From Stigmatella ashevillena (lineage in GTDB: Bacteria; Myxococcota; Myxococcia; Myxococcales; Myxococcaceae): a stretch of 64,000 nucleotides of DNA. The DNA is taken from NCBI RefSeq assembly GCF_028368975.1, contig NZ_JAQNDM010000002.1:3962425-4026424 (forward strand). Reading direction: 5' to 3'. Each line of letters opens with the position of its first letter. Position 1 is the stretch's first letter. Made by a program: the position numbers and the translations under genes. Shown one piece after another: positions 1 to 64,000 of this stretch. The notes below the pieces were generated by a model, which saw only the letters and a program-made list of their open reading frames with translations, did no database searches and was not told the origin of the DNA.

Positions 1-89
1 GCGCGCCCGCACGGGGGTTGATGGTGCTTCCCATCGCGACGGGAGACTCACGCGAGCGCTTCGGGGGAGGACGGCTCGGGGACCCCCGC

Positions 90-155
90 CAATCTCCTGT
101 CGTGGATCTGATCGTCCCCCAAGGAGTCACCCAGGAGCAGGTTCTTGGGGTGAAT
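90..155 (-). other. possible decayed Ser/Thr kinase fragment
   Basis: The first 228 bases hold no convincing intact gene. Read on the minus strand, the segment gives a stretch resembling the catalytic-loop region of bacterial Ser/Thr kinases: an Ile-His pair, then PKNLLLGDSLGDDQI. The usual HRDLKP core is shortened and a stop follows within about 30 codons. It may be a remnant of a kinase gene or a chance resemblance; the window edge prevents a decision. Confidence 0.15.
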
Positions 156-228
156 GCACCGCCCTGGCCCGCGGTCTTTCCCACGCGCCCGGCTCCGCCC
201 CAGACCGGCGAGTGATGCGCCTGGCGCC

Positions 229-1053
229 TCAGAAGTCCTGGATGCGGTCTGCCAGCTCCGCGTGCTCCACGAACTGGTTCACGTTGCCCTGCAACTCGGA
301 GATGCGGCGGTTGCGCGCCACCTCGGCCGCATCGACCGAGTCCAGCGTGTTCCACTGACGCAGCACGGCCTCTTCGTCGTTGGGGATGGCCTTGTTATAC
401 TCCGCCGAGAAGTAGAACATCGCCCGCGCCACGTTGCCCTTGTGCTCATCGGGCGGCTCGAACACCTTGCGGCCCTGCGCATCCAAGCCGAACTTCGCGC
501 CGTTCTGGCTCCACTGCACCTTCTCCACTTCGCCGAACGGGAAATTGCCCCGCTTGGAGTTGGCCTTCGCATCCGTGGGGAACAGGTGGTGCAGGTCGCT
601 CTTGGCATCTCCCGTGGCCCCCTTCGACTGCGGCCAGGTGTGCTCCACGTTCATGTCCGAGCTGTTGGGGATGCGGCCACCGTCGATCTGCCGCCCCGTG
701 TACACGCAGTCCACCTTGCCGCTGTGCACATCCAGGTCGGTGAAGAGGATCTTCCGGGCCTCGTTGTAGCTGTGGACGTCCTTGCCCACCGACGACTGCT
801 TGATGGCTCGCAGCAGCGCCTGGTCTCGCAGTCCCTCGAAGGGATCCTCCGAAGCCGGCGGCGTTTGCGGGGCCTCGGCGCGCTTTGCCCCCGTGCTGGA
901 GGCCGACCGGGATGCGGACGGCGTGAAGGTATCTCCCCACGCGAAGGGGCGGCCCGAGGCGCGCGTCGCAGGCGCCGGGGTGGAACGAGGCGCTGCCTCC
1001 GGAGCAGCGGGCGTGGGGCGGAAGGTGGTTCTCTGGAGGCTGAGCGTGTTCAC
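229..1053 (-). CDS. endonuclease I family nuclease
   Basis: The 274-residue product matches the endonuclease I (EndA/NucM) family of non-specific DNA/RNA nucleases, which use a His-metal mechanism. The family core is visible as NVEHTWPQSK (residues 135-144, catalytic His138) and DLHHLFPTD (153-161). Residues 1-70 are rich in Pro, Ala and Ser and look disordered. No Sec or Tat signal peptide is visible, although family members are usually secreted or periplasmic. The C-terminal half, with the FYFSAEYN segment, is normal for the family. The gene is divergent from the next one across a 116-bp AT-richer gap that should hold both promoters. The family call is secure; export route and target are unknown. 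Confidence 0.9.
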   Translation of the reverse strand: MNTLSLQRTTFRPTPAAPEAAPRSTPAPATRASGRPFAWGDTFTPSASRSASSTGAKRAEAPQTPPASEDPFEGLRDQALLRAIKQSSVGKDVHSYNEARKILFTDLDVHSGKVDCVYTGRQIDGGRIPNSSDMNVEHTWPQSKGATGDAKSDLHHLFPTDAKANSKRGNFPFGEVEKVQWSQNGAKFGLDAQGRKVFEPPDEHKGNVARAMFYFSAEYNKAIPNDEEAVLRQWNTLDSVDAAEVARNRRISELQGNVNQFVEHAELADRIQDF

Positions 1054-1169
1054 AACGGGATTATCGGAGTGTTTTGCCTACAGTTGCGCTCATACACCGA
1101 CTTTTTTGTTCTCAGCTCCCTGCTGCTGCCCCGAGCGAATAGAATCAAGGCCTTGAGCGAGAGGGTGCG

Positions 1170-2684
1170 GTGAGACAGCGCTTGGCGGGGGTGAGCGCCG
1201 TCTTGGTGTCCCTCTCCATTGTGGGCTTCTGGAGCCTCGGGGAGCCCTCCCCCGCTCCGGAGTCCGCTCCCGCCGAGGCCGCGCGCACGGTGGCGGCCGT
1301 GAACGCTCCCATCCCACCGGTCTCTCCGCGTCCCCCGGCGCATGAGAGGGCCCATGCCGAGGGGGCCCTGGAGGAAGAGCTGGTCGGCACCACCGTGGTG
1401 AGGGGAACTGGGGAGCCCCTCGCGCGGGTGGAGATCCGTCTCATCCCTCAAGTCTTCCTGGCCACCGGTCAGGCCACTGGGGATCCGCTCCAGGAGAGCC
1501 TCTCCACCACCAGCAACATGGCCGGGGAGTTCCTCTTCACCAGTGTGCCGCCCGGGAAGTACCGGCTGGAGGCCCACCTGCCGGGCCATGTTCCCCAGAT
1601 CCTGCCCCTCCTGCGTGTTCCCTTCGAGGACTCCCTCACCTTGGATCTGATCCGGGGCGGCGAGGTGGAGGGCGTCGTCCTCTCTGGAGACGGCCAACCT
1701 GCGCCCAACGCGGAGGTGAGCGCCATCAGCAGGACGCGGACCACGACCCTCACGGATGCCCAGGGCCGCTTCACCTTCACCCTCCCGCCTGGAAGCCATG
1801 CCGTCTCCGCCGTGCGCGCCCAGGAGGCGGGGGCGTTGAGTGCTCCCGTCCAGGTGAGCCAGGAGAAGCCCCTGCACAGGCTGCGCATTTCGCTGGGAGC
1901 GGGCGCCGTTCTCAGCGGACAGGTGACGCGCCCGGACGGCTCGCCCGTGCTGGGCGCTCGGGTGCATGTCCTCCCGGAGGGCTTTCGCACTCCCAGCGCC
2001 CTGGCGGGGACCGACGCGCAGGGCGCCTTCCTCATCGCCCCGCTGGCGCCTGGCGCCTATCGCGTCCAAGCCCTCACCCCCGAAGGCCACCGGAGCCCTT
2101 TTCAGCAAATCCAAGTGGCCGAAGGGGGGCGCATGTCTCTCCTTTTTGAAGCCGAGGGCCCCGCCTCCCGCCACGAGAAACACCGACTCCTGGGCCAGAT
2201 CATCGACTCCCGGGGACATGCCGTTCAGGGCTTCTATCTCGAGGTGACGGCCCTGGAGACCGGGGACTCACGCACCTTCGACTTCATGGGAGACTGGTTC
2301 GAGGTCGACGTGCCCCTGGGACGCCACCGGCTCTACGTGGCCCTGAGCGACGGAGAGCGCGCCGAACAGCTCGTCCAGACGGGGCCTGGCGCTTCCACGC
2401 GCCTCGAAATTCTCGTGCACCCTGGCGTCTCCCTGTCGGGCCGGGTCATTGACCCCTTCACGCGAAAACCCCTGCCGGACGGGGCCGTGCTCATTCCCCA
2501 GTACGGTGTGGCCAGCATTCACGCAGACGGCCGCTTCGTCTTCCGCGATCTCCCCCCTGGAGAACACACCCTCCATCTCCAGCGAGGAACCCTCCAGGCC
2601 TCGCAGCGAGTCACGCTGCGGCCCGGCAAAGCCCACGACCTGGGAGATCTCCCCTTCGAGCCCCCGCTTCCCTCGCCGCGTTGA
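1170..2684 (+). CDS. carboxypeptidase regulatory-like domain protein
   Basis: This 504-residue protein probably starts at a GTG and opens with a hydrophobic segment (about residues 6-23) that could be a signal peptide or membrane anchor, followed by a Pro/Ala/Glu linker. The rest is a series of about five beta-sandwich repeats of the carboxypeptidase regulatory type, recognised by recurring D-x-x-G-x-F-x-x-x-x-L-x-P-G-x-Y/H patterns (for example NMAGEFLFTSVPPGKYRLEA and DAQGRFTFTLPPGSHAVSA). Myxobacteria carry many such cell-surface or periplasmic proteins, thought to bind protein or carbohydrate. No catalytic domain is visible, so a binding or structural role is inferred. Confidence 0.75.
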   Translation: MRQRLAGVSAVLVSLSIVGFWSLGEPSPAPESAPAEAARTVAAVNAPIPPVSPRPPAHERAHAEGALEEELVGTTVVRGTGEPLARVEIRLIPQVFLATGQATGDPLQESLSTTSNMAGEFLFTSVPPGKYRLEAHLPGHVPQILPLLRVPFEDSLTLDLIRGGEVEGVVLSGDGQPAPNAEVSAISRTRTTTLTDAQGRFTFTLPPGSHAVSAVRAQEAGALSAPVQVSQEKPLHRLRISLGAGAVLSGQVTRPDGSPVLGARVHVLPEGFRTPSALAGTDAQGAFLIAPLAPGAYRVQALTPEGHRSPFQQIQVAEGGRMSLLFEAEGPASRHEKHRLLGQIIDSRGHAVQGFYLEVTALETGDSRTFDFMGDWFEVDVPLGRHRLYVALSDGERAEQLVQTGPGASTRLEILVHPGVSLSGRVIDPFTRKPLPDGAVLIPQYGVASIHADGRFVFRDLPPGEHTLHLQRGTLQASQRVTLRPGKAHDLGDLPFEPPLPSPR

Positions 2685-2777
2685 GCAAGAGGAGCTTTCC
2701 CCTCCCCGACGGTCCATTGGAAACGCAGGGCGGCATCCCCACATAGGCCCTCCATCCCTTCTCCTGGGCGGGCTCGC

Positions 2778-3146
2778 ATGAACAAGAAGGCACTTCTCTC
2801 CTGTTGCGCGGTGCTGGTGCTCTCGGGGGCCTTCGCCTGCTCGGATCCCGAGCCGGGCACCCTCACCTTCGACTGGTCCTTCGAGGGCAGAAGCTGCTCC
2901 CAGGAGCCCGACATCAAAGAGGTCCGGCTCGTCATCCCCGGCCTGACGCTCGACAACGGGGGCCGGTACCCCTGCGTTGTCGCCGGGGATGATGGCATTA
3001 CCCTGCAAGGAGTCTTTGAAGCAGGGACCTACAGCTATGTCATCGACGCGGTCGACTTCAGTGACCGCTCCCTCTACACGCGCGGCGGGGACTTCACGGT
3101 GGACGGCGACACCCGCGTGGAAGTCGATCTGGCTTCGACACGGTAG
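2778..3146 (+). CDS. small secreted lipoprotein, unknown function
   Basis: The 122-residue product has a typical lipoprotein signal peptide: MNKK, a hydrophobic stretch, then a lipobox ending SGAFAC with the lipidated Cys near residue 21. The mature part is about 100 residues with two further Cys (in RSC and YPC, possibly a disulphide) and a predicted beta-rich pattern ending EAGTYSYVIDAV and DGDTRVEVDL. That pattern fits a small Ig-like or carboxypeptidase-regulatory fold. It lies 93 bp downstream of the previous gene and is convergent with the next. Function is not recognised. Confidence 0.65.
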   Translation: MNKKALLSCCAVLVLSGAFACSDPEPGTLTFDWSFEGRSCSQEPDIKEVRLVIPGLTLDNGGRYPCVVAGDDGITLQGVFEAGTYSYVIDAVDFSDRSLYTRGGDFTVDGDTRVEVDLASTR

Positions 3147-3161
3147 CCGCCGTCCCTCGGC

Positions 3162-3530
3162 TCAGGGCACGTAGGCCGAGCCTGCCCGAGCATCGTAGGT
3201 GCAATCGATCATGGTGCTCGAGTAGGGCCTGCCCACGTAAAGCTGGACCGTCGCCGTGTCGGGTCCACTCACGAACGCTCGGCCCGACGAGACCCGGGAA
3301 TAGCGCTTGAAATCACGCGCCACGTGCTCGCACTGCCGACGGGCCACTTCCAGGTTCACGTTCGAGGCGAAACCACTTCCGCCGTAGCCCTGGACTTCTC
3401 GCTCCCGGTGGCCCGAGGTGTGATGCGACGCCCGTGTGGGCTGCCGCTCGGGTGTTGAGGCACAAGCCTGCAAGGCCATGCTGGCCAGCACCGTGAGTCC
3501 CATCACTCCTGTCTGCCATCGAAATGCCAT
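3162..3530 (-). CDS. small lipoprotein, paralogue A
   Basis: The 122-residue protein starts with a hydrophobic segment and a lipobox-like ALQAC (Cys near residue 23). The mature domain contains the conserved pattern ARRQCEHVARDF and ends DCTYDARAGSAYVP. It is clearly related to the next gene on the same strand, with the same order of elements and nearly identical C-terminus, so the two arose by tandem duplication. Function is unknown. Its two Cys (in RRQC and DCTYD) are shared with the paralogue and may form a disulphide. Confidence 0.7.
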   Translation of the reverse strand: MAFRWQTGVMGLTVLASMALQACASTPERQPTRASHHTSGHREREVQGYGGSGFASNVNLEVARRQCEHVARDFKRYSRVSSGRAFVSGPDTATVQLYVGRPYSSTMIDCTYDARAGSAYVP

Positions 3531-3684
3531 GACATGCCTCCAGGTCCGCGCCGCCTTGGATCAAAGCTGAGGATGGGCCCCCGGCGAGACATCACGTCAG
3601 GCAGGCAGGAAGGCACTGTCCCGCTGCGCCTCCAGGCAGCGCGGCCGGCCCTGCGCTGGAGCGCCTGCGGCTCAGCGACAGGAA

Positions 3685-4038
3685 CTAGGGCACGTGCGCC
3701 ACTCCTGAGCGCGCGTCATAGGTGCAGGGGACCCGGTATCCCGAGGCCGGCGCGCCGATGTTCACCTGCACCCGCGCCATCTCCGGTCCCGTCACGCTCG
3801 CCGTGCCCGCGGTGGCGCCGGGATACCCCCGGACATCCCGGGCCTCGCGCTCGCACTGCTGGCGCGCCAGCAGCAGATTCACGCCCATCTCCTCATCCCC
3901 GCCCCCCCGGCTGCCGGGCGATGCCTGCCGCGAAGCGTGATGTTCTGACATCTGCTTGTGCGTGGCCGTGCACCCCTGAAGCGCCACCCCCGCCAACGCC
4001 GCGAGCCCCATCAACCCCATCTTCCATTGAAGCGCCAT
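3685..4038 (-). CDS. small lipoprotein, paralogue B
   Basis: This frame stays open far upstream, but the start chosen is the ATG of MALQWKMGLMG, which gives 117 residues and a clean lipoprotein signal (VALQGC, Cys at residue 23). The mature domain parallels the neighbouring paralogue: ARQQCEREARDV, then VTGPEMARVQVNIG, then CTYDARSGVAHVP at the end. A gap of about 150 bp separates the two copies, so each may have its own promoter. Function is unknown. Confidence 0.7.
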   Translation of the reverse strand: MALQWKMGLMGLAALAGVALQGCTATHKQMSEHHASRQASPGSRGGGDEEMGVNLLLARQQCEREARDVRGYPGATAGTASVTGPEMARVQVNIGAPASGYRVPCTYDARSGVAHVP

Positions 4039-4190
4039 TCCATCACCCCCAGGAGCCATGTCCTGTCCCAAGCTTGAGGATGAAGTGATTCCGCGACATC
4101 GCCCCCCAGGGAAGGGCTTGCTCTCCGGGTGGCGCCCGGCGCAAAGCCGCCGAGGAGAGAAGCGCACGAGGGGACCTTCGAGCGCCTGGG

Positions 4191-4790
4191 CTACCCCGAC
4201 TTCGTGAAGGGCACATCCAGCACGGGCATCTTCTTCGCGCCCGGCACATCGTAGTGCCACCACTCCATCTTGTTGCGCAGGAAGCCCGCGCCCTCCATCG
4301 CCTCCAGGAGCACTTGCCGGTGCTTGCGAGAAGCCTCGGAGCCCCCCTTGTAGCCATGGTGCGCCGCAGGGGTGAAGTCGTCGAAGGGCGTCGGCATCTC
4401 CACGGGGGCCCCCTCCAGCGTCACCAGCGTCAGGTCCACCGCCGCCCCTCGGTTGTGGTTCGAGCCGAACTTCGGGTTCGCCACGTACCCGGGTTTCGGA
4501 ACCAGCTTCCACATCTCCCACTGCACCGCCCGGGGCCGGTAGCAGTCGTACACCTTCACCCGGTAGCCCTTCGTCCGCAGCACGTCCGCCGCCTGCTTCA
4601 GTCGCCGGGCCGAGTCCGGCAGCAGCAGGCATCGCGCGTCCTCCGGGTACACCTTGCGCTTCAGGAAGTTGTCCTCCGTGGCGTAGCGCATGTCCACCAC
4701 CAGGTCCGGAACCGCTTCCGTGGCATCCACCAGCGGCTCACCGCCCGCCGCCAGCCACACCGTCATCGCCAGCTTCGCCGCGGGCAGCAT
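4191..4790 (-). CDS. VanX-like D-Ala-D-Ala dipeptidase (M15D)
   Basis: The 199-residue product belongs to peptidase family M15D (VanX/DdpX), zinc enzymes that hydrolyse D-Ala-D-Ala and are used in cell-wall recycling or glycopeptide resistance. The zinc ligands are visible: SNHNRGAAVD (His112, Asp119) and MEWWH (Glu176, His179), with the substrate-stabilising Arg in DCYRPR (Arg85). Residues 1-16 may be a signal peptide. The start at 4790 is preferred because it lies one base after the queC stop (TGAgATG), giving tight coupling, and it avoids a long overlap with queC. With no vanHA or other resistance genes nearby, a role in peptidoglycan dipeptide turnover is more likely than vancomycin resistance. 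Confidence 0.88.
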   Translation of the reverse strand: MLPAAKLAMTVWLAAGGEPLVDATEAVPDLVVDMRYATEDNFLKRKVYPEDARCLLLPDSARRLKQAADVLRTKGYRVKVYDCYRPRAVQWEMWKLVPKPGYVANPKFGSNHNRGAAVDLTLVTLEGAPVEMPTPFDDFTPAAHHGYKGGSEASRKHRQVLLEAMEGAGFLRNKMEWWHYDVPGAKKMPVLDVPFTKSG

Positions 4791-4791
4791 C

Positions 4792-5481
4792 TCACGCCCC
4801 TTCCGTGTAAAGCGTGGGGTCCGGGACTCCCGCTTCCTGGAAGCCCTTCTTGCGCAGCACGCAGCTGTCACAGTGGCCGCACGCGCGGCCCTTTACATCC
4901 GGGTCGTAGCAGGAGTGCGTCAGCCCGTAGTCCACGCCCAGCCGCGTGCCCTCGCGGATGATCTGCGCCTTGGTCATCCCCGACAGCGGCGCGTGCACCT
5001 GGAAGCGCTGCCCCTCCACGCCCGCCTTCGTCGCCAGCGTCGCCACGGACGCGAACGCCTCGATGAACTGCGGCCGACAGTCCGGGTAGCCGCTGTAATC
5101 CACCGCGTTCACCCCGATGTAGATGTCGTGGGCGCCCACCACCTCGGCCAATCCGAGGGCCAACGAGAGGAACAGCAGGTTGCGCGCCGGCACGTAGGTC
5201 ACCGGGATGCCGTGGGACATCTCCGTCTCCGGCCGGTCCTTGGGCACCGCGATGTCCGCCGTCAACGCCGAGCCCCCGATGCCGCGCAGATCCAACGGGA
5301 CGAGCCGGAAGTCCCGGGCGCCCATCGTCTCGGCCACCTTGCGGGCGCGCTCCAGCTCCACGGCGTGGCGTTGTCCATAGTGGATGGCCAGGCACACCGG
5401 CTCGAAGCCGTCCGCCTTCGCCATCGCCAGACAGGTGGTGGAGTCCAACCCACCCGAGAGCAACACCACGGCCTTCTTCAT
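4792..5481 (-). CDS. queC: 7-cyano-7-deazaguanine synthase QueC
   Basis: QueC converts 7-carboxy-7-deazaguanine to preQ0 with ATP and ammonia, in queuosine biosynthesis. The 229-residue protein begins [20 protein letters not shown], with the PP-loop SGGLDS at residues 9-14, and ends with the zinc-binding cysteine set [19 protein letters not shown]. The ATG at 5481 is chosen over an upstream start because it places the PP-loop normally and overlaps the stop of the upstream lipoprotein gene as TGATG. The three genes from 6083 down to 4191 therefore look like one operon. Other que genes are not in the window. Confidence 0.95.
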
Positions 5482-6083
5482 CAATTTACCCGCGTTCCTT
5501 CCACCGTATACACAGCCCGGCAGGGGCTCGTGCACGTGCAGTTCGTCTTACCCGGGATGAAGTCATCCGTCAGCGTTCCGCACGCGCGCTCCACGTCGTA
5601 CCCCGTCGGGGTGGGGCCCGGCGGCTGCGCCCCTCCATCCGGCACGCCCCCATCCACCAACCCCGAGCACCGGCGGCCAATCAGCGTGTCCTGGCTGTTG
5701 CTCAACAAGAGGACATTCAACGACTCCTCGACTTCCGTGCCCTCGCAGCTCGGGCCGCAGCTCGGCGGGCGGGTCGCCGCGCGGTGGACGGACACCACCC
5801 GCGCGCCCTCGTACCCCGCATCCCGCGCGAAGCCCTGCACGGTGAGCCACCCCTGGGGTTGATCCGCGTTGCGCGAGAACGTTCCATCGAAGAGGAAGGT
5901 GCCTGCGTCACTGAGCGACGCGAAGTCCGGTCCCCGCAAGTCACACGTGGTGCGCTGGCGGTCCACCGTGGCCTCGAAGCGGAAGGTTCCCAGGACTTGA
6001 TCTCCTGGAAACACGGGATCGGTGATGCAGGCGGCCACCACGGCCAGGACCGAGAGGAGGAGGGCAATGCGTCGGAGGTTCAT
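5481..6083 (-). CDS. lipoprotein of unknown function
   Basis: The 200-residue product has a lipoprotein signal ([19 protein letters not shown], Cys19). The mature part carries several Cys ([34 protein letters not shown]), suggesting a disulphide-stabilised extracytoplasmic domain. It includes a [15 protein letters not shown] segment common in myxobacterial lipoproteins. Its stop overlaps the queC start, so it is the first gene of that operon. A functional link with queuosine synthesis is not evident. Confidence 0.7.
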
Positions 6084-6095
6084 TCACCGCGCAGA

Positions 6096-9000
6096 CTACA
6101 CGAGCTCCAGCGCCGCGAGCGCCACTGCTCGGAACGGCGCGCTGGTGGCCAGCACCGCTCCCACCTCCACGGTGCGGGGATCTCCCCCTCGAACCTCTGG
6201 CGCCAGTTGGGCCAGCACCCGTCCCGCCGCGAGCGAGGCAGGCACCGCCCGGAAGGACGCCACCGCCGCCTCCTGAAGGCCCGGCACCTCGCCGGGACGC
6301 GCCAGGGCCACGCCCCTCTGGCCGAAGCTCAGCGCCAGCGCGCACAGGAAGCCCAGCTCCACCGGGCCAAAGCACGTGAGCGTTCCCGCCCCCAGCACCA
6401 GCTCGTCGGGGCCCAGGAGATAGGCCTCCACGCCGCCTTCTGGATCCAGGAAGACGCGCACCCCGTCCGCGCCCAGGGCTTCCAGCGCGGGCCGCAGGGC
6501 CGTGTACAAGCGCGGGAGGCTCTCGCTCGTCACCGCCAGCACCCCGGGAGGCGCCGGGTGGCGGAACGTCGCGGGCGGCGACAGGGGCGTGATGTGAACG
6601 GCCGAGGCGGGCGCCTCGCTGGAGGACAACGCCGCGGCGATGCCATCCACGCGATCCGCGGCCTCCTCGCGGCCCAGCAGCCGCAGCGCCTCCGCGAACA
6701 GCGTCCACCCATCCACGTCCACGGGCTGCTGGCGCAGGAGCACGGGCCAGAGCTGGGAGGCCAGCGCCGCGCCCTCGGGCGCGGGAGAGAGCCGCTCGGC
6801 CACCAAGCGCGTGGCCTCCGCCGAGAGCGCTTGCCGCGCCAGGAGCCGTCCCGCCAACCGCGCCGCGAACGGGAGGAGCTGGGCGTTCAAGTACTCCCGA
6901 AGGATGGACTCCAACTCCGCCGGTTCCTCGGTCAGCCGTTCGCGCAGCAGCAGCGCCTCGCCCGTGAGGCCCCGCTCCTCCGCCAGCCGCACGCGGCGCG
7001 CCAGCCGCTCCGGTGTCTCCGGGAGCGCCTCGAGCTGCGCCGCCGCATCCGCGGGCCGCCACAGGGCCTCGTAGGCATCCGCCCACCGTTCCCGGTAGGG
7101 CGCCAGGGCCTCGGCCCCGGCCAGGGACTCCAGACGCTCGGCCATCGCCACGAAGGCGGCGCTCTCGTCCTTCTCGTCGAGCAGCACGAGCAGGTGCTTC
7201 ACCGCGATCTGGTTCGCGGCGTCCTCGGCCAACGCCTGCTCGAAGGACTGCCGCGCCCGGGCCCGTTGGGAGAGTGCCAGCAGCAGCTCGCCGCGCTCCA
7301 GCCGCAGCGTCACGCGCTCCGCGGGATTTTGCTCTGCCTCGATGAGCTGTTCCAGCGTCTGTTCCGCGTCCTGCTTGAGGCCCTCGGCGCGCTCGTGCCC
7401 CAGGCGCTCGCGCAGCAGCGCCACGCGGCGCTCCGGCCAGTGCTCCGCCGCCACCCCGAGCGCCTCGAGGCGGTGGGCGGACGGCAAGGAGCGCACGTGG
7501 ACAAGCAACGCCTCGGCGAGCTCTTCCGGCAGCTGCCCCATCGACGCCAGCAGGCCCGGGACACGCTCCGGGAAGGTTTCATGGGTGCTCAGGCGCTCGA
7601 ACGCGCGCAGGCGCAGCCCTCCCGGCGCGGAGACCGCGTCGAGCACCTCGCCCTCCAGCGCCACGCTCCGCTCCGGGTCTCGCGGGGAGAGCCGCTCCGC
7701 CAACGACAGCAGCCCCGCGAAATCCCCTTCCGCGCGCAGCCCCTTGACCAGCCGGTCCACGAATACGGTGGACCCCTCCGGCTCTGCCACGAGCGCCCAG
7801 AGCGCCTCGCGGACGCGAACCTCGTCCCCCGCGCTCTCGGCCAGGGAGAGCGCGTCGGACAGACGGCCTTCGGCCAGCGCCGGTTGGAAGCCCACCTGCA
7901 CCGCCCGCGCCGGAGCCCCCAGACGGAGGAAGCGCGCGGCCCACTCCGAGGGCGACAAGGCTTTGGGGGACTCGGTCACGAGCCGCTCCAGCACTTCCAG
8001 CGCCTCGGCCGCGTCTCCCGCCTCTTCCCAGAGGCCCGCCGCCTCCAACAACAACGCGGGGTGCTCGCCCGCCTTCGCGGCGCGCGCCGCCAACACCAGG
8101 GTCTTCGCCGCGCGAGCCGTCTCTCCCGAAGCGTGGTGCAGGCGCGCCTGGAGCCGCAGCGAGGGCACGCCGGGCGACACGGAAGCCGCCGCTTTGGCCG
8201 CTTTCAGCGCCTCCGGCAGCCGGCCGGCGGACTCGAAGTCCTCCGCGGCGGCGACCAGCAGTTCCACCTTCGTGGGCCCATCGGTCAGCTCCGATCTCGC
8301 CAGACGGACCTCGGCACGGCGGACCGGCGCATCCACCAGCAGGGGCTCCAGGGCATCCAGCGCATCGGCATAGCCCACACCCGAGGGCCCCTGCCCCACC
8401 ACCCCCTCCAACGCCTGACGCGCCAGGGGGAGTTGTCCCGCGGCTCGGGCGAGCGAAGCAAACTCCAACCGCAGCAGGGCCGCCTCGTCGACGTCCTCCG
8501 TCCGGTCCACCAGCCGCTCCAGCGCCTCCAGCAGCCGCACGGTGTCACCGCGCTGGCGCAAGCCCTCCACGAGTTGGCGCAACGCCGCCTCGTGCGCGGG
8601 ATCCGCCTGAGAGGCCCGCTGCCGCAGCTTCCAGGCCCAATCCTCGTCGGCCAGCTGGGCCTCGGCCACGGTGGCGGCCGCCAGCAGCATCTCCGCGGCG
8701 CGGGTTCCTCCCACGGCGCTGGCGCCCGACTCGTACACCTCCAGCAGCTCACTGTGCCGTCCCAGGGCGCGCAGGCCCTGCACCGCCCGGTCGATGAGGA
8801 CGCTGTCCGCGGGATGCAGGCGCGCCAGCGGCAACAGCGCATCGATGGCCTGACTGGGGTCTTCGAAGAGGTCCGCGGCGCGGCGGTAGAGCACCTCCGC
8901 CGTCACGCCATCCGCCTTGCGCGCGAGCTGAACCGAGGTGCGGAAGAGGCCCGGGCTGTCGCCGATATGGGCATAGGCCTCCGCGAGCAGCGACAGCGCC

Positions 9001-12000
9001 TCCTGGCCGCGCTCGCCCTCCGGATCCAACGCCACCACCGCTTCGAAGGCATCCGCCGCGTCCCGGTACGCGCCGATGGCAAGCGAGGCGTGTCCCAGAC
9101 GCAGCCACGTCCGCACCCGCACGGGGACAGGCAGTCCCTGGCCCACGGCCACCAAGCGCCGGTCATAGGGTTGCGAAGCGCTCGGGCCACCGCCCTGCGC
9201 CGCCAGCTCCGCGCGCGCGGAGAGCGCATTCATGTCCTCGCCGGCCTGGGCCAGGTACGCGTCGAAAGCCTCCGCGGCCAGCAGGGTCTCTCCCGCCTCC
9301 AGCAGGCGCTCCGCGCGCTCACGCAGCAGCGGCAGGGCCTCTTCGTCCGTCACCGCGGCGGCGCGCTGCGCGAGCAGGTCCACCAACCGGCGCACGTCGC
9401 TTGCCATCCGCTCGCGCAGCAGCGCGAAGGCCTCGGTGTTCGCGGGGTCCAGCTCGAAGGCCTGGTCCTCACACAGCCTGGCGCGCTCCAGGGCGCCGTC
9501 TTCCCGGAAGTAGCTCGCCGCGGACAGGTAGCTCACGGCAGCCGCCTGGGGAGGCTGGCGCTGCGCCCGGCGCAACATCAACGCCGCGAGGGAGTGCGTG
9601 TCGCCCGTCTCCGTCAGGAACTCCCGCTGGCGCGTGAAAACGGGCTCGCGGAACGGATCGGCCTCCAGGAGGATGGCATCGAACTCCGCGGCATCCTCCG
9701 CGCGCCCCACCTCATGGAGCAGCTCCGCGGTCTGCGCGGTGAGTTCCAGGTCATCCGGGGCAGCGGCCCGGGCGGCGAGCAGCGCGATGACGGCCGCCTC
9801 GGGGCGCCCGGCGCGCTCCCGGTAGAGCGTGGCCGCGCGGCGCAGCAAGCTCGAGCGGCGCTCGGCATCCGGCTCTTCCTCGGCACACTCCTCGTACCAA
9901 GCGGCCAGCTCCGCGAACCTTCCGTCCCGCTCCAGCAGCTCCGACAGGAGCTTCTCCGCCTCTCTCAGCCCCCGGTCCCGGCGCAGCGCCTCTCGCAGGG
10001 AGGCCTCCGCCTTGGCCGCGTCATCCAATGCCCCCAGGTACAGCCGTGTCAGGCGCAGCAGCACTTCGCCCTGCTCGTGAGCCCCTGCCTGCAAGGGCAA
10101 CGTGCGCTCCAGCCAGCGCGCCTGCGCGGCCGGGTCGCTCCGGCGCACGGCCAGCCCCTCGCCCATCCGCGCCGTCTCGAGGTCCGCGGCCAGCGTGAAG
10201 GAGCGCTCCAGGGACTCGTCGGCCGCGAGGAGATCCAGCTTCACATCCTGCAACAGCTCCGCGCGGCGGCGCTCGTAGGCGGCGGCCACAGCGGGCTTCT
10301 CCTGGGACGCCATCAGCTCCCGGAGGATGCCGAGCGTCTCGAGCGCCTCGTCCATCCGCCCCGAGTCTTCCGCGAGCCGGGCCTCTTCATCATAAGCGGC
10401 GAGGGCCGTGTCCACCTGTCCGGACTGGACCGCGAGGGTGGCCACCCGGCGCAGTTCCACCAACAGCTCCAGGGTCCTGCCCCGCTCCCGGTAGAGCGCC
10501 GCGAGCGACTGGCGCAGGGGCAGTGGCTGGGAGGCCATCTCCGCGGCGCGCGAGAGCAGCGAGGCGGCCACGTTCACATCCGCCAGCGAGGCGAGAGACC
10601 GCTCCGAGAGCGCCACCAGGCGCTGGGCCGTCTCGTCCGAGGGAGGCAGCGCCTTCGCGTGCGCCACGAGGGCTTCGAAGGCAGCGCGGGGATCTTCCCG
10701 CTCCAGCAGTGCGGCGAGCCGCTGGACGGCTTCCTCATTCTGAGGACGCTGCGCCGCCAGCCGACGCCAAGCGTCCACCGCGCGCTTCGTCTCCCCTGCC
10801 CGCTCGGCCAGCGCGCCAAGGCGCCGCAGCGTGGCCTCCGCCGCCTCGGGTGCTTTCGAGAAGTCGGCCCGGGCCGCCAACTGCTCCTGAAGCGGCAGGG
10901 CTTCCTTCACGTTCCCCGCCAGGAAGAGGAGCTCCGCGAGCTCCTCCAAATGCCTGCCTTCGGCGGGCACCAGCGCATGGGCGCGCTGAGCCAGGACCAA
11001 CGCCCGCTCCGGATCGGAAGCGCTCCGGGCATGGGCCGAGGCCTCCCACAACAGTCCGGCGGCCTCGGAGGGCGTTTGCTGGGAGACCGCTTCCTCCAAC
11101 AGCGTGGCGGCCTCCCGCAGGCTGCCCTGGCCCACCACGAGGGTGACGAGCCGACGGCGGACCCGCATGTCCTCGGGAGCCAGGCGCAGAGACTCGCGCA
11201 GCGCGGCCTCCGCAGCGACAGGATCCTCGAGCTTGTCGAGGTACAACCCCGCCAACTCCGCGTACAAACCGGCGGCGGTGGCAGCGGGGGCATGGGGTGC
11301 TTCGGAAGCCAGGAGCGCGGCCAGCGCGGACCAGTCTTCCAGACGGCGCAGCACCCGCTGAAGCGCGAGGGTGGCTCCCGCGTGACGAGGCGTGAGCGTG
11401 AGCGCCCCGTCCAGGCTGCGCGCGGCCTTCTCCAGCTCGCCCTGCTGCTCCAGCAACGCGGCGCGCGAGAGCAGTGCCTCGACCCGGCGGGCCAGGGGCC
11501 CCTGGCGCGCGGCTTCCGCGAGCGCCTCAGCCTCAGCCTCTGGTTGGCCTTCCCGGCGGGCCAACGTGGCCAGGGAGAAGAAGGCCTCGCAGCGATCGGC
11601 CGCGGAGAGCTCCAACGCCAGCACCGCCCGCAGTGCCTCTCGGGCAGCCCCCCGGACATCCTTCTCCACGAGCGTGGCGGCCAGCACGAGCAGGCGCTCC
11701 CGGGCGCGCTCGCCCAGACTGGCATCGGCCGCCACGGCCCGGCGCCAGGCCGACAGCTCGGCCGCCTCGTCCTGAGCCACATGGGCCAGCTCCGCCAGGG
11801 CGAGCCAGAGGGGCGCGGGGCGCTGAGCCAGACGCGCCGCCTCGGTGTAATCGTCCCGGGCCGCTTCGGCACGGCCCGCCGCACGGTGGAGCGCGGCACG
11901 GCGCCCAAGCAGCGTGGCGCGCTCCTCTCCCTCGGCGGCGGAGAGCTGGGTGCTCAGCAGGATGAGGCGCTCGACCTCCTCCTCGGGCGTCCCCGTGCCG

Positions 12001-15000
12001 GGCGTGGGCAACAGCTCCAGCAGGGCGCGCGCGGCCCACAGATCCGAGGGTTCCTCGGCGAGCAGGGCGCGCAGGGCGGTGGCGGCCTCGGCGGGCCTTC
12101 CCAGGGAGAGCGCCAGCTCCGCCAGCTCACGCCGGGCATGGCGCTGAGCCTCTCCGCGCAGCCGGGGCCAGAGCTCGGTCAACAGGTCCGCCAGCGCCTC
12201 GCGTGCACCGGCCTTGCGGTGCAGCTCCACCAGCTCGAGCTGAGCCTCGAGATCCGAGGGTGCATGGGCGCTGTACTGCGCCAGCAGCCGCCGAGCGGCA
12301 TCCGGCCGGTTGGCGCGCGCCGCGGCGGTGGCGGCCTTCCGGTTCAGGGAGAGCAGCTCGGTCTCGCGGGGAGCATCCGGATCCGAGAGGGGCAGGGCCA
12401 GCACGGCCTCGAGATCCTCCAAGGCCCCCCGAGGGTCCGTGGGCAGCCGCAGCTCGGCCCGGCGCACGCGGGCGGGGGCGAAGGTGGCGTCGCGCTCCAG
12501 GGCCTCGGCGAGGTAGGTCTCCTCGCGGCCGGTGCCCACGGCCAGGAGGGAGGCGCGGAAGAGGAGCCGGGAGCCCAGGCGTGTGTCGGCGACGAGGGCC
12601 GCCTTGCGCGCATAGAGCCGGGCCGCCTCCAGCTTCTCCCCCCGCTCCAGCTCCAGCTCGGCAAGCAGCTCCAACACCTCGGTGGCCAGGGGCCCCTGAG
12701 GGTCCGCATCCAGCGCGGAGGACAAGCGCATCAGGGCCGCGGGCTTCTCGCCCCGGGACAGGAGGTAACGCGCGCTCTTGAGGAAGAGCGGCGAGGCTTC
12801 GGCCAGACGGTCCGAGGCGGCGAGTGCCTGGGCGCGGGTGGCCCACAGCTCGGCCAGCTCGCGCGTCTCGCCCAGCTCCGTGTAGAGCGCCTCCAACCGG
12901 CTGGCGAGCACATCGTCCAACCGGCGCAGGGGAAACGCCTGGGCGTAGGCGGCCACAGCGGCCTCGCGGTCCCCCAGCATCTCGCACGCGCGGCCCAGAC
13001 GGGCCCGGATGTCGGCCAGACGCTCGGGAGCGGCGGTGCGCGGCAGGGAGGACAGCAGGGACTCCAGGGCGCGGCGGGCATGCTCCGGCCGCTCGCAGCG
13101 CAGCGAGAGATCCGCCAGGTCCAGCAGCACAGCGGCATCCGGCGTCAGCCGGGCGGCCTTCTCCAGCGCCACCAGCGCCTCGCCCACCCGGCCCAGCCGC
13201 GCCTCCAGCACTCCGGCCAGCTCGCGCAGGGCCGCCGACGCCAGCCGCTTGTCCCCCTGCGCTTCGGCCACGCGCGCACGCTCCTCCAGCGCGGTGGCCA
13301 ATCCGCCCATGTCCGAGCGCTTGCGCTGCAACGCGCACAGCTCTCCCAGGGTGGGCAGGTCATCCGGCTCGGCCCGGAGCACCTCCTGGAGCGCATGGAC
13401 GGACAGGTCCAGATCGAAGGTCAGGTCCCGGGCGGCCACCGCGAGGCGGCGATACTTCTGGGCGCGCTCCTGGGGCTCCAGCGTCAACCGCGCGAGGGCC
13501 CCCAGGCACCGGGTCAGCTGACGGCCATCCCGCTGGGCCTCGGCCAGGGCGAGCAAGGCCTCCAGCGCGGGCTTGTGGTCCGGGTCCGCTTCCAGCGCGG
13601 AGGTGAGAAGGCGCTCGGCCTTCTCCGTCTGTTGAAGCCGGCCACGGTACAGCTCTCCCGCCTCGGCCCAGAGGGCGGCGCGCTTGCCGGGCTCCTCGTA
13701 CACCGCGGCGGCCTTCTCCAGCGCCTCGGCCAGCTCCTGCGTGCGGCCGGTGGCACGGAAGTAGGGAATGAGTTCTTCCAGGGCCGCGAGATCCCTCGGG
13801 TCCAGCGCGAGCGCGGCCTCCAGGTGCTCGCGGGCCCGGGCAGGGTCTCCCAGCCGCGTGCGGCTCAGCCGGGCCAGGGCATGGTGGCTGGCGTGCGCGG
13901 CGCGGCGCACGGACTCCGTGCGCGGCGAGGGGCCCGCGAGCTCCAGCGCCTGGAGGTACCCGTCAAGCGCCTCCTGCACCTTGCCCAGCGACTCGGCCAC
14001 GCGCGCCACGGCGAACAGGGGCTCGGCTTCCCCGGGCAGCAACGTCACCGCCTCGCGGTAGCGCAAGAGGGCGTTGTCGAGCTGCTGAAGCCCTTCCTCC
14101 CAGACACGGCCAGCCAGCAGGTTCGCCTGTCCCACCCGGTCCAGCTCGTGCCGGGCCAGGGCCACCTCGCGCAACCGGTCCAGTGCCTTGAGGGCCCGAA
14201 GGTGCTCCCCCCCCCGGTGGCACAGCTCGCCCAGGAGCAGCAGGGCATCCGGCTGGTCCGGTGCGAGCCTCAGCGCGGCCTCGCAATGCAGCCGGGCCCC
14301 CGCGATGTCATCCTCCGTCTGCGCGCACAGACGGGCCAGGTGCACGTGGGCGTCGGCGGCCTCGGCGGGATCCCTGGCCAGCGCCGCCAACCGCCGGTAG
14401 GCACGCACCGCACCGGCTCGGTCCTTCGCCAGATCCGAGGCGCGCGCCAGGGACTTGAGGGAGGGCAGGTGGTCCGGCTTGAGGCCCAGCAGTTCGTGGA
14501 GCGCCTTCACCGCCACCTGAGGCGCGGTGTCGCGCGAGCAGCGGGCGGCGGCCTCGGCGGCGTGGAACGCGGCGGCATCCTCGGAGGTGCGGCGCGACAG
14601 GGCACTGAGGGCCAGGTAGCGCTCGGCGGCGCGGGGACCTTCGCCCCGGCGCTCGCGCACCACCGCCTCACCCCAGAGGGCCGCGGGGCTCTTCTCGCGG
14701 CGGCGAAGCAAGGCCGCGGCCACATCCAGCGCCAAATCATGCGCCTGGGGATCCGCGACGAGCAGGGACAGGAGCCGCTCGGCGGCGAAGGGGTGCGCCT
14801 CCTGCGCGTCCCCCGCCTGGAGGTAGGCCTCCCGCGCCTCGGCCAGCCGACCCTCGGCGATGAGCGCCTCCTGCTCCGAGAAGGCCCGTGCCCCCTCGAG
14901 CGTCATCAGCAGCTCGTCGTCCGGAGCCGCCGGCGGCGGAAGCCCCCCGGCGGAGAAGCGCAGGCGCAGCCCCTTGCTGGACACTTCCGCTGCGGACAGG

Positions 15001-15629
15001 CGCGCCTGGTCCAGCTCCGGCATCTTGAAGCCGCGGGTCACTGAGGCTTGCTGACACAGCGCGGGAAGCACCCGCGTGGAGAACCCCGAAGCCCCCTGAA
15101 CCTCCACCTCGGGCAGCAGCCCCAGCTCCGCCACGGCCGCGGCCAGCAGGCCCGGCACCTGCACGGAGGCGGTGGGCGAAAAGCCGTAGAGGCGCACATC
15201 GTAGAGGTAGAGGGCCAGCTTCTCGCCGTCCCCATCAAAGGCCACCTTGAAGGTGACGGGGGTCCGCTCCGGTCCCTGCAACCGGGCCTGTCCCTCCAGG
15301 TACCCCGGACGGAAGTGGAGCTTGAGCTCCTCGAGGTGGGTGAGCCGTCCAGCCAGCTCCGCCACCTTGCGCGCCACCAGGTCCGCCTCGACGGTCACCT
15401 CCAGGAAGCCAAAGAGGAGCTTCTTGCGCTGGTAGCGCGAGGGGCCCGCGCTGAAGTTGAAGGGGAAGGTGACGTCCGGAATCTGCAGGGCGAAGTCGGT
15501 GATGGACAGGCCGGGCGCGAGCACCAGCGGCGGAAAGCCCACGAAGGCGCGCCGGTCCAACAACCGGAGCTCAGGAGAGACGGCGCGCGAGTCGGGCGCG
15601 GGCTTCGAGGAATCGCTGTCGGTGGCCAT
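6096..15629 (-). CDS. giant tetratricopeptide-repeat protein
   Basis: This 3,177-residue protein is the longest gene in the window. Residues 1-150 form a distinct N-terminal domain (around FPPLVLAPGLSITDFALQIP and RYQRKKLLFGFLEVTVEADL). From about residue 290 to 2950 the protein is an almost continuous array of TPR-like helical pairs, with recurring A-x-x-x-Y-x-x-A-L-x-L-x-P patterns (for example LEAALALDPRDLAALEEL). The last 180 residues form a separate domain containing VLGAGTLTCFGPVELGFL, which resembles a zinc-protease helix that has lost its HExxH; that resemblance is weak. No signal peptide or membrane segment is visible, so a cytoplasmic scaffold is likely. It is divergent from the Ser/Thr kinase gene, which may reflect a functional partnership. 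Confidence 0.85.
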   Translation of the reverse strand: MATDSDSSKPAPDSRAVSPELRLLDRRAFVGFPPLVLAPGLSITDFALQIPDVTFPFNFSAGPSRYQRKKLLFGFLEVTVEADLVARKVAELAGRLTHLEELKLHFRPGYLEGQARLQGPERTPVTFKVAFDGDGEKLALYLYDVRLYGFSPTASVQVPGLLAAAVAELGLLPEVEVQGASGFSTRVLPALCQQASVTRGFKMPELDQARLSAAEVSSKGLRLRFSAGGLPPPAAPDDELLMTLEGARAFSEQEALIAEGRLAEAREAYLQAGDAQEAHPFAAERLLSLLVADPQAHDLALDVAAALLRRREKSPAALWGEAVVRERRGEGPRAAERYLALSALSRRTSEDAAAFHAAEAAARCSRDTAPQVAVKALHELLGLKPDHLPSLKSLARASDLAKDRAGAVRAYRRLAALARDPAEAADAHVHLARLCAQTEDDIAGARLHCEAALRLAPDQPDALLLLGELCHRGGEHLRALKALDRLREVALARHELDRVGQANLLAGRVWEEGLQQLDNALLRYREAVTLLPGEAEPLFAVARVAESLGKVQEALDGYLQALELAGPSPRTESVRRAAHASHHALARLSRTRLGDPARAREHLEAALALDPRDLAALEELIPYFRATGRTQELAEALEKAAAVYEEPGKRAALWAEAGELYRGRLQQTEKAERLLTSALEADPDHKPALEALLALAEAQRDGRQLTRCLGALARLTLEPQERAQKYRRLAVAARDLTFDLDLSVHALQEVLRAEPDDLPTLGELCALQRKRSDMGGLATALEERARVAEAQGDKRLASAALRELAGVLEARLGRVGEALVALEKAARLTPDAAVLLDLADLSLRCERPEHARRALESLLSSLPRTAAPERLADIRARLGRACEMLGDREAAVAAYAQAFPLRRLDDVLASRLEALYTELGETRELAELWATRAQALAASDRLAEASPLFLKSARYLLSRGEKPAALMRLSSALDADPQGPLATEVLELLAELELERGEKLEAARLYARKAALVADTRLGSRLLFRASLLAVGTGREETYLAEALERDATFAPARVRRAELRLPTDPRGALEDLEAVLALPLSDPDAPRETELLSLNRKAATAAARANRPDAARRLLAQYSAHAPSDLEAQLELVELHRKAGAREALADLLTELWPRLRGEAQRHARRELAELALSLGRPAEAATALRALLAEEPSDLWAARALLELLPTPGTGTPEEEVERLILLSTQLSAAEGEERATLLGRRAALHRAAGRAEAARDDYTEAARLAQRPAPLWLALAELAHVAQDEAAELSAWRRAVAADASLGERARERLLVLAATLVEKDVRGAAREALRAVLALELSAADRCEAFFSLATLARREGQPEAEAEALAEAARQGPLARRVEALLSRAALLEQQGELEKAARSLDGALTLTPRHAGATLALQRVLRRLEDWSALAALLASEAPHAPAATAAGLYAELAGLYLDKLEDPVAAEAALRESLRLAPEDMRVRRRLVTLVVGQGSLREAATLLEEAVSQQTPSEAAGLLWEASAHARSASDPERALVLAQRAHALVPAEGRHLEELAELLFLAGNVKEALPLQEQLAARADFSKAPEAAEATLRRLGALAERAGETKRAVDAWRRLAAQRPQNEEAVQRLAALLEREDPRAAFEALVAHAKALPPSDETAQRLVALSERSLASLADVNVAASLLSRAAEMASQPLPLRQSLAALYRERGRTLELLVELRRVATLAVQSGQVDTALAAYDEEARLAEDSGRMDEALETLGILRELMASQEKPAVAAAYERRRAELLQDVKLDLLAADESLERSFTLAADLETARMGEGLAVRRSDPAAQARWLERTLPLQAGAHEQGEVLLRLTRLYLGALDDAAKAEASLREALRRDRGLREAEKLLSELLERDGRFAELAAWYEECAEEEPDAERRSSLLRRAATLYRERAGRPEAAVIALLAARAAAPDDLELTAQTAELLHEVGRAEDAAEFDAILLEADPFREPVFTRQREFLTETGDTHSLAALMLRRAQRQPPQAAAVSYLSAASYFREDGALERARLCEDQAFELDPANTEAFALLRERMASDVRRLVDLLAQRAAAVTDEEALPLLRERAERLLEAGETLLAAEAFDAYLAQAGEDMNALSARAELAAQGGGPSASQPYDRRLVAVGQGLPVPVRVRTWLRLGHASLAIGAYRDAADAFEAVVALDPEGERGQEALSLLAEAYAHIGDSPGLFRTSVQLARKADGVTAEVLYRRAADLFEDPSQAIDALLPLARLHPADSVLIDRAVQGLRALGRHSELLEVYESGASAVGGTRAAEMLLAAATVAEAQLADEDWAWKLRQRASQADPAHEAALRQLVEGLRQRGDTVRLLEALERLVDRTEDVDEAALLRLEFASLARAAGQLPLARQALEGVVGQGPSGVGYADALDALEPLLVDAPVRRAEVRLARSELTDGPTKVELLVAAAEDFESAGRLPEALKAAKAAASVSPGVPSLRLQARLHHASGETARAAKTLVLAARAAKAGEHPALLLEAAGLWEEAGDAAEALEVLERLVTESPKALSPSEWAARFLRLGAPARAVQVGFQPALAEGRLSDALSLAESAGDEVRVREALWALVAEPEGSTVFVDRLVKGLRAEGDFAGLLSLAERLSPRDPERSVALEGEVLDAVSAPGGLRLRAFERLSTHETFPERVPGLLASMGQLPEELAEALLVHVRSLPSAHRLEALGVAAEHWPERRVALLRERLGHERAEGLKQDAEQTLEQLIEAEQNPAERVTLRLERGELLLALSQRARARQSFEQALAEDAANQIAVKHLLVLLDEKDESAAFVAMAERLESLAGAEALAPYRERWADAYEALWRPADAAAQLEALPETPERLARRVRLAEERGLTGEALLLRERLTEEPAELESILREYLNAQLLPFAARLAGRLLARQALSAEATRLVAERLSPAPEGAALASQLWPVLLRQQPVDVDGWTLFAEALRLLGREEAADRVDGIAAALSSSEAPASAVHITPLSPPATFRHPAPPGVLAVTSESLPRLYTALRPALEALGADGVRVFLDPEGGVEAYLLGPDELVLGAGTLTCFGPVELGFLCALALSFGQRGVALARPGEVPGLQEAAVASFRAVPASLAAGRVLAQLAPEVRGGDPRTVEVGAVLATSAPFRAVALAALELV

Positions 15630-15799
15630 CGGGGTTGAGTGCCAGGGAAGCTAACACGTGGGCTAAGCCCTCGGAATTTTTACCAATCCCCTGGCTGGAG
15701 GGCAGGCGGTGCGGCGGGATTACACAGTTGGTGGAACTTCACCGGCCCGCGAGAGATGAACCATGCGCCGCGTGGCGTTCTCGGACAAGATGCCGGGCG

Positions 15800-18265
15800 G
15801 TGCTGCCCTCCGACACCTTGGTTCTCGACGGTCGCTTCCGGGTCCTCCAGCCTCTGGGCTCGGGCGGTATGGGACAGGTGTACCTGGGAGAGCAGGTGTC
15901 CCTGGGCCGCAAGGTGGCCATCAAGGTGCTCCACCAGGATCTGCACCTCCAGCCGGGGATGGCGGAGCGCTTCAAGCGGGAAGCCCAACTGCTCTCGGCG
16001 GTGGAGCACCCGGCCGTCGTGCGGATCATCGACTTTGGTGAGTCCGAGCACTCAGCCTGTCTGGTGATGGAGCTGGTGGAGGGCGAGAGCCTGAACGACG
16101 CGCTCCAGAAGGGCCCCCTGGCGCCGGAGCGGGCCCTCACGACGCTGCGCCAGCTCGCCGAGGGGCTCAGCGCCATCCACGAGCGGGGCATCATCCACCG
16201 CGACATCAAGCCGGAAAACGTCTTCCTCACCAAGGGCGTCCGGGGCGAACAGGCGCGGCTGCTGGACTTCGGCATCGCGCGGCTCGTCGAGCCCGAGGCG
16301 GACAGCGCCGTGAGCCAGGTGGGCATGGTGCTGGGCACTCCAGAGTACCTGTCCCCCGAGCAGGCCGTCGGCGCCCGGGCCGACGAGCGCAGTGATTTGT
16401 ACTGCCTGGGGGTGCTGGCCTACCGCGTGCTCTCCGGGCAGTTGCCCTTCGCCGGCCCCAGCCCGCGCCAGTTCATCGCGCAGCATGCCAGCGCCGCCCC
16501 CCTGCCCCTGGATCGCGCCGCGCCTGGGTTGGCCACGCACCCCACCCTGGTCCCACTGGTGATGCGACTCTTGGAGAAGGAGCCCTCCCGGCGCTTCCAG
16601 AAAGCCCACGAGCTGGCGGATGCGCTGGCCGCCGCCGCCGCCCTCCCCCTGCCCGCCTCCGCCCTGCCTGCTGGGATGTCCGTCCAAGCCCCCGCGCAGC
16701 CTGTCTCCAGTGGAACCGCGGGCTTTGGCGCGCCACCGCCAGTACCGGACGCAGAGGCCCCACCTGTCAGCAACGGCCCGGTGATCTGGACACCCGGTAC
16801 ACGGGCAGCAGCCTCGGAAGCGCCCGCGCCGGGAAGCAGCAACACGGCCGCCTTTGGCGGTCCGCTGCCCCCGGTCAGCTCGGGCACGGCGATCTTCGGA
16901 ACCGCGGCCCCCCCCTCCAGCGGCACGCTGACCAGCAAGCCGCAGAACCTCACGGTGATGCTCACGAGCATCCAGGGGTTCTCCGAGCTCATCCTCCGGC
17001 AGACGCGCGACGAACACGAGCGGACGCTTCAGACCTATGAGGACCTGCTGCTGCCCTTGCTGCGCGAGCGCGACGGGAAGCTCGTGCAGAAGCGCGGGGA
17101 CTCGCTGCTCGCGGTGTTCGGCTCCCCCACGGGGGCGGTGCTCTGCGGCATGGAGATGCAGGACCGGCTCTGGCGGCACAACCAGACCGTGGCCCCCGAG
17201 CACCAGCTCCGCGTGCGCATCTGCCTCCACGCGGGCGAGGTGCTGCTCGCCCGGGGCACCGTGATTGGCGAGCCGATGGAGATCGCCAAGTCCGTGGAGC
17301 AGGTGGCGATGGCCGGAGAGGTGACCTTCACCGAGTCCGTGAACCTCGCGCGCAACCGGGCCGGCTCGGAGGGAGAACCCTGCGGCACCATCTCCCTGCC
17401 GGGGGTGGGAGGAGCGCTCCAGCTCTACCGCAGCAAGCGCGCTTCCGAAGGCATTCCTTTCGGAGGCCCGGAGCGCACGGAAGCCTCCCTCGCCCGGAAA
17501 ACAGGGCTCCTGGGCAAGCTGACGTCGGGCGCCTTGCGCCAGAGGACCTGGGGCTCCGTGAGCGTGGGCCCTCGGGAGCTCGCGGCAGGAGGCGTGGGCG
17601 CCTTGCTGCTCCTGGGCGGAATGGCCGCAGTGTGGAACTGGAACCAGAGCCCGAACGTCCAGGCGCGGCGGTTGTTGGAGGCAGACAAGCCGACCGAAGC
17701 GCTCAAGCGCCTCGACGCGGCGCCCGCGGAGGCCCGGAAAAAAGACGCGGCGCTCCAGCGCACACGGGGGTGGGCGCTCCACGCGCTGAACCGCCATGCG
17801 GAGGAGCACCACACCCTGCTGGCCCTGGAAGAGGACGGCAAGCAGGGCGTGGAGCCTCCCGTGCTGGACGGGCTGGCGGAAGACTTCAGCGACGACGAGG
17901 GGAACAAGACGCTGCGCAAGCTGCTGGAGTCCTTGCCCAAGAAGCCCCTGCACGAGCACTTCGAATCCCTGGCGGAGGGCGAGCACTCCCCCAAGCAGTG
18001 GGGCGCGCTGCGCTACCTGGAGGCCGTGCAGGACACCGAGGGAGTCGATCTGGTGCGGGTGTACACGGCGGCCCTGGCCTCCAAGAGCTGCGGCATCCGG
18101 GCCAAGGCGGCGCGGCGTCTCGGCGCCCTGGGAAACTTGGACGCGGTGCCAGCGCTCACGAAGCTGGCCTCCCTGCCCAAGGAGAAGGCGGTGCTCAGCT
18201 CGAAGAACTGTGGCCAGGACGAGGCCAACGCCGCGCTCCAGCTCCTGAAGAAGAAATCCAACTGA
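15800..18265 (+). CDS. Ser/Thr protein kinase with degenerate cyclase-homology domain
   Basis: From the GTG at 15800 the product has 821 residues; the frame is open upstream to 15635, so the start is uncertain. Residues about 10-270 are a complete Hanks-type kinase: glycine loop GSGGMG (20-25), Lys42, HRDIKPEN (133-140), DFG (156-158), GTPEYLSPEQ (179-188). A Pro/Ser/Thr/Gly-rich linker follows (280-380), then a class III adenylate/guanylate cyclase homology domain (about 384-545). There the first metal Asp is Ser390 (TSIQGFSE), the second is retained (Asp434, RGDSLLAVFG), and the usual N-x-x-x-R is replaced by EIAKSV (494-499). A membrane segment (594-612) and a helical repeat domain, perhaps TPR/HEAT and extracytoplasmic, complete it. 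The kinase should be active; the cyclase domain is probably regulatory. Confidence 0.88.
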   Translation: MLPSDTLVLDGRFRVLQPLGSGGMGQVYLGEQVSLGRKVAIKVLHQDLHLQPGMAERFKREAQLLSAVEHPAVVRIIDFGESEHSACLVMELVEGESLNDALQKGPLAPERALTTLRQLAEGLSAIHERGIIHRDIKPENVFLTKGVRGEQARLLDFGIARLVEPEADSAVSQVGMVLGTPEYLSPEQAVGARADERSDLYCLGVLAYRVLSGQLPFAGPSPRQFIAQHASAAPLPLDRAAPGLATHPTLVPLVMRLLEKEPSRRFQKAHELADALAAAAALPLPASALPAGMSVQAPAQPVSSGTAGFGAPPPVPDAEAPPVSNGPVIWTPGTRAAASEAPAPGSSNTAAFGGPLPPVSSGTAIFGTAAPPSSGTLTSKPQNLTVMLTSIQGFSELILRQTRDEHERTLQTYEDLLLPLLRERDGKLVQKRGDSLLAVFGSPTGAVLCGMEMQDRLWRHNQTVAPEHQLRVRICLHAGEVLLARGTVIGEPMEIAKSVEQVAMAGEVTFTESVNLARNRAGSEGEPCGTISLPGVGGALQLYRSKRASEGIPFGGPERTEASLARKTGLLGKLTSGALRQRTWGSVSVGPRELAAGGVGALLLLGGMAAVWNWNQSPNVQARRLLEADKPTEALKRLDAAPAEARKKDAALQRTRGWALHALNRHAEEHHTLLALEEDGKQGVEPPVLDGLAEDFSDDEGNKTLRKLLESLPKKPLHEHFESLAEGEHSPKQWGALRYLEAVQDTEGVDLVRVYTAALASKSCGIRAKAARRLGALGNLDAVPALTKLASLPKEKAVLSSKNCGQDEANAALQLLKKKSN

Positions 18266-18290
18266 GCCAGCTCCCTCCGAGCCGGCTCAG
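18262..18290. terminator. hairpin between convergent genes, containing both stop codons
   Basis: CTGAGCC-A-GCTC (18262-18273) pairs with GAGC-C-GGCTCAG (18279-18290) around a 5-base loop, giving 11 base pairs with one mismatch. The TGA of the kinase gene and the stop of the facing lipoprotein gene both lie in the stem. There is no T run, so it may slow or bidirectionally end transcription rather than act as a classic intrinsic terminator. Confidence 0.5.
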
Positions 18291-18664
18291 TCGTCGTGCC
18301 GCGCGTGGCCCCGCTTCCGGACATGGCCGTGGCCATCATCGTCCCACTCCCCCTTGCGGCGCCTCACCCGCTCATCCACCTTGAGCAGCTCACGCGAATA
18401 CGCGTGGTAGTCGGCGTGGACGTGCCCCCGGGCGTTGCCCGTGTAAGCGTCGATCCGGACCTTCCAGATGTCCTTGGAGGTGCGACGGGCATCCTTGAGC
18501 TGGCACTCATACCCACGCGAGCGGCAGAGCTGGAGCCCCTGACTCACGGCCTCGTCATAACTCATGGCCACCGGGCGCGGCGGCGCCCTCCGGCGAGGGT
18601 GCGAGGACTGAACCACACAGCCAGGGACAAGAAAGAGAAGACCCAGAAGCAGGATGATGCGCAT
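18287..18664 (-). CDS. small lipoprotein, unknown function
   Basis: The 125-residue product starts MRIILLLGLLFLVPGC, a short lipoprotein signal with the lipid Cys at residue 16. The mature part has a basic Pro/Arg-rich linker, a compact domain (YDEAVSQGLQLCRSRGYECQ to WKVRIDA) with two Cys, and a His/Arg/Asp-rich tail (DDDGHGHVRKRGHARHDD) that could bind metal. The internal start is chosen because the upstream part of the open frame overlaps the histidine kinase gene antisense to its coding frame and lacks a lipoprotein signal. Function is not recognised. Confidence 0.65.
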   Translation of the reverse strand: MRIILLLGLLFLVPGCVVQSSHPRRRAPPRPVAMSYDEAVSQGLQLCRSRGYECQLKDARRTSKDIWKVRIDAYTGNARGHVHADYHAYSRELLKVDERVRRRKGEWDDDGHGHVRKRGHARHDD

Positions 18665-18696
18665 CCCCCTCCCATACGACCGGGAGCGATGAGCCT

Positions 18697-20742
18697 TCAA
18701 TCCCACATGGCAGCACAGGAGCCCACTGCGTGGAGGGCCCTGCCGGATTTCTCTCTCACATCTTCTTTCAGGGCATCCACGATGGCATCCAGCTCCTCGT
18801 GAATGGTGCGGATGACGTCGTGGATGCCGCTCGCCTGCCTGCCGGGAACCTCGATGAGCTTCCTGCCTTGATCCAGCGCCTTGAGCAGCACCCGGGGCTT
18901 CATCAACGCCAGGGGCATCTTGAGCTGGTGGGTATGGAAATCGAACGCCTCCACGTTGCCCGCTTCGAGCGCCTTGCGGAGATCCTGCTTCTGCTTCTCG
19001 AAGGTCCCGATGGCGAGGGTGTTCAGTTCGATCTCGGCCGATCGGTCCCCCTCCGCCAAGCTCTTGAACTTCTCCAAGTCGAACCGCGGCCCTCCCGCAG
19101 CAGCCTCTGGCGCGCTCCGTTCCTGGCAGGCACGCTTCTCGCCGCCGCGCTCCTGGGACACTGCACGGGAGCGAGCACCGTGCAAGGCGAGCTTCGTGAA
19201 GAGCTCCTGCGGCATGAATGGCTTGCCAATGAAATCCGTGAAGAGGGCGGCGTCCCCCTGCTCCTTGGCCCCCAGCAGTGACGAGGCCGTCAGGGCGATG
19301 ATGGGCAATGGCCTCGGCGCCTCGCCCGGAAGGCTTCTCAAGAGACGGGTGGCTTCGTAGCCATCCATCTGCGGCATCTGCAGATCCATCAGCACCAGAT
19401 CGTAGGGGCGCTCCTGGACCTTCTCCACGGCCTGCCGTCCGTTCTCCACCACGTCGAAGTCCACGCCCCACCGGCGCAGGAACTGCGACAGCACGAAGAC
19501 ATTGACGGCGTTGTCCTCGGCCACCAGCACCTTGAGCCCCTGAAGGGCTTGCGTGTCCTGGAGGTCTTCCGCGGGCGCGTCCAGCGCCACGGAGCCCGAG
19601 GCGATCTTCAGACGCACATCGAAGGAAAACGACGAGCCTTCGCCCGGCATGCTCTCCACGCTCATCTTGCTGCCATGAAGCGCCAACAGCTTCTGGCAGA
19701 TGGCCAGTCCCAGACCAGAGCCACCGTATTTCCAGGTGATGTCATAGCTGGCTTGGGTAAATGCCTCGAAGATCTGCGGCAGCCGGTCCTGGGCAATGCC
19801 AATGCCCGTGTCCGAGACCCTGAAGCCGAGGGAGACGCCCTTCGCATCTCCCTGGAGCACCCGGACCGCCAACGTCACGGCGCCTTGCTCCGTGAACTTG
19901 ATGGCATTGCCCAACAGGTTGGTCAGCACCTGGCCCAGCTTGACCGGATCTCCCATCAGGCTGTCGGGCACCCCCGGGCCGAACTCCACCCGGAGGCTCA
20001 CCTTCTTCTGCTCTGCTTTGACACTCATTCCGGAGCAGATGCCGTGGAGCCAGGGGCGGAGCTCAAACCGCCGCTCCTCCAGCATCAACTGGCCGGCTTC
20101 CATCTTGTTGAAGTCCAGGATGTTGTTGAGCAGGGCCAGCAGGTTCTCGGACGAGGACTGCAAGATGCGAACGTATTCCTGAAACAGCGGCGGCAGCGGG
20201 GCCCGGGCCAGCAGGTTCGACAGCCCGATGATGGCGTTCATCGGGGTGCGAATCTCATGGCTCATCATGGACAGAAAGTCCGCCTTGGCCCGTGTGGCCT
20301 CCTCGGCCTTCTTCCGGGCCAGCACCAGCTCCCGCTCGTAATTCCTGCGGTCGGAGATGTCGAACAAGGTGGTCCGGTGAAACAATGTCTTTCCAGACGC
20401 GTCCTTCTTCTGGACGGTATTGAGCAACACCGGCAACCGCTGCCCGTCCTTGCGCACCAGATCGAACGAGAGTTCATTCACCGCCCCCTGCATTTGCAGC
20501 AAGGGCACGCAGTGCGTTTCGTGGAAGAGCCTTCCCCCACCCGTCAACAACTCCTGGAATCGCTTGCCTGCCAGCAGCTCTTCCCGCTCATAACCCAGCC
20601 ATCTCAGGAACGTTTGATTGACCCGGACCAGGGTCCCATCTGGCAGCGTGGAGATGTAGCCGCAGGGTGCGCTGTCATACAGCTCCTCCGCGCTCTCTTG
20701 CGCCAGGTTCGCTGAACTTTCCAAGGGATGGTCAGACTTCAT
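18697..20742 (-). CDS. PAS hybrid histidine kinase with receiver and HPt-like domain
   Basis: The 681-residue protein has, in order: a PAS domain (about 15-130, with the VNQTFLRWLGYEREELLAG signature); a HisKA domain with phospho-acceptor His162 (MMSHEIRTPMNAI); an HATPase domain (N box Asn275/Asn279, DTGIGI at 311-316, GGSGLGLAI at 340-348); a receiver domain (Asp453 in LVLMDLQMP, Lys507); and a C-terminal four-helix region with THQLK (His605) that looks like a diverged HPt phosphotransfer site. No membrane segment is visible, so it is a cytoplasmic sensor. Its ATG overlaps the stop of the RsbQ-like gene as ATGA, so the two are translationally coupled and probably act together. It probably passes phosphate internally to His605 and then to an unlinked response regulator. 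Confidence 0.92.
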   Translation of the reverse strand: MKSDHPLESSANLAQESAEELYDSAPCGYISTLPDGTLVRVNQTFLRWLGYEREELLAGKRFQELLTGGGRLFHETHCVPLLQMQGAVNELSFDLVRKDGQRLPVLLNTVQKKDASGKTLFHRTTLFDISDRRNYERELVLARKKAEEATRAKADFLSMMSHEIRTPMNAIIGLSNLLARAPLPPLFQEYVRILQSSSENLLALLNNILDFNKMEAGQLMLEERRFELRPWLHGICSGMSVKAEQKKVSLRVEFGPGVPDSLMGDPVKLGQVLTNLLGNAIKFTEQGAVTLAVRVLQGDAKGVSLGFRVSDTGIGIAQDRLPQIFEAFTQASYDITWKYGGSGLGLAICQKLLALHGSKMSVESMPGEGSSFSFDVRLKIASGSVALDAPAEDLQDTQALQGLKVLVAEDNAVNVFVLSQFLRRWGVDFDVVENGRQAVEKVQERPYDLVLMDLQMPQMDGYEATRLLRSLPGEAPRPLPIIALTASSLLGAKEQGDAALFTDFIGKPFMPQELFTKLALHGARSRAVSQERGGEKRACQERSAPEAAAGGPRFDLEKFKSLAEGDRSAEIELNTLAIGTFEKQKQDLRKALEAGNVEAFDFHTHQLKMPLALMKPRVLLKALDQGRKLIEVPGRQASGIHDVIRTIHEELDAIVDALKEDVREKSGRALHAVGSCAAMWD

Positions 20743-21533
20743 GAAACGAGAAAGCTTCTCATGGCTTCGATGGTCTCTTCGGGGGCACTGAGATGAGGAC
20801 AATGCCCGGTTGCGCTCATCATCCGCAACTCACTCCAGGCCAGGGACTTGTGCACATACCTGCCCACCGCTTCGGGAGCAATGACGTCCTGCGTGCACTG
20901 GAGAATCAGGGTACGGGCCTTCAACTTCGGCAGGTCCGCCCGGTTGTCTGACAAAAAAGTCACCTTCGCGAAGCACTTGGAAATCAAAGGGTCCGTCCGG
21001 CAGAAACTGTTGTTCAGCTCCGTGGCCAGCTCGGGGCGCTCCGGATTGCCCATGATGAGCGGGGTGATGGTGCTGGACCACCCCAGATAATTGCTCTCCA
21101 GGGACTCCAAGAGCTCTTCAATGTCCTGCCGGGTAAACCCTCCGGTGTAATCCCCATCGTTGATGTAGCAAGGAGAAGGCCCCACCATGACCATCCGCTC
21201 GAACCGCTCCGGCTCGGCAATGGCGGCCAGCAGGCCAATCATGGCGCTCACCGAGTGCCCCACGAAGACGGCGTCCTTCAAATCCAGCTCTCGGCAGATG
21301 TCCAAGACATCGTCCGCGTAACCCTTCAAGGTGCTGTACTTGCTGGGGATATAGGCCGTGAGATCAGACTGCCCCGCCCCTACGTGATCAAAGAGAACCA
21401 GTCGATAGTCCTCCTGAAACGCAGGCGTGATGAAGCGCCACATGTTCTGGTCGCACCCATACCCATGGGCCAGCAGCATCGCCTTCGGACCGCGGCCCAG
21501 GATGCGGACATTGTTTCTTTGGAGGGCGGTCAT
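20739..21533 (-). CDS. RsbQ-like alpha/beta hydrolase
   Basis: The 264-residue product closely resembles Bacillus subtilis RsbQ in length and motifs: RNNVRILG near the start, HGYGCDQNMW, VLFDHVGAGQSDL, the nucleophile elbow VGHSVSA (Ser94), MVGPSPCYIND, Asp216 in LQCTQDVIAP and His244 in TGHCPHLS. In B. subtilis RsbQ activates the PAS-domain phosphatase RsbP in energy stress, probably by supplying a small molecule to the PAS pocket. Plant D14/KAI2 receptors share the fold. Here the coupled partner is a PAS histidine kinase instead of a PAS-phosphatase. The start MTALQRNN is set by alignment to RsbQ. Sure of the family; partnership with the kinase is inferred from the 4-base overlap. Confidence 0.9.
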   Translation of the reverse strand: MTALQRNNVRILGRGPKAMLLAHGYGCDQNMWRFITPAFQEDYRLVLFDHVGAGQSDLTAYIPSKYSTLKGYADDVLDICRELDLKDAVFVGHSVSAMIGLLAAIAEPERFERMVMVGPSPCYINDGDYTGGFTRQDIEELLESLESNYLGWSSTITPLIMGNPERPELATELNNSFCRTDPLISKCFAKVTFLSDNRADLPKLKARTLILQCTQDVIAPEAVGRYVHKSLAWSELRMMSATGHCPHLSAPEETIEAMRSFLVS

Positions 21534-21795
21534 GGATCCGGGTGGGAGGGGGAGACGGCAGTGCCCACCTGCCCAAGGTAGGCAGCGCCCCTTTGAACTC
21601 AAGGGTTGACCAGAAGCAGGCAGCTCGTCCTTGGGTACATGTAGGCCATGGTGACACTTATTACCACCCTGGTGACAGTTCTCCCACCTGACCCCCTCCC
21701 CTGCTGATGACTCCTCACACCAGGAGGGGTGGGGCCTGTCCAATAAAATCAGGGCTTTGCCTATGCGGTAGGCGTCTGTGGACGCATGTGGCACA

Positions 21796-21811
21796 TGGCA
21801 CACATCGTGCT
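21796..21811 (+). promoter_or_regulatory. candidate sigma-54 promoter
   Basis: TGGCAC (21796-21801), 5 bases, then GTGCT (21807-21811) matches the -24/-12 consensus TGGCAC-N5-TTGC with one mismatch and exact GG-to-GC spacing. It lies about 60 bases upstream of the M4 protease start. Myxobacteria use sigma-54 for many developmental genes, so induced expression is plausible but unproven. Confidence 0.45.
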
Positions 21812-21832
21812 CTAGAACTGCGCACATCCCCC

Positions 21833-21852
21833 ACCCACACTTACCTGTGGGT
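21833..21852 (+). promoter_or_regulatory. leader hairpin upstream of the M4 protease gene
   Basis: ACCCACA (21833-21839) and TGTGGGT (21846-21852) form a perfect 7-bp stem with a 6-base loop. It would lie in the 5' leader if transcription starts from the sigma-54-like site. The ribosome-binding GGAG lies after it, near 21860. It may affect mRNA stability; no further function is evident. Confidence 0.35.
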
Positions 21853-21872
21853 CTGACTCGGAGCAAATAATC

Positions 21873-23678
21873 ATGCAGATCTCGTCCAAGACCCAGAAGC
21901 CGGCGCAGTCCTCCTCGCTGCCCACTGTGACACCGCCCGCCCCGGGCACCCTCTCCCAGACGGCCGCGCCCCAGGCGCAGAAGCCCGCCGCTGGCCTGAA
22001 CACCGCCTCGAGCTTCACCTCGACGCCCAAGGCCAAGGTGGCGCTGAGCGCGGAGCCCCAGAAGATCACGGGTCCCCTGGAGCTGAACAGCGCGCAGGCC
22101 CAGGCCGCCATCCAGAAGACGGTGGATTTCGTGCAGGAGAAGGCCAACCGGGGACTGGTGCCTGGCGTGGATGCCTCCCAGGCCCTGGCGCCCGTGTCCG
22201 TCGAGCACGACGCGCTGGGCATGACGCACGTGCGCATGGACCGGCAGCACGAGGGCGTGAAGGTCTTCGGCGAGCAGGTCATCGGCCACCTGGACCGCGA
22301 GGGCAAGGTGGAGAGCCTCACCGGCAATGTCGGCACGCTGGCCAAGGGCCTGGGCTCCGCGCCCACGAAGCTGTCGTCCCAGGACGCGCTGGCCCTGGCC
22401 CAGAAGCAGTTCGCGGGGAAGACGGACCGCGAGCCCACCTCCGAGCGCGTCATCTTCCAGGGCAAGGACGGCCAGTACCACGCCGCCTACCACGTGGAGC
22501 TCACCAACACCTCCGAGCTCAAGGCCGAGGATCGCCCGCAGCGGATGAACTACCTCATCGACGCCAACTCGGGCGAGATGCTCACCCAGTACAACCAGAT
22601 GGGCGGCATCGAGCTGCCCCAGGGCAAGGGCGCCGCCGCGGACCCGAAGGCGGGCACCTCCGCGAGCACGCCGAAAGCCTCCACGCCGGACACCCAGCCC
22701 GCCACGGGCAAGGCGGATGACACCACGCTCTACAGCGGCAAGGTGGACCTCTCCACTAAGAAGAACGCGGATGGCACCTACAGCCTGGAGGACAGCACGC
22801 GCGGCAAGGGCGTGGTGACGGTGGACGCGCAGAACAAGAGCCAGGCCGGCAAGGTGCTGCCCATCACCGACAAGAACGACGCGTGGGGCGAGTCCGCGGA
22901 TCCGACGCGCAACAAGTCCGCGGTGGATGCGCACTACGGCGCCGAGATGACGTACGACTTCCTCAAGGACGTGCTCGGCCGCGACTCGCTGGATGGCAAG
23001 GGCGAGAAGCTCGTCTCCAACGTGCACATCGGCACCAACTACGTGAACGCGTACTGGGACGGCAAGCAGATGAACTACGGCGATGGCGACGGCAAGCAGT
23101 CGGGCCCGCTCACCACGCTGGACATCGCAGGCCATGAGATTGCCCACGGCCTCACCGAGCGCACCGCCGGCCTCATCTATGACGGGGAGTCCGGCGGCCT
23201 GAACGAGGCGTTCAGCGACATCATGGGCACCGGCGTGGAGTGGTACGCCTCGCAGAAGAACAAGGCCGTCGAGTTCGACTGGAAGATGGGCGAGGACGCG
23301 TGGACGCCGGCCAACGGCACCGGGGACGCGCTGCGCTACATGGATGACCCGACGAAGGACGGCTACTCGATCGACAATTACAAGAACTACCCGAAGCAGA
23401 CCGAGGTGCACGGCTCCAGCGGCATCGCCAACAACGCCTTCTACCTGCTCGTCAACGGCGGCACCAATCGCACGTCCAAGGCCGAGGTGAAGGACGGCGT
23501 CGGCATGGAGAAGGGCCTCCAGGTGTACTACCGCGCCCTGGCCCACTACATGACGCCGAACACCACCTTCGCCCAGGCGCGCGAGGCCACCCTCAAGGCG
23601 GCCACGGACCTGTACGGCGCCAACTCCACCGAGGCCCAGAAGGTCGCCGAGAGCTGGAGCGCGGTGGGCGTGAACTGA
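21873..23678 (+). CDS. M4 (thermolysin-like) metalloprotease
   Basis: The 601-residue protein has the thermolysin-family zinc site AGHEIAHGLTE (His421, Glu422, His425) and the downstream GGLNEAFSDIMG (third ligand Glu445). Before it lie FTP/PepSY-like propeptide segments (about 100-240) and a Lys/Ala/Thr/Ser-rich linker (250-285). It ends in the usual M4 C-terminal helical domain, with the FYLLVNGGTN-type segment near 528-537. The N-terminus (MQISSKTQKPAQSSS) is polar and shows no signal peptide, which is unusual for a family that is normally secreted as a preproenzyme. A GGAG about 10 bases upstream supports the start. It probably degrades extracellular protein, but the export route is unclear. 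Confidence 0.9.
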   Translation: MQISSKTQKPAQSSSLPTVTPPAPGTLSQTAAPQAQKPAAGLNTASSFTSTPKAKVALSAEPQKITGPLELNSAQAQAAIQKTVDFVQEKANRGLVPGVDASQALAPVSVEHDALGMTHVRMDRQHEGVKVFGEQVIGHLDREGKVESLTGNVGTLAKGLGSAPTKLSSQDALALAQKQFAGKTDREPTSERVIFQGKDGQYHAAYHVELTNTSELKAEDRPQRMNYLIDANSGEMLTQYNQMGGIELPQGKGAAADPKAGTSASTPKASTPDTQPATGKADDTTLYSGKVDLSTKKNADGTYSLEDSTRGKGVVTVDAQNKSQAGKVLPITDKNDAWGESADPTRNKSAVDAHYGAEMTYDFLKDVLGRDSLDGKGEKLVSNVHIGTNYVNAYWDGKQMNYGDGDGKQSGPLTTLDIAGHEIAHGLTERTAGLIYDGESGGLNEAFSDIMGTGVEWYASQKNKAVEFDWKMGEDAWTPANGTGDALRYMDDPTKDGYSIDNYKNYPKQTEVHGSSGIANNAFYLLVNGGTNRTSKAEVKDGVGMEKGLQVYYRALAHYMTPNTTFAQAREATLKAATDLYGANSTEAQKVAESWSAVGVN

Positions 23679-23688
23679 GCGCGTCTCC

Positions 23689-23720
23689 GGGCTCCGCTTC
23701 GGCTCGAACGAAGCGGGCCC
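23689..23720. terminator. hairpin between convergent genes
   Basis: GGGC-T-CCGCTTCG (23689-23701) pairs with CGAAGCGG-GCCC (23709-23720), 12 pairs with one bulged T and a 7-base loop. It lies between the facing stops of the M4 protease and the DJ-1/PfpI gene and could terminate both. There is no clear T tract. Confidence 0.5.
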
Positions 23721-23739
23721 TCAACGCCCGACGGGAGGC

Positions 23740-24450
23740 CTACTTCTTCTTCTTCTCTTGGAGGGCCTGGATGACCTCTCGCGCGGCGGCCACGGAAGAG
23801 GCCGGGTTCTGCCCCGTCACGAGCCGGCCATCCCGCACCGCGAAGCTGCCCCACATGGGCCCCCGCTCGTAGCGTGCGCCCAGATCCCGCAGCCGCGTCT
23901 CCAAGGCAAAGGGCACCACCTTGTCGAGCTTCGCGGCCTGCTCCTCCTCATTCGAGAAGGCCGCCACGCGCTTGCCGGCCACGAGCGGCTGGCCATCCGC
24001 GCCCTTCACCCCGACCAACGCCGCGGGCCCATGGCAGACCGCGGCGACCACGGCGCCCCGCTCGTAGCCATTCGCCAGCAGACGCTGGAGCGGCGTGTGC
24101 ACCGCCAAGTCCCACATCACCCCGTGCCCGCCCACCACGAAGTAGGCGTCGTACTTCTCCTTCACGTTCTCCAGCACCAGGGTGTTCTCGAGCTTCTTCG
24201 CCGCCTGGGCATCCGCCAGGAACGCGCGGGAGACCTCGTCGGCCTCCTTCACGCTCTTCGGGTCCGCGGGCGCCTTGCCGCCCCGAGGCGAGGCGATGTC
24301 CACCTGCGCCCCCGCCTCCGTGAACTCCTTGTAGGGCGCCGCGAGCTCCTCCAGCCAGTAGCCCGTGCGCTCCGGGGTGTCTCCCAACTGCTCGTGACTG
24401 GTGACAATCAGCAGGATCTTCATGGCCGTCAGCAGCTTCATCGTCGTCAC
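23740..24450 (-). CDS. DJ-1/PfpI family protein (type 1 glutamine amidotransferase-like)
   Basis: The 236-residue product is of the DJ-1/PfpI superfamily, close to the Hsp31/YDR533C-like branch (glyoxalase or chaperone activities). Visible features are the SHEQLGDTPERTGYWLEELAAP region, the strand YDAYFVVGGHGVMWDL, and the nucleophile elbow VAAVCHGPAALVGV with catalytic Cys followed by His. Glu in the GDTPERTG(Y/F)W..E motif is the usual partner. A downstream ATG at 24423 (KILLIVTS) may be the true start, since it begins the first strand directly. It is divergent from the LysR regulator gene across 99 bp, the classic arrangement for a LysR target. Confidence 0.88.
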   Translation of the reverse strand: MTTMKLLTAMKILLIVTSHEQLGDTPERTGYWLEELAAPYKEFTEAGAQVDIASPRGGKAPADPKSVKEADEVSRAFLADAQAAKKLENTLVLENVKEKYDAYFVVGGHGVMWDLAVHTPLQRLLANGYERGAVVAAVCHGPAALVGVKGADGQPLVAGKRVAAFSNEEEQAAKLDKVVPFALETRLRDLGARYERGPMWGSFAVRDGRLVTGQNPASSVAAAREVIQALQEKKKK

Positions 24451-24549
24451 TCCACGCCTCGGCCCTGGTCATCAGGGCCTCATGGACCGAAGACGTACCG
24501 CTGAACAATTCCCCAGAAAACCGAGCACTTCTTCACATAAACTGTAGCC

Positions 24550-25587
24550 ATGCTTGGCAATCACGAGGCGCTGTGGACGCTGTGGGAAGTCAGCCGGGCG
24601 GGGACCCACGCCGCCGCCGCGGCCCGGCTGGGCATCACCGCCTCCGCGGTCGGTCAGCAGCTCAAGGCCCTGGAGCAGCGGCTGGGCGTGGCGCTGTTCG
24701 AGCGGGTGGGACGCCGAGCCCAGCTGACGCCCATTGGGGCGGAGCTGATTCGACGATTGGGCGAGCACCTGCCCGCCCTGGACGCGGCCCTCGATGACGC
24801 GGCCGAGGCTCAGCGCACGGTGAGAGGGGATGTCTCCCTGGGGGGCCCCTGGCCTTTCTGCCGCGCCTGGCTGAGGCCCCGCCTCCCCCAGCTCTTGGAG
24901 CGCTACCCGGACTTGCGGCTGAACATCCGCTTCGAGGTCGCGAGCCTCCTCACCCGCCGGCTGCTCAGTGGCGAGGTGGATCTGGCCATCGTCGGCACCC
25001 TGCCGGAGGAGCCAGGACTGGAGGTGAAGGAGATCGCCCAGGAGCACTTCCTCGCCGTGGCCTCGCCTGGGTACGTGCAGAAGCAGGGCACGCCGCGCTC
25101 GGCCCGGGACTTCGCGCTCCACCGCTTCATCGCCTTCGACGCGGACCTGGCGATGCTCGCTCCTTGGTGGCGCGCGGCGTTCGGGCCCCAAGAGCCGCTG
25201 CCCTCCCACGTGGTGTGCCGCATCGCCAACCTGGATGAGATGCTGGCGCTCGTGGAGGCCGGGTGTGGCATCGCGGTGCTGCCCGGCTATCTGGTGGCGC
25301 CCTTGGTGGCCTCCGGCCGCATCGTGGCGCTCGAGCCCGAGTCCCGGAAGCCCTCGCTGCGCCGCCCCCGCGGGACGATCTGGCTGGCGTGGCGCAAGGC
25401 CGCGGCCCCGACCGCACGGTTTCTCACGGTGCGCGACTGGCTTCTGGCAGGCGCGGGCCCGGGAGTTGAAAACACGGTGGCCATTCCCTCCGGGACGCAG
25501 TACGGAGGCAAGGCCCCTGCTCCTTCGGGCAGGAGACACAACCCCCGAAGGGCTCCACTGGGGCCCGGGAGAAAGGCCCTGCGGTGA
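24550..25587 (+). CDS. LysR family transcriptional regulator
   Basis: This 345-residue protein has the LysR N-terminal winged helix (residues 3-62: ALWTLWEVSRAGTHAAAAARLGITASAVGQQLKALEQRLG then LFERVGRRAQLTPIG) and a type-2 periplasmic-binding-protein effector domain. The C-terminus runs about 40 residues past the usual family end and is rich in Pro, Arg and Gly. Its stop overlaps the start of the downstream SDR gene (GTGA), so they are co-transcribed. The divergent DJ-1/PfpI gene and the SDR gene are both likely targets. Confidence 0.9.
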   Translation: MLGNHEALWTLWEVSRAGTHAAAAARLGITASAVGQQLKALEQRLGVALFERVGRRAQLTPIGAELIRRLGEHLPALDAALDDAAEAQRTVRGDVSLGGPWPFCRAWLRPRLPQLLERYPDLRLNIRFEVASLLTRRLLSGEVDLAIVGTLPEEPGLEVKEIAQEHFLAVASPGYVQKQGTPRSARDFALHRFIAFDADLAMLAPWWRAAFGPQEPLPSHVVCRIANLDEMLALVEAGCGIAVLPGYLVAPLVASGRIVALEPESRKPSLRRPRGTIWLAWRKAAAPTARFLTVRDWLLAGAGPGVENTVAIPSGTQYGGKAPAPSGRRHNPRRAPLGPGRKALR

Positions 25588-26405
25588 GCACGCTGAAGGG
25601 AAAGACCCTGTTCATCACTGGCGCGAGCCGAGGCATTGGTCTGGCCATCGCCAAACGCGCCGCCCGAGACGGCGCCAACATCGTCATCGCCGCCAAGACT
25701 TCCGCGCCCCACCCGAAGCTGCCCGGCACCATCTACTCGGCCGCCGAGGAGATTGAGCAGGCCGGCGGCAAGGCGCTGCCCCTCATGGTCGACATCCGCC
25801 AGGATGAGCAGATCCATGACGCCGTGAAGCAGGCCGTGGAGCGCTTCGGCGGCATCGACATCTGTGTGAACAACGCCAGCGCCATCAGCCTGACCGGCAC
25901 GCTGGAGACGCCGATGAAGAAGTTCGACCTGATGTTCGGCGTCAACGTGCGGGGCACCTACGCCACCACCCAGGCGTGCCTCCCGGAGCTGCTCAAGGCG
26001 AAGAACCCCCACGTCCTCACCCTCTCGCCTCCGCTCAGCATGAAGCAGAAGTGGTTCCAGGACCATGTGGCCTACACCATGGCCAAGTACGGCATGAGCA
26101 TGTGCGTGCTCGGCATGTCCGAGGAGTTCCGCGAGCGCGGCGTGGCCTTCAACGCCCTCTGGCCCCGCACCACCATCGCCACCGCCGCCGTCAACATGCT
26201 GGGCGGGCAGGAGATGATGGATGCCAGCCGCACCCCGGAGATCATGGCCGACGCGGCCCATGCCATCCTCACCCGGGACAGCCGGGCGTGCACCGGCCAC
26301 TTCTTCATCGATGACGAGGTGCTGCGCGAGGCGGGCGTTACCGACTTCGCCAAGTACCTGGTGAAGCCCGGCACGGAGCCCCTGCCGGACTTCTTCGTCG
26401 ACTGA
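25584..26405 (+). CDS. short-chain dehydrogenase/reductase (HSDL2-like)
   Basis: This 273-residue SDR starts at a GTG overlapping the LysR stop. It shows the cofactor motif TGASRGIG (residues 12-19), NNAS (97-100), a serine near 148, and the catalytic pair Tyr164/Lys168 in YTMAKYG. The pattern SPPLSMKQKWFQDHVAYTMAKYGMSM is that of the hydroxysteroid dehydrogenase-like 2 (HSDL2) subgroup, whose substrates are poorly defined. The loop KTSAPHPKLPGTIYSAAEEIE after the first strand is also typical of that subgroup. NAD(P)H-dependent oxidoreductase activity is expected; the substrate is unknown. Confidence 0.9.
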   Translation: MSTLKGKTLFITGASRGIGLAIAKRAARDGANIVIAAKTSAPHPKLPGTIYSAAEEIEQAGGKALPLMVDIRQDEQIHDAVKQAVERFGGIDICVNNASAISLTGTLETPMKKFDLMFGVNVRGTYATTQACLPELLKAKNPHVLTLSPPLSMKQKWFQDHVAYTMAKYGMSMCVLGMSEEFRERGVAFNALWPRTTIATAAVNMLGGQEMMDASRTPEIMADAAHAILTRDSRACTGHFFIDDEVLREAGVTDFAKYLVKPGTEPLPDFFVD

Positions 26406-26420
26406 GGCAGCGCTGATTCA

Positions 26421-26454
26421 GCGCGGGCGCCCTGTCGACTCAGAGCGCCCGCGC
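26421..26454. terminator. perfect 10-bp hairpin between convergent genes
   Basis: GCGCGGGCGC (26421-26430) and GCGCCCGCGC (26445-26454) form a perfect stem around a 14-base loop, between the stops of the SDR gene and the large membrane protein gene. A bidirectional terminator is likely, though there is no T run. Confidence 0.5.
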
Positions 26455-26459
26455 ACGCC

Positions 26460-29400
26460 TCACCCCTCCCAGGCCGCCAGCAGGGAGCGGACCCGCGCGT
26501 ACCGCTGGAGCAACCGCTCGCGGTGCGCGCTGAGCAGCACCATGAAGCCCACCACCATCAGCCCGAGCAGGGACAGGAACGCGGCCCCCATCCGGTGGTC
26601 CCGGATGCCGAAGCGCACCAGGTTGGCCACGACGCACGTCACCAGGAACGCGGAGCCCAGGTACACATAAGAGCGGATGCGCAGCGCGATGCCCGCCCCC
26701 ACGCCCAAGAGACACAGGCCCACGCACAGCAGCATCGCCTTCGCGTTGGGGAACATCAGGGGCTGCCAGGCACCGGCGACATAGATGATGGTCACCGCGA
26801 GGGCGCGCAGCCGCGCCAGGGTGTCGGCGGAGAGCGACTTGCGGAAGACGCTCAGCAGCACCAGCAGGGAGAGCCCCGCGGGGATGACATAGTACTGCGG
26901 CTCGCCCGCGCCGGCGCCCACCCACACGACGAGCAGCGCGGCGTTGAAGGCCACGGCGGAGGCCAGCGAGGCCGCCCCGCGCCGCGACGGATGCATGGCG
27001 AGCGCGGCGAAGTGTGCCGCATGTCCCACGAGCAGGGCCGCGGTGTAGGCCGACTCGCCCCACGGGGCGGTGAGCAACCCCACCAGGGGGAAGAGGAAGG
27101 CCCCCATCAAGGCGGGCTGACGGAAGGCGGCGAACCGCGAGCCCTCGCGCTGCACGAAGACGTAGAGTCCCGAGAAGAAGACACCGCCCACGAGGGCCAT
27201 GAGGCTGTCGGCCATGCCCAGCTGGTCCGCGCCCATGCCCAGCACTCTCGCGCTGAGGTAGCCCAGCACGGCGGCCACCTGCGCGCAGTACGCCGAGAGC
27301 ATGTCCTTCTCGGAGACCGCGCGGCGCACGAGCGTCACCAGCAACACGAAGAGGCCCAACCCCACCACGAGCCCTTCCCTCAGTGCCTCCTGGGCCCCAC
27401 TCAAAGGCACCAGCACCAGCCCCGAGAGCACCTCGAGGAACGCCAAGGCCGCCATGAGGTGGCCCACGGCCCGGCGGACCTTCTGTCCCGCCAAGCCAAA
27501 CGCCACGGAGGCCAGCACCGCCGTAAGCGCGCCGAGGTACGGGAGGATGAACACCTTGCCCCGGCCCGTGGAGAACACGACCCCCAGGTGCATCATCAGC
27601 ACATGGACGGCCACGAGCGTGGCAAGCCAACCCACCAGTTCGTACCCCCGGCGCCGGTGGACGAGGGTCCACGCGGCTCCCGCGGCCAGCGCGAAGCTCA
27701 GGGGCGTGCTCACGTGCCGCAAGCTGTGCAATCCACCGATGGCCAGGAGCGAGAGCATCCACCCCGCGTGATGCAGCGAATCGCCCACGCGAACGCCTCG
27801 CGCCTCCAGCCGTGTGCCCACCCAACACACCCCGAGCCCCACCGTGCCCAAGGCCACCGGCATCCACGCCAGGGGCATCGCCGCGACGAGCACCAGGCCC
27901 AGCGCGCCCGTGGCCCCATACGCCATCCCCTGCGACCGGGTGACCATGAGGAGGATCGCCGTCAATGCCGCCAGTCCCGCCACGCTCAGGGGCAGCACGC
28001 CCGGTCCCCGGTCCACCAGGAGGTACCCCACCACGCCCACGAGCGAGACCAGGCTGCCGACCCACAAGGGCTCACTCCAGGTGTCCTCCATCCGCGGGAA
28101 GACCTTCGCCGCCGCGGCCGAGAGGGCCCGCTGCACGCGGCCGGACTGGCACAGCGCGGACAGGAGCGCCGTGGCGAACGCCACCCCGGTGAAGACCAGC
28201 GCCGCCAGGGGCCTCACCTCGAGAAACCCATACCCCTCGCTTCGGCCCAGGGAAGCGAACGCCAGCGTGACCACCGCCACCGTCAACAGCCACCGCTCGG
28301 AGAGGAGGAACGCCGCCATGAGCAGCACCCCCGCCACCCCCACGATGGCGGCGGAAGACGGGGCGGAGAACATGGCGATCCCCGCGAGGAGGAACGCGCC
28401 CCAAGTCACACACGCGCGAAAGGCCAGGTCTGGCGCGCACCGGAAGAAGGCCCAGGCCCCCCGAGAGCGGTGGTGCTCGAACAGGCCCAGCGCCAACAGG
28501 ACTCCCGCGGCCGTGAACCGCGCTCCGGGGACGAAGGCGATCAACACCGCCGCCAGTCCCAGACGGAACGAAGGCTTGCTGCCCGGCAGGAGCGCCAGCG
28601 CCACGGCGAGCACGCAGATCGCCACCCCGGAGGCCCCGGACAACACCAGGCCACACCCCACCGCCGCGAAAGCGGCCTGTGTCCACCAGGACAAGGCCTG
28701 CCGGGCCCGTTGCTCCTGTCCCCCCAGCAGCGCCTGAGCCACGGCGGGGACGTGCTCCACGGCACGCACCATCAGGAGCATCAACAGGGGCAAGACCGGA
28801 GCGAAGGCAGGCGTCGGCTCGTAGAAGTACAAGACCACCCCCGTGAGCACCGGGGAGAACACGGCGAACATCGGCTGACGGTTGGCGCGCACCCACAGCA
28901 ACGGCAGCAGCGCCGTGCACGCGAGCAAGATCTCCACCTGGGACGTCATCCACCAGAACAGCAGGGAGATGCCCAGCACGCACAGGGCCGAGAGGCTGGC
29001 CGCGAGGGCGAAGCGCCGTCCCCCGGTCAGCACGTTCCTCACCGCCTGCGGCTCGTTCAGCAGCGCCAGCACGCTCAGGACGGCCGCCAAAAGCGCCAAT
29101 CCCCCCGGAACAGAAAACAAGGCCAGCGTGGCATAGGCGGCGGCGGCGACGACGCTCAAGGACGCCGGCAGCGCACGCGCCGTGAGCAGGGCCGCCAAGG
29201 CCGCGCCCAGCATCAAGCCCATGGGGGAGAGGGCAGGCCGCGACACCAGCGCTGTCGCGAAGGCGGCGGCGAGCGCAATGACCCCCGCCATGGTGGTGCT
29301 CGGGCTGCGTCCCCAACGCACAGCGGCCAGCGACGCACCCAAGGCCCAGAGGACAATGCCTCCCATGGCCATCGCGGGCGTCAGCCACGGCCAGGGCGCG

Positions 29401-31871
29401 AAGGGAATGCCCTCGCTCCACGGGGGCAGGAGCGCCAGCCCGGCCAACAAGACCGCCAGGGGCCGGCATCCCGGAAACACGCGCGAGGCCCAGGCCACGG
29501 CCGCCGCAGCGGCGAGAAGGATGACGCCCAGCACCGGCGTCTCCGCCCCCATCGCCACTCCCACCGCCAAGAGCGCATAGAGGATGCCCGGGATGCCCAG
29601 CAGCCGCATCCTGCCCCCGCGATCTCCCAGGAACACGAGCACCAGCGCCATGATGGCCATGGCGGGGGACACACCCTCCACCCTGTGCGTGAGGCTCGGA
29701 GAGAAGACCGCCGCGAGCTTGGGCACCGCCGCCGCGGCAGCGAAGCCCGCCAGCGCCAGGAGCCGGGGGTCCGCCAACGTCCACGCCGTCAGGAGCGCGG
29801 CACTCCCGGCCAACCCCATGCCCACGGCGGGCAGCACGCCCGGGGCCGAGGACACACCGGTGACGAAGCCCGCCAGCGCCAGGACGCCCACCGCCCCGCT
29901 GAAGAGGCGCGCCTGGACACCGGCCGTCCGGGAGACCAGCACCGCGAACACCAGCGCCACCCCACCACACAGAAGAGACGCGCCCTCGGAGCCGAAGAGG
30001 GCGTTGGCGGCCAGGGGAACCGCCAACATCAGGAGCGCCCCCACCCCGGAGAGATAGGTGCGCTCCAACCACAGGCCCCCGGCGACACACACCGCGGACA
30101 GCGCGAGCGCGCTCCAGAGTGCTGGACGCGAATCCGGCCCCAGGTGCGCCATGAGGACGAAGAGGAGGCTGGCCACGGCCGTGGAGCGCAGCAGCACCTC
30201 CGACACTCCCGCCGCTCGCGAGCCCACCTCTCGCCCCCCACGAGCGATCAGCCGGGACGCCAGGAGCACGCCCACGAGAACGAAGGGCAGCGCGGTCAGC
30301 GCCCCGAACTGGAACGGCAACGCCTCGGACGGCGGGTACCCCAGCCGGGCCTTGAGGGTCTCAATGAGGGCTTTGACAGCGCCCGGAACGAGCTGAGGGC
30401 TGGAGGCATAGACAAGGTAGGCACCGGCATAAGCAGGGTAGAGCCAGCGCAGCCGCGGAAGCGCTCCCTGGCCCAGCCAGTACATCGTCCACGTGAAGAC
30501 GGCCGCGGTGACGAAGAAGGCCGGCGCCGCGCCCGTCCCCGACAGCACGAGGCAGCCCACCTGCATCGCGGCCACCCCGAGGGCGAGCGGATCCGCCGCC
30601 TGCTGCGCCTCGAGCCGACGGAACGCCAGACACGTGGCCAGGAGGAAGGCGATGAACGGAGCGTAGGAGCCCAGCGCGGGAGGCGTTCCAGCGGCGGCGA
30701 GGGCCAGGTGCAGCCGGACCGAGAAGAGCGCGAGCAGGTAGAGCGGAGCGGTCAGCGCGAAAACGAGCGCGGTGCCCTGCCGCGGCTCGACCCCCGGCCG
30801 ACGCGAGAGGGCGAAGAAGAGCACACAGGGCAGCACGTTGAGCCACAGCGCGGACACGCCCAGCCGCGCGGCGAGGGGCGCCAAGCCCATCATCAGCGTG
30901 GTGCCCACCATGCCCGCCTGGATCCAGGGGCGCGAGGGCGCATCCATCGCCTCGGCGGGACGGCGGACCAGGAAGGCGGCGAAGGCGGACCAGGCCAGCA
31001 ACAGCGGCACGAGGAGCGCGGGGCTCACCCCATCAAGCCCCAGCGTCTCCCCCAACGGGAGCGTGCCACCCAGGGGACCCAGCGCGAGCCCCGCCAGCGG
31101 CGCCACGGCCGAGCCAATGAGACAGAGGATGCGCCCAGCACTCCGCAGCGCCTCACGGCGGGTCAGGAAGGCACCCCAGGTGGAGAAGCCCACGGAGTAG
31201 AACGCGGTCATCCCGAAGACCACGAGCGAGCGGGCCCCCGAGGTCATCCCCGCCCAGCTCTCGAAGACGAAATAGAGCGTGCCCGCGAGGATGAGGAACG
31301 CCCCGAGGAACCAGCCAATGCTCTCGTAGAGGAAGGGCCGCCAGATGCGGCTCCAGGGAGAGGCCTCCTCCACGAGGCGCGCGGTGAGGCTCCGCACGGG
31401 GGGCGCATCGAAGAGCGGATCGGGGGTGACCAGCGGCAGCGGGACTTCTTCCTCCTGGACGGGCTCCTGCGCCGCCACCTCCACGGGAGCAGGTTCAGGC
31501 GAAACCACGGCCATGGGCTCAGGCAAAGCCATGGGCTCGGGCTCAGACGAAGCCACGGCCACGGGCTCAGGCAAAGCCATGGGCTCCGGGGAGCTTTCGG
31601 GCGCGGGTGCCACCGGAGCCTCCTGGACCGGCTCCACCCCCGTCAGCAAGGAGAGCAGGATCCGGCTCTGCCGCTCGTAGCGCTCGACGAGGTACTTCCG
31701 CGCGCCCGAGGAGACCTCCAGGTCATCCCACTGGGGCACCTCATTGAGCAGGAAGCCAACGTGCTCCAGCTCCGCCTCCAAGGCTTCCCGGGGACGGACC
31801 ACCGTCACACTTCCACAGCGGACACACTGGAGGCCGAACAGACGCTCCTGCCGGCATTCGGGGCAGTACAT
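26460..31871 (-). CDS. giant multi-pass membrane protein with N-terminal zinc ribbon
   Basis: The 1,803-residue product begins with a four-cysteine zinc-ribbon motif, CPECRQERLFGLQCVRCG (residues 3-20), then a short helical region. A Pro/Glu-rich segment (about 105-150) repeats units like PEPMALPEP and VASSEPEP. From about residue 180 to the end, the protein is one long series of hydrophobic segments, with several dozen membrane spans by eye, separated by short Arg-containing loops. No transport or enzyme motif is recognised. Its start is about 210 bp from the LanKC start on the opposite strand; a shared regulatory region is possible, but a role in lanthipeptide export is speculation. Confidence 0.75.
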   Translation of the reverse strand: MYCPECRQERLFGLQCVRCGSVTVVRPREALEAELEHVGFLLNEVPQWDDLEVSSGARKYLVERYERQSRILLSLLTGVEPVQEAPVAPAPESSPEPMALPEPVAVASSEPEPMALPEPMAVVSPEPAPVEVAAQEPVQEEEVPLPLVTPDPLFDAPPVRSLTARLVEEASPWSRIWRPFLYESIGWFLGAFLILAGTLYFVFESWAGMTSGARSLVVFGMTAFYSVGFSTWGAFLTRREALRSAGRILCLIGSAVAPLAGLALGPLGGTLPLGETLGLDGVSPALLVPLLLAWSAFAAFLVRRPAEAMDAPSRPWIQAGMVGTTLMMGLAPLAARLGVSALWLNVLPCVLFFALSRRPGVEPRQGTALVFALTAPLYLLALFSVRLHLALAAAGTPPALGSYAPFIAFLLATCLAFRRLEAQQAADPLALGVAAMQVGCLVLSGTGAAPAFFVTAAVFTWTMYWLGQGALPRLRWLYPAYAGAYLVYASSPQLVPGAVKALIETLKARLGYPPSEALPFQFGALTALPFVLVGVLLASRLIARGGREVGSRAAGVSEVLLRSTAVASLLFVLMAHLGPDSRPALWSALALSAVCVAGGLWLERTYLSGVGALLMLAVPLAANALFGSEGASLLCGGVALVFAVLVSRTAGVQARLFSGAVGVLALAGFVTGVSSAPGVLPAVGMGLAGSAALLTAWTLADPRLLALAGFAAAAAVPKLAAVFSPSLTHRVEGVSPAMAIMALVLVFLGDRGGRMRLLGIPGILYALLAVGVAMGAETPVLGVILLAAAAAVAWASRVFPGCRPLAVLLAGLALLPPWSEGIPFAPWPWLTPAMAMGGIVLWALGASLAAVRWGRSPSTTMAGVIALAAAFATALVSRPALSPMGLMLGAALAALLTARALPASLSVVAAAAYATLALFSVPGGLALLAAVLSVLALLNEPQAVRNVLTGGRRFALAASLSALCVLGISLLFWWMTSQVEILLACTALLPLLWVRANRQPMFAVFSPVLTGVVLYFYEPTPAFAPVLPLLMLLMVRAVEHVPAVAQALLGGQEQRARQALSWWTQAAFAAVGCGLVLSGASGVAICVLAVALALLPGSKPSFRLGLAAVLIAFVPGARFTAAGVLLALGLFEHHRSRGAWAFFRCAPDLAFRACVTWGAFLLAGIAMFSAPSSAAIVGVAGVLLMAAFLLSERWLLTVAVVTLAFASLGRSEGYGFLEVRPLAALVFTGVAFATALLSALCQSGRVQRALSAAAAKVFPRMEDTWSEPLWVGSLVSLVGVVGYLLVDRGPGVLPLSVAGLAALTAILLMVTRSQGMAYGATGALGLVLVAAMPLAWMPVALGTVGLGVCWVGTRLEARGVRVGDSLHHAGWMLSLLAIGGLHSLRHVSTPLSFALAAGAAWTLVHRRRGYELVGWLATLVAVHVLMMHLGVVFSTGRGKVFILPYLGALTAVLASVAFGLAGQKVRRAVGHLMAALAFLEVLSGLVLVPLSGAQEALREGLVVGLGLFVLLVTLVRRAVSEKDMLSAYCAQVAAVLGYLSARVLGMGADQLGMADSLMALVGGVFFSGLYVFVQREGSRFAAFRQPALMGAFLFPLVGLLTAPWGESAYTAALLVGHAAHFAALAMHPSRRGAASLASAVAFNAALLVVWVGAGAGEPQYYVIPAGLSLLVLLSVFRKSLSADTLARLRALAVTIIYVAGAWQPLMFPNAKAMLLCVGLCLLGVGAGIALRIRSYVYLGSAFLVTCVVANLVRFGIRDHRMGAAFLSLLGLMVVGFMVLLSAHRERLLQRYARVRSLLAAWEG
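31500..31602 (-). repeat. coding repeats for PEPMALPEP-type units
   Basis: Within the large membrane protein gene, near-identical units such as catgggctcaggcaaagc (seen on the plus strand) recur, encoding Met-Ala-Leu-Pro-Glu-Pro-type repeats in the linker after the zinc ribbon. Copy number could vary between strains by slippage or recombination. Confidence 0.55.
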
Positions 31872-32081
31872 GAGGCAAGGACCTTAACAACTGCCGTGCC
31901 ACCCCGAAGCCCTTGAAGTCCCGGGCATTTGAGTCCTTCACCGCCCCGCTCCGTGCCACCCCCTCGACGCGGTGTGCAAGGAAGATGTGCACCGGGCTGC
32001 ACACCCTCGGCCTGCCTTGCGCAAAACGGGGCCTGTCCACCCCATGGTAGAGTGTGCCCTCCCCCCTCGCCCCCCCATCCC

Positions 32082-34733
32082 ATGCAAGGCATCGAGCGAC
32101 GCGCCAAGCGAGACATCTTCTTCTTCACCCTCACCGATCCGGAGCGCTACGAAAGTCTGGAGGACTACCGCGCTACCGGAACCGAGTTCCGGGACCTGGT
32201 CCGAGGCCTGCTCCCCGCCGGATGGAAGATGGACTACCGCCAGGGCACGTGGTGCCCGGTGTTCCCCCCCGAGGACAAGACGCCGGATGAAGGCTTCAAA
32301 ATTCACGCCTCGACGAAGCACGAGCATGCCCAGCAACTCCTGCGGGCCGTGGTTCCCCTCTTCGTGGAAGAGGGCATCGCCTTCAAGTTCGTGGTGGATG
32401 AAGACATCCTCGACTTCACCAACGAGAGCGCCCGGGGACGGGGTGGGTGCGGCAAGTTCATCACCGCCTACCCGGTGGACGTTCCCCAACTGCGGCGGCT
32501 CATGGAACGCCTCCATGAAGCCACCCGGGGCCTGACGGGCCCCTACATCCTCTCGGACCAGCGCTACAAGGACAGTAAGACACTCTTCTACCGGTACGGC
32601 AGCTTCAAGAACCGGTTCCTGCTCAATGTCTTCGGAGAACAGGAACCGTACATGCGCGCGCCGGATGGCCGTCTCGTCCCAGACGAGCGCCAGGCCTTCT
32701 TCGTGCTACCCGAGGGCATCGAGGATCCCTTCCCGCAGGAGCCCGAGGAAGACTCCGGAGAGCTCATCCTCCAGGGGCGTTACAAGGTCACCAGCGCGCT
32801 GAGCATGTCCGCCAAGGGCGGCGTCTATGCCGGGGAGGACCTTCAGACCGGGGCCCAGGTGGTCATCAAGGAGGCCCGCCCGCTCATCAATCGCAACCGG
32901 CGCAGCCCCCATGACGCGGTGGCATGCCTGCACAACGAGTACCGAATCCTCTCGTTGCTTGCAGGCACGGGGGTTGCCCCGCAACCCATCGCCTTCTTCC
33001 AAGAGTGGGAGCACAGCTTCCTGGTCATGGAATACGTGAAGGGCGTGCCCCTGTCATCGCTCCGGGCCTTCGAGGACTTCTCGCTGATGCTGATGACGGA
33101 CATCCGCGATGAGGACGTCCAACGCTTCGCCCAGGAGTATCTCCTGATCGCCCGCCAGCTCATCCTGGGCGTCCGGGCCATCCATGCCCAGGGCGTCGTC
33201 ATTCAGGATGTCGCGCCCCAGAACATCTTGTTTGATCTGGAGCAGGGCAAGGTCACCTTCATCGACTTCGAGAGCGCCTGGAGCGAGCACCTCGGTGAGC
33301 AGGCCGTCGTGGCGCCCATCCGGACACTCGGCTTTGGCGACCACCAGTGGAACGGACAGCGCCCCACGATGGAGGAGGATCAGAAAGCCCTGGGGCGACT
33401 GTTGAGCAATCTGATCTTCCCCATCACCCCTCTGTTGTCCCTGGCCCCCGGCCACTGGGAGCCCTTCCTGCGGGAACTGGCCCAGGAGAAAGGCCTCCCC
33501 GCGCCCCTGCTCTCGCTGGTCCTGGGAACCACCGGAAGCGCCGCGGAGGTGGACCGGCTCCTGGAGAACGCCGAGCGCCAAGCGAAGGAAGCCCGGGCCG
33601 CCCCGCGCCGCCCTCCCCAACGAACCGCGGAACACCATCAGGAGGCAGTGCGGCGAATCGCCCGCTACATCGGGGATCAGCTCGAAAGCCCCCGGGGGCC
33701 GCTCGATCTGCCCACTGACTACCGGCGCGCCGCCACCAACCCCCTCAATGTTGCTTACGGGGCCGCAGGCGTGGCCATGTTCCTCCACCGTGCCCAGGGC
33801 ACGGTGCCCACGGCATTGAGGGAGGCGCTCCTCCGGGAAGCCGCCACGGCCGACAATGAGCATTACCCCCCTGGCCTCTATGTGGGTACGGCAGGCATTG
33901 CCTGGACGCTGCTGGAGCTGGGCCACCCGCAGGAAGCCGAACAGCTCCTGGAGAGGGCGAGCCACTCCCCGCTCCTGTTCAAGAACGCCGACCTCTTCTT
34001 CGGAAGCGCCGGCTACGGACTCACCCAGCTCTTCTTTCACCAGCGCCTGGGGCAGGAGAAGTACCTGGCGCGCGCGCTCCAGGCCTTTGAAGGCTTGAAG
34101 ACAAACCTCCAGGAAGCCCAGGGCCTGTATTTCTACCCCAACGAGGGGGCCGTCTATCACGGCCTCGCCCACGGGGCCTCGGGCATCGCGTACTTCCTCC
34201 TGCGGCTCTTCCAGGCCACGGGCCAGAAAGAAGTCCTCTCTTACGCTCGCGGGCTGATGAACTTCGAGCTCGCCCAGGCCCAGAAGCTGAACGGGCAGCT
34301 CGTCTGGCAGCGCTCCTCTCACGACGCAGTGCATTCGCCCTACTGGCGCGTGGGCAGCGCGGGAATCGGCAGCGTGCTGCTGCGCTTTCATGCTGCGCTG
34401 GGAGACCCCCAGTACCTCGACACAGCGCGCCAAATCGCCCACTACCTGGAAGGCAAATACAGCGTTTTTCCAGGCAATCTCTCGGGCATGGCAGGATTGG
34501 GAAACTTCCTCATCGATATGTACAAGGCCTCCCGCGAGGAGAAATACCGCGAGGAAGCGTTCCGGTTCGCGGACCGGATCATGCTCTACGCGCTCGAGCG
34601 AGAGGGGGGCCTCGTCTTCCCGGGGGAGGAGCTGATTCGCATCTCCACCGACTTTGGGACTGGCTCCGCGGGGATCGGCCTGTTCCTCGACCGGCTCCTC
34701 AAACAGGATGGCATTCCCTATCTGGACGATTAG
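32082..34733 (+). CDS. class III lanthipeptide synthetase (LanKC)
   Basis: The 883-residue protein has the three-domain plan of class III lanthipeptide synthetases. The N-terminal lyase part (1-225) has the LanKC patterns GFKIHASTKHEHAQQLL, GGCGKFITAYP and LSDQRYKDSKTLFYRYGSF. A kinase domain (230-480) has Lys263 in VIKEARP, Glu286 in HNEYRIL, DVAPQN (Asp376, Asn381) and Asp395 in FIDFESAW. A LanC-like cyclase domain (about 540-883) has five GxxG helical-barrel repeats (FGSAGYG, HGASGIA, VGSAGIG, SGMAGLG, TGSAGIG). The Cys/His zinc ligands of class I, II and IV cyclases are absent, which fits class III. It should phosphorylate Ser/Thr of the precursor, eliminate phosphate and close lanthionine or labionin rings. 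The internal ATG is chosen because the family homology starts there; no Shine-Dalgarno is evident. The precursor gene lies 89 bases downstream. Confidence 0.93.
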   Translation: MQGIERRAKRDIFFFTLTDPERYESLEDYRATGTEFRDLVRGLLPAGWKMDYRQGTWCPVFPPEDKTPDEGFKIHASTKHEHAQQLLRAVVPLFVEEGIAFKFVVDEDILDFTNESARGRGGCGKFITAYPVDVPQLRRLMERLHEATRGLTGPYILSDQRYKDSKTLFYRYGSFKNRFLLNVFGEQEPYMRAPDGRLVPDERQAFFVLPEGIEDPFPQEPEEDSGELILQGRYKVTSALSMSAKGGVYAGEDLQTGAQVVIKEARPLINRNRRSPHDAVACLHNEYRILSLLAGTGVAPQPIAFFQEWEHSFLVMEYVKGVPLSSLRAFEDFSLMLMTDIRDEDVQRFAQEYLLIARQLILGVRAIHAQGVVIQDVAPQNILFDLEQGKVTFIDFESAWSEHLGEQAVVAPIRTLGFGDHQWNGQRPTMEEDQKALGRLLSNLIFPITPLLSLAPGHWEPFLRELAQEKGLPAPLLSLVLGTTGSAAEVDRLLENAERQAKEARAAPRRPPQRTAEHHQEAVRRIARYIGDQLESPRGPLDLPTDYRRAATNPLNVAYGAAGVAMFLHRAQGTVPTALREALLREAATADNEHYPPGLYVGTAGIAWTLLELGHPQEAEQLLERASHSPLLFKNADLFFGSAGYGLTQLFFHQRLGQEKYLARALQAFEGLKTNLQEAQGLYFYPNEGAVYHGLAHGASGIAYFLLRLFQATGQKEVLSYARGLMNFELAQAQKLNGQLVWQRSSHDAVHSPYWRVGSAGIGSVLLRFHAALGDPQYLDTARQIAHYLEGKYSVFPGNLSGMAGLGNFLIDMYKASREEKYREEAFRFADRIMLYALEREGGLVFPGEELIRISTDFGTGSAGIGLFLDRLLKQDGIPYLDD

Positions 34734-34779
34734 TGCCTCACGGTACTTGTTTGAAACACAAAGGCCGCTAAACTGGCGA

Positions 34780-34799
34780 TTGACAGGATCCCCCCTGTC
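34780..34799 (+). promoter_or_regulatory. hairpin and -35-like TTGACA between LanKC and the precursor gene
   Basis: GACAGG (34782-34787) and CCTGTC (34794-34799) form a 6-bp stem with a 6-base loop in the 89-base gap. The same stretch contains a perfect TTGACA (34780-34785), but no convincing -10 box follows at 16-18 bases. It could be a separate weak promoter, or an RNA structure that sets the level of precursor relative to enzyme. Confidence 0.3.
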
Positions 34800-34822
34800 C
34801 TCAGCATGGAACGGTGAGACTC

Positions 34823-34933
34823 ATGAAGAAAGTGCTCGCGCTGCAGCAGCTCGCCCCCAAGTCCGACTTCGATCCACTTTCTCTCTCCTCCCTCGTGAGC
34901 ATCTCCTGTTGCAAAGGAACCCAGCCCAAGTAG
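34823..34933 (+). CDS. class III lanthipeptide precursor peptide (LanA)
   Basis: The gene encodes 36 residues and is preceded by GGTGAG five bases before the ATG. The leader starts MKKVLALQQL; VLALQ (residues 4-8) matches the hydrophobic x-x-x-Leu-Gln helix that LanKC enzymes recognise in class III leaders (LFDLQ in SapB, for example). The core is Ser/Cys-rich: SLSSLVSISCC spans residues 20-30, with Ser23, Ser26 and Cys29 in the SxxSxxC spacing that forms labionin. Cys30, Thr33 and other Ser offer further sites. The tail is Lys31 to Lys36. It directly follows LanKC and is closed by a strong terminator, so assignment as its substrate is well supported. The leader/core boundary and actual rings are unknown. 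Confidence 0.88.
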   Translation: MKKVLALQQLAPKSDFDPLSLSSLVSISCCKGTQPK

Positions 34934-34947
34934 TACGCGGCTGGGAG

Positions 34948-34975
34948 CCCTCCTGGCCTCCGCCAGGAGGGTTTT
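34948..34975 (+). terminator. intrinsic terminator after the lanthipeptide precursor gene
   Basis: CCCTCCTGGC (34948-34957) and GCCAGGAGGG (34962-34971) form a perfect 10-bp stem with a 4-base loop, directly followed by TTTT (34972-34975). It lies 14 bases after the precursor stop and just before the end of the convergent argB gene. This is the clearest Rho-independent terminator in the window. Confidence 0.9.
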
Positions 34976-34982
34976 CGCGCCG

Positions 34983-35834
34983 TCAGCGGGTCCGCAGAAA
35001 CGCCGTACCGAAGCTCCCCGCCCCCTGCGCTTCACCGAGCAGCGCGTGCGCGGGCGAGATGCCGACGATGTGGATGGCTTCGATGCCCTCCTCCAACATG
35101 GAGAGGCTCTCTTCCACCTTCGGAATCATCCCTCCCTGAATCACTCCCGAGGCGATCTTCTCCTGGGCCTCCGCGGGGGTCAGGGTGGGAATGCGGGTGG
35201 AGGGGTCGTTCTTGTCGGCGAGCACGCCCGGCACGTTGGACACGAGGAACAGCTTGGCGGCCCGGAGCTTCGCGGCGACCCGGGTGGCCACCGTGTCCGC
35301 ATTGATGTTGAACACCTGCCCCTGCGCGTCTCCCGAGAGCGAGCCCAGCACCGGCACGAGGCCCGCCTCGGACAGGCGCTCGAAGAGCGCGGTGTTCACG
35401 TCCGTCACGTCCCCCACGAGCCCCAAGTCAATCGGCTCGGGCCCCGCGCCCGTGATGACCTTGGCAGGGCGCTTGCGCGCGTCGATGAGGCCTGCGGAGA
35501 CGCCGGTGGTGCACAGCGCGGGCACCCCGGCCAGACGGAACGCGGCGGCGACATCCACGGACACCTGGCCCGCGAGCGTCATCTTCACCACCTCGAGGGT
35601 GGCCTCGTCGGTGACGCGGCGCCCCGCCACCATGCGCGGCGTGAGGCCCAGCTTGTTCGTCAGCTCGGTGGCCTGCGGCCCACCTCCGTGGATGACGGCC
35701 ACCCGCACGCCCGCATCGAGGAAGGCCCGCACCGCGGCCCCCACGCTGCCCGCAAGCTTCGGCCGATCCGAGGCCAGCTCGCCGCCAATCTTCACGACGA
35801 ACCAGCGGCCCTTGAAAGCGCTCAGCCCGCTCAT
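34983..35834 (-). CDS. argB: acetylglutamate kinase ArgB
   Basis: ArgB phosphorylates N-acetyl-L-glutamate, the second step of arginine synthesis. The 283-residue protein shows VVKIGGELA (residues 13-21) for phosphate binding, VIHGGGPQATELTNKLGL for acetylglutamate binding, FNINADTVA, and the closing KVEESLSMLEEGIEAIHIVG. Its ATG overlaps the argC stop (ATGA), so the two are translationally coupled as argCB. The open frame runs further upstream into argC, but homology to ArgB starts at MSGLSAFKGRWFVVKIGG. Confidence 0.95.
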   Translation of the reverse strand: MSGLSAFKGRWFVVKIGGELASDRPKLAGSVGAAVRAFLDAGVRVAVIHGGGPQATELTNKLGLTPRMVAGRRVTDEATLEVVKMTLAGQVSVDVAAAFRLAGVPALCTTGVSAGLIDARKRPAKVITGAGPEPIDLGLVGDVTDVNTALFERLSEAGLVPVLGSLSGDAQGQVFNINADTVATRVAAKLRAAKLFLVSNVPGVLADKNDPSTRIPTLTPAEAQEKIASGVIQGGMIPKVEESLSMLEEGIEAIHIVGISPAHALLGEAQGAGSFGTAFLRTR

Positions 35835-36895
35835 GGCCAGAGCCCCGGCTCGGCGAGGGTGAGCCGCTCGTCGAAGCCCATCATGAGGTTGAAGCTCTGG
35901 ATGGCCTGGCCCGCGCCGCCCTTGACCAGGTTGTCCAGCGCGGAGAAGCACACCACGCGCCGGGTGTCGCCCGTGACGGGCCCGAGCGTGAAGCCCACCT
36001 CCACGTAGTTGCCCCCCGCGACGCCCACCACCTCGGGCTGCCGCGCGCCGCTGATGATGCGGATGAAGGGCTCCCGGGCGAAGGTCTCCTTCCAGAGCGC
36101 GTGCAGCTCCTCCTGGGTGGTGGCGGCGGGCACATGGACGAAGGAGGTGGCGAAGATGCCGCGCGGCAGCGGCGCGGAGACGGGGATGAACTCCAGGGAC
36201 AGGTCCTCGGCCCCTCCCGCGAGGCGCAAGGTCTGGAGGATTTCAGGAACGTGCTGGTGCTCCAGCGGCTTGTAGGTGCGCAGGTTGCTGGCCCGCAGCG
36301 GGTGGTGGGTGGTGAGCTGCGGGGTGTTGCCGCTGCCCGACGAGCCCGTGGCGGCCACGGTCTGCACCGGGCCCCGCAGCTTGCCTCCGCGCGCCAGGGG
36401 CAGCAGTCCCAGCGCGATGGTGGTGGCGAAGCAGCCGGGGCTGGCGATGTACTTCGCCTGGCGGATGGCCTCGCGGTTCAGCTCGGGCAAGCCATAGGTG
36501 AAGGTGCCATCGGTGAGGTGCTGGGGCCCCGGGTGGGTGACGCCGTAGTACTTCGCATACGTGGCCGCATCGCGCAGGCGGAAGTCCCCGGACAGGTCGA
36601 CAATGCGCACGCCCGAGGCGAGGATGTCGAGCACCACCTGGGCTGTCGTCTTGTGCGGCATGGCCAGGAAGGCCACGTCGGCACCGGCAACGGCCTCCTT
36701 CGGGGAGAGGGACACGAACGACAGCTCGGTGAGCCCGGCGAGGTTGAGGTGCACATCGCTCACCTTCTTGCCGCTGCTCTCTCCCGCCGTGGTGCGGACC
36801 ACCTCCACATGGGGATGGAAGAGAAGCCGGCGGAGAAGCTCCGCACCGCCGTATCCCGAGCCACCGAGAATGACTGCCTTGAGCTTGTTGGCCAT
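35831..36895 (-). CDS. argC: N-acetyl-gamma-glutamyl-phosphate reductase ArgC
   Basis: ArgC reduces N-acetylglutamyl phosphate to the semialdehyde with NADPH. The 354-residue protein has the nucleotide-binding ILGGSGYGGAELLRRL at residues 9-24, the active-site Cys in YIASPGCFATTIALG, and the family GSSGSGNTPQLTTHHP segment. The start is the ATG at 36895, with AGGAGTCCTGG just upstream; the longer open frame lacks ArgC homology. It is followed directly by argB. The 118-bp gap to the divergent GNAT gene should hold the argCB promoter. Confidence 0.95.
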   Translation of the reverse strand: MANKLKAVILGGSGYGGAELLRRLLFHPHVEVVRTTAGESSGKKVSDVHLNLAGLTELSFVSLSPKEAVAGADVAFLAMPHKTTAQVVLDILASGVRIVDLSGDFRLRDAATYAKYYGVTHPGPQHLTDGTFTYGLPELNREAIRQAKYIASPGCFATTIALGLLPLARGGKLRGPVQTVAATGSSGSGNTPQLTTHHPLRASNLRTYKPLEHQHVPEILQTLRLAGGAEDLSLEFIPVSAPLPRGIFATSFVHVPAATTQEELHALWKETFAREPFIRIISGARQPEVVGVAGGNYVEVGFTLGPVTGDTRRVVCFSALDNLVKGGAGQAIQSFNLMMGFDERLTLAEPGLWP

Positions 36896-37013
36896 ATGCC
36901 AGGACTCCTGAGGATGAGGCAGCGGTGTATAGGGTCTTGCCGGGCACGAATCCACCCCCTCGGCACCGCCCGGCCGACTGGCCAGCCGAGGCCAACTGTG
37001 GAACGTTCTCCCC

Positions 37014-37523
37014 ATGAGCACGGAATGGATTCTGCGCCCCATCGAGCGTCAGGACGATGCGGCCGTGGCCCACATCATCCGCACCGTGATGCCCGAGTTC
37101 GGCGCGGATGGCCCGGGCTTCGCCCTGCATGATCCCGAAGTGGACCGGATGAGCGCCGCCTACTCCCGTCCAGGCCACGCCTACTTCGTCCTGGAGCACG
37201 CGGGGCGCCTCGTGGGAGGCGGTGGCATCGCGCCCCTGGCGGGGAACACCGACGGGGTCTGCGAACTCCAGAAAATGTATTTCCTGCCCGAGGCCCGGGG
37301 ACAGGGCCAGGGAGAGCGATTGCTGCGCCAGTGCGTGGCCTTTGCCCGGGAGGCGGGGTACCGGCTCTGCTACCTGGAAACGCTGACGGGCATGAGCGGT
37401 GCGCAGAAGCTGTACCAACGCCTGGGCTTCGAGCGCATCCCGAAATCCATGGGCAGCACGGGGCACTTTGGCTGCGACCGCTTCTACACGCTGCGGCTCC
37501 AGCCCCCTTCCGGAGAGGGCTGA
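37014..37523 (+). CDS. GNAT family N-acetyltransferase
   Basis: This 169-residue protein has the GNAT fold: strand region YFVLEHAGRLVGGGGIAPL, the acetyl-CoA pyrophosphate loop QKMYFLPEARGQGQGERLLRQC (R-G-x-G-x-G/A), then GYRLCYLETLTGMSGAQKLYQRLGFERI. The last segment is the common pattern for small-molecule or amino-acid acetyltransferases. It is divergent from argC. The acceptor is not predictable; a link to arginine metabolism through acetylation is possible but only suggested by position. Confidence 0.88.
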   Translation: MSTEWILRPIERQDDAAVAHIIRTVMPEFGADGPGFALHDPEVDRMSAAYSRPGHAYFVLEHAGRLVGGGGIAPLAGNTDGVCELQKMYFLPEARGQGQGERLLRQCVAFAREAGYRLCYLETLTGMSGAQKLYQRLGFERIPKSMGSTGHFGCDRFYTLRLQPPSGEG

Positions 37524-37629
37524 ACGGGGCGCTCTCCCGCTCCCCTGCCATCCAACCCATCGGGTCACCCGCCTTCGGCACTACCCCTCAGGGCTTCCGG
37601 CAAGCCGCCCCCGGCTCCACCTTGGAGTC

Positions 37630-38310
37630 ATGGAATCCGGAGCACGGGACAAAGTCCCCTTCGACATCGAAGCCGTCCTGGGACGCATCCGGCAGGAGGT
37701 GCGAGGCTTCGCGGACGCGGCGATGTTCGCGCTGGCGGCCCAAGGGCACGCCACCCTGTTCGAGCAGCTTGTGGCCTGCATCCTGTCCATCCGGACGCGG
37801 GATGAGGTGAGCCTGCCCACCTCCTTGGCGCTGCTCCGGCGGGCGAGCACCCCCGAGGCCATGAGCCGCCTTACCCCTGAAGAGATCGAAGCCCTCATTG
37901 CGCCGGTGACCTTCCCAGAACCCAAGGCGCGGCAGATCCACGCCCTCGCGACGCGGACGGTAGAGGAGTTCGGAGGCCGGCTCCCGGAAGACGCTGCGGT
38001 CCTCCAATCCTTCCGGGGCGTCGGCCCCAAGTGCGCCCACCTGTCCCTGGGCGTCGCCTGCGGGCACGAGGCCATCAGCGTGGACATCCACGTCCACCGG
38101 GTAACGAATCGCTGGGGCTACGTGCGGACCCGCTCTCCCGAGCAGACGTTGAAGGCCCTGGAGCTGCACCTCCCCAGGGCCTACTGGATCGAGATCAACC
38201 GGCTGCTCGTGCCCTTTGGCAAACACGTCTGCACGGGAAGCCGTCCCCTCTGCTCCCGCTGCCCGGTGCGCACCATGTGCCAGCAGGTGGGGGTGAGCCA
38301 CCCGCGCTGA
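37630..38310 (+). CDS. endonuclease III-like DNA glycosylase/AP lyase
   Basis: The 226-residue protein is of the Nth/MutY superfamily, which removes oxidised pyrimidines and cleaves abasic sites. It has the helix-hairpin-helix with catalytic lysine (RGVGPKCAHL, Lys134), the catalytic aspartate (SVDIHVHRVTNRW, Asp152) and the four-cysteine 4Fe-4S loop C-x6-C-x2-C-x5-C (Cys201, 208, 211, 217). LVACILSIRTRD replaces the usual LSAQTTD in the early helix, so it is a diverged paralogue and perhaps not the main Nth. The ATG at 37630 is preferred to the longer open frame, which overlaps the GNAT gene. Confidence 0.93.
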   Translation: MESGARDKVPFDIEAVLGRIRQEVRGFADAAMFALAAQGHATLFEQLVACILSIRTRDEVSLPTSLALLRRASTPEAMSRLTPEEIEALIAPVTFPEPKARQIHALATRTVEEFGGRLPEDAAVLQSFRGVGPKCAHLSLGVACGHEAISVDIHVHRVTNRWGYVRTRSPEQTLKALELHLPRAYWIEINRLLVPFGKHVCTGSRPLCSRCPVRTMCQQVGVSHPR

Positions 38311-38313
38311 GGC

Positions 38314-39576
38314 CTACCGGTCCTGTCCCACGAGCTGGGTCATCCGGCGGGCCAGCCGCCGCCACGGATTGGTCGTGCCGCCGGTGGCCAAGGTGATTTC
38401 ACGCGAGTGCTCGAAGTCCCGCATCCACCCCTGCTCCAGCTTTTGAGCAAGTGCCTTGTCCGCCACCACCATCGAGCCCTCGCCCAGCTTGTTGAGCGAC
38501 AGCGCGTCGAAGTTGGTGGAGCCCACCACGGAGAGCCAGTCGTCCACGAGGATTGTCTTGGCGTGCATCATGGACCGCTGGTACTCCCAGATGCGCGCCC
38601 CGGCCCGCAGCAGCTCCGCGTAGGTGGCGCGCTGGGACGCCCGGATGATGGGCACATCGTGCACCGGGCCGGGACCGAGGATGCGCACGTCCACCCCCTC
38701 GTGGGCCTTGTGGATGAGCTGCTCCATGATGGCATTGGGCGGTGTGAAGTAGGCGTTGGCGATCCACAGGCGCTTGCGCGCCGAGCCGATGACGATGCGC
38801 ACCATCCGCTCGGCGTCCGTCATTCCCAGCTTGCCCGCGCTGGCGATGAAGCCGGCGCGCACGGGCCCTGGATGACGTGCCGCCGGCAGGTCTTCGGGGT
38901 GCAACAGACTGCCCCCAGATTCCTGCCATGCGCGCGAGAACGCCAACTGCATCTGGCACACGGACGGCCCTTCCACCCGGATATGGGTATCACGCCACTG
39001 CTCGGGCGCCAGCCCATCGCCCTCCCAGACCTTCCAGATGCCAAAGCCCCCGGTGTAGCCAATGTGGCCATCGACGATGACGAGCTTCTGGTGGGTGCGC
39101 CCCAGGATCCGGCCCAACACCTTGCCCGCCAGCGGCCGGTAGTAGTGCACCTCCACGCCGCACTCGACGAGCTTCTGTTCGATCTTCTGGTCGAAGTCCT
39201 TGTCCCCGCGCACCTCTTCGCTGCCCACGGGGTCCACCACCACGCGGCACTTCACCCCCGCGCTCACCCGCTCCCGAAGCGCCTCCACGAAGCGGTCCGA
39301 CACGTCGCAGGGACGCCAGATGTAGACGAGGATGTGGATGCTCTGCTGGGCCTGACGGATGTCTTCCAGCATCCGCTCGAAGATCGCGCCGTTTTCAATC
39401 AATTCCACCTGGTGTCCGGGCTGCAAGGACACGCCTGTGGACTGGAACAGCACGAAGGAAAGCCCGTCCGGGCCCTTCGGGAGGTGGAAGGGTCCTTTCA
39501 TCTCGTGGCGGCGCCCTTCCTCCGGGCTCCACCCGTGCGCTCCCGGCTGTGGCACCACCTCATCCAATGGATCCAT
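38314..39576 (-). CDS. phospholipase D family protein (cardiolipin synthase-like)
   Basis: The 420-residue product has two HKD motifs: HQKLVIVD (His162, Lys164, Asp169), followed by IGYTGGFGI, and HAKTILVD (His338, Lys340, Asp345), followed by VGSTNFDALSLN. This is the layout of bacterial cardiolipin synthases and related phospholipase D enzymes. The N-terminal membrane segments of typical ClsA are absent, so it is closer to the soluble ClsB-like type. AGGAGAGGG four bases upstream favours the ATG at 39576 over the adjacent GTG. The reaction is probably phosphatidyl transfer; the acceptor is uncertain. Confidence 0.88.
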   Translation of the reverse strand: MDPLDEVVPQPGAHGWSPEEGRRHEMKGPFHLPKGPDGLSFVLFQSTGVSLQPGHQVELIENGAIFERMLEDIRQAQQSIHILVYIWRPCDVSDRFVEALRERVSAGVKCRVVVDPVGSEEVRGDKDFDQKIEQKLVECGVEVHYYRPLAGKVLGRILGRTHQKLVIVDGHIGYTGGFGIWKVWEGDGLAPEQWRDTHIRVEGPSVCQMQLAFSRAWQESGGSLLHPEDLPAARHPGPVRAGFIASAGKLGMTDAERMVRIVIGSARKRLWIANAYFTPPNAIMEQLIHKAHEGVDVRILGPGPVHDVPIIRASQRATYAELLRAGARIWEYQRSMMHAKTILVDDWLSVVGSTNFDALSLNKLGEGSMVVADKALAQKLEQGWMRDFEHSREITLATGGTTNPWRRLARRMTQLVGQDR

Positions 39577-39637
39577 CACACCCTCTCCTTCCCCTGGCCG
39601 GCCAAGCTAGGAACGCCGGGCCTCCCTGGCATGCGGG

Positions 39638-42076
39638 GTGAAGCGCCCACCTGTCGACTGGCGGACGATCCCATCCCGCCGTTGCCCTGAGGCGCGGGTC
39701 GTGGCGAACTGGGAGCTCCTCTTGCCCCCAGGAGATCCATCCTTGGCCATTGACGATGTGAAGGGCCCTTCCGTCCAGGAGCTCCTGTCCCTCCCGCGCC
39801 TGGCGCCCCTCGTGCCCATGCTCTATGTGGCCTGGACCGATGGCGAGCTGACGCACGAGGAGATTCGCGCCCTGGGGGCCGCGGCCCGCGCGCAGCCCTG
39901 GCTGGACCTGCGCGCCAGCGTGGTGCTGGCCCAATGGTTGGACCCGCTGCACCCGCCCTCTCCCCTGGCCCTGGCGCACCTGCGTGAGCACATCCGCCGC
40001 ACCGCCCAGCGCCTGGAGACCAGCCATCAGCAGAGTCTGGCGGAGCTGGGCGCGCAGCTCGCCCAGCTCCTGGGAGGCCAGGACGCCCTGCCCGCGCCCA
40101 TGCCGGAGTTGGCCCGCACCCTGGCCCCCCTGGAGACCTCCCTGGGCCTGTCCGGCGCCGAGGCCGTGCGCACGCTCGTGGCCCCGGTGCGCAGGGAGGA
40201 GACCTCGCCCGAGCCCTCCTTTTCCGTGGAGGCGCTGCGCGCCGTGCTGGACCGCACCTACTCCGCCGAGCGCGCGCAGGTCCGCGCCTGGCTCGCCGAG
40301 CCCGCGTTCCGCCATGCGGATGAACGGGACACTTCTGCCTACCGGGCCCAGGTCTTCACCTGGCTGAAGGCCCTGGCCGAAAAGGGCCTGGGGAAGCTGG
40401 CGTACCCGGAGGACCTGACAAAGACGGACCTGGGCGCGTTCATCGCCGCGTTCGAGACGATGGCCTTCTTCGACTTGAGCCTCGTCATCAAGGCGGGGGT
40501 GCAGTTCGGGCTGTTTGGCGGCAGCGTCTTCTTCCTGGGCACGGAGTGGCACCACCGCGAGGTCCTGCCGAAAATTGCCTCCCTGGAGCTGCCGGGCTGC
40601 TTCGCCATGAGCGAGCTGAGCCACGGCTCCAACGTCCGGGACGTGGAGACGGTGGCCCGCTACGACGAGCAGCGGGGCGACTTCGTGGTGGAGACGCCCT
40701 CGGACCTGGCGCGCAAGGAGTGGATTGGCAACGCGGCGCTGCACGGGCGGATGGCCACGGTGTTCGCCCAGCTCGAAGTGAAGGGCGAGCGCCACGGCGT
40801 CCACGCCCTGCTGGTGCCCCTGCGGGACGAGAACGGCCAGTTGCTGCCGGGCGTCCGGGCGCAGGACTGCGGCCTGAAGATGGGGCTCAACGGGGTGGAC
40901 AACGGCCGGCTGTGGTTCGACTCGGTCCGGGTGCCACGCGAGAACCTGCTGAACCGCTTCTCGCAGGTGAGCCCCGAGGGCGAGTACACCAGCAGCATCC
41001 CGAGCGCCTCCAAGCGCTTCTTCACCATGCTCGGGACGCTGGTGGCGGGCCGGGTGAGCGTGGCCACCGCGGGGTTGAGCGCGGCCAAGAGCGGGCTGGC
41101 CATCGCCATCGGCTACGCGGAGGAGCGTCGGCAGTTCGGCCCGGCGGGGGCCTCCGAGGTGCGGCTGCTGGACTACCCCTCCCACCAGCTCCGACTGCTG
41201 CGCCCGCTGGCCACCACGTACGCGCTGGACTTCGCCCTGAAGTATCTGGTGAAGCGGTACACCGGGCGGACGGAAGAGGATGCCCGGGAAGTGGAGGCCC
41301 TGGCCGCGGGCCTCAAGGCCTACGCCACGTGGCACACCACGCGGACGCTCCAGGAGGCGCGCGAGGCGTGCGGCGGACAAGGCTATCTGGCCGCCAACCG
41401 GCTGCCCTCGCTCAAGGCGGACACGGATGTGTTCACCACCTTCGAGGGCGACAACACGGTGCTGATGCAGCTCGTCGCCAAGAGCGTGCTGACGGGGTAC
41501 CGGCAACAATTCGAGGATGAGCGCGTCTTCACGGTGATGAAGCTCATCGTGGAGCGGGCCTCGACGGCCCTGACGGACCGCAACCCCTTCCAGGCACGGC
41601 GCACGGGCAGCGAGCACCTCCGGGATGGAGACTTCCAGCTCGGGGCGCTGCGCTTCCGGGAGTCGGACCTGATGGCCTCGGCGGCGCGGCGGCTGCGCAA
41701 GCGGCTGGGCTCGGGCATGGACTCCTTCCAGGCCTTCAACGAGTGCCAGGATCACCTGCTGGCGCTGGCCCACGCGCACGTGGAGCGGGTGGTGCTGGAG
41801 CAATTCATCGCGGGCATCGCCTGGGTGGAGGACCTGCCCACGCGCACGGTGCTCAGCAAACTGTGTGACTTGTACGGACTGGGCTGCCTGATGGACGCGG
41901 GCGGATGGTTCGTGGAGAACGATCTGCTCGAAGGTGCCAAGGCCAAAGCCATCCGGAAGGAAGTGGCGCGGCTGTGCGCGGAGCTGCGGCCGGATGCGGT
42001 GGCGCTGACCCATGCCTTCGGCATTCCCGACACGTGCCTGGCGGCCCCCATCGGCCTGGGGCACCTCTCGCCATGA
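39638..42076 (+). CDS. acyl-CoA oxidase/dehydrogenase-like flavoprotein with N-terminal helical extension
   Basis: The 812-residue protein has an acyl-CoA dehydrogenase/oxidase core: GCFAMSELSHGSNVRDVET (FAD/substrate region), KEWIGNAALHGRMATVFAQL, LKMGLNGVDNGRLWFDSVRVPRENLL, and RQFGP followed by LLDYPSHQLRLL. Its length and C-terminal part (EACGGQGYLAANRLPSLKADTDVFTTFEGDNTVLMQLVAK) are those of acyl-CoA oxidases rather than 380-residue dehydrogenases. Residues about 25-120 form an extra helical domain (WTDGELTHEEIRALG) that resembles a TerB-like module, an inference. A GTG at 39701 with an upstream GAGG is an alternative start. It likely acts in beta-oxidation of long or branched acyl-CoA. 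Confidence 0.88.
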   Translation: MKRPPVDWRTIPSRRCPEARVVANWELLLPPGDPSLAIDDVKGPSVQELLSLPRLAPLVPMLYVAWTDGELTHEEIRALGAAARAQPWLDLRASVVLAQWLDPLHPPSPLALAHLREHIRRTAQRLETSHQQSLAELGAQLAQLLGGQDALPAPMPELARTLAPLETSLGLSGAEAVRTLVAPVRREETSPEPSFSVEALRAVLDRTYSAERAQVRAWLAEPAFRHADERDTSAYRAQVFTWLKALAEKGLGKLAYPEDLTKTDLGAFIAAFETMAFFDLSLVIKAGVQFGLFGGSVFFLGTEWHHREVLPKIASLELPGCFAMSELSHGSNVRDVETVARYDEQRGDFVVETPSDLARKEWIGNAALHGRMATVFAQLEVKGERHGVHALLVPLRDENGQLLPGVRAQDCGLKMGLNGVDNGRLWFDSVRVPRENLLNRFSQVSPEGEYTSSIPSASKRFFTMLGTLVAGRVSVATAGLSAAKSGLAIAIGYAEERRQFGPAGASEVRLLDYPSHQLRLLRPLATTYALDFALKYLVKRYTGRTEEDAREVEALAAGLKAYATWHTTRTLQEAREACGGQGYLAANRLPSLKADTDVFTTFEGDNTVLMQLVAKSVLTGYRQQFEDERVFTVMKLIVERASTALTDRNPFQARRTGSEHLRDGDFQLGALRFRESDLMASAARRLRKRLGSGMDSFQAFNECQDHLLALAHAHVERVVLEQFIAGIAWVEDLPTRTVLSKLCDLYGLGCLMDAGGWFVENDLLEGAKAKAIRKEVARLCAELRPDAVALTHAFGIPDTCLAAPIGLGHLSP

Positions 42077-42086
42077 GGAGGAACCC

Positions 42087-42617
42087 ATGATTCGCCCTGT
42101 CCTGCTGCTGCTCACCCTCCTGCTGACCGGCTGCGCGACCTCGTCCCTGCACCGCAACCTCGCCCAGGAGGCGGAGAACAAGCAGCGCGTTCAAGCCTTC
42201 GCGCAAGAGGTGTATGCCCAGCACCGGCTCGACCGCATCCCCGAGTATGTGGCGGAGGACTTCGTCGATCTCTCGGAGGACGCGCCCTCGAACGCCCGGG
42301 GCCCCGCCTACGTGCGCGCCCAGGAGGAGGCGAGCCTCCAACAGCTCCCGGGCCTCCAGTTCCAGATTCAGCACCTGCTCGCGGAGGGCGATCTGGTGCT
42401 CCTGCACTGGAAGGCCGTGAGCCCCGAGGCCCCGAAGCCGGAGGCGCCAGCGCCCACCCGGCCCCTGGAACTGACCGGCCACTCCCTCTTCCAACTGAGG
42501 AAGGGGCGCATCGTGGCCTCCTGGAACATCGTGGACCCGATGAGACTGCTGCTGCGGCAGGGCTTCAAGGTGCTGCCGCCCGTCCCGGCGCCACCGCTCC
42601 AGCCACCGAAGCCCTGA
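42087..42617 (+). CDS. lipoprotein with SnoaL/NTF2-like domain
   Basis: The 176-residue protein starts MIRPVLLLLTLLLTGC, a lipoprotein signal with lipid Cys16. The mature part (RVQAFAQEVYAQHRLDRIPEYVAEDFVDLS to GRIVASWNIVDPMRLLLRQGF) has the helix-strand order of SnoaL/NTF2-like polyketide cyclase-type proteins, with a Pro/Glu/Ala insert near residue 125. The ATG at 42087 is supported by GAGGAGGAA upstream and follows the acyl-CoA oxidase-like gene by 10 bases, so the two are probably one transcript. Activity is unknown; such domains often bind small hydrophobic ligands. Confidence 0.75.
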   Translation: MIRPVLLLLTLLLTGCATSSLHRNLAQEAENKQRVQAFAQEVYAQHRLDRIPEYVAEDFVDLSEDAPSNARGPAYVRAQEEASLQQLPGLQFQIQHLLAEGDLVLLHWKAVSPEAPKPEAPAPTRPLELTGHSLFQLRKGRIVASWNIVDPMRLLLRQGFKVLPPVPAPPLQPPKP

Positions 42618-42620
42618 GGG

Positions 42621-43244
42621 CTACTGCACGGAGGAGGGCGCTTGGAACACTTCTCCGTTCCGCCCCTCCAGCACGAGGCTGGCGGCGTCAGAAGGAGACA
42701 CGCGCAGCGTGGCCCGGGTCTGCCCCTTCCGGTCCACCAGCAAGAGCCCAGGCGAGCCATGCTCGTCGGCGCCGAGAATGGCGCGCGGACGGCCATCCTC
42801 GTCCGCCAGCTCCAGCCGCGAGGAGCCATCCGAGAAGAGCCCCACGGCGAAGAACTCCGTGCCGCCATTCTTGGCAAGGGCCAAGCGCGGCGCCTCATCC
42901 GAGTACACGGTGAGCTCGGCGAGCGTGCTCCCCTCGGCCGTGGCGAAGCGCAGCCGGGGCGAGCCATCCGCGCCCACCGCGAGCAGGGCGCGGGGATTTC
43001 CCGCCGCGTCGCTGAGCACCAGCCCCGTGTTCCCCTCCGGCTCCGCGGACAGCGTCGCGCGCGCGCGGCCCTGCCCATCCACGAGGGTCAACCGGGAGGC
43101 CACCAGCGCTTCGACACGGTTCTCCGCCTTGAAGGCCGCGGAGCCCAGGCCCACCCCGGCCAGCGCCAGCGCCGTGAACGCCACCCCCTGCATGCGCCGG
43201 TAACCGCGCTCCAGGTGCTTCAGCCGCGAATCGAGCTCGTCCAT
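42621..43244 (-). CDS. membrane-anchored beta-repeat protein
   Basis: The 207-residue protein begins with a short helical segment (DELDSRLKHLERGYRRMQG), one membrane span (about 22-38), and then repeated short beta units such as LTLVDGQGRARATLSA, LVLSDAAGNPRALLAV, LELADEDGRPRAILGA and LLLVDRKGQTRATLRV. The pattern hydrophobic-D-x-x-G-x-x-R-A-x-L recurs with a period of roughly 20-25 residues, so a small beta-solenoid or propeller blade set outside the membrane is likely. It is convergent with, and 3 bases from, the preceding gene. No family is recognised. Confidence 0.7.
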   Translation of the reverse strand: MDELDSRLKHLERGYRRMQGVAFTALALAGVGLGSAAFKAENRVEALVASRLTLVDGQGRARATLSAEPEGNTGLVLSDAAGNPRALLAVGADGSPRLRFATAEGSTLAELTVYSDEAPRLALAKNGGTEFFAVGLFSDGSSRLELADEDGRPRAILGADEHGSPGLLLVDRKGQTRATLRVSPSDAASLVLEGRNGEVFQAPSSVQ

Positions 43245-43275
43245 GTGTCGCAGACTCCCACTCCCCCGGAGCCGC

Positions 43276-43542
43276 TCAGCGCCTGTCCCGGTGAAGGTCC
43301 GACAGCACCTTCTTCAGGTACCAGGCCTCGGTGCGGTGGGGGAACCGCTCCTTGAGCGCCATCAAATGCCGTGCGAGGGATTCTTCCGCCTGCACCCTCG
43401 GCAGGGGGGTGTTTCGGAACCAGGCCCGCCGCAACCGCTGGGCCTCCGTGCCTCGAATGATGAGCGCCAGGAAGATGCCGAGCGCCACGAGTCCCAGGAA
43501 GATCAGCACCGGACGCACTTCCACACCCTCTCCTCTGTTCAC
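43276..43542 (-). CDS. small single-span membrane protein
   Basis: The 88-residue product has one membrane span (about 10-27, VRPVLIFLGLVALGIFLALII) and a basic helical cytoplasmic tail (RGTEAQRLRRAWF to KKVLSDLHRDRR). Its start lies 64 bases downstream of the stop of the next upstream minus-strand gene, and coding bias looks normal. Function is unknown. Confidence 0.6.
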   Translation of the reverse strand: MNRGEGVEVRPVLIFLGLVALGIFLALIIRGTEAQRLRRAWFRNTPLPRVQAEESLARHLMALKERFPHRTEAWYLKKVLSDLHRDRR

Positions 43543-43606
43543 GCCGACCGGCGCCGCACTCTACCCGCTCCGGCCCGGATTCGGGGGCCCTTGGCAGCCC
43601 CCGGAT

Positions 43607-43960
43607 TCAGGGATTCGGCGCGGCGGGCGCCAGACCCGGGGCGACGGGAATGACCTCCTCGCGCACCACGCCCGAGCCTTCGTCGAACTCCAGGTGCAGC
43701 AGCTTGCCTTGCTCCTCGGCCAGACCGAAGCGCAGCCGCCAGTAGTTGGGGCGCACCTCGGTGGCCTCCCGGCCCTCCGCCAGGGTGTAGCCGTGACTCC
43801 GCGCGTATTCCTCGCCTGCCTGAATCACTTCGCGCTGCCCCAGCTCCGCCTGAACGGTGGGCGAGGCGGGGGGCTGGGGCCTGCGCCCGGTGGGAGGGGT
43901 GGCACACGCCCCGGTGAGGAGCGCGGCCGTCATCAACAAGAAGGAGCGTGGAGGCGTCAT
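43607..43960 (-). CDS. small lipoprotein, PepSY-like size, unknown function
   Basis: This 117-residue product starts MTPPRSFLLMTAALLTGAC with the lipid Cys at residue 19, a Pro-rich linker, then an alpha-beta domain (AELGQREVIQAGEEYARSHGYT ... RPNYWRLRFGLAEEQGKLLHLEFDEGSGVVREEVI) that looks like a small binding module. The internal ATG is chosen because it gives a clean lipoprotein signal; the upstream part of the frame lies antisense-frame over clpP. It follows clpP by 32 bases on the same strand and may be co-transcribed. Confidence 0.65.
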   Translation of the reverse strand: MTPPRSFLLMTAALLTGACATPPTGRRPQPPASPTVQAELGQREVIQAGEEYARSHGYTLAEGREATEVRPNYWRLRFGLAEEQGKLLHLEFDEGSGVVREEVIPVAPGLAPAAPNP

Positions 43961-43992
43961 ACCCCTACCTTGGGCATCCTCCGGGCTTCGGC

Positions 43993-44595
<603 letters not shown>

Positions 44596-44689
44596 GGTTT
44601 TTCTACCCTAACTCCCCTCCTGCCCGCATGCCCGCCTGTTCTTCTCCGAGCGTGTGGTGCGTTACGATTCGGACGCCTCCCTGGGCCCT

Positions 44690-45376
44690 ATGAACGCCTC
44701 CGAAATCGACGCCATCCTCACGGCCACCCTGGCCGACAAGCAGCTCACCCGCTCCGAGCGGCGCGCCCTGCAAGCCGTGCTGGACGACAGGCGGGCGAGC
44801 GAGGCCGTGCTGGCCCTCTTCCGCTCGCGGGCCTTCAGCCTGGCCCGGGACGCGGTGACGGACCCGCGCGCCCGCCAGGTCATCTCCTGGCTGGAGGAGA
44901 CACTCCAGGCGCTCCTGCCCACCCAGACCGTCCCGGAGACGTCGCGCATGGAGGCGCACTTCTCCCCCGGCGAGGGCCCCCTGCGCGCCATCGTCAAGCT
45001 CATCACGGAGGCCCGGGGCTCAATCGACGTCTGTGTCTTCACCGTGACGGATGACCGGCTGACCCGGGCCCTGCTCGATGCCCACCGGCGCGGCCTGCGC
45101 ATGCGGGTGGTGAGCGACGACAACAAGGCGCTGGACCCGGGCTCGGACATGTACCGCCTCCAGGATGCGGGCATCCCCGTCCGGCTGGACCGGACCGAGG
45201 CCCACATGCACCACAAGTTCGCCCTCTTCGACCGACTGCGGCTGCTCACCGGCAGCTACAACTGGACGCGCTCGGCCGCCGACGTGAACCACGAGAACGT
45301 CCTCATCTCGGACGACACGCGGCTCGTCCAGCCCTTCTGCCGCGCCTTCGACGATCTCTGGGCCTCCCTGGAGTAG
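44690..45376 (+). CDS. phospholipase D-like nuclease with a single HKD motif
   Basis: The 228-residue product has one HKD motif (AHMHHKFALFD, His174-Lys176-Asp181, then LLTGSYNWTRSA), the arrangement of Nuc/PLD6-like endonucleases that dimerise to form the active site. The N-terminal 80 residues are helical (ASEIDAILTATLADKQLTRSERRALQAVLDDRR) and not part of the usual domain. No signal peptide is visible, so a cytoplasmic role on DNA or RNA is likely. The ATG at 44690 is chosen; an in-frame GTG at 44654 would add 12 residues. It is convergent with fumC. Confidence 0.85.
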   Translation: MNASEIDAILTATLADKQLTRSERRALQAVLDDRRASEAVLALFRSRAFSLARDAVTDPRARQVISWLEETLQALLPTQTVPETSRMEAHFSPGEGPLRAIVKLITEARGSIDVCVFTVTDDRLTRALLDAHRRGLRMRVVSDDNKALDPGSDMYRLQDAGIPVRLDRTEAHMHHKFALFDRLRLLTGSYNWTRSAADVNHENVLISDDTRLVQPFCRAFDDLWASLE

Positions 45377-45419
45377 GTCCCCGCCGGAGGAGAGCCCTCC
45401 GACAGGGTAGGAGACGGGA

Positions 45420-46817
45420 CTACAGGTTGCCCGTCATCTTCTCCGGGCGCACCCACTGGTCGAACTGCTCGGGGGTGACCAGGCCCAGCTCCACCGCCAC
45501 CTCTTTCAGGGTTTTGCCCTGCTTGTGGGCCGTTTTGGCGATCTTCGCCGCGTTGTCGTAGCCGATGTGGGGGTTGAGCGCCGTCACCAGCATGAGCGAG
45601 CGCTCCAGGTTCTCCTTGAGCCGCGTCAGGTTGGGCTCGATGCCCACGGCGCAATGGAGCCGGAAGCTGCGCATCCCGTCCGCCAGCAGCCGACAGCTCT
45701 GGAGGAAGTTCTGGATGATGAGCGGCTTGAACACGTTCAGCTCGAAGTTGCCCGAGGCCCCGCCCAGGCCAATGGCCACGTCGTTGCCGAGCACCTGCGC
45801 GCTGAGCATGGTGAGCGCCTCGGACTGCGTCGGGTTCACCTTGCCGGGCATGATGGAGCTGCCGGGCTCGTTCTCCGGAATCGTCAGCTCGCCGATGCCC
45901 GAGCGGGGCCCGGAGGCCAGCCAGCGCACATCGTTGGCGATCTTGAACAGCGCCGCCGCCAGCCCCTTGAGCGCCCCGTGCGCCTGCACCAGCGCGTCAT
46001 TGGCCGCCAGCGCCTCGAACTTGTTGGGCGCGGTGACGAACGCGTGCCCCGTCAGCCGGGCAATCTCCTGGGCCACCTGCTCCGCGTAGCCCTTGGGCGC
46101 ATTCAGCCCCGTGCCCACCGCCGTGCCACCCAGCGCCAGCTCGTACAGGTGCGACAGCGTGCGCTCGATGTGCGCCCCGGCGTGGTGCAGCTGCGCCACG
46201 TACCCGCTGAACTCCTGGCCCAGCGTCAGCGGCGTAGCGTCCTGGAGGTGCGTGCGGCCGATCTTCACCACGTCCTTGAAGGCCTCGGACTTCTGCGCCA
46301 GCACGTCCTTGAGCGCCTTCAGCTCCGGCAGCACGTGCTCCACCACCGCCTCCACCGCCGCCACGCTCATCGCGGTGGGGAACACGTCGTTGGAGCTCTG
46401 CCCCTTGTTCACGTCGTCGTTGGGGTGCACCTTGCGCGACTCGCCGCGCTCGCCCCCGAGCAGCTCCGAGGCCCGGTTGGCCAGCACCTCGTTGCAGTTC
46501 ATGTTCGTCTGCGTGCCGCTGCCCGTCTGCCACACCAGCAGCGGGAACTCCTCGTCGTGCTGGCCGGCCAGCACCTCGTCCGCCGCCTTCACGATGGCGT
46601 CCGCCTTCTCCGCCGAGAGGGAGCCGTTGGCCCTGTTGACCAGGGCGGCCGCCTTCTTCACGCGCACCAGCGCGTAGATGAGCGCCAGGGGCATGCGCTC
46701 GGAGGAGATGGCGAAGTTCTGGCGGCTGCGCTGCGTCTGGGCACCCCACAGACGGTCGGCCGGGACTTCAATGGGACCAAACGTGTCCTTCTCGATGCGA
46801 ACGTTCTTCGTGCTCAC
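45420..46817 (-). CDS. fumC: class II fumarate hydratase
   Basis: FumC hydrates fumarate to malate in the TCA cycle without an iron-sulphur cluster. The 465-residue protein (normal length) has the superfamily signature [15 protein letters not shown], the substrate sites [19 protein letters not shown] and [12 protein letters not shown], and [17 protein letters not shown] with the catalytic His. The GTG start at 46817 is supported by GAGGAGAAG just upstream and by the family start [18 protein letters not shown]. The open frame extends further upstream without homology. It appears to be a single-gene unit. Confidence 0.96.
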
Positions 46818-47049
46818 GGAGTCTTCTCCTCGATAACGATGGACTCTAACGCCGGACTCTAATGATGGACTCGCGGGGCGGCTCCCCTGCCGGGCAGCCC
46901 CCGCGGCGCCCCTGCGCCTAGCACGGAACCCCCCCGGTTTCCCGGCTCCTGGCAGCACAATCTTTCTTCATGAAGGAGAAATCCCACCGAAAGACGCAGG
47001 GCCTCTCATGGAGAAGCTGAAACCTTGGCTTCCATCAGGAGGTGTCGGG

Positions 47050-47676
47050 ATGCTCGAAAAGCTGATGCCCAGGTCCGACGAGTTCTTCGATGACTTCGAC
47101 GCCCAGTGCGCCGCGACGGTGGAGGGCACCCGGCTGCTGCAGGCCCTGCTGAACGATTACCGGGACGTCCCCGTCCGGGTCCAGGCGCTCACGGACGTGG
47201 AACTCCGGGGGGATTTCGTCACCCACACCGCCCTCAACCGGCTGCATCAGCAGTTCATCACCCCCTTCGACCGACTGCAGATCCACTCGCTGCTGTCGCG
47301 CATCGACGACGTGCTGGACTTCACCCACGCGGCGGCCACTCGGCTGGACTCCTACGACATCCAATCCATCCTGCCGGACGCCGCCGAGTTGGCGCGGCTG
47401 CTCGTGCTGGGCGCCGAGAAAGTGCAGGAGGTGGTGGCCTCGCTGCGGCTGCTCAAGAAGCCCAACCAGATCCTCGCCGGGTGCAAGGACATCAAACGGC
47501 TGGCCTGGCAGGCGGACGAGGCGCTCCGCTCGGGCATGGGGCGGCTCTTCAAGAGTGGCATGGACCACCTCACCGTCATCAAATGGAAGGAAATCTACGA
47601 CCTGCTCGACACCGCCACGGGCAAGTGCAACGAGGTGGCCAACGTCATCCAAGGTGTGGTGTTGGAGCACTCCTGA
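47050..47676 (+). CDS. DUF47/PhoU-like protein
   Basis: The 208-residue all-helical product matches the DUF47 family (distant PhoU relatives), with LEKLMPRSDEFFDDFDAQC, FITPFDRLQIHSLLSRIDDVLDFTHAAA (the conserved D-R-x-D/E-x-H and E/D-D-x-x-D metal-binding type motifs) and LKWKEIYDLLDTATGKCNEVANVI-like ends (here VIKWKEIYDLLD). Family members usually sit beside a PiT phosphate transporter and modulate it; none is present here. The start at 47050 is chosen over 47008 because AGGAGGTG lies directly upstream and the resulting length is typical. An intrinsic-type terminator follows. Confidence 0.85.
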   Translation: MLEKLMPRSDEFFDDFDAQCAATVEGTRLLQALLNDYRDVPVRVQALTDVELRGDFVTHTALNRLHQQFITPFDRLQIHSLLSRIDDVLDFTHAAATRLDSYDIQSILPDAAELARLLVLGAEKVQEVVASLRLLKKPNQILAGCKDIKRLAWQADEALRSGMGRLFKSGMDHLTVIKWKEIYDLLDTATGKCNEVANVIQGVVLEHS

Positions 47677-47781
47677 GTTGCAAAAAGGTGGAAATCGTTT
47701 CTCCGCCAGTGCGTAACCAGGGACGGTCCCGTAAAAGGGGTGTTGTGCGAAAGCACCATGCACCGTGTCATGACGGTGCCG

Positions 47782-47827
47782 GGCACTCGCCGGTGAAACT
47801 CCAAGGCGCCGGCGAGTGCCTATTTTC
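47782..47827 (+). terminator. terminator between the DUF47 gene and a convergent gene
   Basis: GGCACTCGCCGG (47782-47793) and CCGGCGAGTGCC (47809-47820) form a perfect 12-bp stem with a 15-base loop, followed by TATTTTC. It terminates plus-strand transcription just before the end of the convergent gene; on the minus strand no T run follows. Confidence 0.8.
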
Positions 47828-47830
47828 GCT

Positions 47831-50158
47831 TCAGCGCCTCCGCCAGTTCATCATCCGCGCCAGCAGCACGGTGCCGAAGACGAGCACCGTGAAGGCCGCG
47901 GTGTAGCCCAGGAAGATGACCCAGCCGGTGGTGGTGCCCGGAATGCCCACCGAGGGGCTCATGTCCTGGAACTGGGCGCCGGAGAAGAAGCCGCACGCCA
48001 GGCTCACCGGCAGGAAGACGAACAGGAGGATGCTCACCATGCGGTCGAACTGGTCGCGCTTGTATTGGTCCAGCTCCGCGGCCTGATCCTTCATGGCCTC
48101 CACCGTCTCCTGCATCCCGTGCAGGGAGTGCCAGGCGAGGTAGCGCGCATTGATGTCCGGATCCTCGGACACCCGCGTGTGCCACAGAGAGTTGGTGAAC
48201 AGCATGACGTCCGAGCGGACGCTGCGCGCGGGGCGCAGGCTCTGCCAGCGCGAGGTGCGGTAGCGCTGCTCCACCTCGGCCATGCGCCGGCTGGTCTCGA
48301 AGGCCGAGTAGCGCTGCCCCAGGGTGAGCAGGAACAGGAGGAAGTCCCGGTCACAGGCCAGCGGGCCCCGCTCCTCTTCCTCGATAAGAAGCTCGATGCG
48401 CGCCCCGCCGGTGGACGTCAGCCAGTGCTCCGTCTCCCCGGCGGAGTCCCGGAGCACCCGCCGCCCCTCCGCCGCGGCCTCCGACGGCAGCTTCTCCAGG
48501 GAGGGCACCGTGCCCGAGGCGAGCGCATGAAAGAGCCCCTGCATGGAACGGGAGTCATCGAGCATGGACGAGCGCCCGCGCGAGACGCGGTAGGCGCCGT
48601 ACACGAGCCAGCGCTCCGGCCCCAGCGGGGCGAGCCAGGGGGCCAGGCCGCGCAGGGACTCGAACTCCCACACCGCCGGGCCCTCCACGAGCGCCGCCTG
48701 CTCCTGAGCGAGCGCATACAGCGAGACCGCCTCCTTCCGGGTCCACTCGACCCAGACCACGACGAGCCGGTTCGGATAAACGGAGACGCGGGCGGTGTGA
48801 GGACCGGCGGTCTTCTCGTAGTGCATCACGTCCGCCTCTTCGGTGGCCCCCAGGAAGGAGTTGACCACGGCGGGGTGGAACGCGGCGCCCCGGTCCGACA
48901 AGTCACACCGGCGGAAGCCCCGGGACATCAGCTCCGCGTCGGGCGCGGGCCCTCTCCAGAGGAACGGACGGCCCAACAGGGTATGGGCCCGGAGGACGTG
49001 CACGTTGCGGCCCACGTTGAACTCGTGCCAGAGAAACTCCCACAGCTCGCGGCGAGACAGCCGGGTGCCCGAGTACGGCACCGCGACCATCGTCGCGCGG
49101 CCGATGGGGCTGGCGTAGCCATCCGAGTACCAGGGATCCGAGTAGTCATTGGGCTGGCGCTCGAAGCGCCTTCCCCCCCGGGCCCGGGGCGTCCCATCCG
49201 GCAGCCGGTCCCCCTCCAACCCATCCAGCGCACCCGCGAGATCCGAGAGCGTCCCCGCGCGCTCGGGGTTGAGGGAGAACGCATGCCAGGGCCTGGATTG
49301 GTCGGGCCGGGCGATGTGAACGGCCATGAAGTCGAAGCCCTGGCCGTAGTGGGTGTGCTCGGTATCGCCCCGCGCGAGGAGCCGCAGCACGGTGACGTCC
49401 TGAAAGGAGGACAGGAAGAGCGCATCCACGCGCCGCACGGGCCCGTCCTTCACATCGCCAAAGGGGATGTCGAGTTGCACGAGCTGGGCGCGTGACAGCT
49501 CCGCGCGGTAGAGGAACTCATCCGCCTTGAGCCTCCGGGAGATGGCCAGGGGAACGAGTGCCTCGGGCAGCTTCGCCAGCTCCGCGGGGCGGTGGACGGT
49601 CTCCAGCACGCGGGCCATGAGCTCCAACACCTCGCGGGTGGGGCGCGCCGTCTCCGAGGGCCAGAGGTTCAAGGAGGCGTAGAACACCGTCCCCAGGGCA
49701 CGCTCATAATCCCCCACCGTCTCGGTGTGGCCCTGCTCCCACTCCCCCAAGTACTCCGCGAGCGCCCCGGCCGCCTCGGGCCAGGAAGCATGCAGCAGCC
49801 GGAAGGCAGCCAGCAGGCTGGCGCAGACCACATCGATGGTGTGCACATGGACGCGCAGCCGCAGGGGCGCGAGCCCTCCCCCGGGCTCCTCCGCGCGAAG
49901 CGCCTGGGCAAAGGCATCCAGCGCCTCGGCGGACAGGAGGACGGCCCCGGTGGTGGAGCGCACCGAGCGGCGCGTCCACTGGGGCAGCTTCCACGCCAGC
50001 ATGCGGGGGTGAGGGGGCAGGGCCTCGCTGCGCGAGCCCACGCTGATGAACAGCTCCCGGGCTTCCGGCTCACTGCCGGGGGAAGGGCGCTCGGTGGTCC
50101 ACTCCACCCGCCCCTCCTCCAGCAACCACTCCACCACCTGTCGCCACTTCGCATCCAT
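47831..50158 (-). CDS. large protein with CorA-like C-terminal membrane module, unknown function
   Basis: The 775-residue protein is mostly soluble with no recognised motif up to about residue 620. It has patterns such as RRVDALFLSSFQDVTVLRLL, YSDPWYSDGYASPIGRATMVAVP and WEFLWHEFNVGRNVHVL. Its C-terminal 150 residues contain a long helix (HGMQETVEAMKDQAAELDQYKRDQFDRMVSILLFVFLPVSLACGFF) and two membrane spans, the plan of CorA-type metal channels. The hallmark GMN motif is missing; GFFSGAQFQDMSP is in its place, so ion transport is doubtful. It is a single gene between convergent and same-strand neighbours. Confidence 0.7.
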   Translation of the reverse strand: MDAKWRQVVEWLLEEGRVEWTTERPSPGSEPEARELFISVGSRSEALPPHPRMLAWKLPQWTRRSVRSTTGAVLLSAEALDAFAQALRAEEPGGGLAPLRLRVHVHTIDVVCASLLAAFRLLHASWPEAAGALAEYLGEWEQGHTETVGDYERALGTVFYASLNLWPSETARPTREVLELMARVLETVHRPAELAKLPEALVPLAISRRLKADEFLYRAELSRAQLVQLDIPFGDVKDGPVRRVDALFLSSFQDVTVLRLLARGDTEHTHYGQGFDFMAVHIARPDQSRPWHAFSLNPERAGTLSDLAGALDGLEGDRLPDGTPRARGGRRFERQPNDYSDPWYSDGYASPIGRATMVAVPYSGTRLSRRELWEFLWHEFNVGRNVHVLRAHTLLGRPFLWRGPAPDAELMSRGFRRCDLSDRGAAFHPAVVNSFLGATEEADVMHYEKTAGPHTARVSVYPNRLVVVWVEWTRKEAVSLYALAQEQAALVEGPAVWEFESLRGLAPWLAPLGPERWLVYGAYRVSRGRSSMLDDSRSMQGLFHALASGTVPSLEKLPSEAAAEGRRVLRDSAGETEHWLTSTGGARIELLIEEEERGPLACDRDFLLFLLTLGQRYSAFETSRRMAEVEQRYRTSRWQSLRPARSVRSDVMLFTNSLWHTRVSEDPDINARYLAWHSLHGMQETVEAMKDQAAELDQYKRDQFDRMVSILLFVFLPVSLACGFFSGAQFQDMSPSVGIPGTTTGWVIFLGYTAAFTVLVFGTVLLARMMNWRRR

Positions 50159-50215
50159 GGAGCGCCTTATAGGCGCAGCCGGGGACGGAATCCCGCCTGG
50201 AGACGGGGTGGCGGA

Positions 50216-50698
50216 TCAGGGCAGCGTGAAGCTGCGGGCGATGCGCGCCGTGGCGTCCTGCCAGACCTTGGCGCCCTTCGGGTGGCTCCACTCGAAGCCG
50301 TAGACGGTGCCGTCCTTCTCCAGTTGCTTCATATAAAGGATGCGCCCCTGGGCATCCTCTCCGGAGAGCACCCACCACCCCTTGCCCTTGGGCTGGTAGG
50401 TGATGCGCACCTTCTGCTTGCGCCACCGCTCGACGGCGGCCTTCCGGTTCCAGGCCAGGTCCGTCTTGCTCTCGGGCGTGCCGTCGAGCTCCACCACCGG
50501 CGAGGCCCACGCCTTGAGGACGGCCTTGCCCGAGGAATCCTGGAACTCCTGGCCATCCCCATTCGCGGACTCGCCCTGGCCCTGAAGCCCGGGGGGCAAA
50601 CCAATGGAGTAGCCGTAGCGGCCGTTGGCGTAGGTGTTCCAGCCGTCACCGGACGGTTCGGCGAGAACGAGCAGGGAGACCAGGGCGTAGAGGACCAT
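50216..50698 (-). CDS. small secreted protein, unknown function
   Basis: The 160-residue product has a short signal peptide (MVLYALVSLLVLAEPSG). The mature part starts GWNTYANGRYGYSIGLPPGLQGQGESANGDG, a YxNxRYGYSIxxP pattern found in many small extracytoplasmic proteins, then a beta-rich region ending FEWSHPKGAKVWQDATARIARSFTL. It is separated by 57 bases from the preceding gene on the same strand. Function is unknown. Confidence 0.7.
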   Translation of the reverse strand: MVLYALVSLLVLAEPSGDGWNTYANGRYGYSIGLPPGLQGQGESANGDGQEFQDSSGKAVLKAWASPVVELDGTPESKTDLAWNRKAAVERWRKQKVRITYQPKGKGWWVLSGEDAQGRILYMKQLEKDGTVYGFEWSHPKGAKVWQDATARIARSFTLP

Positions 50699-50896
50699 GG
50701 CGCCACCTTATAATGACGGGCTGCTCTCTCAGCCGAATCCTTCGAAAAAACCTCACGAAGTCTTCCAACAATCCTTGGGAAGTGCCCTGGGGGAGCGCTG
50801 TTCTGGTCTTGTGATGAACGAGAGGGCCATGATGGCTTGCGTTCGTCCCGCGCCGTTGCATGTTGCGAGTACGGTTTTTTCTCAGAGAGAGGACAC

Positions 50897-51814
50897 ATGA
50901 AAGGGAGCTTCTTCAAGCGCATCACGCTGTTCCTGCTGACCAACCTGGCGGTGGTGGCGGCGCTGGGAATCGTCGCCAGGCTGCTGGGCGTGGAGAGCTT
51001 CCTCGCCCGTCAGGGCGCGGGGCTGAACCTGCCTGCCCTGCTCATCATGTCGGCGGTGATGGGCTTTGCCGGCTCGATCATCTCGCTGCTGATCTCCAAG
51101 CCGATGGCCAAGTGGAGCACGGGGGCCCAGGTCGTCACCGCGCCGCGCACGGACGCCGAGCGGTGGCTCGTGGGCACGGTGCAGCGGCTGGCGCGGGACG
51201 CGGGCATCGGGATGCCCGAGGTGGCGGTCTACGACAGCCCGGACATGAACGCCTTCGCGACGGGAGCGTTCCGCAACAGCGCGCTGGTGGCGGTGTCCAC
51301 GGGCCTGCTCCACGGCATGGAGCGGGACGAGGTGGAGGCGGTGCTGGGCCATGAGGTGGCCCACGTGGCCAACGGCGACATGGTGACGCTCTCGCTGCTT
51401 CAGGGCGTGCTCAACACCTTCGTCATCTTCCTGAGCCGGGTGGTGGGCTTCCTGGTGGACCGGTTCCTCAACCGCTCGGAGGACGGCGAGGAGAGCACTG
51501 GCACGGGACCGGGCTACTTCCTCACCAGCATCGTGCTGCAGATCATCTTCGGCATTGGCGCCAGCCTCATCGTGGCCTGGTTCAGCCGCCGACGGGAGTT
51601 CCGCGCGGACGTGGGCGGCGCCCAGTTGGTGGACCCCAACGCGATGGCCCGCGCGCTGAACCGGCTGCGCATGCAGCAGGGGGAGCCGAGCCTGCTGCCG
51701 TCCAGCATGCGGGCCTTCGGCATCCGCGGGGGGGGCGTGATGGCCCTCTTCTCGAGCCACCCGCCGCTCGAGGAGCGCATCCAGCGCCTGACCGACGGCA
51801 CTTGGCGGAACTGA
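50897..51814 (+). CDS. htpX: membrane zinc metalloprotease HtpX
   Basis: HtpX is an M48 inner-membrane protease that degrades misfolded membrane proteins in stress. The 305-residue protein has N-terminal spans (about 10-28 and 45-67), the zinc motif [12 protein letters not shown] (His152, Glu153, His156), two more spans, and [14 protein letters not shown] with the third ligand Glu. The C-terminus ([15 protein letters not shown]) is typical. The ATG at 50897 is preferred because GAGAGAGGA lies just upstream and the family starts there. Confidence 0.95.
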
Positions 51815-51837
51815 GCAGGCCCACCAGGCCGACGCGC

Positions 51838-53088
51838 TCAGTAGTTGATCGGGTTCACGGGCGGGCCATAGCCACTGCAAACACTGGATGCGGTGGTCAT
51901 GGTCACGTCGAACTTCCAGGTGATCTTGAACAGGTTGTAGAGGTTGGCAGAGGCTGCCAGGCAGGCGGAGGTGACGAAGTTGTCCACCGCCTTGACCGTG
52001 GTGTAGGCCGTGCTCTGAGAGCCCGCGTACCACCAGACATTGTGGACAAACCAGCCCGGGTGTCTCCGCTCCAGCCGCAGCACGATGGACGCAAAGAGAT
52101 CCGCGCCCCCCAGGCCGTAGGCATTGCTCGGTGCAAGGTTGGTGGCCAACGTGTTCGACCAGCGCAGGTTGGGGTTGTAGCGATAGGAATCGACCAACGC
52201 CTCCACCTCGCTCTTCGATGTGTTGAAGCTGATGCTGCCGATGGGCGCCCCGCTCAACCCCGCCGCCTCCATGGCCAGGAAACGCATGGCGATGGCGAAG
52301 CCCGTCGCGGGCACCCATTCGCTCTGGGGTGGCTTGTAGCTGAGCACACTGCTGTAAAAATAGAAGTTGCGGCCCAGCTCATAGAACAGCGTCTGATCAT
52401 ACAGGGGTGGAGTCTGCGAGACGGTGTTGCACATCTGCTGGAAGACGCCGTCGGACAATTCAATGCCGGTTCTGCCCGGGAAACCACAAGCGCTCCCCGC
52501 GCAACCCATGGCGGCTCCCGCGGGCAGGGCGGCGATGGAGAGCAGCCCCTGATAGTGCTTGTCCTGCGGGGGCACCGTGCTCGTCTGGCTGTAATAGAAG
52601 TCGTACGCGTCATCGGCGGCGTCGACAATCTTCATGATCGCCTGTGTTGCCTCAGCCCCGGTCTTCGTCCCGCAGTTGCTGTTGGGCACCCTCAGCGCGA
52701 TGTTCCGGCCCTTCCAGGCGTACAGGGTATGCGGCTGGTTGGCCATGCTGGTGTAGCTCGCGCGCAACCGGCAGTACCAGGAAGACGGCACCGCGAGATC
52801 GAGGTAGGCCGCCTCGTAGCCATCCACATGCTGCTGCTGGCAGGCCGCGTTCGGGTTCACGCTGTAGTCCTGAGCACCCACCCGGCACTTCCAGCCATTG
52901 GCGTCGGGTTGCGTCAACACCGCCGACGCGCTGGCGCCATAGGTGTCCCGGCAGTACCTCGAGAAATCCACCTGAGGCAGCGCCATGGCGGCAGCCTCCT
53001 CTGGCGCCAGCATCAGCGCTCCGGCCAGAGTGGACACCGCCAAGGCCAGGGCCCGGCGCCCAGAGAAACAGAAGACAGCATTTTTCAT
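51838..53088 (-). CDS. secreted protein of unknown function
   Basis: The 416-residue product begins MKNAVFCFSGRRALALAVST..GALMLAPEEAAAMA, a signal peptide with likely cleavage after AAA-M-A. The mature protein is Cys-rich (SRYCRDTYG, WKCRVGAQ, AACQQQHVDG, WYCRLRAS and others) with a Tyr/Trp-rich C-terminal half. YELGRNFYFY near residue 250 resembles the HELGHN motif of gluzincin peptidases with both His replaced (Tyr and Arg), so if it derives from that fold it is inactive; the resemblance is weak. GGGAG upstream supports the ATG at 53088. Function is unknown. Confidence 0.7.
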   Translation of the reverse strand: MKNAVFCFSGRRALALAVSTLAGALMLAPEEAAAMALPQVDFSRYCRDTYGASASAVLTQPDANGWKCRVGAQDYSVNPNAACQQQHVDGYEAAYLDLAVPSSWYCRLRASYTSMANQPHTLYAWKGRNIALRVPNSNCGTKTGAEATQAIMKIVDAADDAYDFYYSQTSTVPPQDKHYQGLLSIAALPAGAAMGCAGSACGFPGRTGIELSDGVFQQMCNTVSQTPPLYDQTLFYELGRNFYFYSSVLSYKPPQSEWVPATGFAIAMRFLAMEAAGLSGAPIGSISFNTSKSEVEALVDSYRYNPNLRWSNTLATNLAPSNAYGLGGADLFASIVLRLERRHPGWFVHNVWWYAGSQSTAYTTVKAVDNFVTSACLAASANLYNLFKITWKFDVTMTTASSVCSGYGPPVNPINY

Positions 53089-53125
53089 GAAAAACTCTCC
53101 CAATGCCCTGCCATCACCGTCCAGG

Positions 53126-53154
53126 CCACGGAGGACTGAAACAATCCTCCGTGG
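53126..53154. terminator. 10-bp hairpin between two secreted-protein genes
   Basis: CCACGGAGGA (53126-53135) and TCCTCCGTGG (53145-53154) form a perfect 10-bp stem with a 9-base loop, between the end of the Cys-rich lipoprotein gene (53213) and the start of the next gene (53088). It lacks a T run on the minus strand. A weaker 6-bp hairpin, TCTGTT/AACAGA, lies beside it at about 53165-53187. Confidence 0.5.
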
Positions 53155-53212
53155 CGAGATGATGTCTGTTTTTACTGATTAACAGATTTTGGCGGAATTG
53201 GCGAGATGCGGA

Positions 53213-53710
53213 TTAGCCCTTCGTGTCGATGGGCTCCTGCGGACACCAGGGGCACGCGGGCGGGCAGTCCGAGGGGCACGACACCTGCTCTCTCGGCGAG
53301 CAGACGCCATTCCCACACGTGGAGCTGCCGCAGTCCACGGGGCACGACGCCGCCGTCTCCCCCCCGTTGCAGGCCCCATCCCCGCACCAAGTGCTGGGAC
53401 TACAGTCAGAGGGGCACGTCGCGCTCGTCTCCCCGTTGTTGCAACTGCCGTCTCCACAGAAGGGCGCCGGCGCACAGTCCTCCGGACAGTTGGAGCTGTT
53501 CTCCCCGTGGGCGGAGTCACAGAAATGGTCGCCACAGATGGAGAAGCAGGGCTCGCACATCGGCCCCGAGGGCGGCCCACAGGGGCACTCGTTGAGTTCG
53601 GACTCGCTCCGCGCGGTGTCCGACACTCCGGCGTCGTCCGACACGTCGCCACACGCGAAGAGAAGTGCCACCGACACCCCTGCCACGAGACCCCAGAGAC
53701 GAGACTTCAT
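53213..53710 (-). CDS. Cys-rich repeat lipoprotein
   Basis: The 165-residue product has a lipoprotein signal (MKSRLWGLVAGVSVALLFAC, Cys20) and a mature part built of repeats of the form CGDGxCNxGETxxxCPxDC: FCGDGSCNNGETSATCPSDC, WCGDGACNGGETAASCPVDC, TCGNGVCSPREQVSCPSDC, and a diverged first copy CGDHFCDSAHGENSSNCPEDC. Such repeats occur in several large myxobacterial surface proteins and should be disulphide-bonded, perhaps Ca-binding (Asp/Glu/Asn at fixed positions). AAGGAGTTGCTG upstream supports the start at 53710. Role unknown, probably extracellular. Confidence 0.8.
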   Translation of the reverse strand: MKSRLWGLVAGVSVALLFACGDVSDDAGVSDTARSESELNECPCGPPSGPMCEPCFSICGDHFCDSAHGENSSNCPEDCAPAPFCGDGSCNNGETSATCPSDCSPSTWCGDGACNGGETAASCPVDCGSSTCGNGVCSPREQVSCPSDCPPACPWCPQEPIDTKG

Positions 53711-53899
53711 CAGCAACTCCTTGGAAAAGAGGGACCCCCACGGTAGCCCAGAATCTCGCCTCAATCACAAGCGGAACCAGGGTGTCTCCCCCACCTTGTG
53801 CGATTGCGACAAGAGGCTGTTTCCCTGTAGCGTGTTTTCAATCTCGTCTCAGAAGTGTCAAACACCTCATTCCGTGCGCAACGGAAGATCGAGAACACC

Positions 53900-55111
53900 A
53901 TGTCTCCCTGGAAGTACGCGACGCTCATCGTGCTCCTCTGCTGCAGTGCCGTTCCTCTGGACGCCGGAGCCCAGCCCTTCATGGATTGGCCCCTCGGACA
54001 GTCCGTCAACTCGGTTCCGGTGATGGGCTACAACGTTCATATCCGCAGACGCTTTGCCGCGGCGGAACCGGGATGGAAGGACGGGCGTCAGCACACGGGC
54101 ATCGATATGTACTGGGATGACAATGACACCGTGGGGACAGCAGGCGCACCGGTGTACGCAGCCCTCTCAGGGGTCGTGGTCTGCCTGCCATCCACATCAT
54201 TCACCCCCGGCAAGGTGGTCGTGCTCATGCACAAGGACCTCGCAGGAGCCGAGTTCTACTCCATGTACGGCCACGTGGAACCTGCCTCCTGGCTCCGGCT
54301 GAATCAGGTCGTGAACCGGGGGGAGCCGATTGCCGTGGTCGCGGAGAACCCAGACGCACCAAAACAAGCGCACCTCCATTTCGAAATCAGGAAGTGGTTC
54401 GAATCCCCCGTAACGAACGACTGCTTGGGACCTGGTTACGCCCCCCTGGGCCAGACGGCCGGAATCCTGAACTGGTGGGACCCGGTGTATTTCTATTACA
54501 ACCAGCGCCCTCTGCTATCCAACACGGTTGCCTTGGTGGACACGGAGTTCAACCTCCGCGCCGGGCCCAGTACGAATGCGAGCATCCTGTCCTCCCATAA
54601 TCCGGCGGGGCCGGTGAACGTCGCGGGTGTGCACCAGAACACGGCGGACAACGCGAATGGCACGGAGTGGTGGTACGAGACGCGCTTCGAGGATGAGCAG
54701 GCGGGGCCGGTGACCGCCTATGTCGCGGGAGCACGTCCGGAGCCTCAAGAAGGGTTCTACGGCACGTACCTCCACGTGGGAGAAGTGCGTCATCTCGACA
54801 CAGCGTGTCAGTGCGCCTTCGGGCAGGACCAGAACCGAAGGCCCATCCACTCCTCCGTGACCTACTGCGGGTACCACGTCTGTGGCGCCGACAACTTCGC
54901 CTATGAATGCCGCGCGAACGGCTGGGTCTACAAGGACATTCCGTGCAATGCCCCCCCCACGTGCCCGTGCGGAAATTTTGACGACATGTACGGAACCATT
55001 GAAGCCAACAAGACGTATTGTGGGATGAGGGTGTGCGGCGGCGACACAAACGATCGAATGTATGAGTGCACGAATTCTGGCTGGGTCGAGCAGGCGACGC
55101 GCTGCAACTGA
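53900..55111 (+). CDS. M23 family metallopeptidase with SH3-like domain and Cys-rich repeats
   Basis: The 403-residue protein has a signal peptide (MSPWKYATLIVLLCCSAVPLDAGA), then an M23/LytM-type domain: RQHTGIDMYWDDN (H-x3-D zinc site) and QAHLHFEIRKW (HxH). A bacterial SH3-like domain follows (NTVALVDTEFNLRAGPSTNASILSSHN). The C-terminal 100 residues are two tandem ~50-residue repeats, each C-x-C-G/A ... TYCGxxVCG ... YEC ... GWV ... C. M23 enzymes cut peptidoglycan cross-links; the added modules suggest an extracellular, cell-wall-targeting enzyme. The start at 53900 is chosen for the signal peptide; an earlier in-frame ATG at 53855 adds a charged, non-signal segment. Confidence 0.85.
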   Translation: MSPWKYATLIVLLCCSAVPLDAGAQPFMDWPLGQSVNSVPVMGYNVHIRRRFAAAEPGWKDGRQHTGIDMYWDDNDTVGTAGAPVYAALSGVVVCLPSTSFTPGKVVVLMHKDLAGAEFYSMYGHVEPASWLRLNQVVNRGEPIAVVAENPDAPKQAHLHFEIRKWFESPVTNDCLGPGYAPLGQTAGILNWWDPVYFYYNQRPLLSNTVALVDTEFNLRAGPSTNASILSSHNPAGPVNVAGVHQNTADNANGTEWWYETRFEDEQAGPVTAYVAGARPEPQEGFYGTYLHVGEVRHLDTACQCAFGQDQNRRPIHSSVTYCGYHVCGADNFAYECRANGWVYKDIPCNAPPTCPCGNFDDMYGTIEANKTYCGMRVCGGDTNDRMYECTNSGWVEQATRCN

Positions 55112-55216
55112 CACAGCCCACAGCGGAAGACCGAAGCGCCCTTCAGCACCTGCTCGTACTTCTCCAACAGCACCTTCAGGTCCAGCTCCTTCACCTTGTC
55201 CAAGAACGGGCATCTA
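55110..55216 (-). pseudogene. remnant of an unidentified gene
   Basis: On the minus strand this stretch reads FLDKVKELDLKVLLEKYEQV followed by LKGASVFRCG, with codons strongly ending in G or C (AAG, GAG, CTG, GTG), as in the host genes. It begins abruptly next to an AT-rich stretch and runs into the end of the M23 gene. It looks like a truncated gene end left by a rearrangement; the parent gene is not recognised. Confidence 0.35.
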
Positions 55217-55338
55217 CCTCGAGGTCGCCAACTCAAATCCACATAAAAGCAACTCAAGAAAGCATTTAATCCTCAAAACCCAAGGACTAAGATGCCATTC
55301 TTCCTGATTTCTATTCGATTCGGCTTCTGGGGGGTTCT

Positions 55339-56637
55339 GTGCGATTCGTGGGCGTTGTCGCGTCATTGCTTCTTGTAGGAGGATGTGCGACCACTCGCGT
55401 CGTCCACGTTGATGTTGGAGACGGCAGGCAGGTGGTCCACGAGTCCGTGGAGATTGACCCGGTCTGGGTGAGTGAAAACGAGTTCAAGGCGGCCCTCACG
55501 CAGCTCATCCTTGACGCGCGCATGGACGTTGCGTTCCGCGAAACGGATGCAGCGGATCAGCGAGGGTGGGTGAGGTCCAGGACTCTGCTCGCGTCATCCA
55601 GGGGACTCGCGGACTCCGGCTCGGGGAGTTCACCTGAGTCCTTGTATGCGCGCATTTGCCCCGACGGGGACGACTGCTTGACCCTCGTGGGCGGGACGGG
55701 TCTGACGTTCTCGCGCAAGGACCGCACGTTGATGGCGCTCTCGTTCGCGCTCGACACCGTCTGGGAGAGCGTCGAGGCCGAGATCGGCAAGGTGCTGAAC
55801 CCAGCAGCGCTCAAGGCCATGGTGACCTCGGCCGCGCTGACTCTTCTCCTCACGATGACCCTTCCCGAACCAGTCACCAAGGTCCTTGCGGTCGCGTTGA
55901 CGGCGGCCATGGTGGCTTACCTGGGCATTGTTCCGGTCTGGGAGATTGGCCGAGGCTTCGTCAGGCTGTGGGACGACTCGGAGGGAGCCACGACTCTCAT
56001 CGAGTTGCAGGACACCGGCCACCGCTTCGGAAATGTGCTCGGTACGAACGGCACGCGCGTCCTGGTTCTCGTCGTCATGGCGGCTCTCGGCGGAAAGAGC
56101 GCGATGGCGGCCCAGGGCCCGAAGCTCCCGGGCTTTCCGCAGGCCGCGCTTCGAGCGCAGGCCGAGGCAGGATTCCAGCTCGGGGCGGCACTGAACGGCG
56201 GCGTGACTTCCATCGCGATGCCTGCTGCTGGAGTACTGAACGTAGCGCTGGCTCCGGGAGCTACTGCTGCCGTCGCGATGTACTCGAACGGTATTCGTGG
56301 CGACGCCGAAGGCCCGGTCCACCACATTTGCACAAACAAGAACCTGACTTCGGCTGCTTCTGGAGGGCCGTGGACGCCACTGTGCGAGAGGATTTTCAAT
56401 AAGGCGGGCATGTCACTTGAGGACGCGGCGAACAAAGTGCGACTCAATGGCCATGAGGGGCCTCACCCCGAGCGCTACCACAAGGACGTGGTGGATCGGC
56501 TAGAACGAGCCGTAGAGCACTGCCGGACGACTGAGACTTGTCGGGCCAAGTTAATGCGCGAGCTTGCAAAGATTGCCGACGAGCTTTTGACTCCCGGCTC
56601 TCCGCTGCGAAGTTTCATTGTGAAGGTGGAGGGGTGA
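55339..56637 (+). CDS. SitA-like lipoprotein toxin with C-terminal AHH-type nuclease domain
   Basis: The 432-residue product has a lipoprotein signal (MRFVGVVASLLLVGGC, lipid Cys16), an N-terminal domain seen in myxobacterial paralogous lipoproteins, two long hydrophobic stretches (about 155-200 and 240-255), an Ala/Gly-rich region, and a C-terminal toxin domain (about 322-432). This last part has VHHICTNKN (His328, His329) and GPHPERYH (His376, His381), the pattern of the AHH family in the HNH/ENDO VII nuclease superfamily. In Myxococcus xanthus, SitA lipoprotein toxins with variable C-termini are passed to siblings by TraAB outer-membrane exchange. An Imm11-like gene follows after one base. 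GTG start; an AT-rich upstream region should hold the promoter. Nuclease activity and delivery route are inferred. Confidence 0.82.
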   Translation: MRFVGVVASLLLVGGCATTRVVHVDVGDGRQVVHESVEIDPVWVSENEFKAALTQLILDARMDVAFRETDAADQRGWVRSRTLLASSRGLADSGSGSSPESLYARICPDGDDCLTLVGGTGLTFSRKDRTLMALSFALDTVWESVEAEIGKVLNPAALKAMVTSAALTLLLTMTLPEPVTKVLAVALTAAMVAYLGIVPVWEIGRGFVRLWDDSEGATTLIELQDTGHRFGNVLGTNGTRVLVLVVMAALGGKSAMAAQGPKLPGFPQAALRAQAEAGFQLGAALNGGVTSIAMPAAGVLNVALAPGATAAVAMYSNGIRGDAEGPVHHICTNKNLTSAASGGPWTPLCERIFNKAGMSLEDAANKVRLNGHEGPHPERYHKDVVDRLERAVEHCRTTETCRAKLMRELAKIADELLTPGSPLRSFIVKVEG

Positions 56638-56638
56638 G

Positions 56639-57217
56639 ATGGAGCGCAATTTCTATTGGGTAAGAAGGGCTGATGTGCCGCAATGGCTCATCGAGACACC
56701 GACACGGAAGTCTGGCGAAGCGTTTGACGAGCCTTGGATGTTTACAGATGGACGAATGCTTGAAGACCCGGGACGCATGAAAGCACAGGTTGCTACCCCA
56801 GGCGAGAAGCGCACGTTTGTGTTCTCCAGTATCGAGAAGGCCCCCATCGCCAGCGAGGCCGTCGCGAATGCCTTTAGAACCCTGGCTCCCGATGACGTGC
56901 AGCTTCTCCCGGTGTCGATAGAGCGAGAAGCCGAACCGTACTTCGTTATCAATGCATTCCAAGTGGTTGATTGCATTGATGAAGAACAATGTCAGGAAGT
57001 GCAGCATTACGCCAAGGATGATCCCTTTCCTGAATATGAAGGAGAGTATCGCTGGGTATACGGCCTGCGAATCGCCCCCTCGAAGACTGAAGGAGCCCAC
57101 GTCTTTCGGCTGATGAAGTTCAAGACCGCATTCATCGTGTCGGAGGACATCAAGAACGCGCTCGAACGGGTCGGAAACCTGGGAGTGTCGTTCGAGCGCG
57201 TGACCGGGCCCCACTAA
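56639..57217 (+). CDS. Imm11-like immunity protein
   Basis: The 192-residue protein starts one base after the toxin stop (TGAgATG), the usual coupling of toxin and immunity genes. It has no signal peptide, as expected if it protects the cytoplasm. The end, FRLMKFKTAFIVSEDIKNALERVGNLGVSFERV, has the ...viVSe..k.alee.....GvxFe.v pattern of the Imm11/DUF1629 immunity group, which commonly accompanies AHH nucleases in myxobacteria. It should bind and block the nuclease of the preceding gene. The codon GC bias is slightly lower than in the host genes. Assignment to the pair is strong; the Imm11 label is moderate. Confidence 0.8.
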   Translation: MERNFYWVRRADVPQWLIETPTRKSGEAFDEPWMFTDGRMLEDPGRMKAQVATPGEKRTFVFSSIEKAPIASEAVANAFRTLAPDDVQLLPVSIEREAEPYFVINAFQVVDCIDEEQCQEVQHYAKDDPFPEYEGEYRWVYGLRIAPSKTEGAHVFRLMKFKTAFIVSEDIKNALERVGNLGVSFERVTGPH

Positions 57218-57243
57218 CGATCGATGCTGACAGCCGAGGCGGC

Positions 57244-57251
57244 GATTTGAG
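57244..57251. repeat. 8-bp target-site duplication, left copy
   Basis: GATTTGAG precedes the left end of the IS66 element; the identical sequence follows its right end at 59651-59658. Eight-base duplications are typical of the IS66 family, so this marks a single clean insertion. Confidence 0.95.
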
Positions 57252-57263
57252 GTATCCGTCCGG
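57252..57263 (+). repeat. IS66 terminal inverted repeat, tnpC-side end
   Basis: The 12 bases GTATCCGTCCGG match the complement of the other end exactly. Beyond them the match continues at scattered positions (such as GTGC and GGAGG), giving an imperfect repeat of about 25 bases. Confidence 0.9.
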
Positions 57264-57367
57264 TCAGCGACGTGCAGGAGGGGATTGAGTGCGGACCCGT
57301 GCCGTGCTCGGCGAAGAGAGCGAGTTCAAGGGAGGCAGGTGAGTGTTGAGGACGGTGCGAAGAGGGC

Positions 57368-58849
57368 TCAAGCGGCGGCGGCTGCCGACAGCGGCTGCCA
57401 CAGATGGGGGAGCAGTTCGTCGATGCGCGAGTTGGGGTGAGTCTGCACGCGCAGCAGCACGTCGGCCAAGTACAGCTCAGGGTTGATGCCGTTAGCCTCA
57501 CAGGTGGCCACCAGAGCGTAGAGACCCGCCAAGTTCTCGCCCGCGGATGGATGGCCGACGAAGAGGAAGTTCTTGCGGCCCAAGGCCACCTTGCGCAGTG
57601 CGCCCTCGCTGCGGTTGTTGTCCAAAGGCAACCGCTCGTCATCCACGAAGCGGCAGAGGGGCTGCCACTGGTGGAGAGTATAGGAGAGAGCCTGACCCAT
57701 GGGGCTCTTGGGTGGATGCAGCGGCAGTTGCGCGGTGAGCCAGGCGTGGAGCGACTGGAGTACGGGGCGGCTCTTGTGCTGGCGCAGGGCCCGGTGGGTC
57801 AGCATGCGCACCACGCCTGTCTGCACCGCCTCGTGCTCCACTCGGTAGAGCGACAGAATGAAATCCAAGGCCTGCTGGGCCTCGGGCGCGGTGGACAGAG
57901 CGTCGAAGAATTTGCGGCGTGCGTGCGACCAGCAGCCGACGCGGACGCGCCCGCCCGGCAGTGTCACGGGGTTGTAACCGGTATACGCATCCACCACGAG
58001 CGCCCCCAACGTGCCGTTCAACACCTGCTGAGGTGTTTTTCCCGAGCGGCTCATGCTGAATCGGTAGCCGATGAGCCACTGGCCCTGCTCATTCTGAGTG
58101 AGAAATGTCCACAGGTAGCCCAGGTGTGTCTTCTTCACCTCCAGCACGCGCAGCGGCGTCTCATCGGCCCACACCACGGCCGACTGGCTGATGCGCAGCA
58201 GCAGGCGCGCGGCCAGCGGGGCCACCCCCTCGGCGGCACGATGAAACAAATCCGTCAGGGTGCTACGGCTCATGGGCACCCCGCCTCGCTCCACGCGCTG
58301 AGCCAGCCTGTGCAGGGGCAACGAGTCTGCACACTTGGAGGCCACCACGTGGGCGATGAAGCGGGGGCCGTACTCGCCTCTGTCCACCACCTTGGGCGGC
58401 ACGGGCGCAGTCACCACACCCTTGCCGCAGGCGCACGCCAGTGTTTCCTGCACGTGCACCTGCCGCTCGAAGCGCGGCGGAATGTATTCGTACAGCATGC
58501 TGATGCGGCCCTTTCCCAGAGGCTTCAACTCCTGGCTGCCGCAGGTAGGGCACTGTCGCTGCTCCTCGGGAACGGCGTGGCGCACCTCTCGGGTGAGCGC
58601 CTGCTCCATTTTGAGCGTGGCCCGCTCGCGTCTTTTCTGGAGCGCAGCCTGGGCCTGGGCGGCTGCCTCCGCGTCGGTCCTCTCCGCTTGCAATTGCTGG
58701 CGCACCGTCGGCAGCCGCTCGGCCTTCTTGCCGAACACGTGCCGCTCCAGGGAGGCCATCTTCGCCTCCAACGTGGTGAGCCGCTCTCTCAGCTCTTCGG
58801 CCTCTTCTCTCCACGGGCAGAAATGGTCTAACGGCAGCTCTCGGGGCAC
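57368..58849 (-). CDS. tnpC: IS66 family transposase TnpC
   Basis: This 493-residue transposase cuts and joins the IS66 ends. It has an N-terminal coiled-coil (EEAEELRERLTTLEAKMASLERHVFGKKAERLP), a zinc-binding region (CPTC at 100-103, CACGKG at 139-144), and a DDE nuclease core: Asp229 (VVWADETPLRV), Asp287 (LVVDAYTGYNPV), Glu415 (DNNRSEGALRKVALGRKNFLF). The C-terminal NGINPELYLADVLLRVQTHP is the standard IS66 ending. It is the last gene of the element's operon. No frameshift is seen. Confidence 0.97.
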   Translation of the reverse strand: MPRELPLDHFCPWREEAEELRERLTTLEAKMASLERHVFGKKAERLPTVRQQLQAERTDAEAAAQAQAALQKRRERATLKMEQALTREVRHAVPEEQRQCPTCGSQELKPLGKGRISMLYEYIPPRFERQVHVQETLACACGKGVVTAPVPPKVVDRGEYGPRFIAHVVASKCADSLPLHRLAQRVERGGVPMSRSTLTDLFHRAAEGVAPLAARLLLRISQSAVVWADETPLRVLEVKKTHLGYLWTFLTQNEQGQWLIGYRFSMSRSGKTPQQVLNGTLGALVVDAYTGYNPVTLPGGRVRVGCWSHARRKFFDALSTAPEAQQALDFILSLYRVEHEAVQTGVVRMLTHRALRQHKSRPVLQSLHAWLTAQLPLHPPKSPMGQALSYTLHQWQPLCRFVDDERLPLDNNRSEGALRKVALGRKNFLFVGHPSAGENLAGLYALVATCEANGINPELYLADVLLRVQTHPNSRIDELLPHLWQPLSAAAAA

Positions 58850-58892
58850 GGGCTCTCAACAACCCCTTAGGTAGGAATCTTCCTCTCCCACC

Positions 58893-59261
58893 TCACGAGG
58901 CGGCTGCGTGCTTGGGCGGCTCCCAAGCAGCGGGCCGCTTCACCTCCTCTACGTCGATGCCGTCCAGCAACATCGCCAACTGCGTGGCGTCCAGCCTCAC
59001 GGAGTTTGCCTCCGCCTGCACCTGCGGCAGCCGGAACCGGCCTTGCTCCAAGCGCTTGTAGTACAGGATGAAGCCGCCGCGGCTGAAGGTGAGAATCTTC
59101 ACCCGGTCCCCCCTCCGACTGACGAAGACGAACAGGTGTCCGGAGTAGACGTCCTCTCCAAAGCTGGAACGCACCAGCCCCATCAGCCCGTCGATGGACT
59201 TGCGCATGTCCACTGGCTCTGTTGCCAGCACAATCCTCACCGCAGAGGGCAGCGTCAGCAC
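58893..59261 (-). CDS. tnpB: IS66 accessory protein TnpB
   Basis: The 122-residue product is the standard IS66 Orf2/TnpB: PSAVRIVLATEPVDMRKSIDGLMGLV, GHLFVFVSRRGDRVKILTFSRGGFILYYKRLEQGRF, LDATQLAMLLDGIDVEE. TnpB is needed for transposition, but its exact role is not settled. The GTG start at 59261 overlaps the tnpA stop by seven bases, implying translational coupling; the longer open frame has no TnpB homology upstream. There is a 43-base gap to tnpC. Confidence 0.92.
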   Translation of the reverse strand: MLTLPSAVRIVLATEPVDMRKSIDGLMGLVRSSFGEDVYSGHLFVFVSRRGDRVKILTFSRGGFILYYKRLEQGRFRLPQVQAEANSVRLDATQLAMLLDGIDVEEVKRPAAWEPPKHAAAS

Positions 59262-59581
59262 GAGGCACTCTCCAGCGCCGCCACCAATCGCGCCACGTAG
59301 GCAACGTCCGTACCCGACGCGAAGCTCACCCGCGCGCCTCTGCACGTGAGCACTTCCATCTTCCCCGCGCTACTCACCGTCGGCTCGGCCACCTCCACCG
59401 GCAGCAATCGCACGGCTGGGGCGCTGGGCGCGGCCACCTGGCGCCTCCTCCGGTAGATCCACGACTGCACGGTACTCAGCGGCACCCCTTGCTGCTGGGC
59501 GAACTGCTTCTGCGTCAGCCCGCTGTGCTCGAACTGCTCGGCGATGCGGACCCACTGCGGCTTGTCGGCTGGCTTGGTCAT
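59255..59581 (-). CDS. tnpA: IS66 accessory protein TnpA
   Basis: This 108-residue protein has the helix-turn-helix of IS66 Orf1/TnpA (IAEQFEHSGLTQKQFAQQQG, then VPLSTVQSWIYRRRR), followed by a basic and Ala/Pro-rich stretch and RLLPVEVAEP. It starts at the ATG at 59581, next to the right terminal repeat, and is the first gene of the tnpABC operon. It probably binds element DNA. Confidence 0.9.
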   Translation of the reverse strand: MTKPADKPQWVRIAEQFEHSGLTQKQFAQQQGVPLSTVQSWIYRRRRQVAAPSAPAVRLLPVEVAEPTVSSAGKMEVLTCRGARVSFASGTDVAYVARLVAALESASC

Positions 59582-59638
59582 CAGTCCAGGGGTGACTCAC
59601 TTCGCTCCACTCAACAAGGTCCCTCCGCACACCCTTCG

Positions 59639-59650
59639 CCGGACGGATAC
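59639..59650 (-). repeat. IS66 terminal inverted repeat, tnpA-side end
   Basis: CCGGACGGATAC is the exact complement of the 12 bases at the other end of the element, and the target duplication follows directly. Confidence 0.9.
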
Positions 59651-59658
59651 GATTTGAG
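59651..59658. repeat. 8-bp target-site duplication, right copy
   Basis: GATTTGAG repeats the eight bases immediately before the left end of the element. Confidence 0.95.
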
Positions 59659-59709
59659 CAATGTCTCGGCCCTCGGCGACCAACAGCACATCCTTCAGAG
59701 TCTCTCGAA

Positions 59710-60810
59710 TCAGAGGCTCAAGACCGCGAGCGGTACCAATGCGAGCCGCGGGGCCTCCACCCACCACGCCCAGCGGCGCCCTTCCAGCACGCCCCCGAGC
59801 CCGCCCAATGACGCGAGGAACCACGCCGTGAACGCGAGCTTCAGGGGAACAGACAGCGCGGCTCCCCGGAAGAGGAAAAACACGGTCACCCCCAGCGTGA
59901 GCACGCCCACGCTCGCCAGGTAGAGCACCACGCGACGCGGGGGGCTCACGTCGAACCGGGGCCGCCGAGGTGGTACCTCGGCGTGGGGGCTCTCCACGCC
60001 CGGCGGTTGCCATTCGGGCGGCATGAACCAGAAGCGCAGCTTGTCCTGGAAGCGAGGCGTCCTCCGCACGAGGCTCACGGCCTCCTGGAACGGACGCCAT
60101 GCGGCGAGCAGGGGATTGAAGGTCCTCACGGGCTCGACCGTGCCGTAGGTCACGGGCCCACGCTCGGGCTCGAAGGTTCCGAACAGCCGATCCCAGAGGA
60201 TCAGCATGGCGCCGTGGTTCTTGTCCAGGTAGCGGCCATTGCAGGCGTGATGCACGCGGTGGTGCGACGGCGTGACGAGCACCCATTCGAGCGGCCCGAG
60301 TTTGTCGATGAGCTCGGTGTGGACCCAGAACTGATAGAGGGTGTTGAGCGCCACGGCGGTGGCGAACATGGCCGGGGGAAAGCCCAGCAGCGCCAGCGGC
60401 AGGTAGAAGGCGCGCGAGAAGAAGGGCTGGACCGGTCCCTGCCTCAACGCAACGGACAGGTTGAAGTCCTCGCTCTGGTGGTGGGGCGCATGGGCGATCC
60501 ACCCCAAGTGGGTGCGGTGCGAGACACGGTGGAACCAGTAGTAGCAAAAGTCCGTGCCGAGCAGCAGCAACCCCCAGGCCCATGGCGAAGCGGCGGGAAC
60601 CTCGAACAACCGGACCGAGTAAAGGGCCACGTACGCGCCCGCGAGCAGCCCCCCCGCCACCACGCCGAAGACCGTCTGGGCCGCCCCCAGGGAGAGATTC
60701 GCGAAGACATCCGGCCCCCGGAACACTCGGCGGCCGAGCAACCGCCCCGCCACCCACTCGGCGCCCATCAGCACGAAGAAGAGAGGAATGGACAGGACAA
60801 TAAGGCTCAT
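59710..60810 (-). CDS. sterol desaturase/fatty acid hydroxylase family protein
   Basis: The 366-residue membrane protein has the family's di-iron histidine clusters: FHRVSH (HX3H), HAPHHQS (HX2HH) and SHHRVHHACN (HX2HH), with four or more membrane spans around them. LDKNHGAMLILWDRLFGTF is also typical. Members hydroxylate or desaturate sterols, fatty acids or carotenoids; myxobacteria make sterols and hydroxy fatty acids, so either is possible. The C-terminal ~100 residues add a Pro-rich linker and extra spans beyond the usual 250-300-residue enzyme. The stop lies 60 bases from the IS66 element, so the gene is intact. Confidence 0.88.
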   Translation of the reverse strand: MSLIVLSIPLFFVLMGAEWVAGRLLGRRVFRGPDVFANLSLGAAQTVFGVVAGGLLAGAYVALYSVRLFEVPAASPWAWGLLLLGTDFCYYWFHRVSHRTHLGWIAHAPHHQSEDFNLSVALRQGPVQPFFSRAFYLPLALLGFPPAMFATAVALNTLYQFWVHTELIDKLGPLEWVLVTPSHHRVHHACNGRYLDKNHGAMLILWDRLFGTFEPERGPVTYGTVEPVRTFNPLLAAWRPFQEAVSLVRRTPRFQDKLRFWFMPPEWQPPGVESPHAEVPPRRPRFDVSPPRRVVLYLASVGVLTLGVTVFFLFRGAALSVPLKLAFTAWFLASLGGLGGVLEGRRWAWWVEAPRLALVPLAVLSL

Positions 60811-60834
60811 GACGGGGAGTCTAGCCGGCAGCCC

Positions 60835-61533
60835 TCATGAGCCCGAAGCCAGACAGAACTCCGCGGCCTTCATCGCGTGGATGGAGGTCGTGTCGAACGC
60901 CGGCACCGGCACGTCCGCCTGCTTGATCAGCAGGGTGATCTCCGTGCAGCCGAGGATGACCCCCTGCGCCCCCTGGGCGATGAGCCCCTGGATGATGCGC
61001 TGGTACTGCTCGCGGGAGGCACCGTTCACGTGCCCCAAGCACAGCTCGTCATAGATGACGCGGTGAACAACCTGGCGATCCTCCTCGGGAGGCACCACGA
61101 CGTTCAGCCCCATCTCCAGCAGCTTGCCCTGATAGAAATCCTGCTCCATGGTGTAGCGCGTCCCCAGGAGCCCCACCGTCTTCAGGCCTTGCTTGACGAT
61201 CTCCTGCCCCGTCGCCTCGGCGATGTGCAGGAAGGGGATGTGAATGCTGGCCGAGATCTCCCCCGCGAGCTTGTGCATGGTGTTGGTGCAGAGCACCAGG
61301 ATGTCGGCACCCGCGCGCTCGATTGACTGGGCGGCGGCCTTCAGGAGGGTGGCCGCCTCGTCCCACCGGCCCGCGCTCTGACACTTCTCGATCTCGGCGA
61401 AATCGACGCTGTAGAGGACGATCTTCGCGGAGTGATGACCCCCGAGCCGCGCCTTCACGTACTCATTGGCGATCCGGTAGTACTCGGCCGAAGACTCCCA
61501 GCTCATTCCACCCAGCAGCCCCATCGTCTTCAT
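60835..61533 (-). CDS. aspartate/glutamate racemase family protein
   Basis: The 232-residue enzyme has GLLGGMSWESSAEYYR at the start and the two catalytic cysteines of PLP-independent racemases: Cys82 (LVLCTNTMHKLA) and Cys196 (VILGCTEITLL). The overall pattern is that of the YgeA/aspartate racemase group. Substrate could be aspartate or glutamate, or other amino acids; D-amino acids serve in cell walls and secondary metabolites. The internal ATG is chosen because homology starts at MKTMGLLGGMS. It is separated by 24 bases from the next gene on the same strand. Confidence 0.9.
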   Translation of the reverse strand: MKTMGLLGGMSWESSAEYYRIANEYVKARLGGHHSAKIVLYSVDFAEIEKCQSAGRWDEAATLLKAAAQSIERAGADILVLCTNTMHKLAGEISASIHIPFLHIAEATGQEIVKQGLKTVGLLGTRYTMEQDFYQGKLLEMGLNVVVPPEEDRQVVHRVIYDELCLGHVNGASREQYQRIIQGLIAQGAQGVILGCTEITLLIKQADVPVPAFDTTSIHAMKAAEFCLASGS

Positions 61534-61561
61534 CGCACACCACGCCCTTGAGATGATTTCT

Positions 61562-62638
61562 TCACTGCTCTCTGTCGAGCAACCACGAGGAGATCGCTTT
61601 CTCACACTCCGCGGCGCGGTCCAAGAGGGCGAAGTGGCCACTGTCGACCTCGACATAGGTCGCGAGGCGGCCCGCGCGCTGGGCGACCTCTTGCACCACG
61701 CGCGGGGGCACCCTGGAATCGTACTTCCCCTCGACCAGCAGCATGGGGACACCGGACTGCACCGCTGTTGTCTGCGCCCCTGAGATCAACACCAGGCCGC
61801 GGAGTTCCAGGCCGGGATGCGCGGTCTGCCCCGCGAGCGCGCTCGCACCCATGCCTCCGTTGGACAGGCCCGAGAGGTACACCCGCTGGACGCCGCGCTT
61901 CGCAAGCCATGCATAGGTGCGCTTGAGCGTTTCTTGTCCATCCGGTGACCACCAATCTCCCACCAGCCCCACGGACGGGCAGACCGTGAGCGCGGAGATG
62001 GCTCGGGCCGAACGGGCCATCTGCCAGCAGTACACCGAGAGGTTGCCAGCAAACCCATGCAGGAACACCACGGCGGTCTTCGGAGAAGAGGCGCCCTCGG
62101 CAGGAATGACGACGGCATCAAAAGCCTCGGGGGACTGCAACCCGAGCCACGTCGCAGGGACAGGCGAGGCGATGGGGCCTTCGGCCTCGCTCATCTGGTC
62201 AAAGACCGCCTCCATCGCCGGCACCAGGTCACGAGCGTCCTCCTGGGGGAACATGCCGGAGAGCGGAAGCAGACGGGCCGCGAAGAGAACGCCATCCCGC
62301 TCCTCGACGAGCCGGTTCACAAGCCGTGTCCCTCCGTCCGGCAACCGCAAGGTGCGCAGGCCCTGCCTCTCGGTCAGGAGCAGCCGGGAACCCATCACGA
62401 GCACCAGGAGCCCCAGCCCCGCCCGGGTGAGCCCCCGCCACCGCCTCCAGCGCAGGGTGAGCAGCCCCACCGAGGTGACCCCGGCCCCCACCGCGTAGCC
62501 CCAACCCGAGGGAGTGGCCCCGACAACGAAGGCCACCCCGAGCAAGACGGCGGACACAGGGCTGGTGACAAATCCCAGGACGAAAGCCCACCTCGAAGCC
62601 CTGGAGGAAACGGGGACCTGCCTTGTCACGGTGTCCAT
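61562..62638 (-). CDS. membrane-anchored alpha/beta hydrolase
   Basis: The 358-residue product has two or three N-terminal membrane spans (about 17-90, for example VTSPVSAVLLGVAFVVGA) and a C-terminal alpha/beta hydrolase domain: VVFLHGFAGN (oxyanion side), GLSNGGMGA (nucleophile Ser259), GKYDSRVPP (Asp307) and DSGHFAL (His335). The pattern is like carboxylesterases or dienelactone-hydrolase types. The ATG at 62638 is chosen because upstream codons in this open frame lie antisense to the next gene. The racemase gene starts 29 bases beyond its stop on the same strand; co-transcription is likely. Substrate is unknown. Confidence 0.8.
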   Translation of the reverse strand: MDTVTRQVPVSSRASRWAFVLGFVTSPVSAVLLGVAFVVGATPSGWGYAVGAGVTSVGLLTLRWRRWRGLTRAGLGLLVLVMGSRLLLTERQGLRTLRLPDGGTRLVNRLVEERDGVLFAARLLPLSGMFPQEDARDLVPAMEAVFDQMSEAEGPIASPVPATWLGLQSPEAFDAVVIPAEGASSPKTAVVFLHGFAGNLSVYCWQMARSARAISALTVCPSVGLVGDWWSPDGQETLKRTYAWLAKRGVQRVYLSGLSNGGMGASALAGQTAHPGLELRGLVLISGAQTTAVQSGVPMLLVEGKYDSRVPPRVVQEVAQRAGRLATYVEVDSGHFALLDRAAECEKAISSWLLDREQ

Positions 62639-62771
62639 GGGCAGCAGCCTAATGCTCCCGTGCCATCCGCACAGGAGAGTCAAAAGAGGAAAAAACGACT
62701 TAAGTTGACTTCCAGGAAATATCTCGCGAGATTCGCGGCCCGGGTTCCTGAACTCAGGCAAGGATGCGCCA

Positions 62772-64000
62772 TGACAACGGATGAGTGTTCTCTGAGTGGC
62801 CAGTCTGTGAGGGGCCCCCGGCAGCGTCGCCGCGCGTGCGCCACGGTGCTGTGGGGCCTGGCGCTCATGACCACCCTGACTGTTGCCTCCCGAGCAGCCG
62901 CGCGAACCTCGCCCGACAGTTACTCGCCGGCCTCCCGCACCCTGGTGCCGGTCCGGGTGCACAGCACGTCCGGCTCGGTGAGCGCCTCTCAAAACGTGCT
63001 CTCTGGAGCATCTACCCGGCTGTCCGGAACAAATGCAGCGCTCGTTCTCGACTTTGGCAAGGAGGTCGGCGGGCTGGTGACACTGAGCTTCTCGGGCGCG
63101 AGCAGCACCGGCCAGCAGCTCGGCCTCGCCTTCTCCGAGTCGGCCCTGTACGTCGGGACGAGCAGCGATTTGAGCAATGGCGGCTCGGGCTCTGACGGAG
63201 CCCTCTACGCCAACGTCTCGGGAGCGGGCACCTACACGATGCCCACCAGCAAACTTCGGGGCGGCTTTCGTTACCTCACCCTGTTCCTGACGACCTCCGG
63301 ATGGATCGACCTCAACGGAGTCTCCCTGAGCTTCACCGCCGCGCCCGGCAAGTCCAATCCCCAGGACTACGCCAACTATTTCTCTTCCAACGATCCCCTG
63401 CTCAACAAGCTCTGGTACGCCGGTGCCTATACGGTGCAGATGAACACCATCGCTCCACACCAGGGCCGCGTCTGGGGTCCGCCGTCCACGGGTTGGCAGA
63501 ACAACGCCACCGTGGGCGTGGGCACAAGCGTGCTCACCGACGGCGCGAAACGAGACCGGTCGGTATGGCCGGGAGATCTCGGCATCGCGCTGCCCACTCA
63601 GTACGTGTCCACCAATGACACCGTGTCGACGCGCAACGCGCTCGCGATTCTCTACCAGCACCAGCAAGCCACGGGGGAGTTGCCCTTCGCGGGGCCGGAA
63701 ATCAACTTCTACGGCTCCGACACCTATCACCTGTGGACGATGATCGGCACCGCGTCCTACTACACCTACTCGGGGGACAAGGCGTGGCTGGATTCGATCT
63801 GGAGCCAGTACAAACTCGCCATGGGTTTCATCCTCGCCAAGGTGGGCACCAACGGCTTGCTCTCCGTCACCGGAATCAATGACTGGGCCCGCGGCAATCA
63901 AGGCGGCGAGAACATCGCGGCGAACGCCATTCTCTACGCCACGCTGCTCGGCGGTGCCCAACTCGCGGACGTGGAGAACGACACCGCAAGCGCTTCGGCT
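62772..64000 (+). CDS. secreted alpha-L-rhamnosidase-like glycoside hydrolase, 5' part
   Basis: An open frame runs from the ATG at 62772 (AAGGA upstream) to the end of the window without a stop, giving at least 409 residues. It begins with an Arg-rich signal peptide (RGPRQRRRACATVLWGLALMT), perhaps Tat-like, with likely cleavage near SRAAA. Residues about 40-190 look like a beta-sandwich carbohydrate-binding part (ALVLDFGKEVGGLVTLSFSG, FRYLTLFLTTSGW). Residues from about 205 form the start of an (alpha/alpha)6 barrel with TDGAKRDRSVWPGDLGIALP, the signature of GH78-type alpha-L-rhamnosidases and related enzymes. It probably cleaves terminal rhamnose from extracellular polysaccharide or glycoside. 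The 3' end is outside the window. Confidence 0.8.

Follow-up and report, generated by a model that had tools for sequence, protein, structure and literature searches.

The core motif of class III lanthipeptides is defined as Ser/Thr and Cys in the arrangement SxxSx(2-5)C (PMC8960859, PMC11251773). In the structure of the synthetase ThurKC, the leader is bound as a helix via M-22, V-19, L-18, L-16, and Q-15 (PMC10604976). Depending on the class III peptide, motifs of the Sx2Sx3C type lead to lanthionine or to labionin (PMC7268733), and in many class III systems the leader protease is encoded at an unlinked site (PMC8960859; PMC10885120). The family is large, with 2304 class III precursors described, 55% of them unannotated (PMC7268733). 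Among myxobacteria, boletupeptin from Melittangium boletus is cited in PMC12328550 as a class III lanthipeptide made heterologously.

The window analyzed here is a 64,000-nucleotide stretch of Stigmatella ashevillena DNA, for which a first-pass annotation had proposed a short class III precursor gene next to a LanKC gene. The best explanation of the open reading frame (ORF) at positions 34823 to 34933 is that it encodes the precursor (LanA) of this LanKC, a reading to which we assign a probability of approximately 95% from sequence comparisons. The neighboring LanKC very probably turns the encoded peptide into a ring-containing natural product.

The LanKC gene and the short ORF downstream of it

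The predicted LanKC protein contains a RamC_N (lyase), a Pkinase (Ser/Thr kinase), and a LANC_like (cyclase) domain, and its ATG start matches a conserved N-terminus, MxGIERRA. It scores 762 bits with the class III LanKC model NF038151 (cut-off, 575) and 574 bits with the class IV model NF038150, below the cut-off of 650. By these model scores and Pfam domains, it is predicted to be a class III rather than a class IV synthetase. NF038151 passes its cut-off once in the whole 10.95-Mb genome, at the gene adjoining the short ORF. Seven of the eight ThurKC lyase residues are kept in the window LanKC (K65, H67, K94, K117, D152, R163, and R191), the sole change being that of Lys108 to Ser116. The ThurKC kinase residues K257 and E279 are kept as well, as are the leader-contact residues R112, Y148, Y243, E258, W302, and F306.

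The short ORF starts after a gap of 89 bases from the LanKC stop and is translated as MKKVLALQQLAPKSDFDPLSLSSLVSISCCKGTQPK, 36 residues followed by TAG, exactly as annotated at first pass. The VLALQ stretch described for its leader is present (V4-L-A-L-Q8), and so are S23-x-x-S26-x-x-C29, the second Cys (C30), and the late Thr (T33) of its core. The ribosome-binding site had been called good; a GGTGA sequence is indeed present and is also conserved in congener G037, but it is fair rather than strong.

Table 1. Features of the LanKC locus, in window coordinates.
Feature	Position	Strand	Basis
LanKC, predicted class III lanthionine synthetase, 883 aa	32082..34733	+	NF038151 and Pfam
Ribosome-binding site GGTGA of the short ORF	34813..34817	+	5 nt 5' of ATG
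Putative precursor peptide gene (LanA), 36 aa	34823..34933	+	NF038154, conservation, leave-out model
Putative leader recognition helix M1-L10, MKKVLALQQL	34823..34852	+	ThurA1 register; relatives
Candidate ring motif Ser23-Cys30, SLVSISCC	34889..34912	+	SxxSxxC with Cys29 or SxxSxxxC with Cys30
Hairpin and T-run, probable terminator for LanKC and the precursor as a unit	34948..34975	+	Fold; G037
Segment missing from congeners G036 and G038 (LanKC, precursor, hairpin)	about 32005..34979	.	

The region from 34930 to 34985 folds at -38.6 kcal/mol (z score, -5.8), and the stem of the strong hairpin within it is mostly conserved in G037. The hairpin is followed by argB, which is convergent to the short ORF. 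No consensus sigma-70 promoter was found, and myxobacterial promoters often depart from the consensus scanned. Likewise, no protease or transporter gene was recognized among the nearest neighbors of the pair. Two peptidases encoded at a distance, one of family M4 (21873-23678) and one of family M48 (50837-51814), have no evident link to it. The 13 M16 peptidase-domain matches in the genome indicate only that candidate leader proteases exist, because control genomes have such matches too.

On the other side of LanKC, positions 26460 to 31871 of the reverse strand encode an 1803-residue hydrophobic protein, probably a multi-pass membrane protein, which is conserved in three congeners. It has no Pfam match over the cut-off.

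The short ORF as a candidate precursor gene

With the class III precursor model NF038154 (lanthi_III_a; cut-off, 22), the 36-residue protein scores 23.8 bits, and the ORF scores 22.1 bits in the genome scan. The match spans residues 1 to 30 and the whole model, and the protein score lies 1.8 bits over the curated cut-off. In the 10.95-Mb genome, the cut-off is passed only at this ORF, beside the sole LanKC. A leave-out model, for which the window peptide was excluded and 20 precursors from elsewhere were aligned, gives an E value of 1.5e-4 at 34823-34933 in a genome search, and the next place has an E value of 2.95. In simulated sequence (first-order Markov, same composition), short ORFs that combine the leader motif with a core resembling SxxSx(2-5)C occur at 0.03 per 64 kb.

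These numbers bear on the alternative that the frame is open by chance, with the true precursor of LanKC encoded elsewhere. The downstream location, unusual in that relatives have the precursor upstream, would fit such a scenario. However, neither of the two models finds a further class III-type precursor in the genome, a search upstream of the window LanKC found no second precursor, and the simulation expects far fewer than one comparable ORF per window. Together with the purely synonymous divergence described below, the simulation and the whole-genome searches led us to reject a chance ORF, which we regard as extremely improbable.

The leader of the proposed precursor has M1, V4, L5, L7, and Q8 at the same spacing as M-22, V-19, L-18, L-16, and Q-15 of ThurA1, and the M1-L10 register also fits ThurA1 L-13. 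The shared spacing supports the ATG at position 34823 as the start codon.

Congener G037 has the same gene arrangement, with a LanKC that is 95% identical and an identical precursor peptide. Including the stop codon, the two ORFs differ at six nucleotides, and all six differences are synonymous, an outcome with a probability of about 3e-4 if changes were random. This divergence indicates that the putative precursor is under protein-level constraint. The lack of a conserved frame beside LanKC in related genomes had been named at first pass as grounds for dropping the assignment; the frame is conserved. Congeners G036 and G038 have an empty site, where argB directly adjoins the large membrane-protein gene. 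Since exactly the segment with LanKC, the precursor, and the hairpin is missing there, LanKC and the precursor are gained or lost together. The distribution among the congeners is compatible both with a gain of this segment in one lineage and with its loss in the other.

The pair could also be a decaying or silent remnant that yields no product. Its presence is patchy within the genus, and both the missing consensus promoter and the lack of a recognized export or protease gene beside it would agree with decay. On the other hand, LanKC is intact and its catalytic residues are conserved, the precursor appears constrained at the protein level, and a promoter off the scanned consensus is common in myxobacteria. 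We regard a remnant as very unlikely.

LanKC loci in the family and in other phyla

The comparison set comprised 19 further LanKC loci from genomes of the family and a broader set of 80 loci from other groups, including other phyla. A short ORF with a leader of the same type is found at 18 of the 19 family loci. At 17 of these, an LxLQ-type leader ORF lies 84 to 287 bases upstream of LanKC; it lies downstream at one locus (L060), and a short leader ORF was not seen at another (L059). In the broader set, about 65 of the 80 loci have a leader ORF, nearly always upstream. Among the loci examined, only the window, G037, and L060 have the precursor downstream of LanKC. Leader positions L5, L7, and Q8 are invariant across 20 relatives. 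In the LanKC tree, the window and G037 sequences form the sister group of a well-supported clade of myxobacterial LanKCs, from Sorangium, Polyangium, and members of the family, whose precursors sit upstream of LanKC.

The following observations count against the precursor assignment: the NF038154 score is barely over the cut-off, the gene is 3' of LanKC where relatives nearly always have it 5', ThurKC lyase Lys108 is replaced by Ser116, and no protease or transporter gene was recognized beside the pair. The class III precursor identity proposed at first pass is supported by the NF038154 match, linkage to the sole LanKC, synonymous-only divergence, joint presence and absence, and a leader shared across phyla.

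The survey also returned split class III synthetases at seven loci in six genomes (L056, L057, and L062 to L066; genomes G015, G028, G063, G021, G030, and, twice, G029), some of them single-contig. Here, two ORFs that adjoin or overlap slightly encode a lyase-kinase of about 500 aa and a LanC-like cyclase of about 390 aa in place of one LanKC, and a class III precursor is located upstream of them. In the tree, the fused LanKCs of L054 and L080 are placed within or next to the group of split synthetases. A literature search on split class III synthetases gave no evident report. In the precursors of L060 (7179-9788 and downstream, L038:4288-4494), L058, and L067, a Gly-Gly-type segment, such as LDQVVGG, directly precedes the VLxLQ helix, which suggests that the leader is a composite of two recognition elements. 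Four non-actinobacterial loci (L075, L103, L105, and L107) each have five to six tandem precursors upstream of LanKC, some of them identical.

Predicted ring formation and comparison with known systems

The amphipathic N-terminal helix (M1, V4, L5, L7, and Q8) would dock on the kinase/lyase groove of LanKC. The enzyme would then phosphorylate Ser/Thr residues of the core and eliminate the phosphate to give dehydro-residues, to which Cys29 and/or Cys30 could add at dehydrated Ser26 or Ser23 (Michael addition), yielding lanthionine or labionin. A host protease encoded elsewhere would cut off the leader. Binding, modification, ring type, and cleavage, as well as export and any bioactivity, are steps that we infer for the peptide.

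The core matches SxxSx(2-5)C, either as S23-x-x-S26-x-x-C29 or, with C30, as SxxSxxxC. The motif described at first pass as forming labionin is present, but labionin is only one candidate outcome: Cys30 gives the SxxSxxxC spacing of the closest myxobacterial relatives, and some such motifs yield lanthionine. The sister-clade cores are mostly SxxSxxxC (e.g., SALSLLLC and SGLSLLAC), and in a by-eye alignment to them, Cys30 rather than Cys29 is the matching Cys; SxxSxxC is also widespread among the LanKC loci examined (e.g., STISNHC). Labionin in the product, with Ser23 and Ser26 pairing with Cys29 or Cys30, is plausible. We give somewhat under even odds to a LanKC product without labionin, carrying one or more simple lanthionines or dehydro-residues plus one lanthionine. 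The formation of lanthionine from Sx2Sx3C-type motifs in some class III peptides (PMC7268733) favors it, and six Ser/Thr residues and two adjacent Cys in the core permit several ring patterns. Clean SxxSxxxC motifs, one or two per core and with the spacing of labionin peptides, are retained in the closest myxobacterial relatives and speak suggestively against it.

A more far-reaching and rather unlikely reading takes the pair as a minimal two-gene cassette, a synthetase followed by one precursor, gained or lost as a unit. It would make a compact SxxSxxCC peptide, in which the vicinal Cys give a ring pattern that is new among characterized class III products, and would rely on unlinked host functions for maturation and export.

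As a substrate-enzyme pair, LanKC and its proposed precursor are well supported, come from a group with few characterized class III products, and supply exact masses for product searches. The calculated [M+H]+ of the full-length precursor is 3861.069, which up to seven dehydrations (18.011 each) would lower to 3734.995. For a core beginning at S20, the calculated values are 1737.887 unmodified and 1629.824 after loss of six H2O, and for one beginning at S23, they are 1450.739 and, after loss of four H2O, 1378.697. They also illustrate that short class III precursors can be recognized by leader register and LanKC linkage.

Compared with known systems, the window peptide shares the VLxLQ leader and Ser/Cys core of the NF038154 class III precursors, whereas its core sequence is its own. 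With ThurA1/ThurKC (andalusicin, Bacillus thuringiensis), it shares the leader register MxxVLxLQxL (PMC10604976), and the lyase, kinase, and leader-pocket residues are largely common to both enzymes, apart from Lys108. However, ThurA1 is one of seven precursors in a cluster with a methyltransferase, whereas the window has one precursor and no tailoring gene. The nearest LanKC relatives (49 to 54% identical), at Sorangium, Polyangium, and family loci (L068-L071 and L049-L055), resemble the window in their VLALQ or ILSLQ leaders and SxxSxxxC-type cores; they differ in having the precursor 5' of LanKC and usually one or two SxxSxxxC motifs without vicinal Cys. In Saccharicrinis aurantiacus (Bacteroidota, L072), the core LSSLISLACC is close to LSSLVSISCC of the window, whereas the precursor is upstream and the LanKC is 38% identical. 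With boletupeptin, as cited in PMC12328550, the window peptide has its predicted class III type and its myxobacterial origin in common. The novelty claimed for the product at first pass was thus overrated: because NCBIfam models, the 2304 precursors (PMC7268733), and boletupeptin as cited (PMC12328550) precede it, the peptide joins a large, already modeled family. The pair adds a convincing but ordinary new case to a well-known class of peptides and is not a new type of system.
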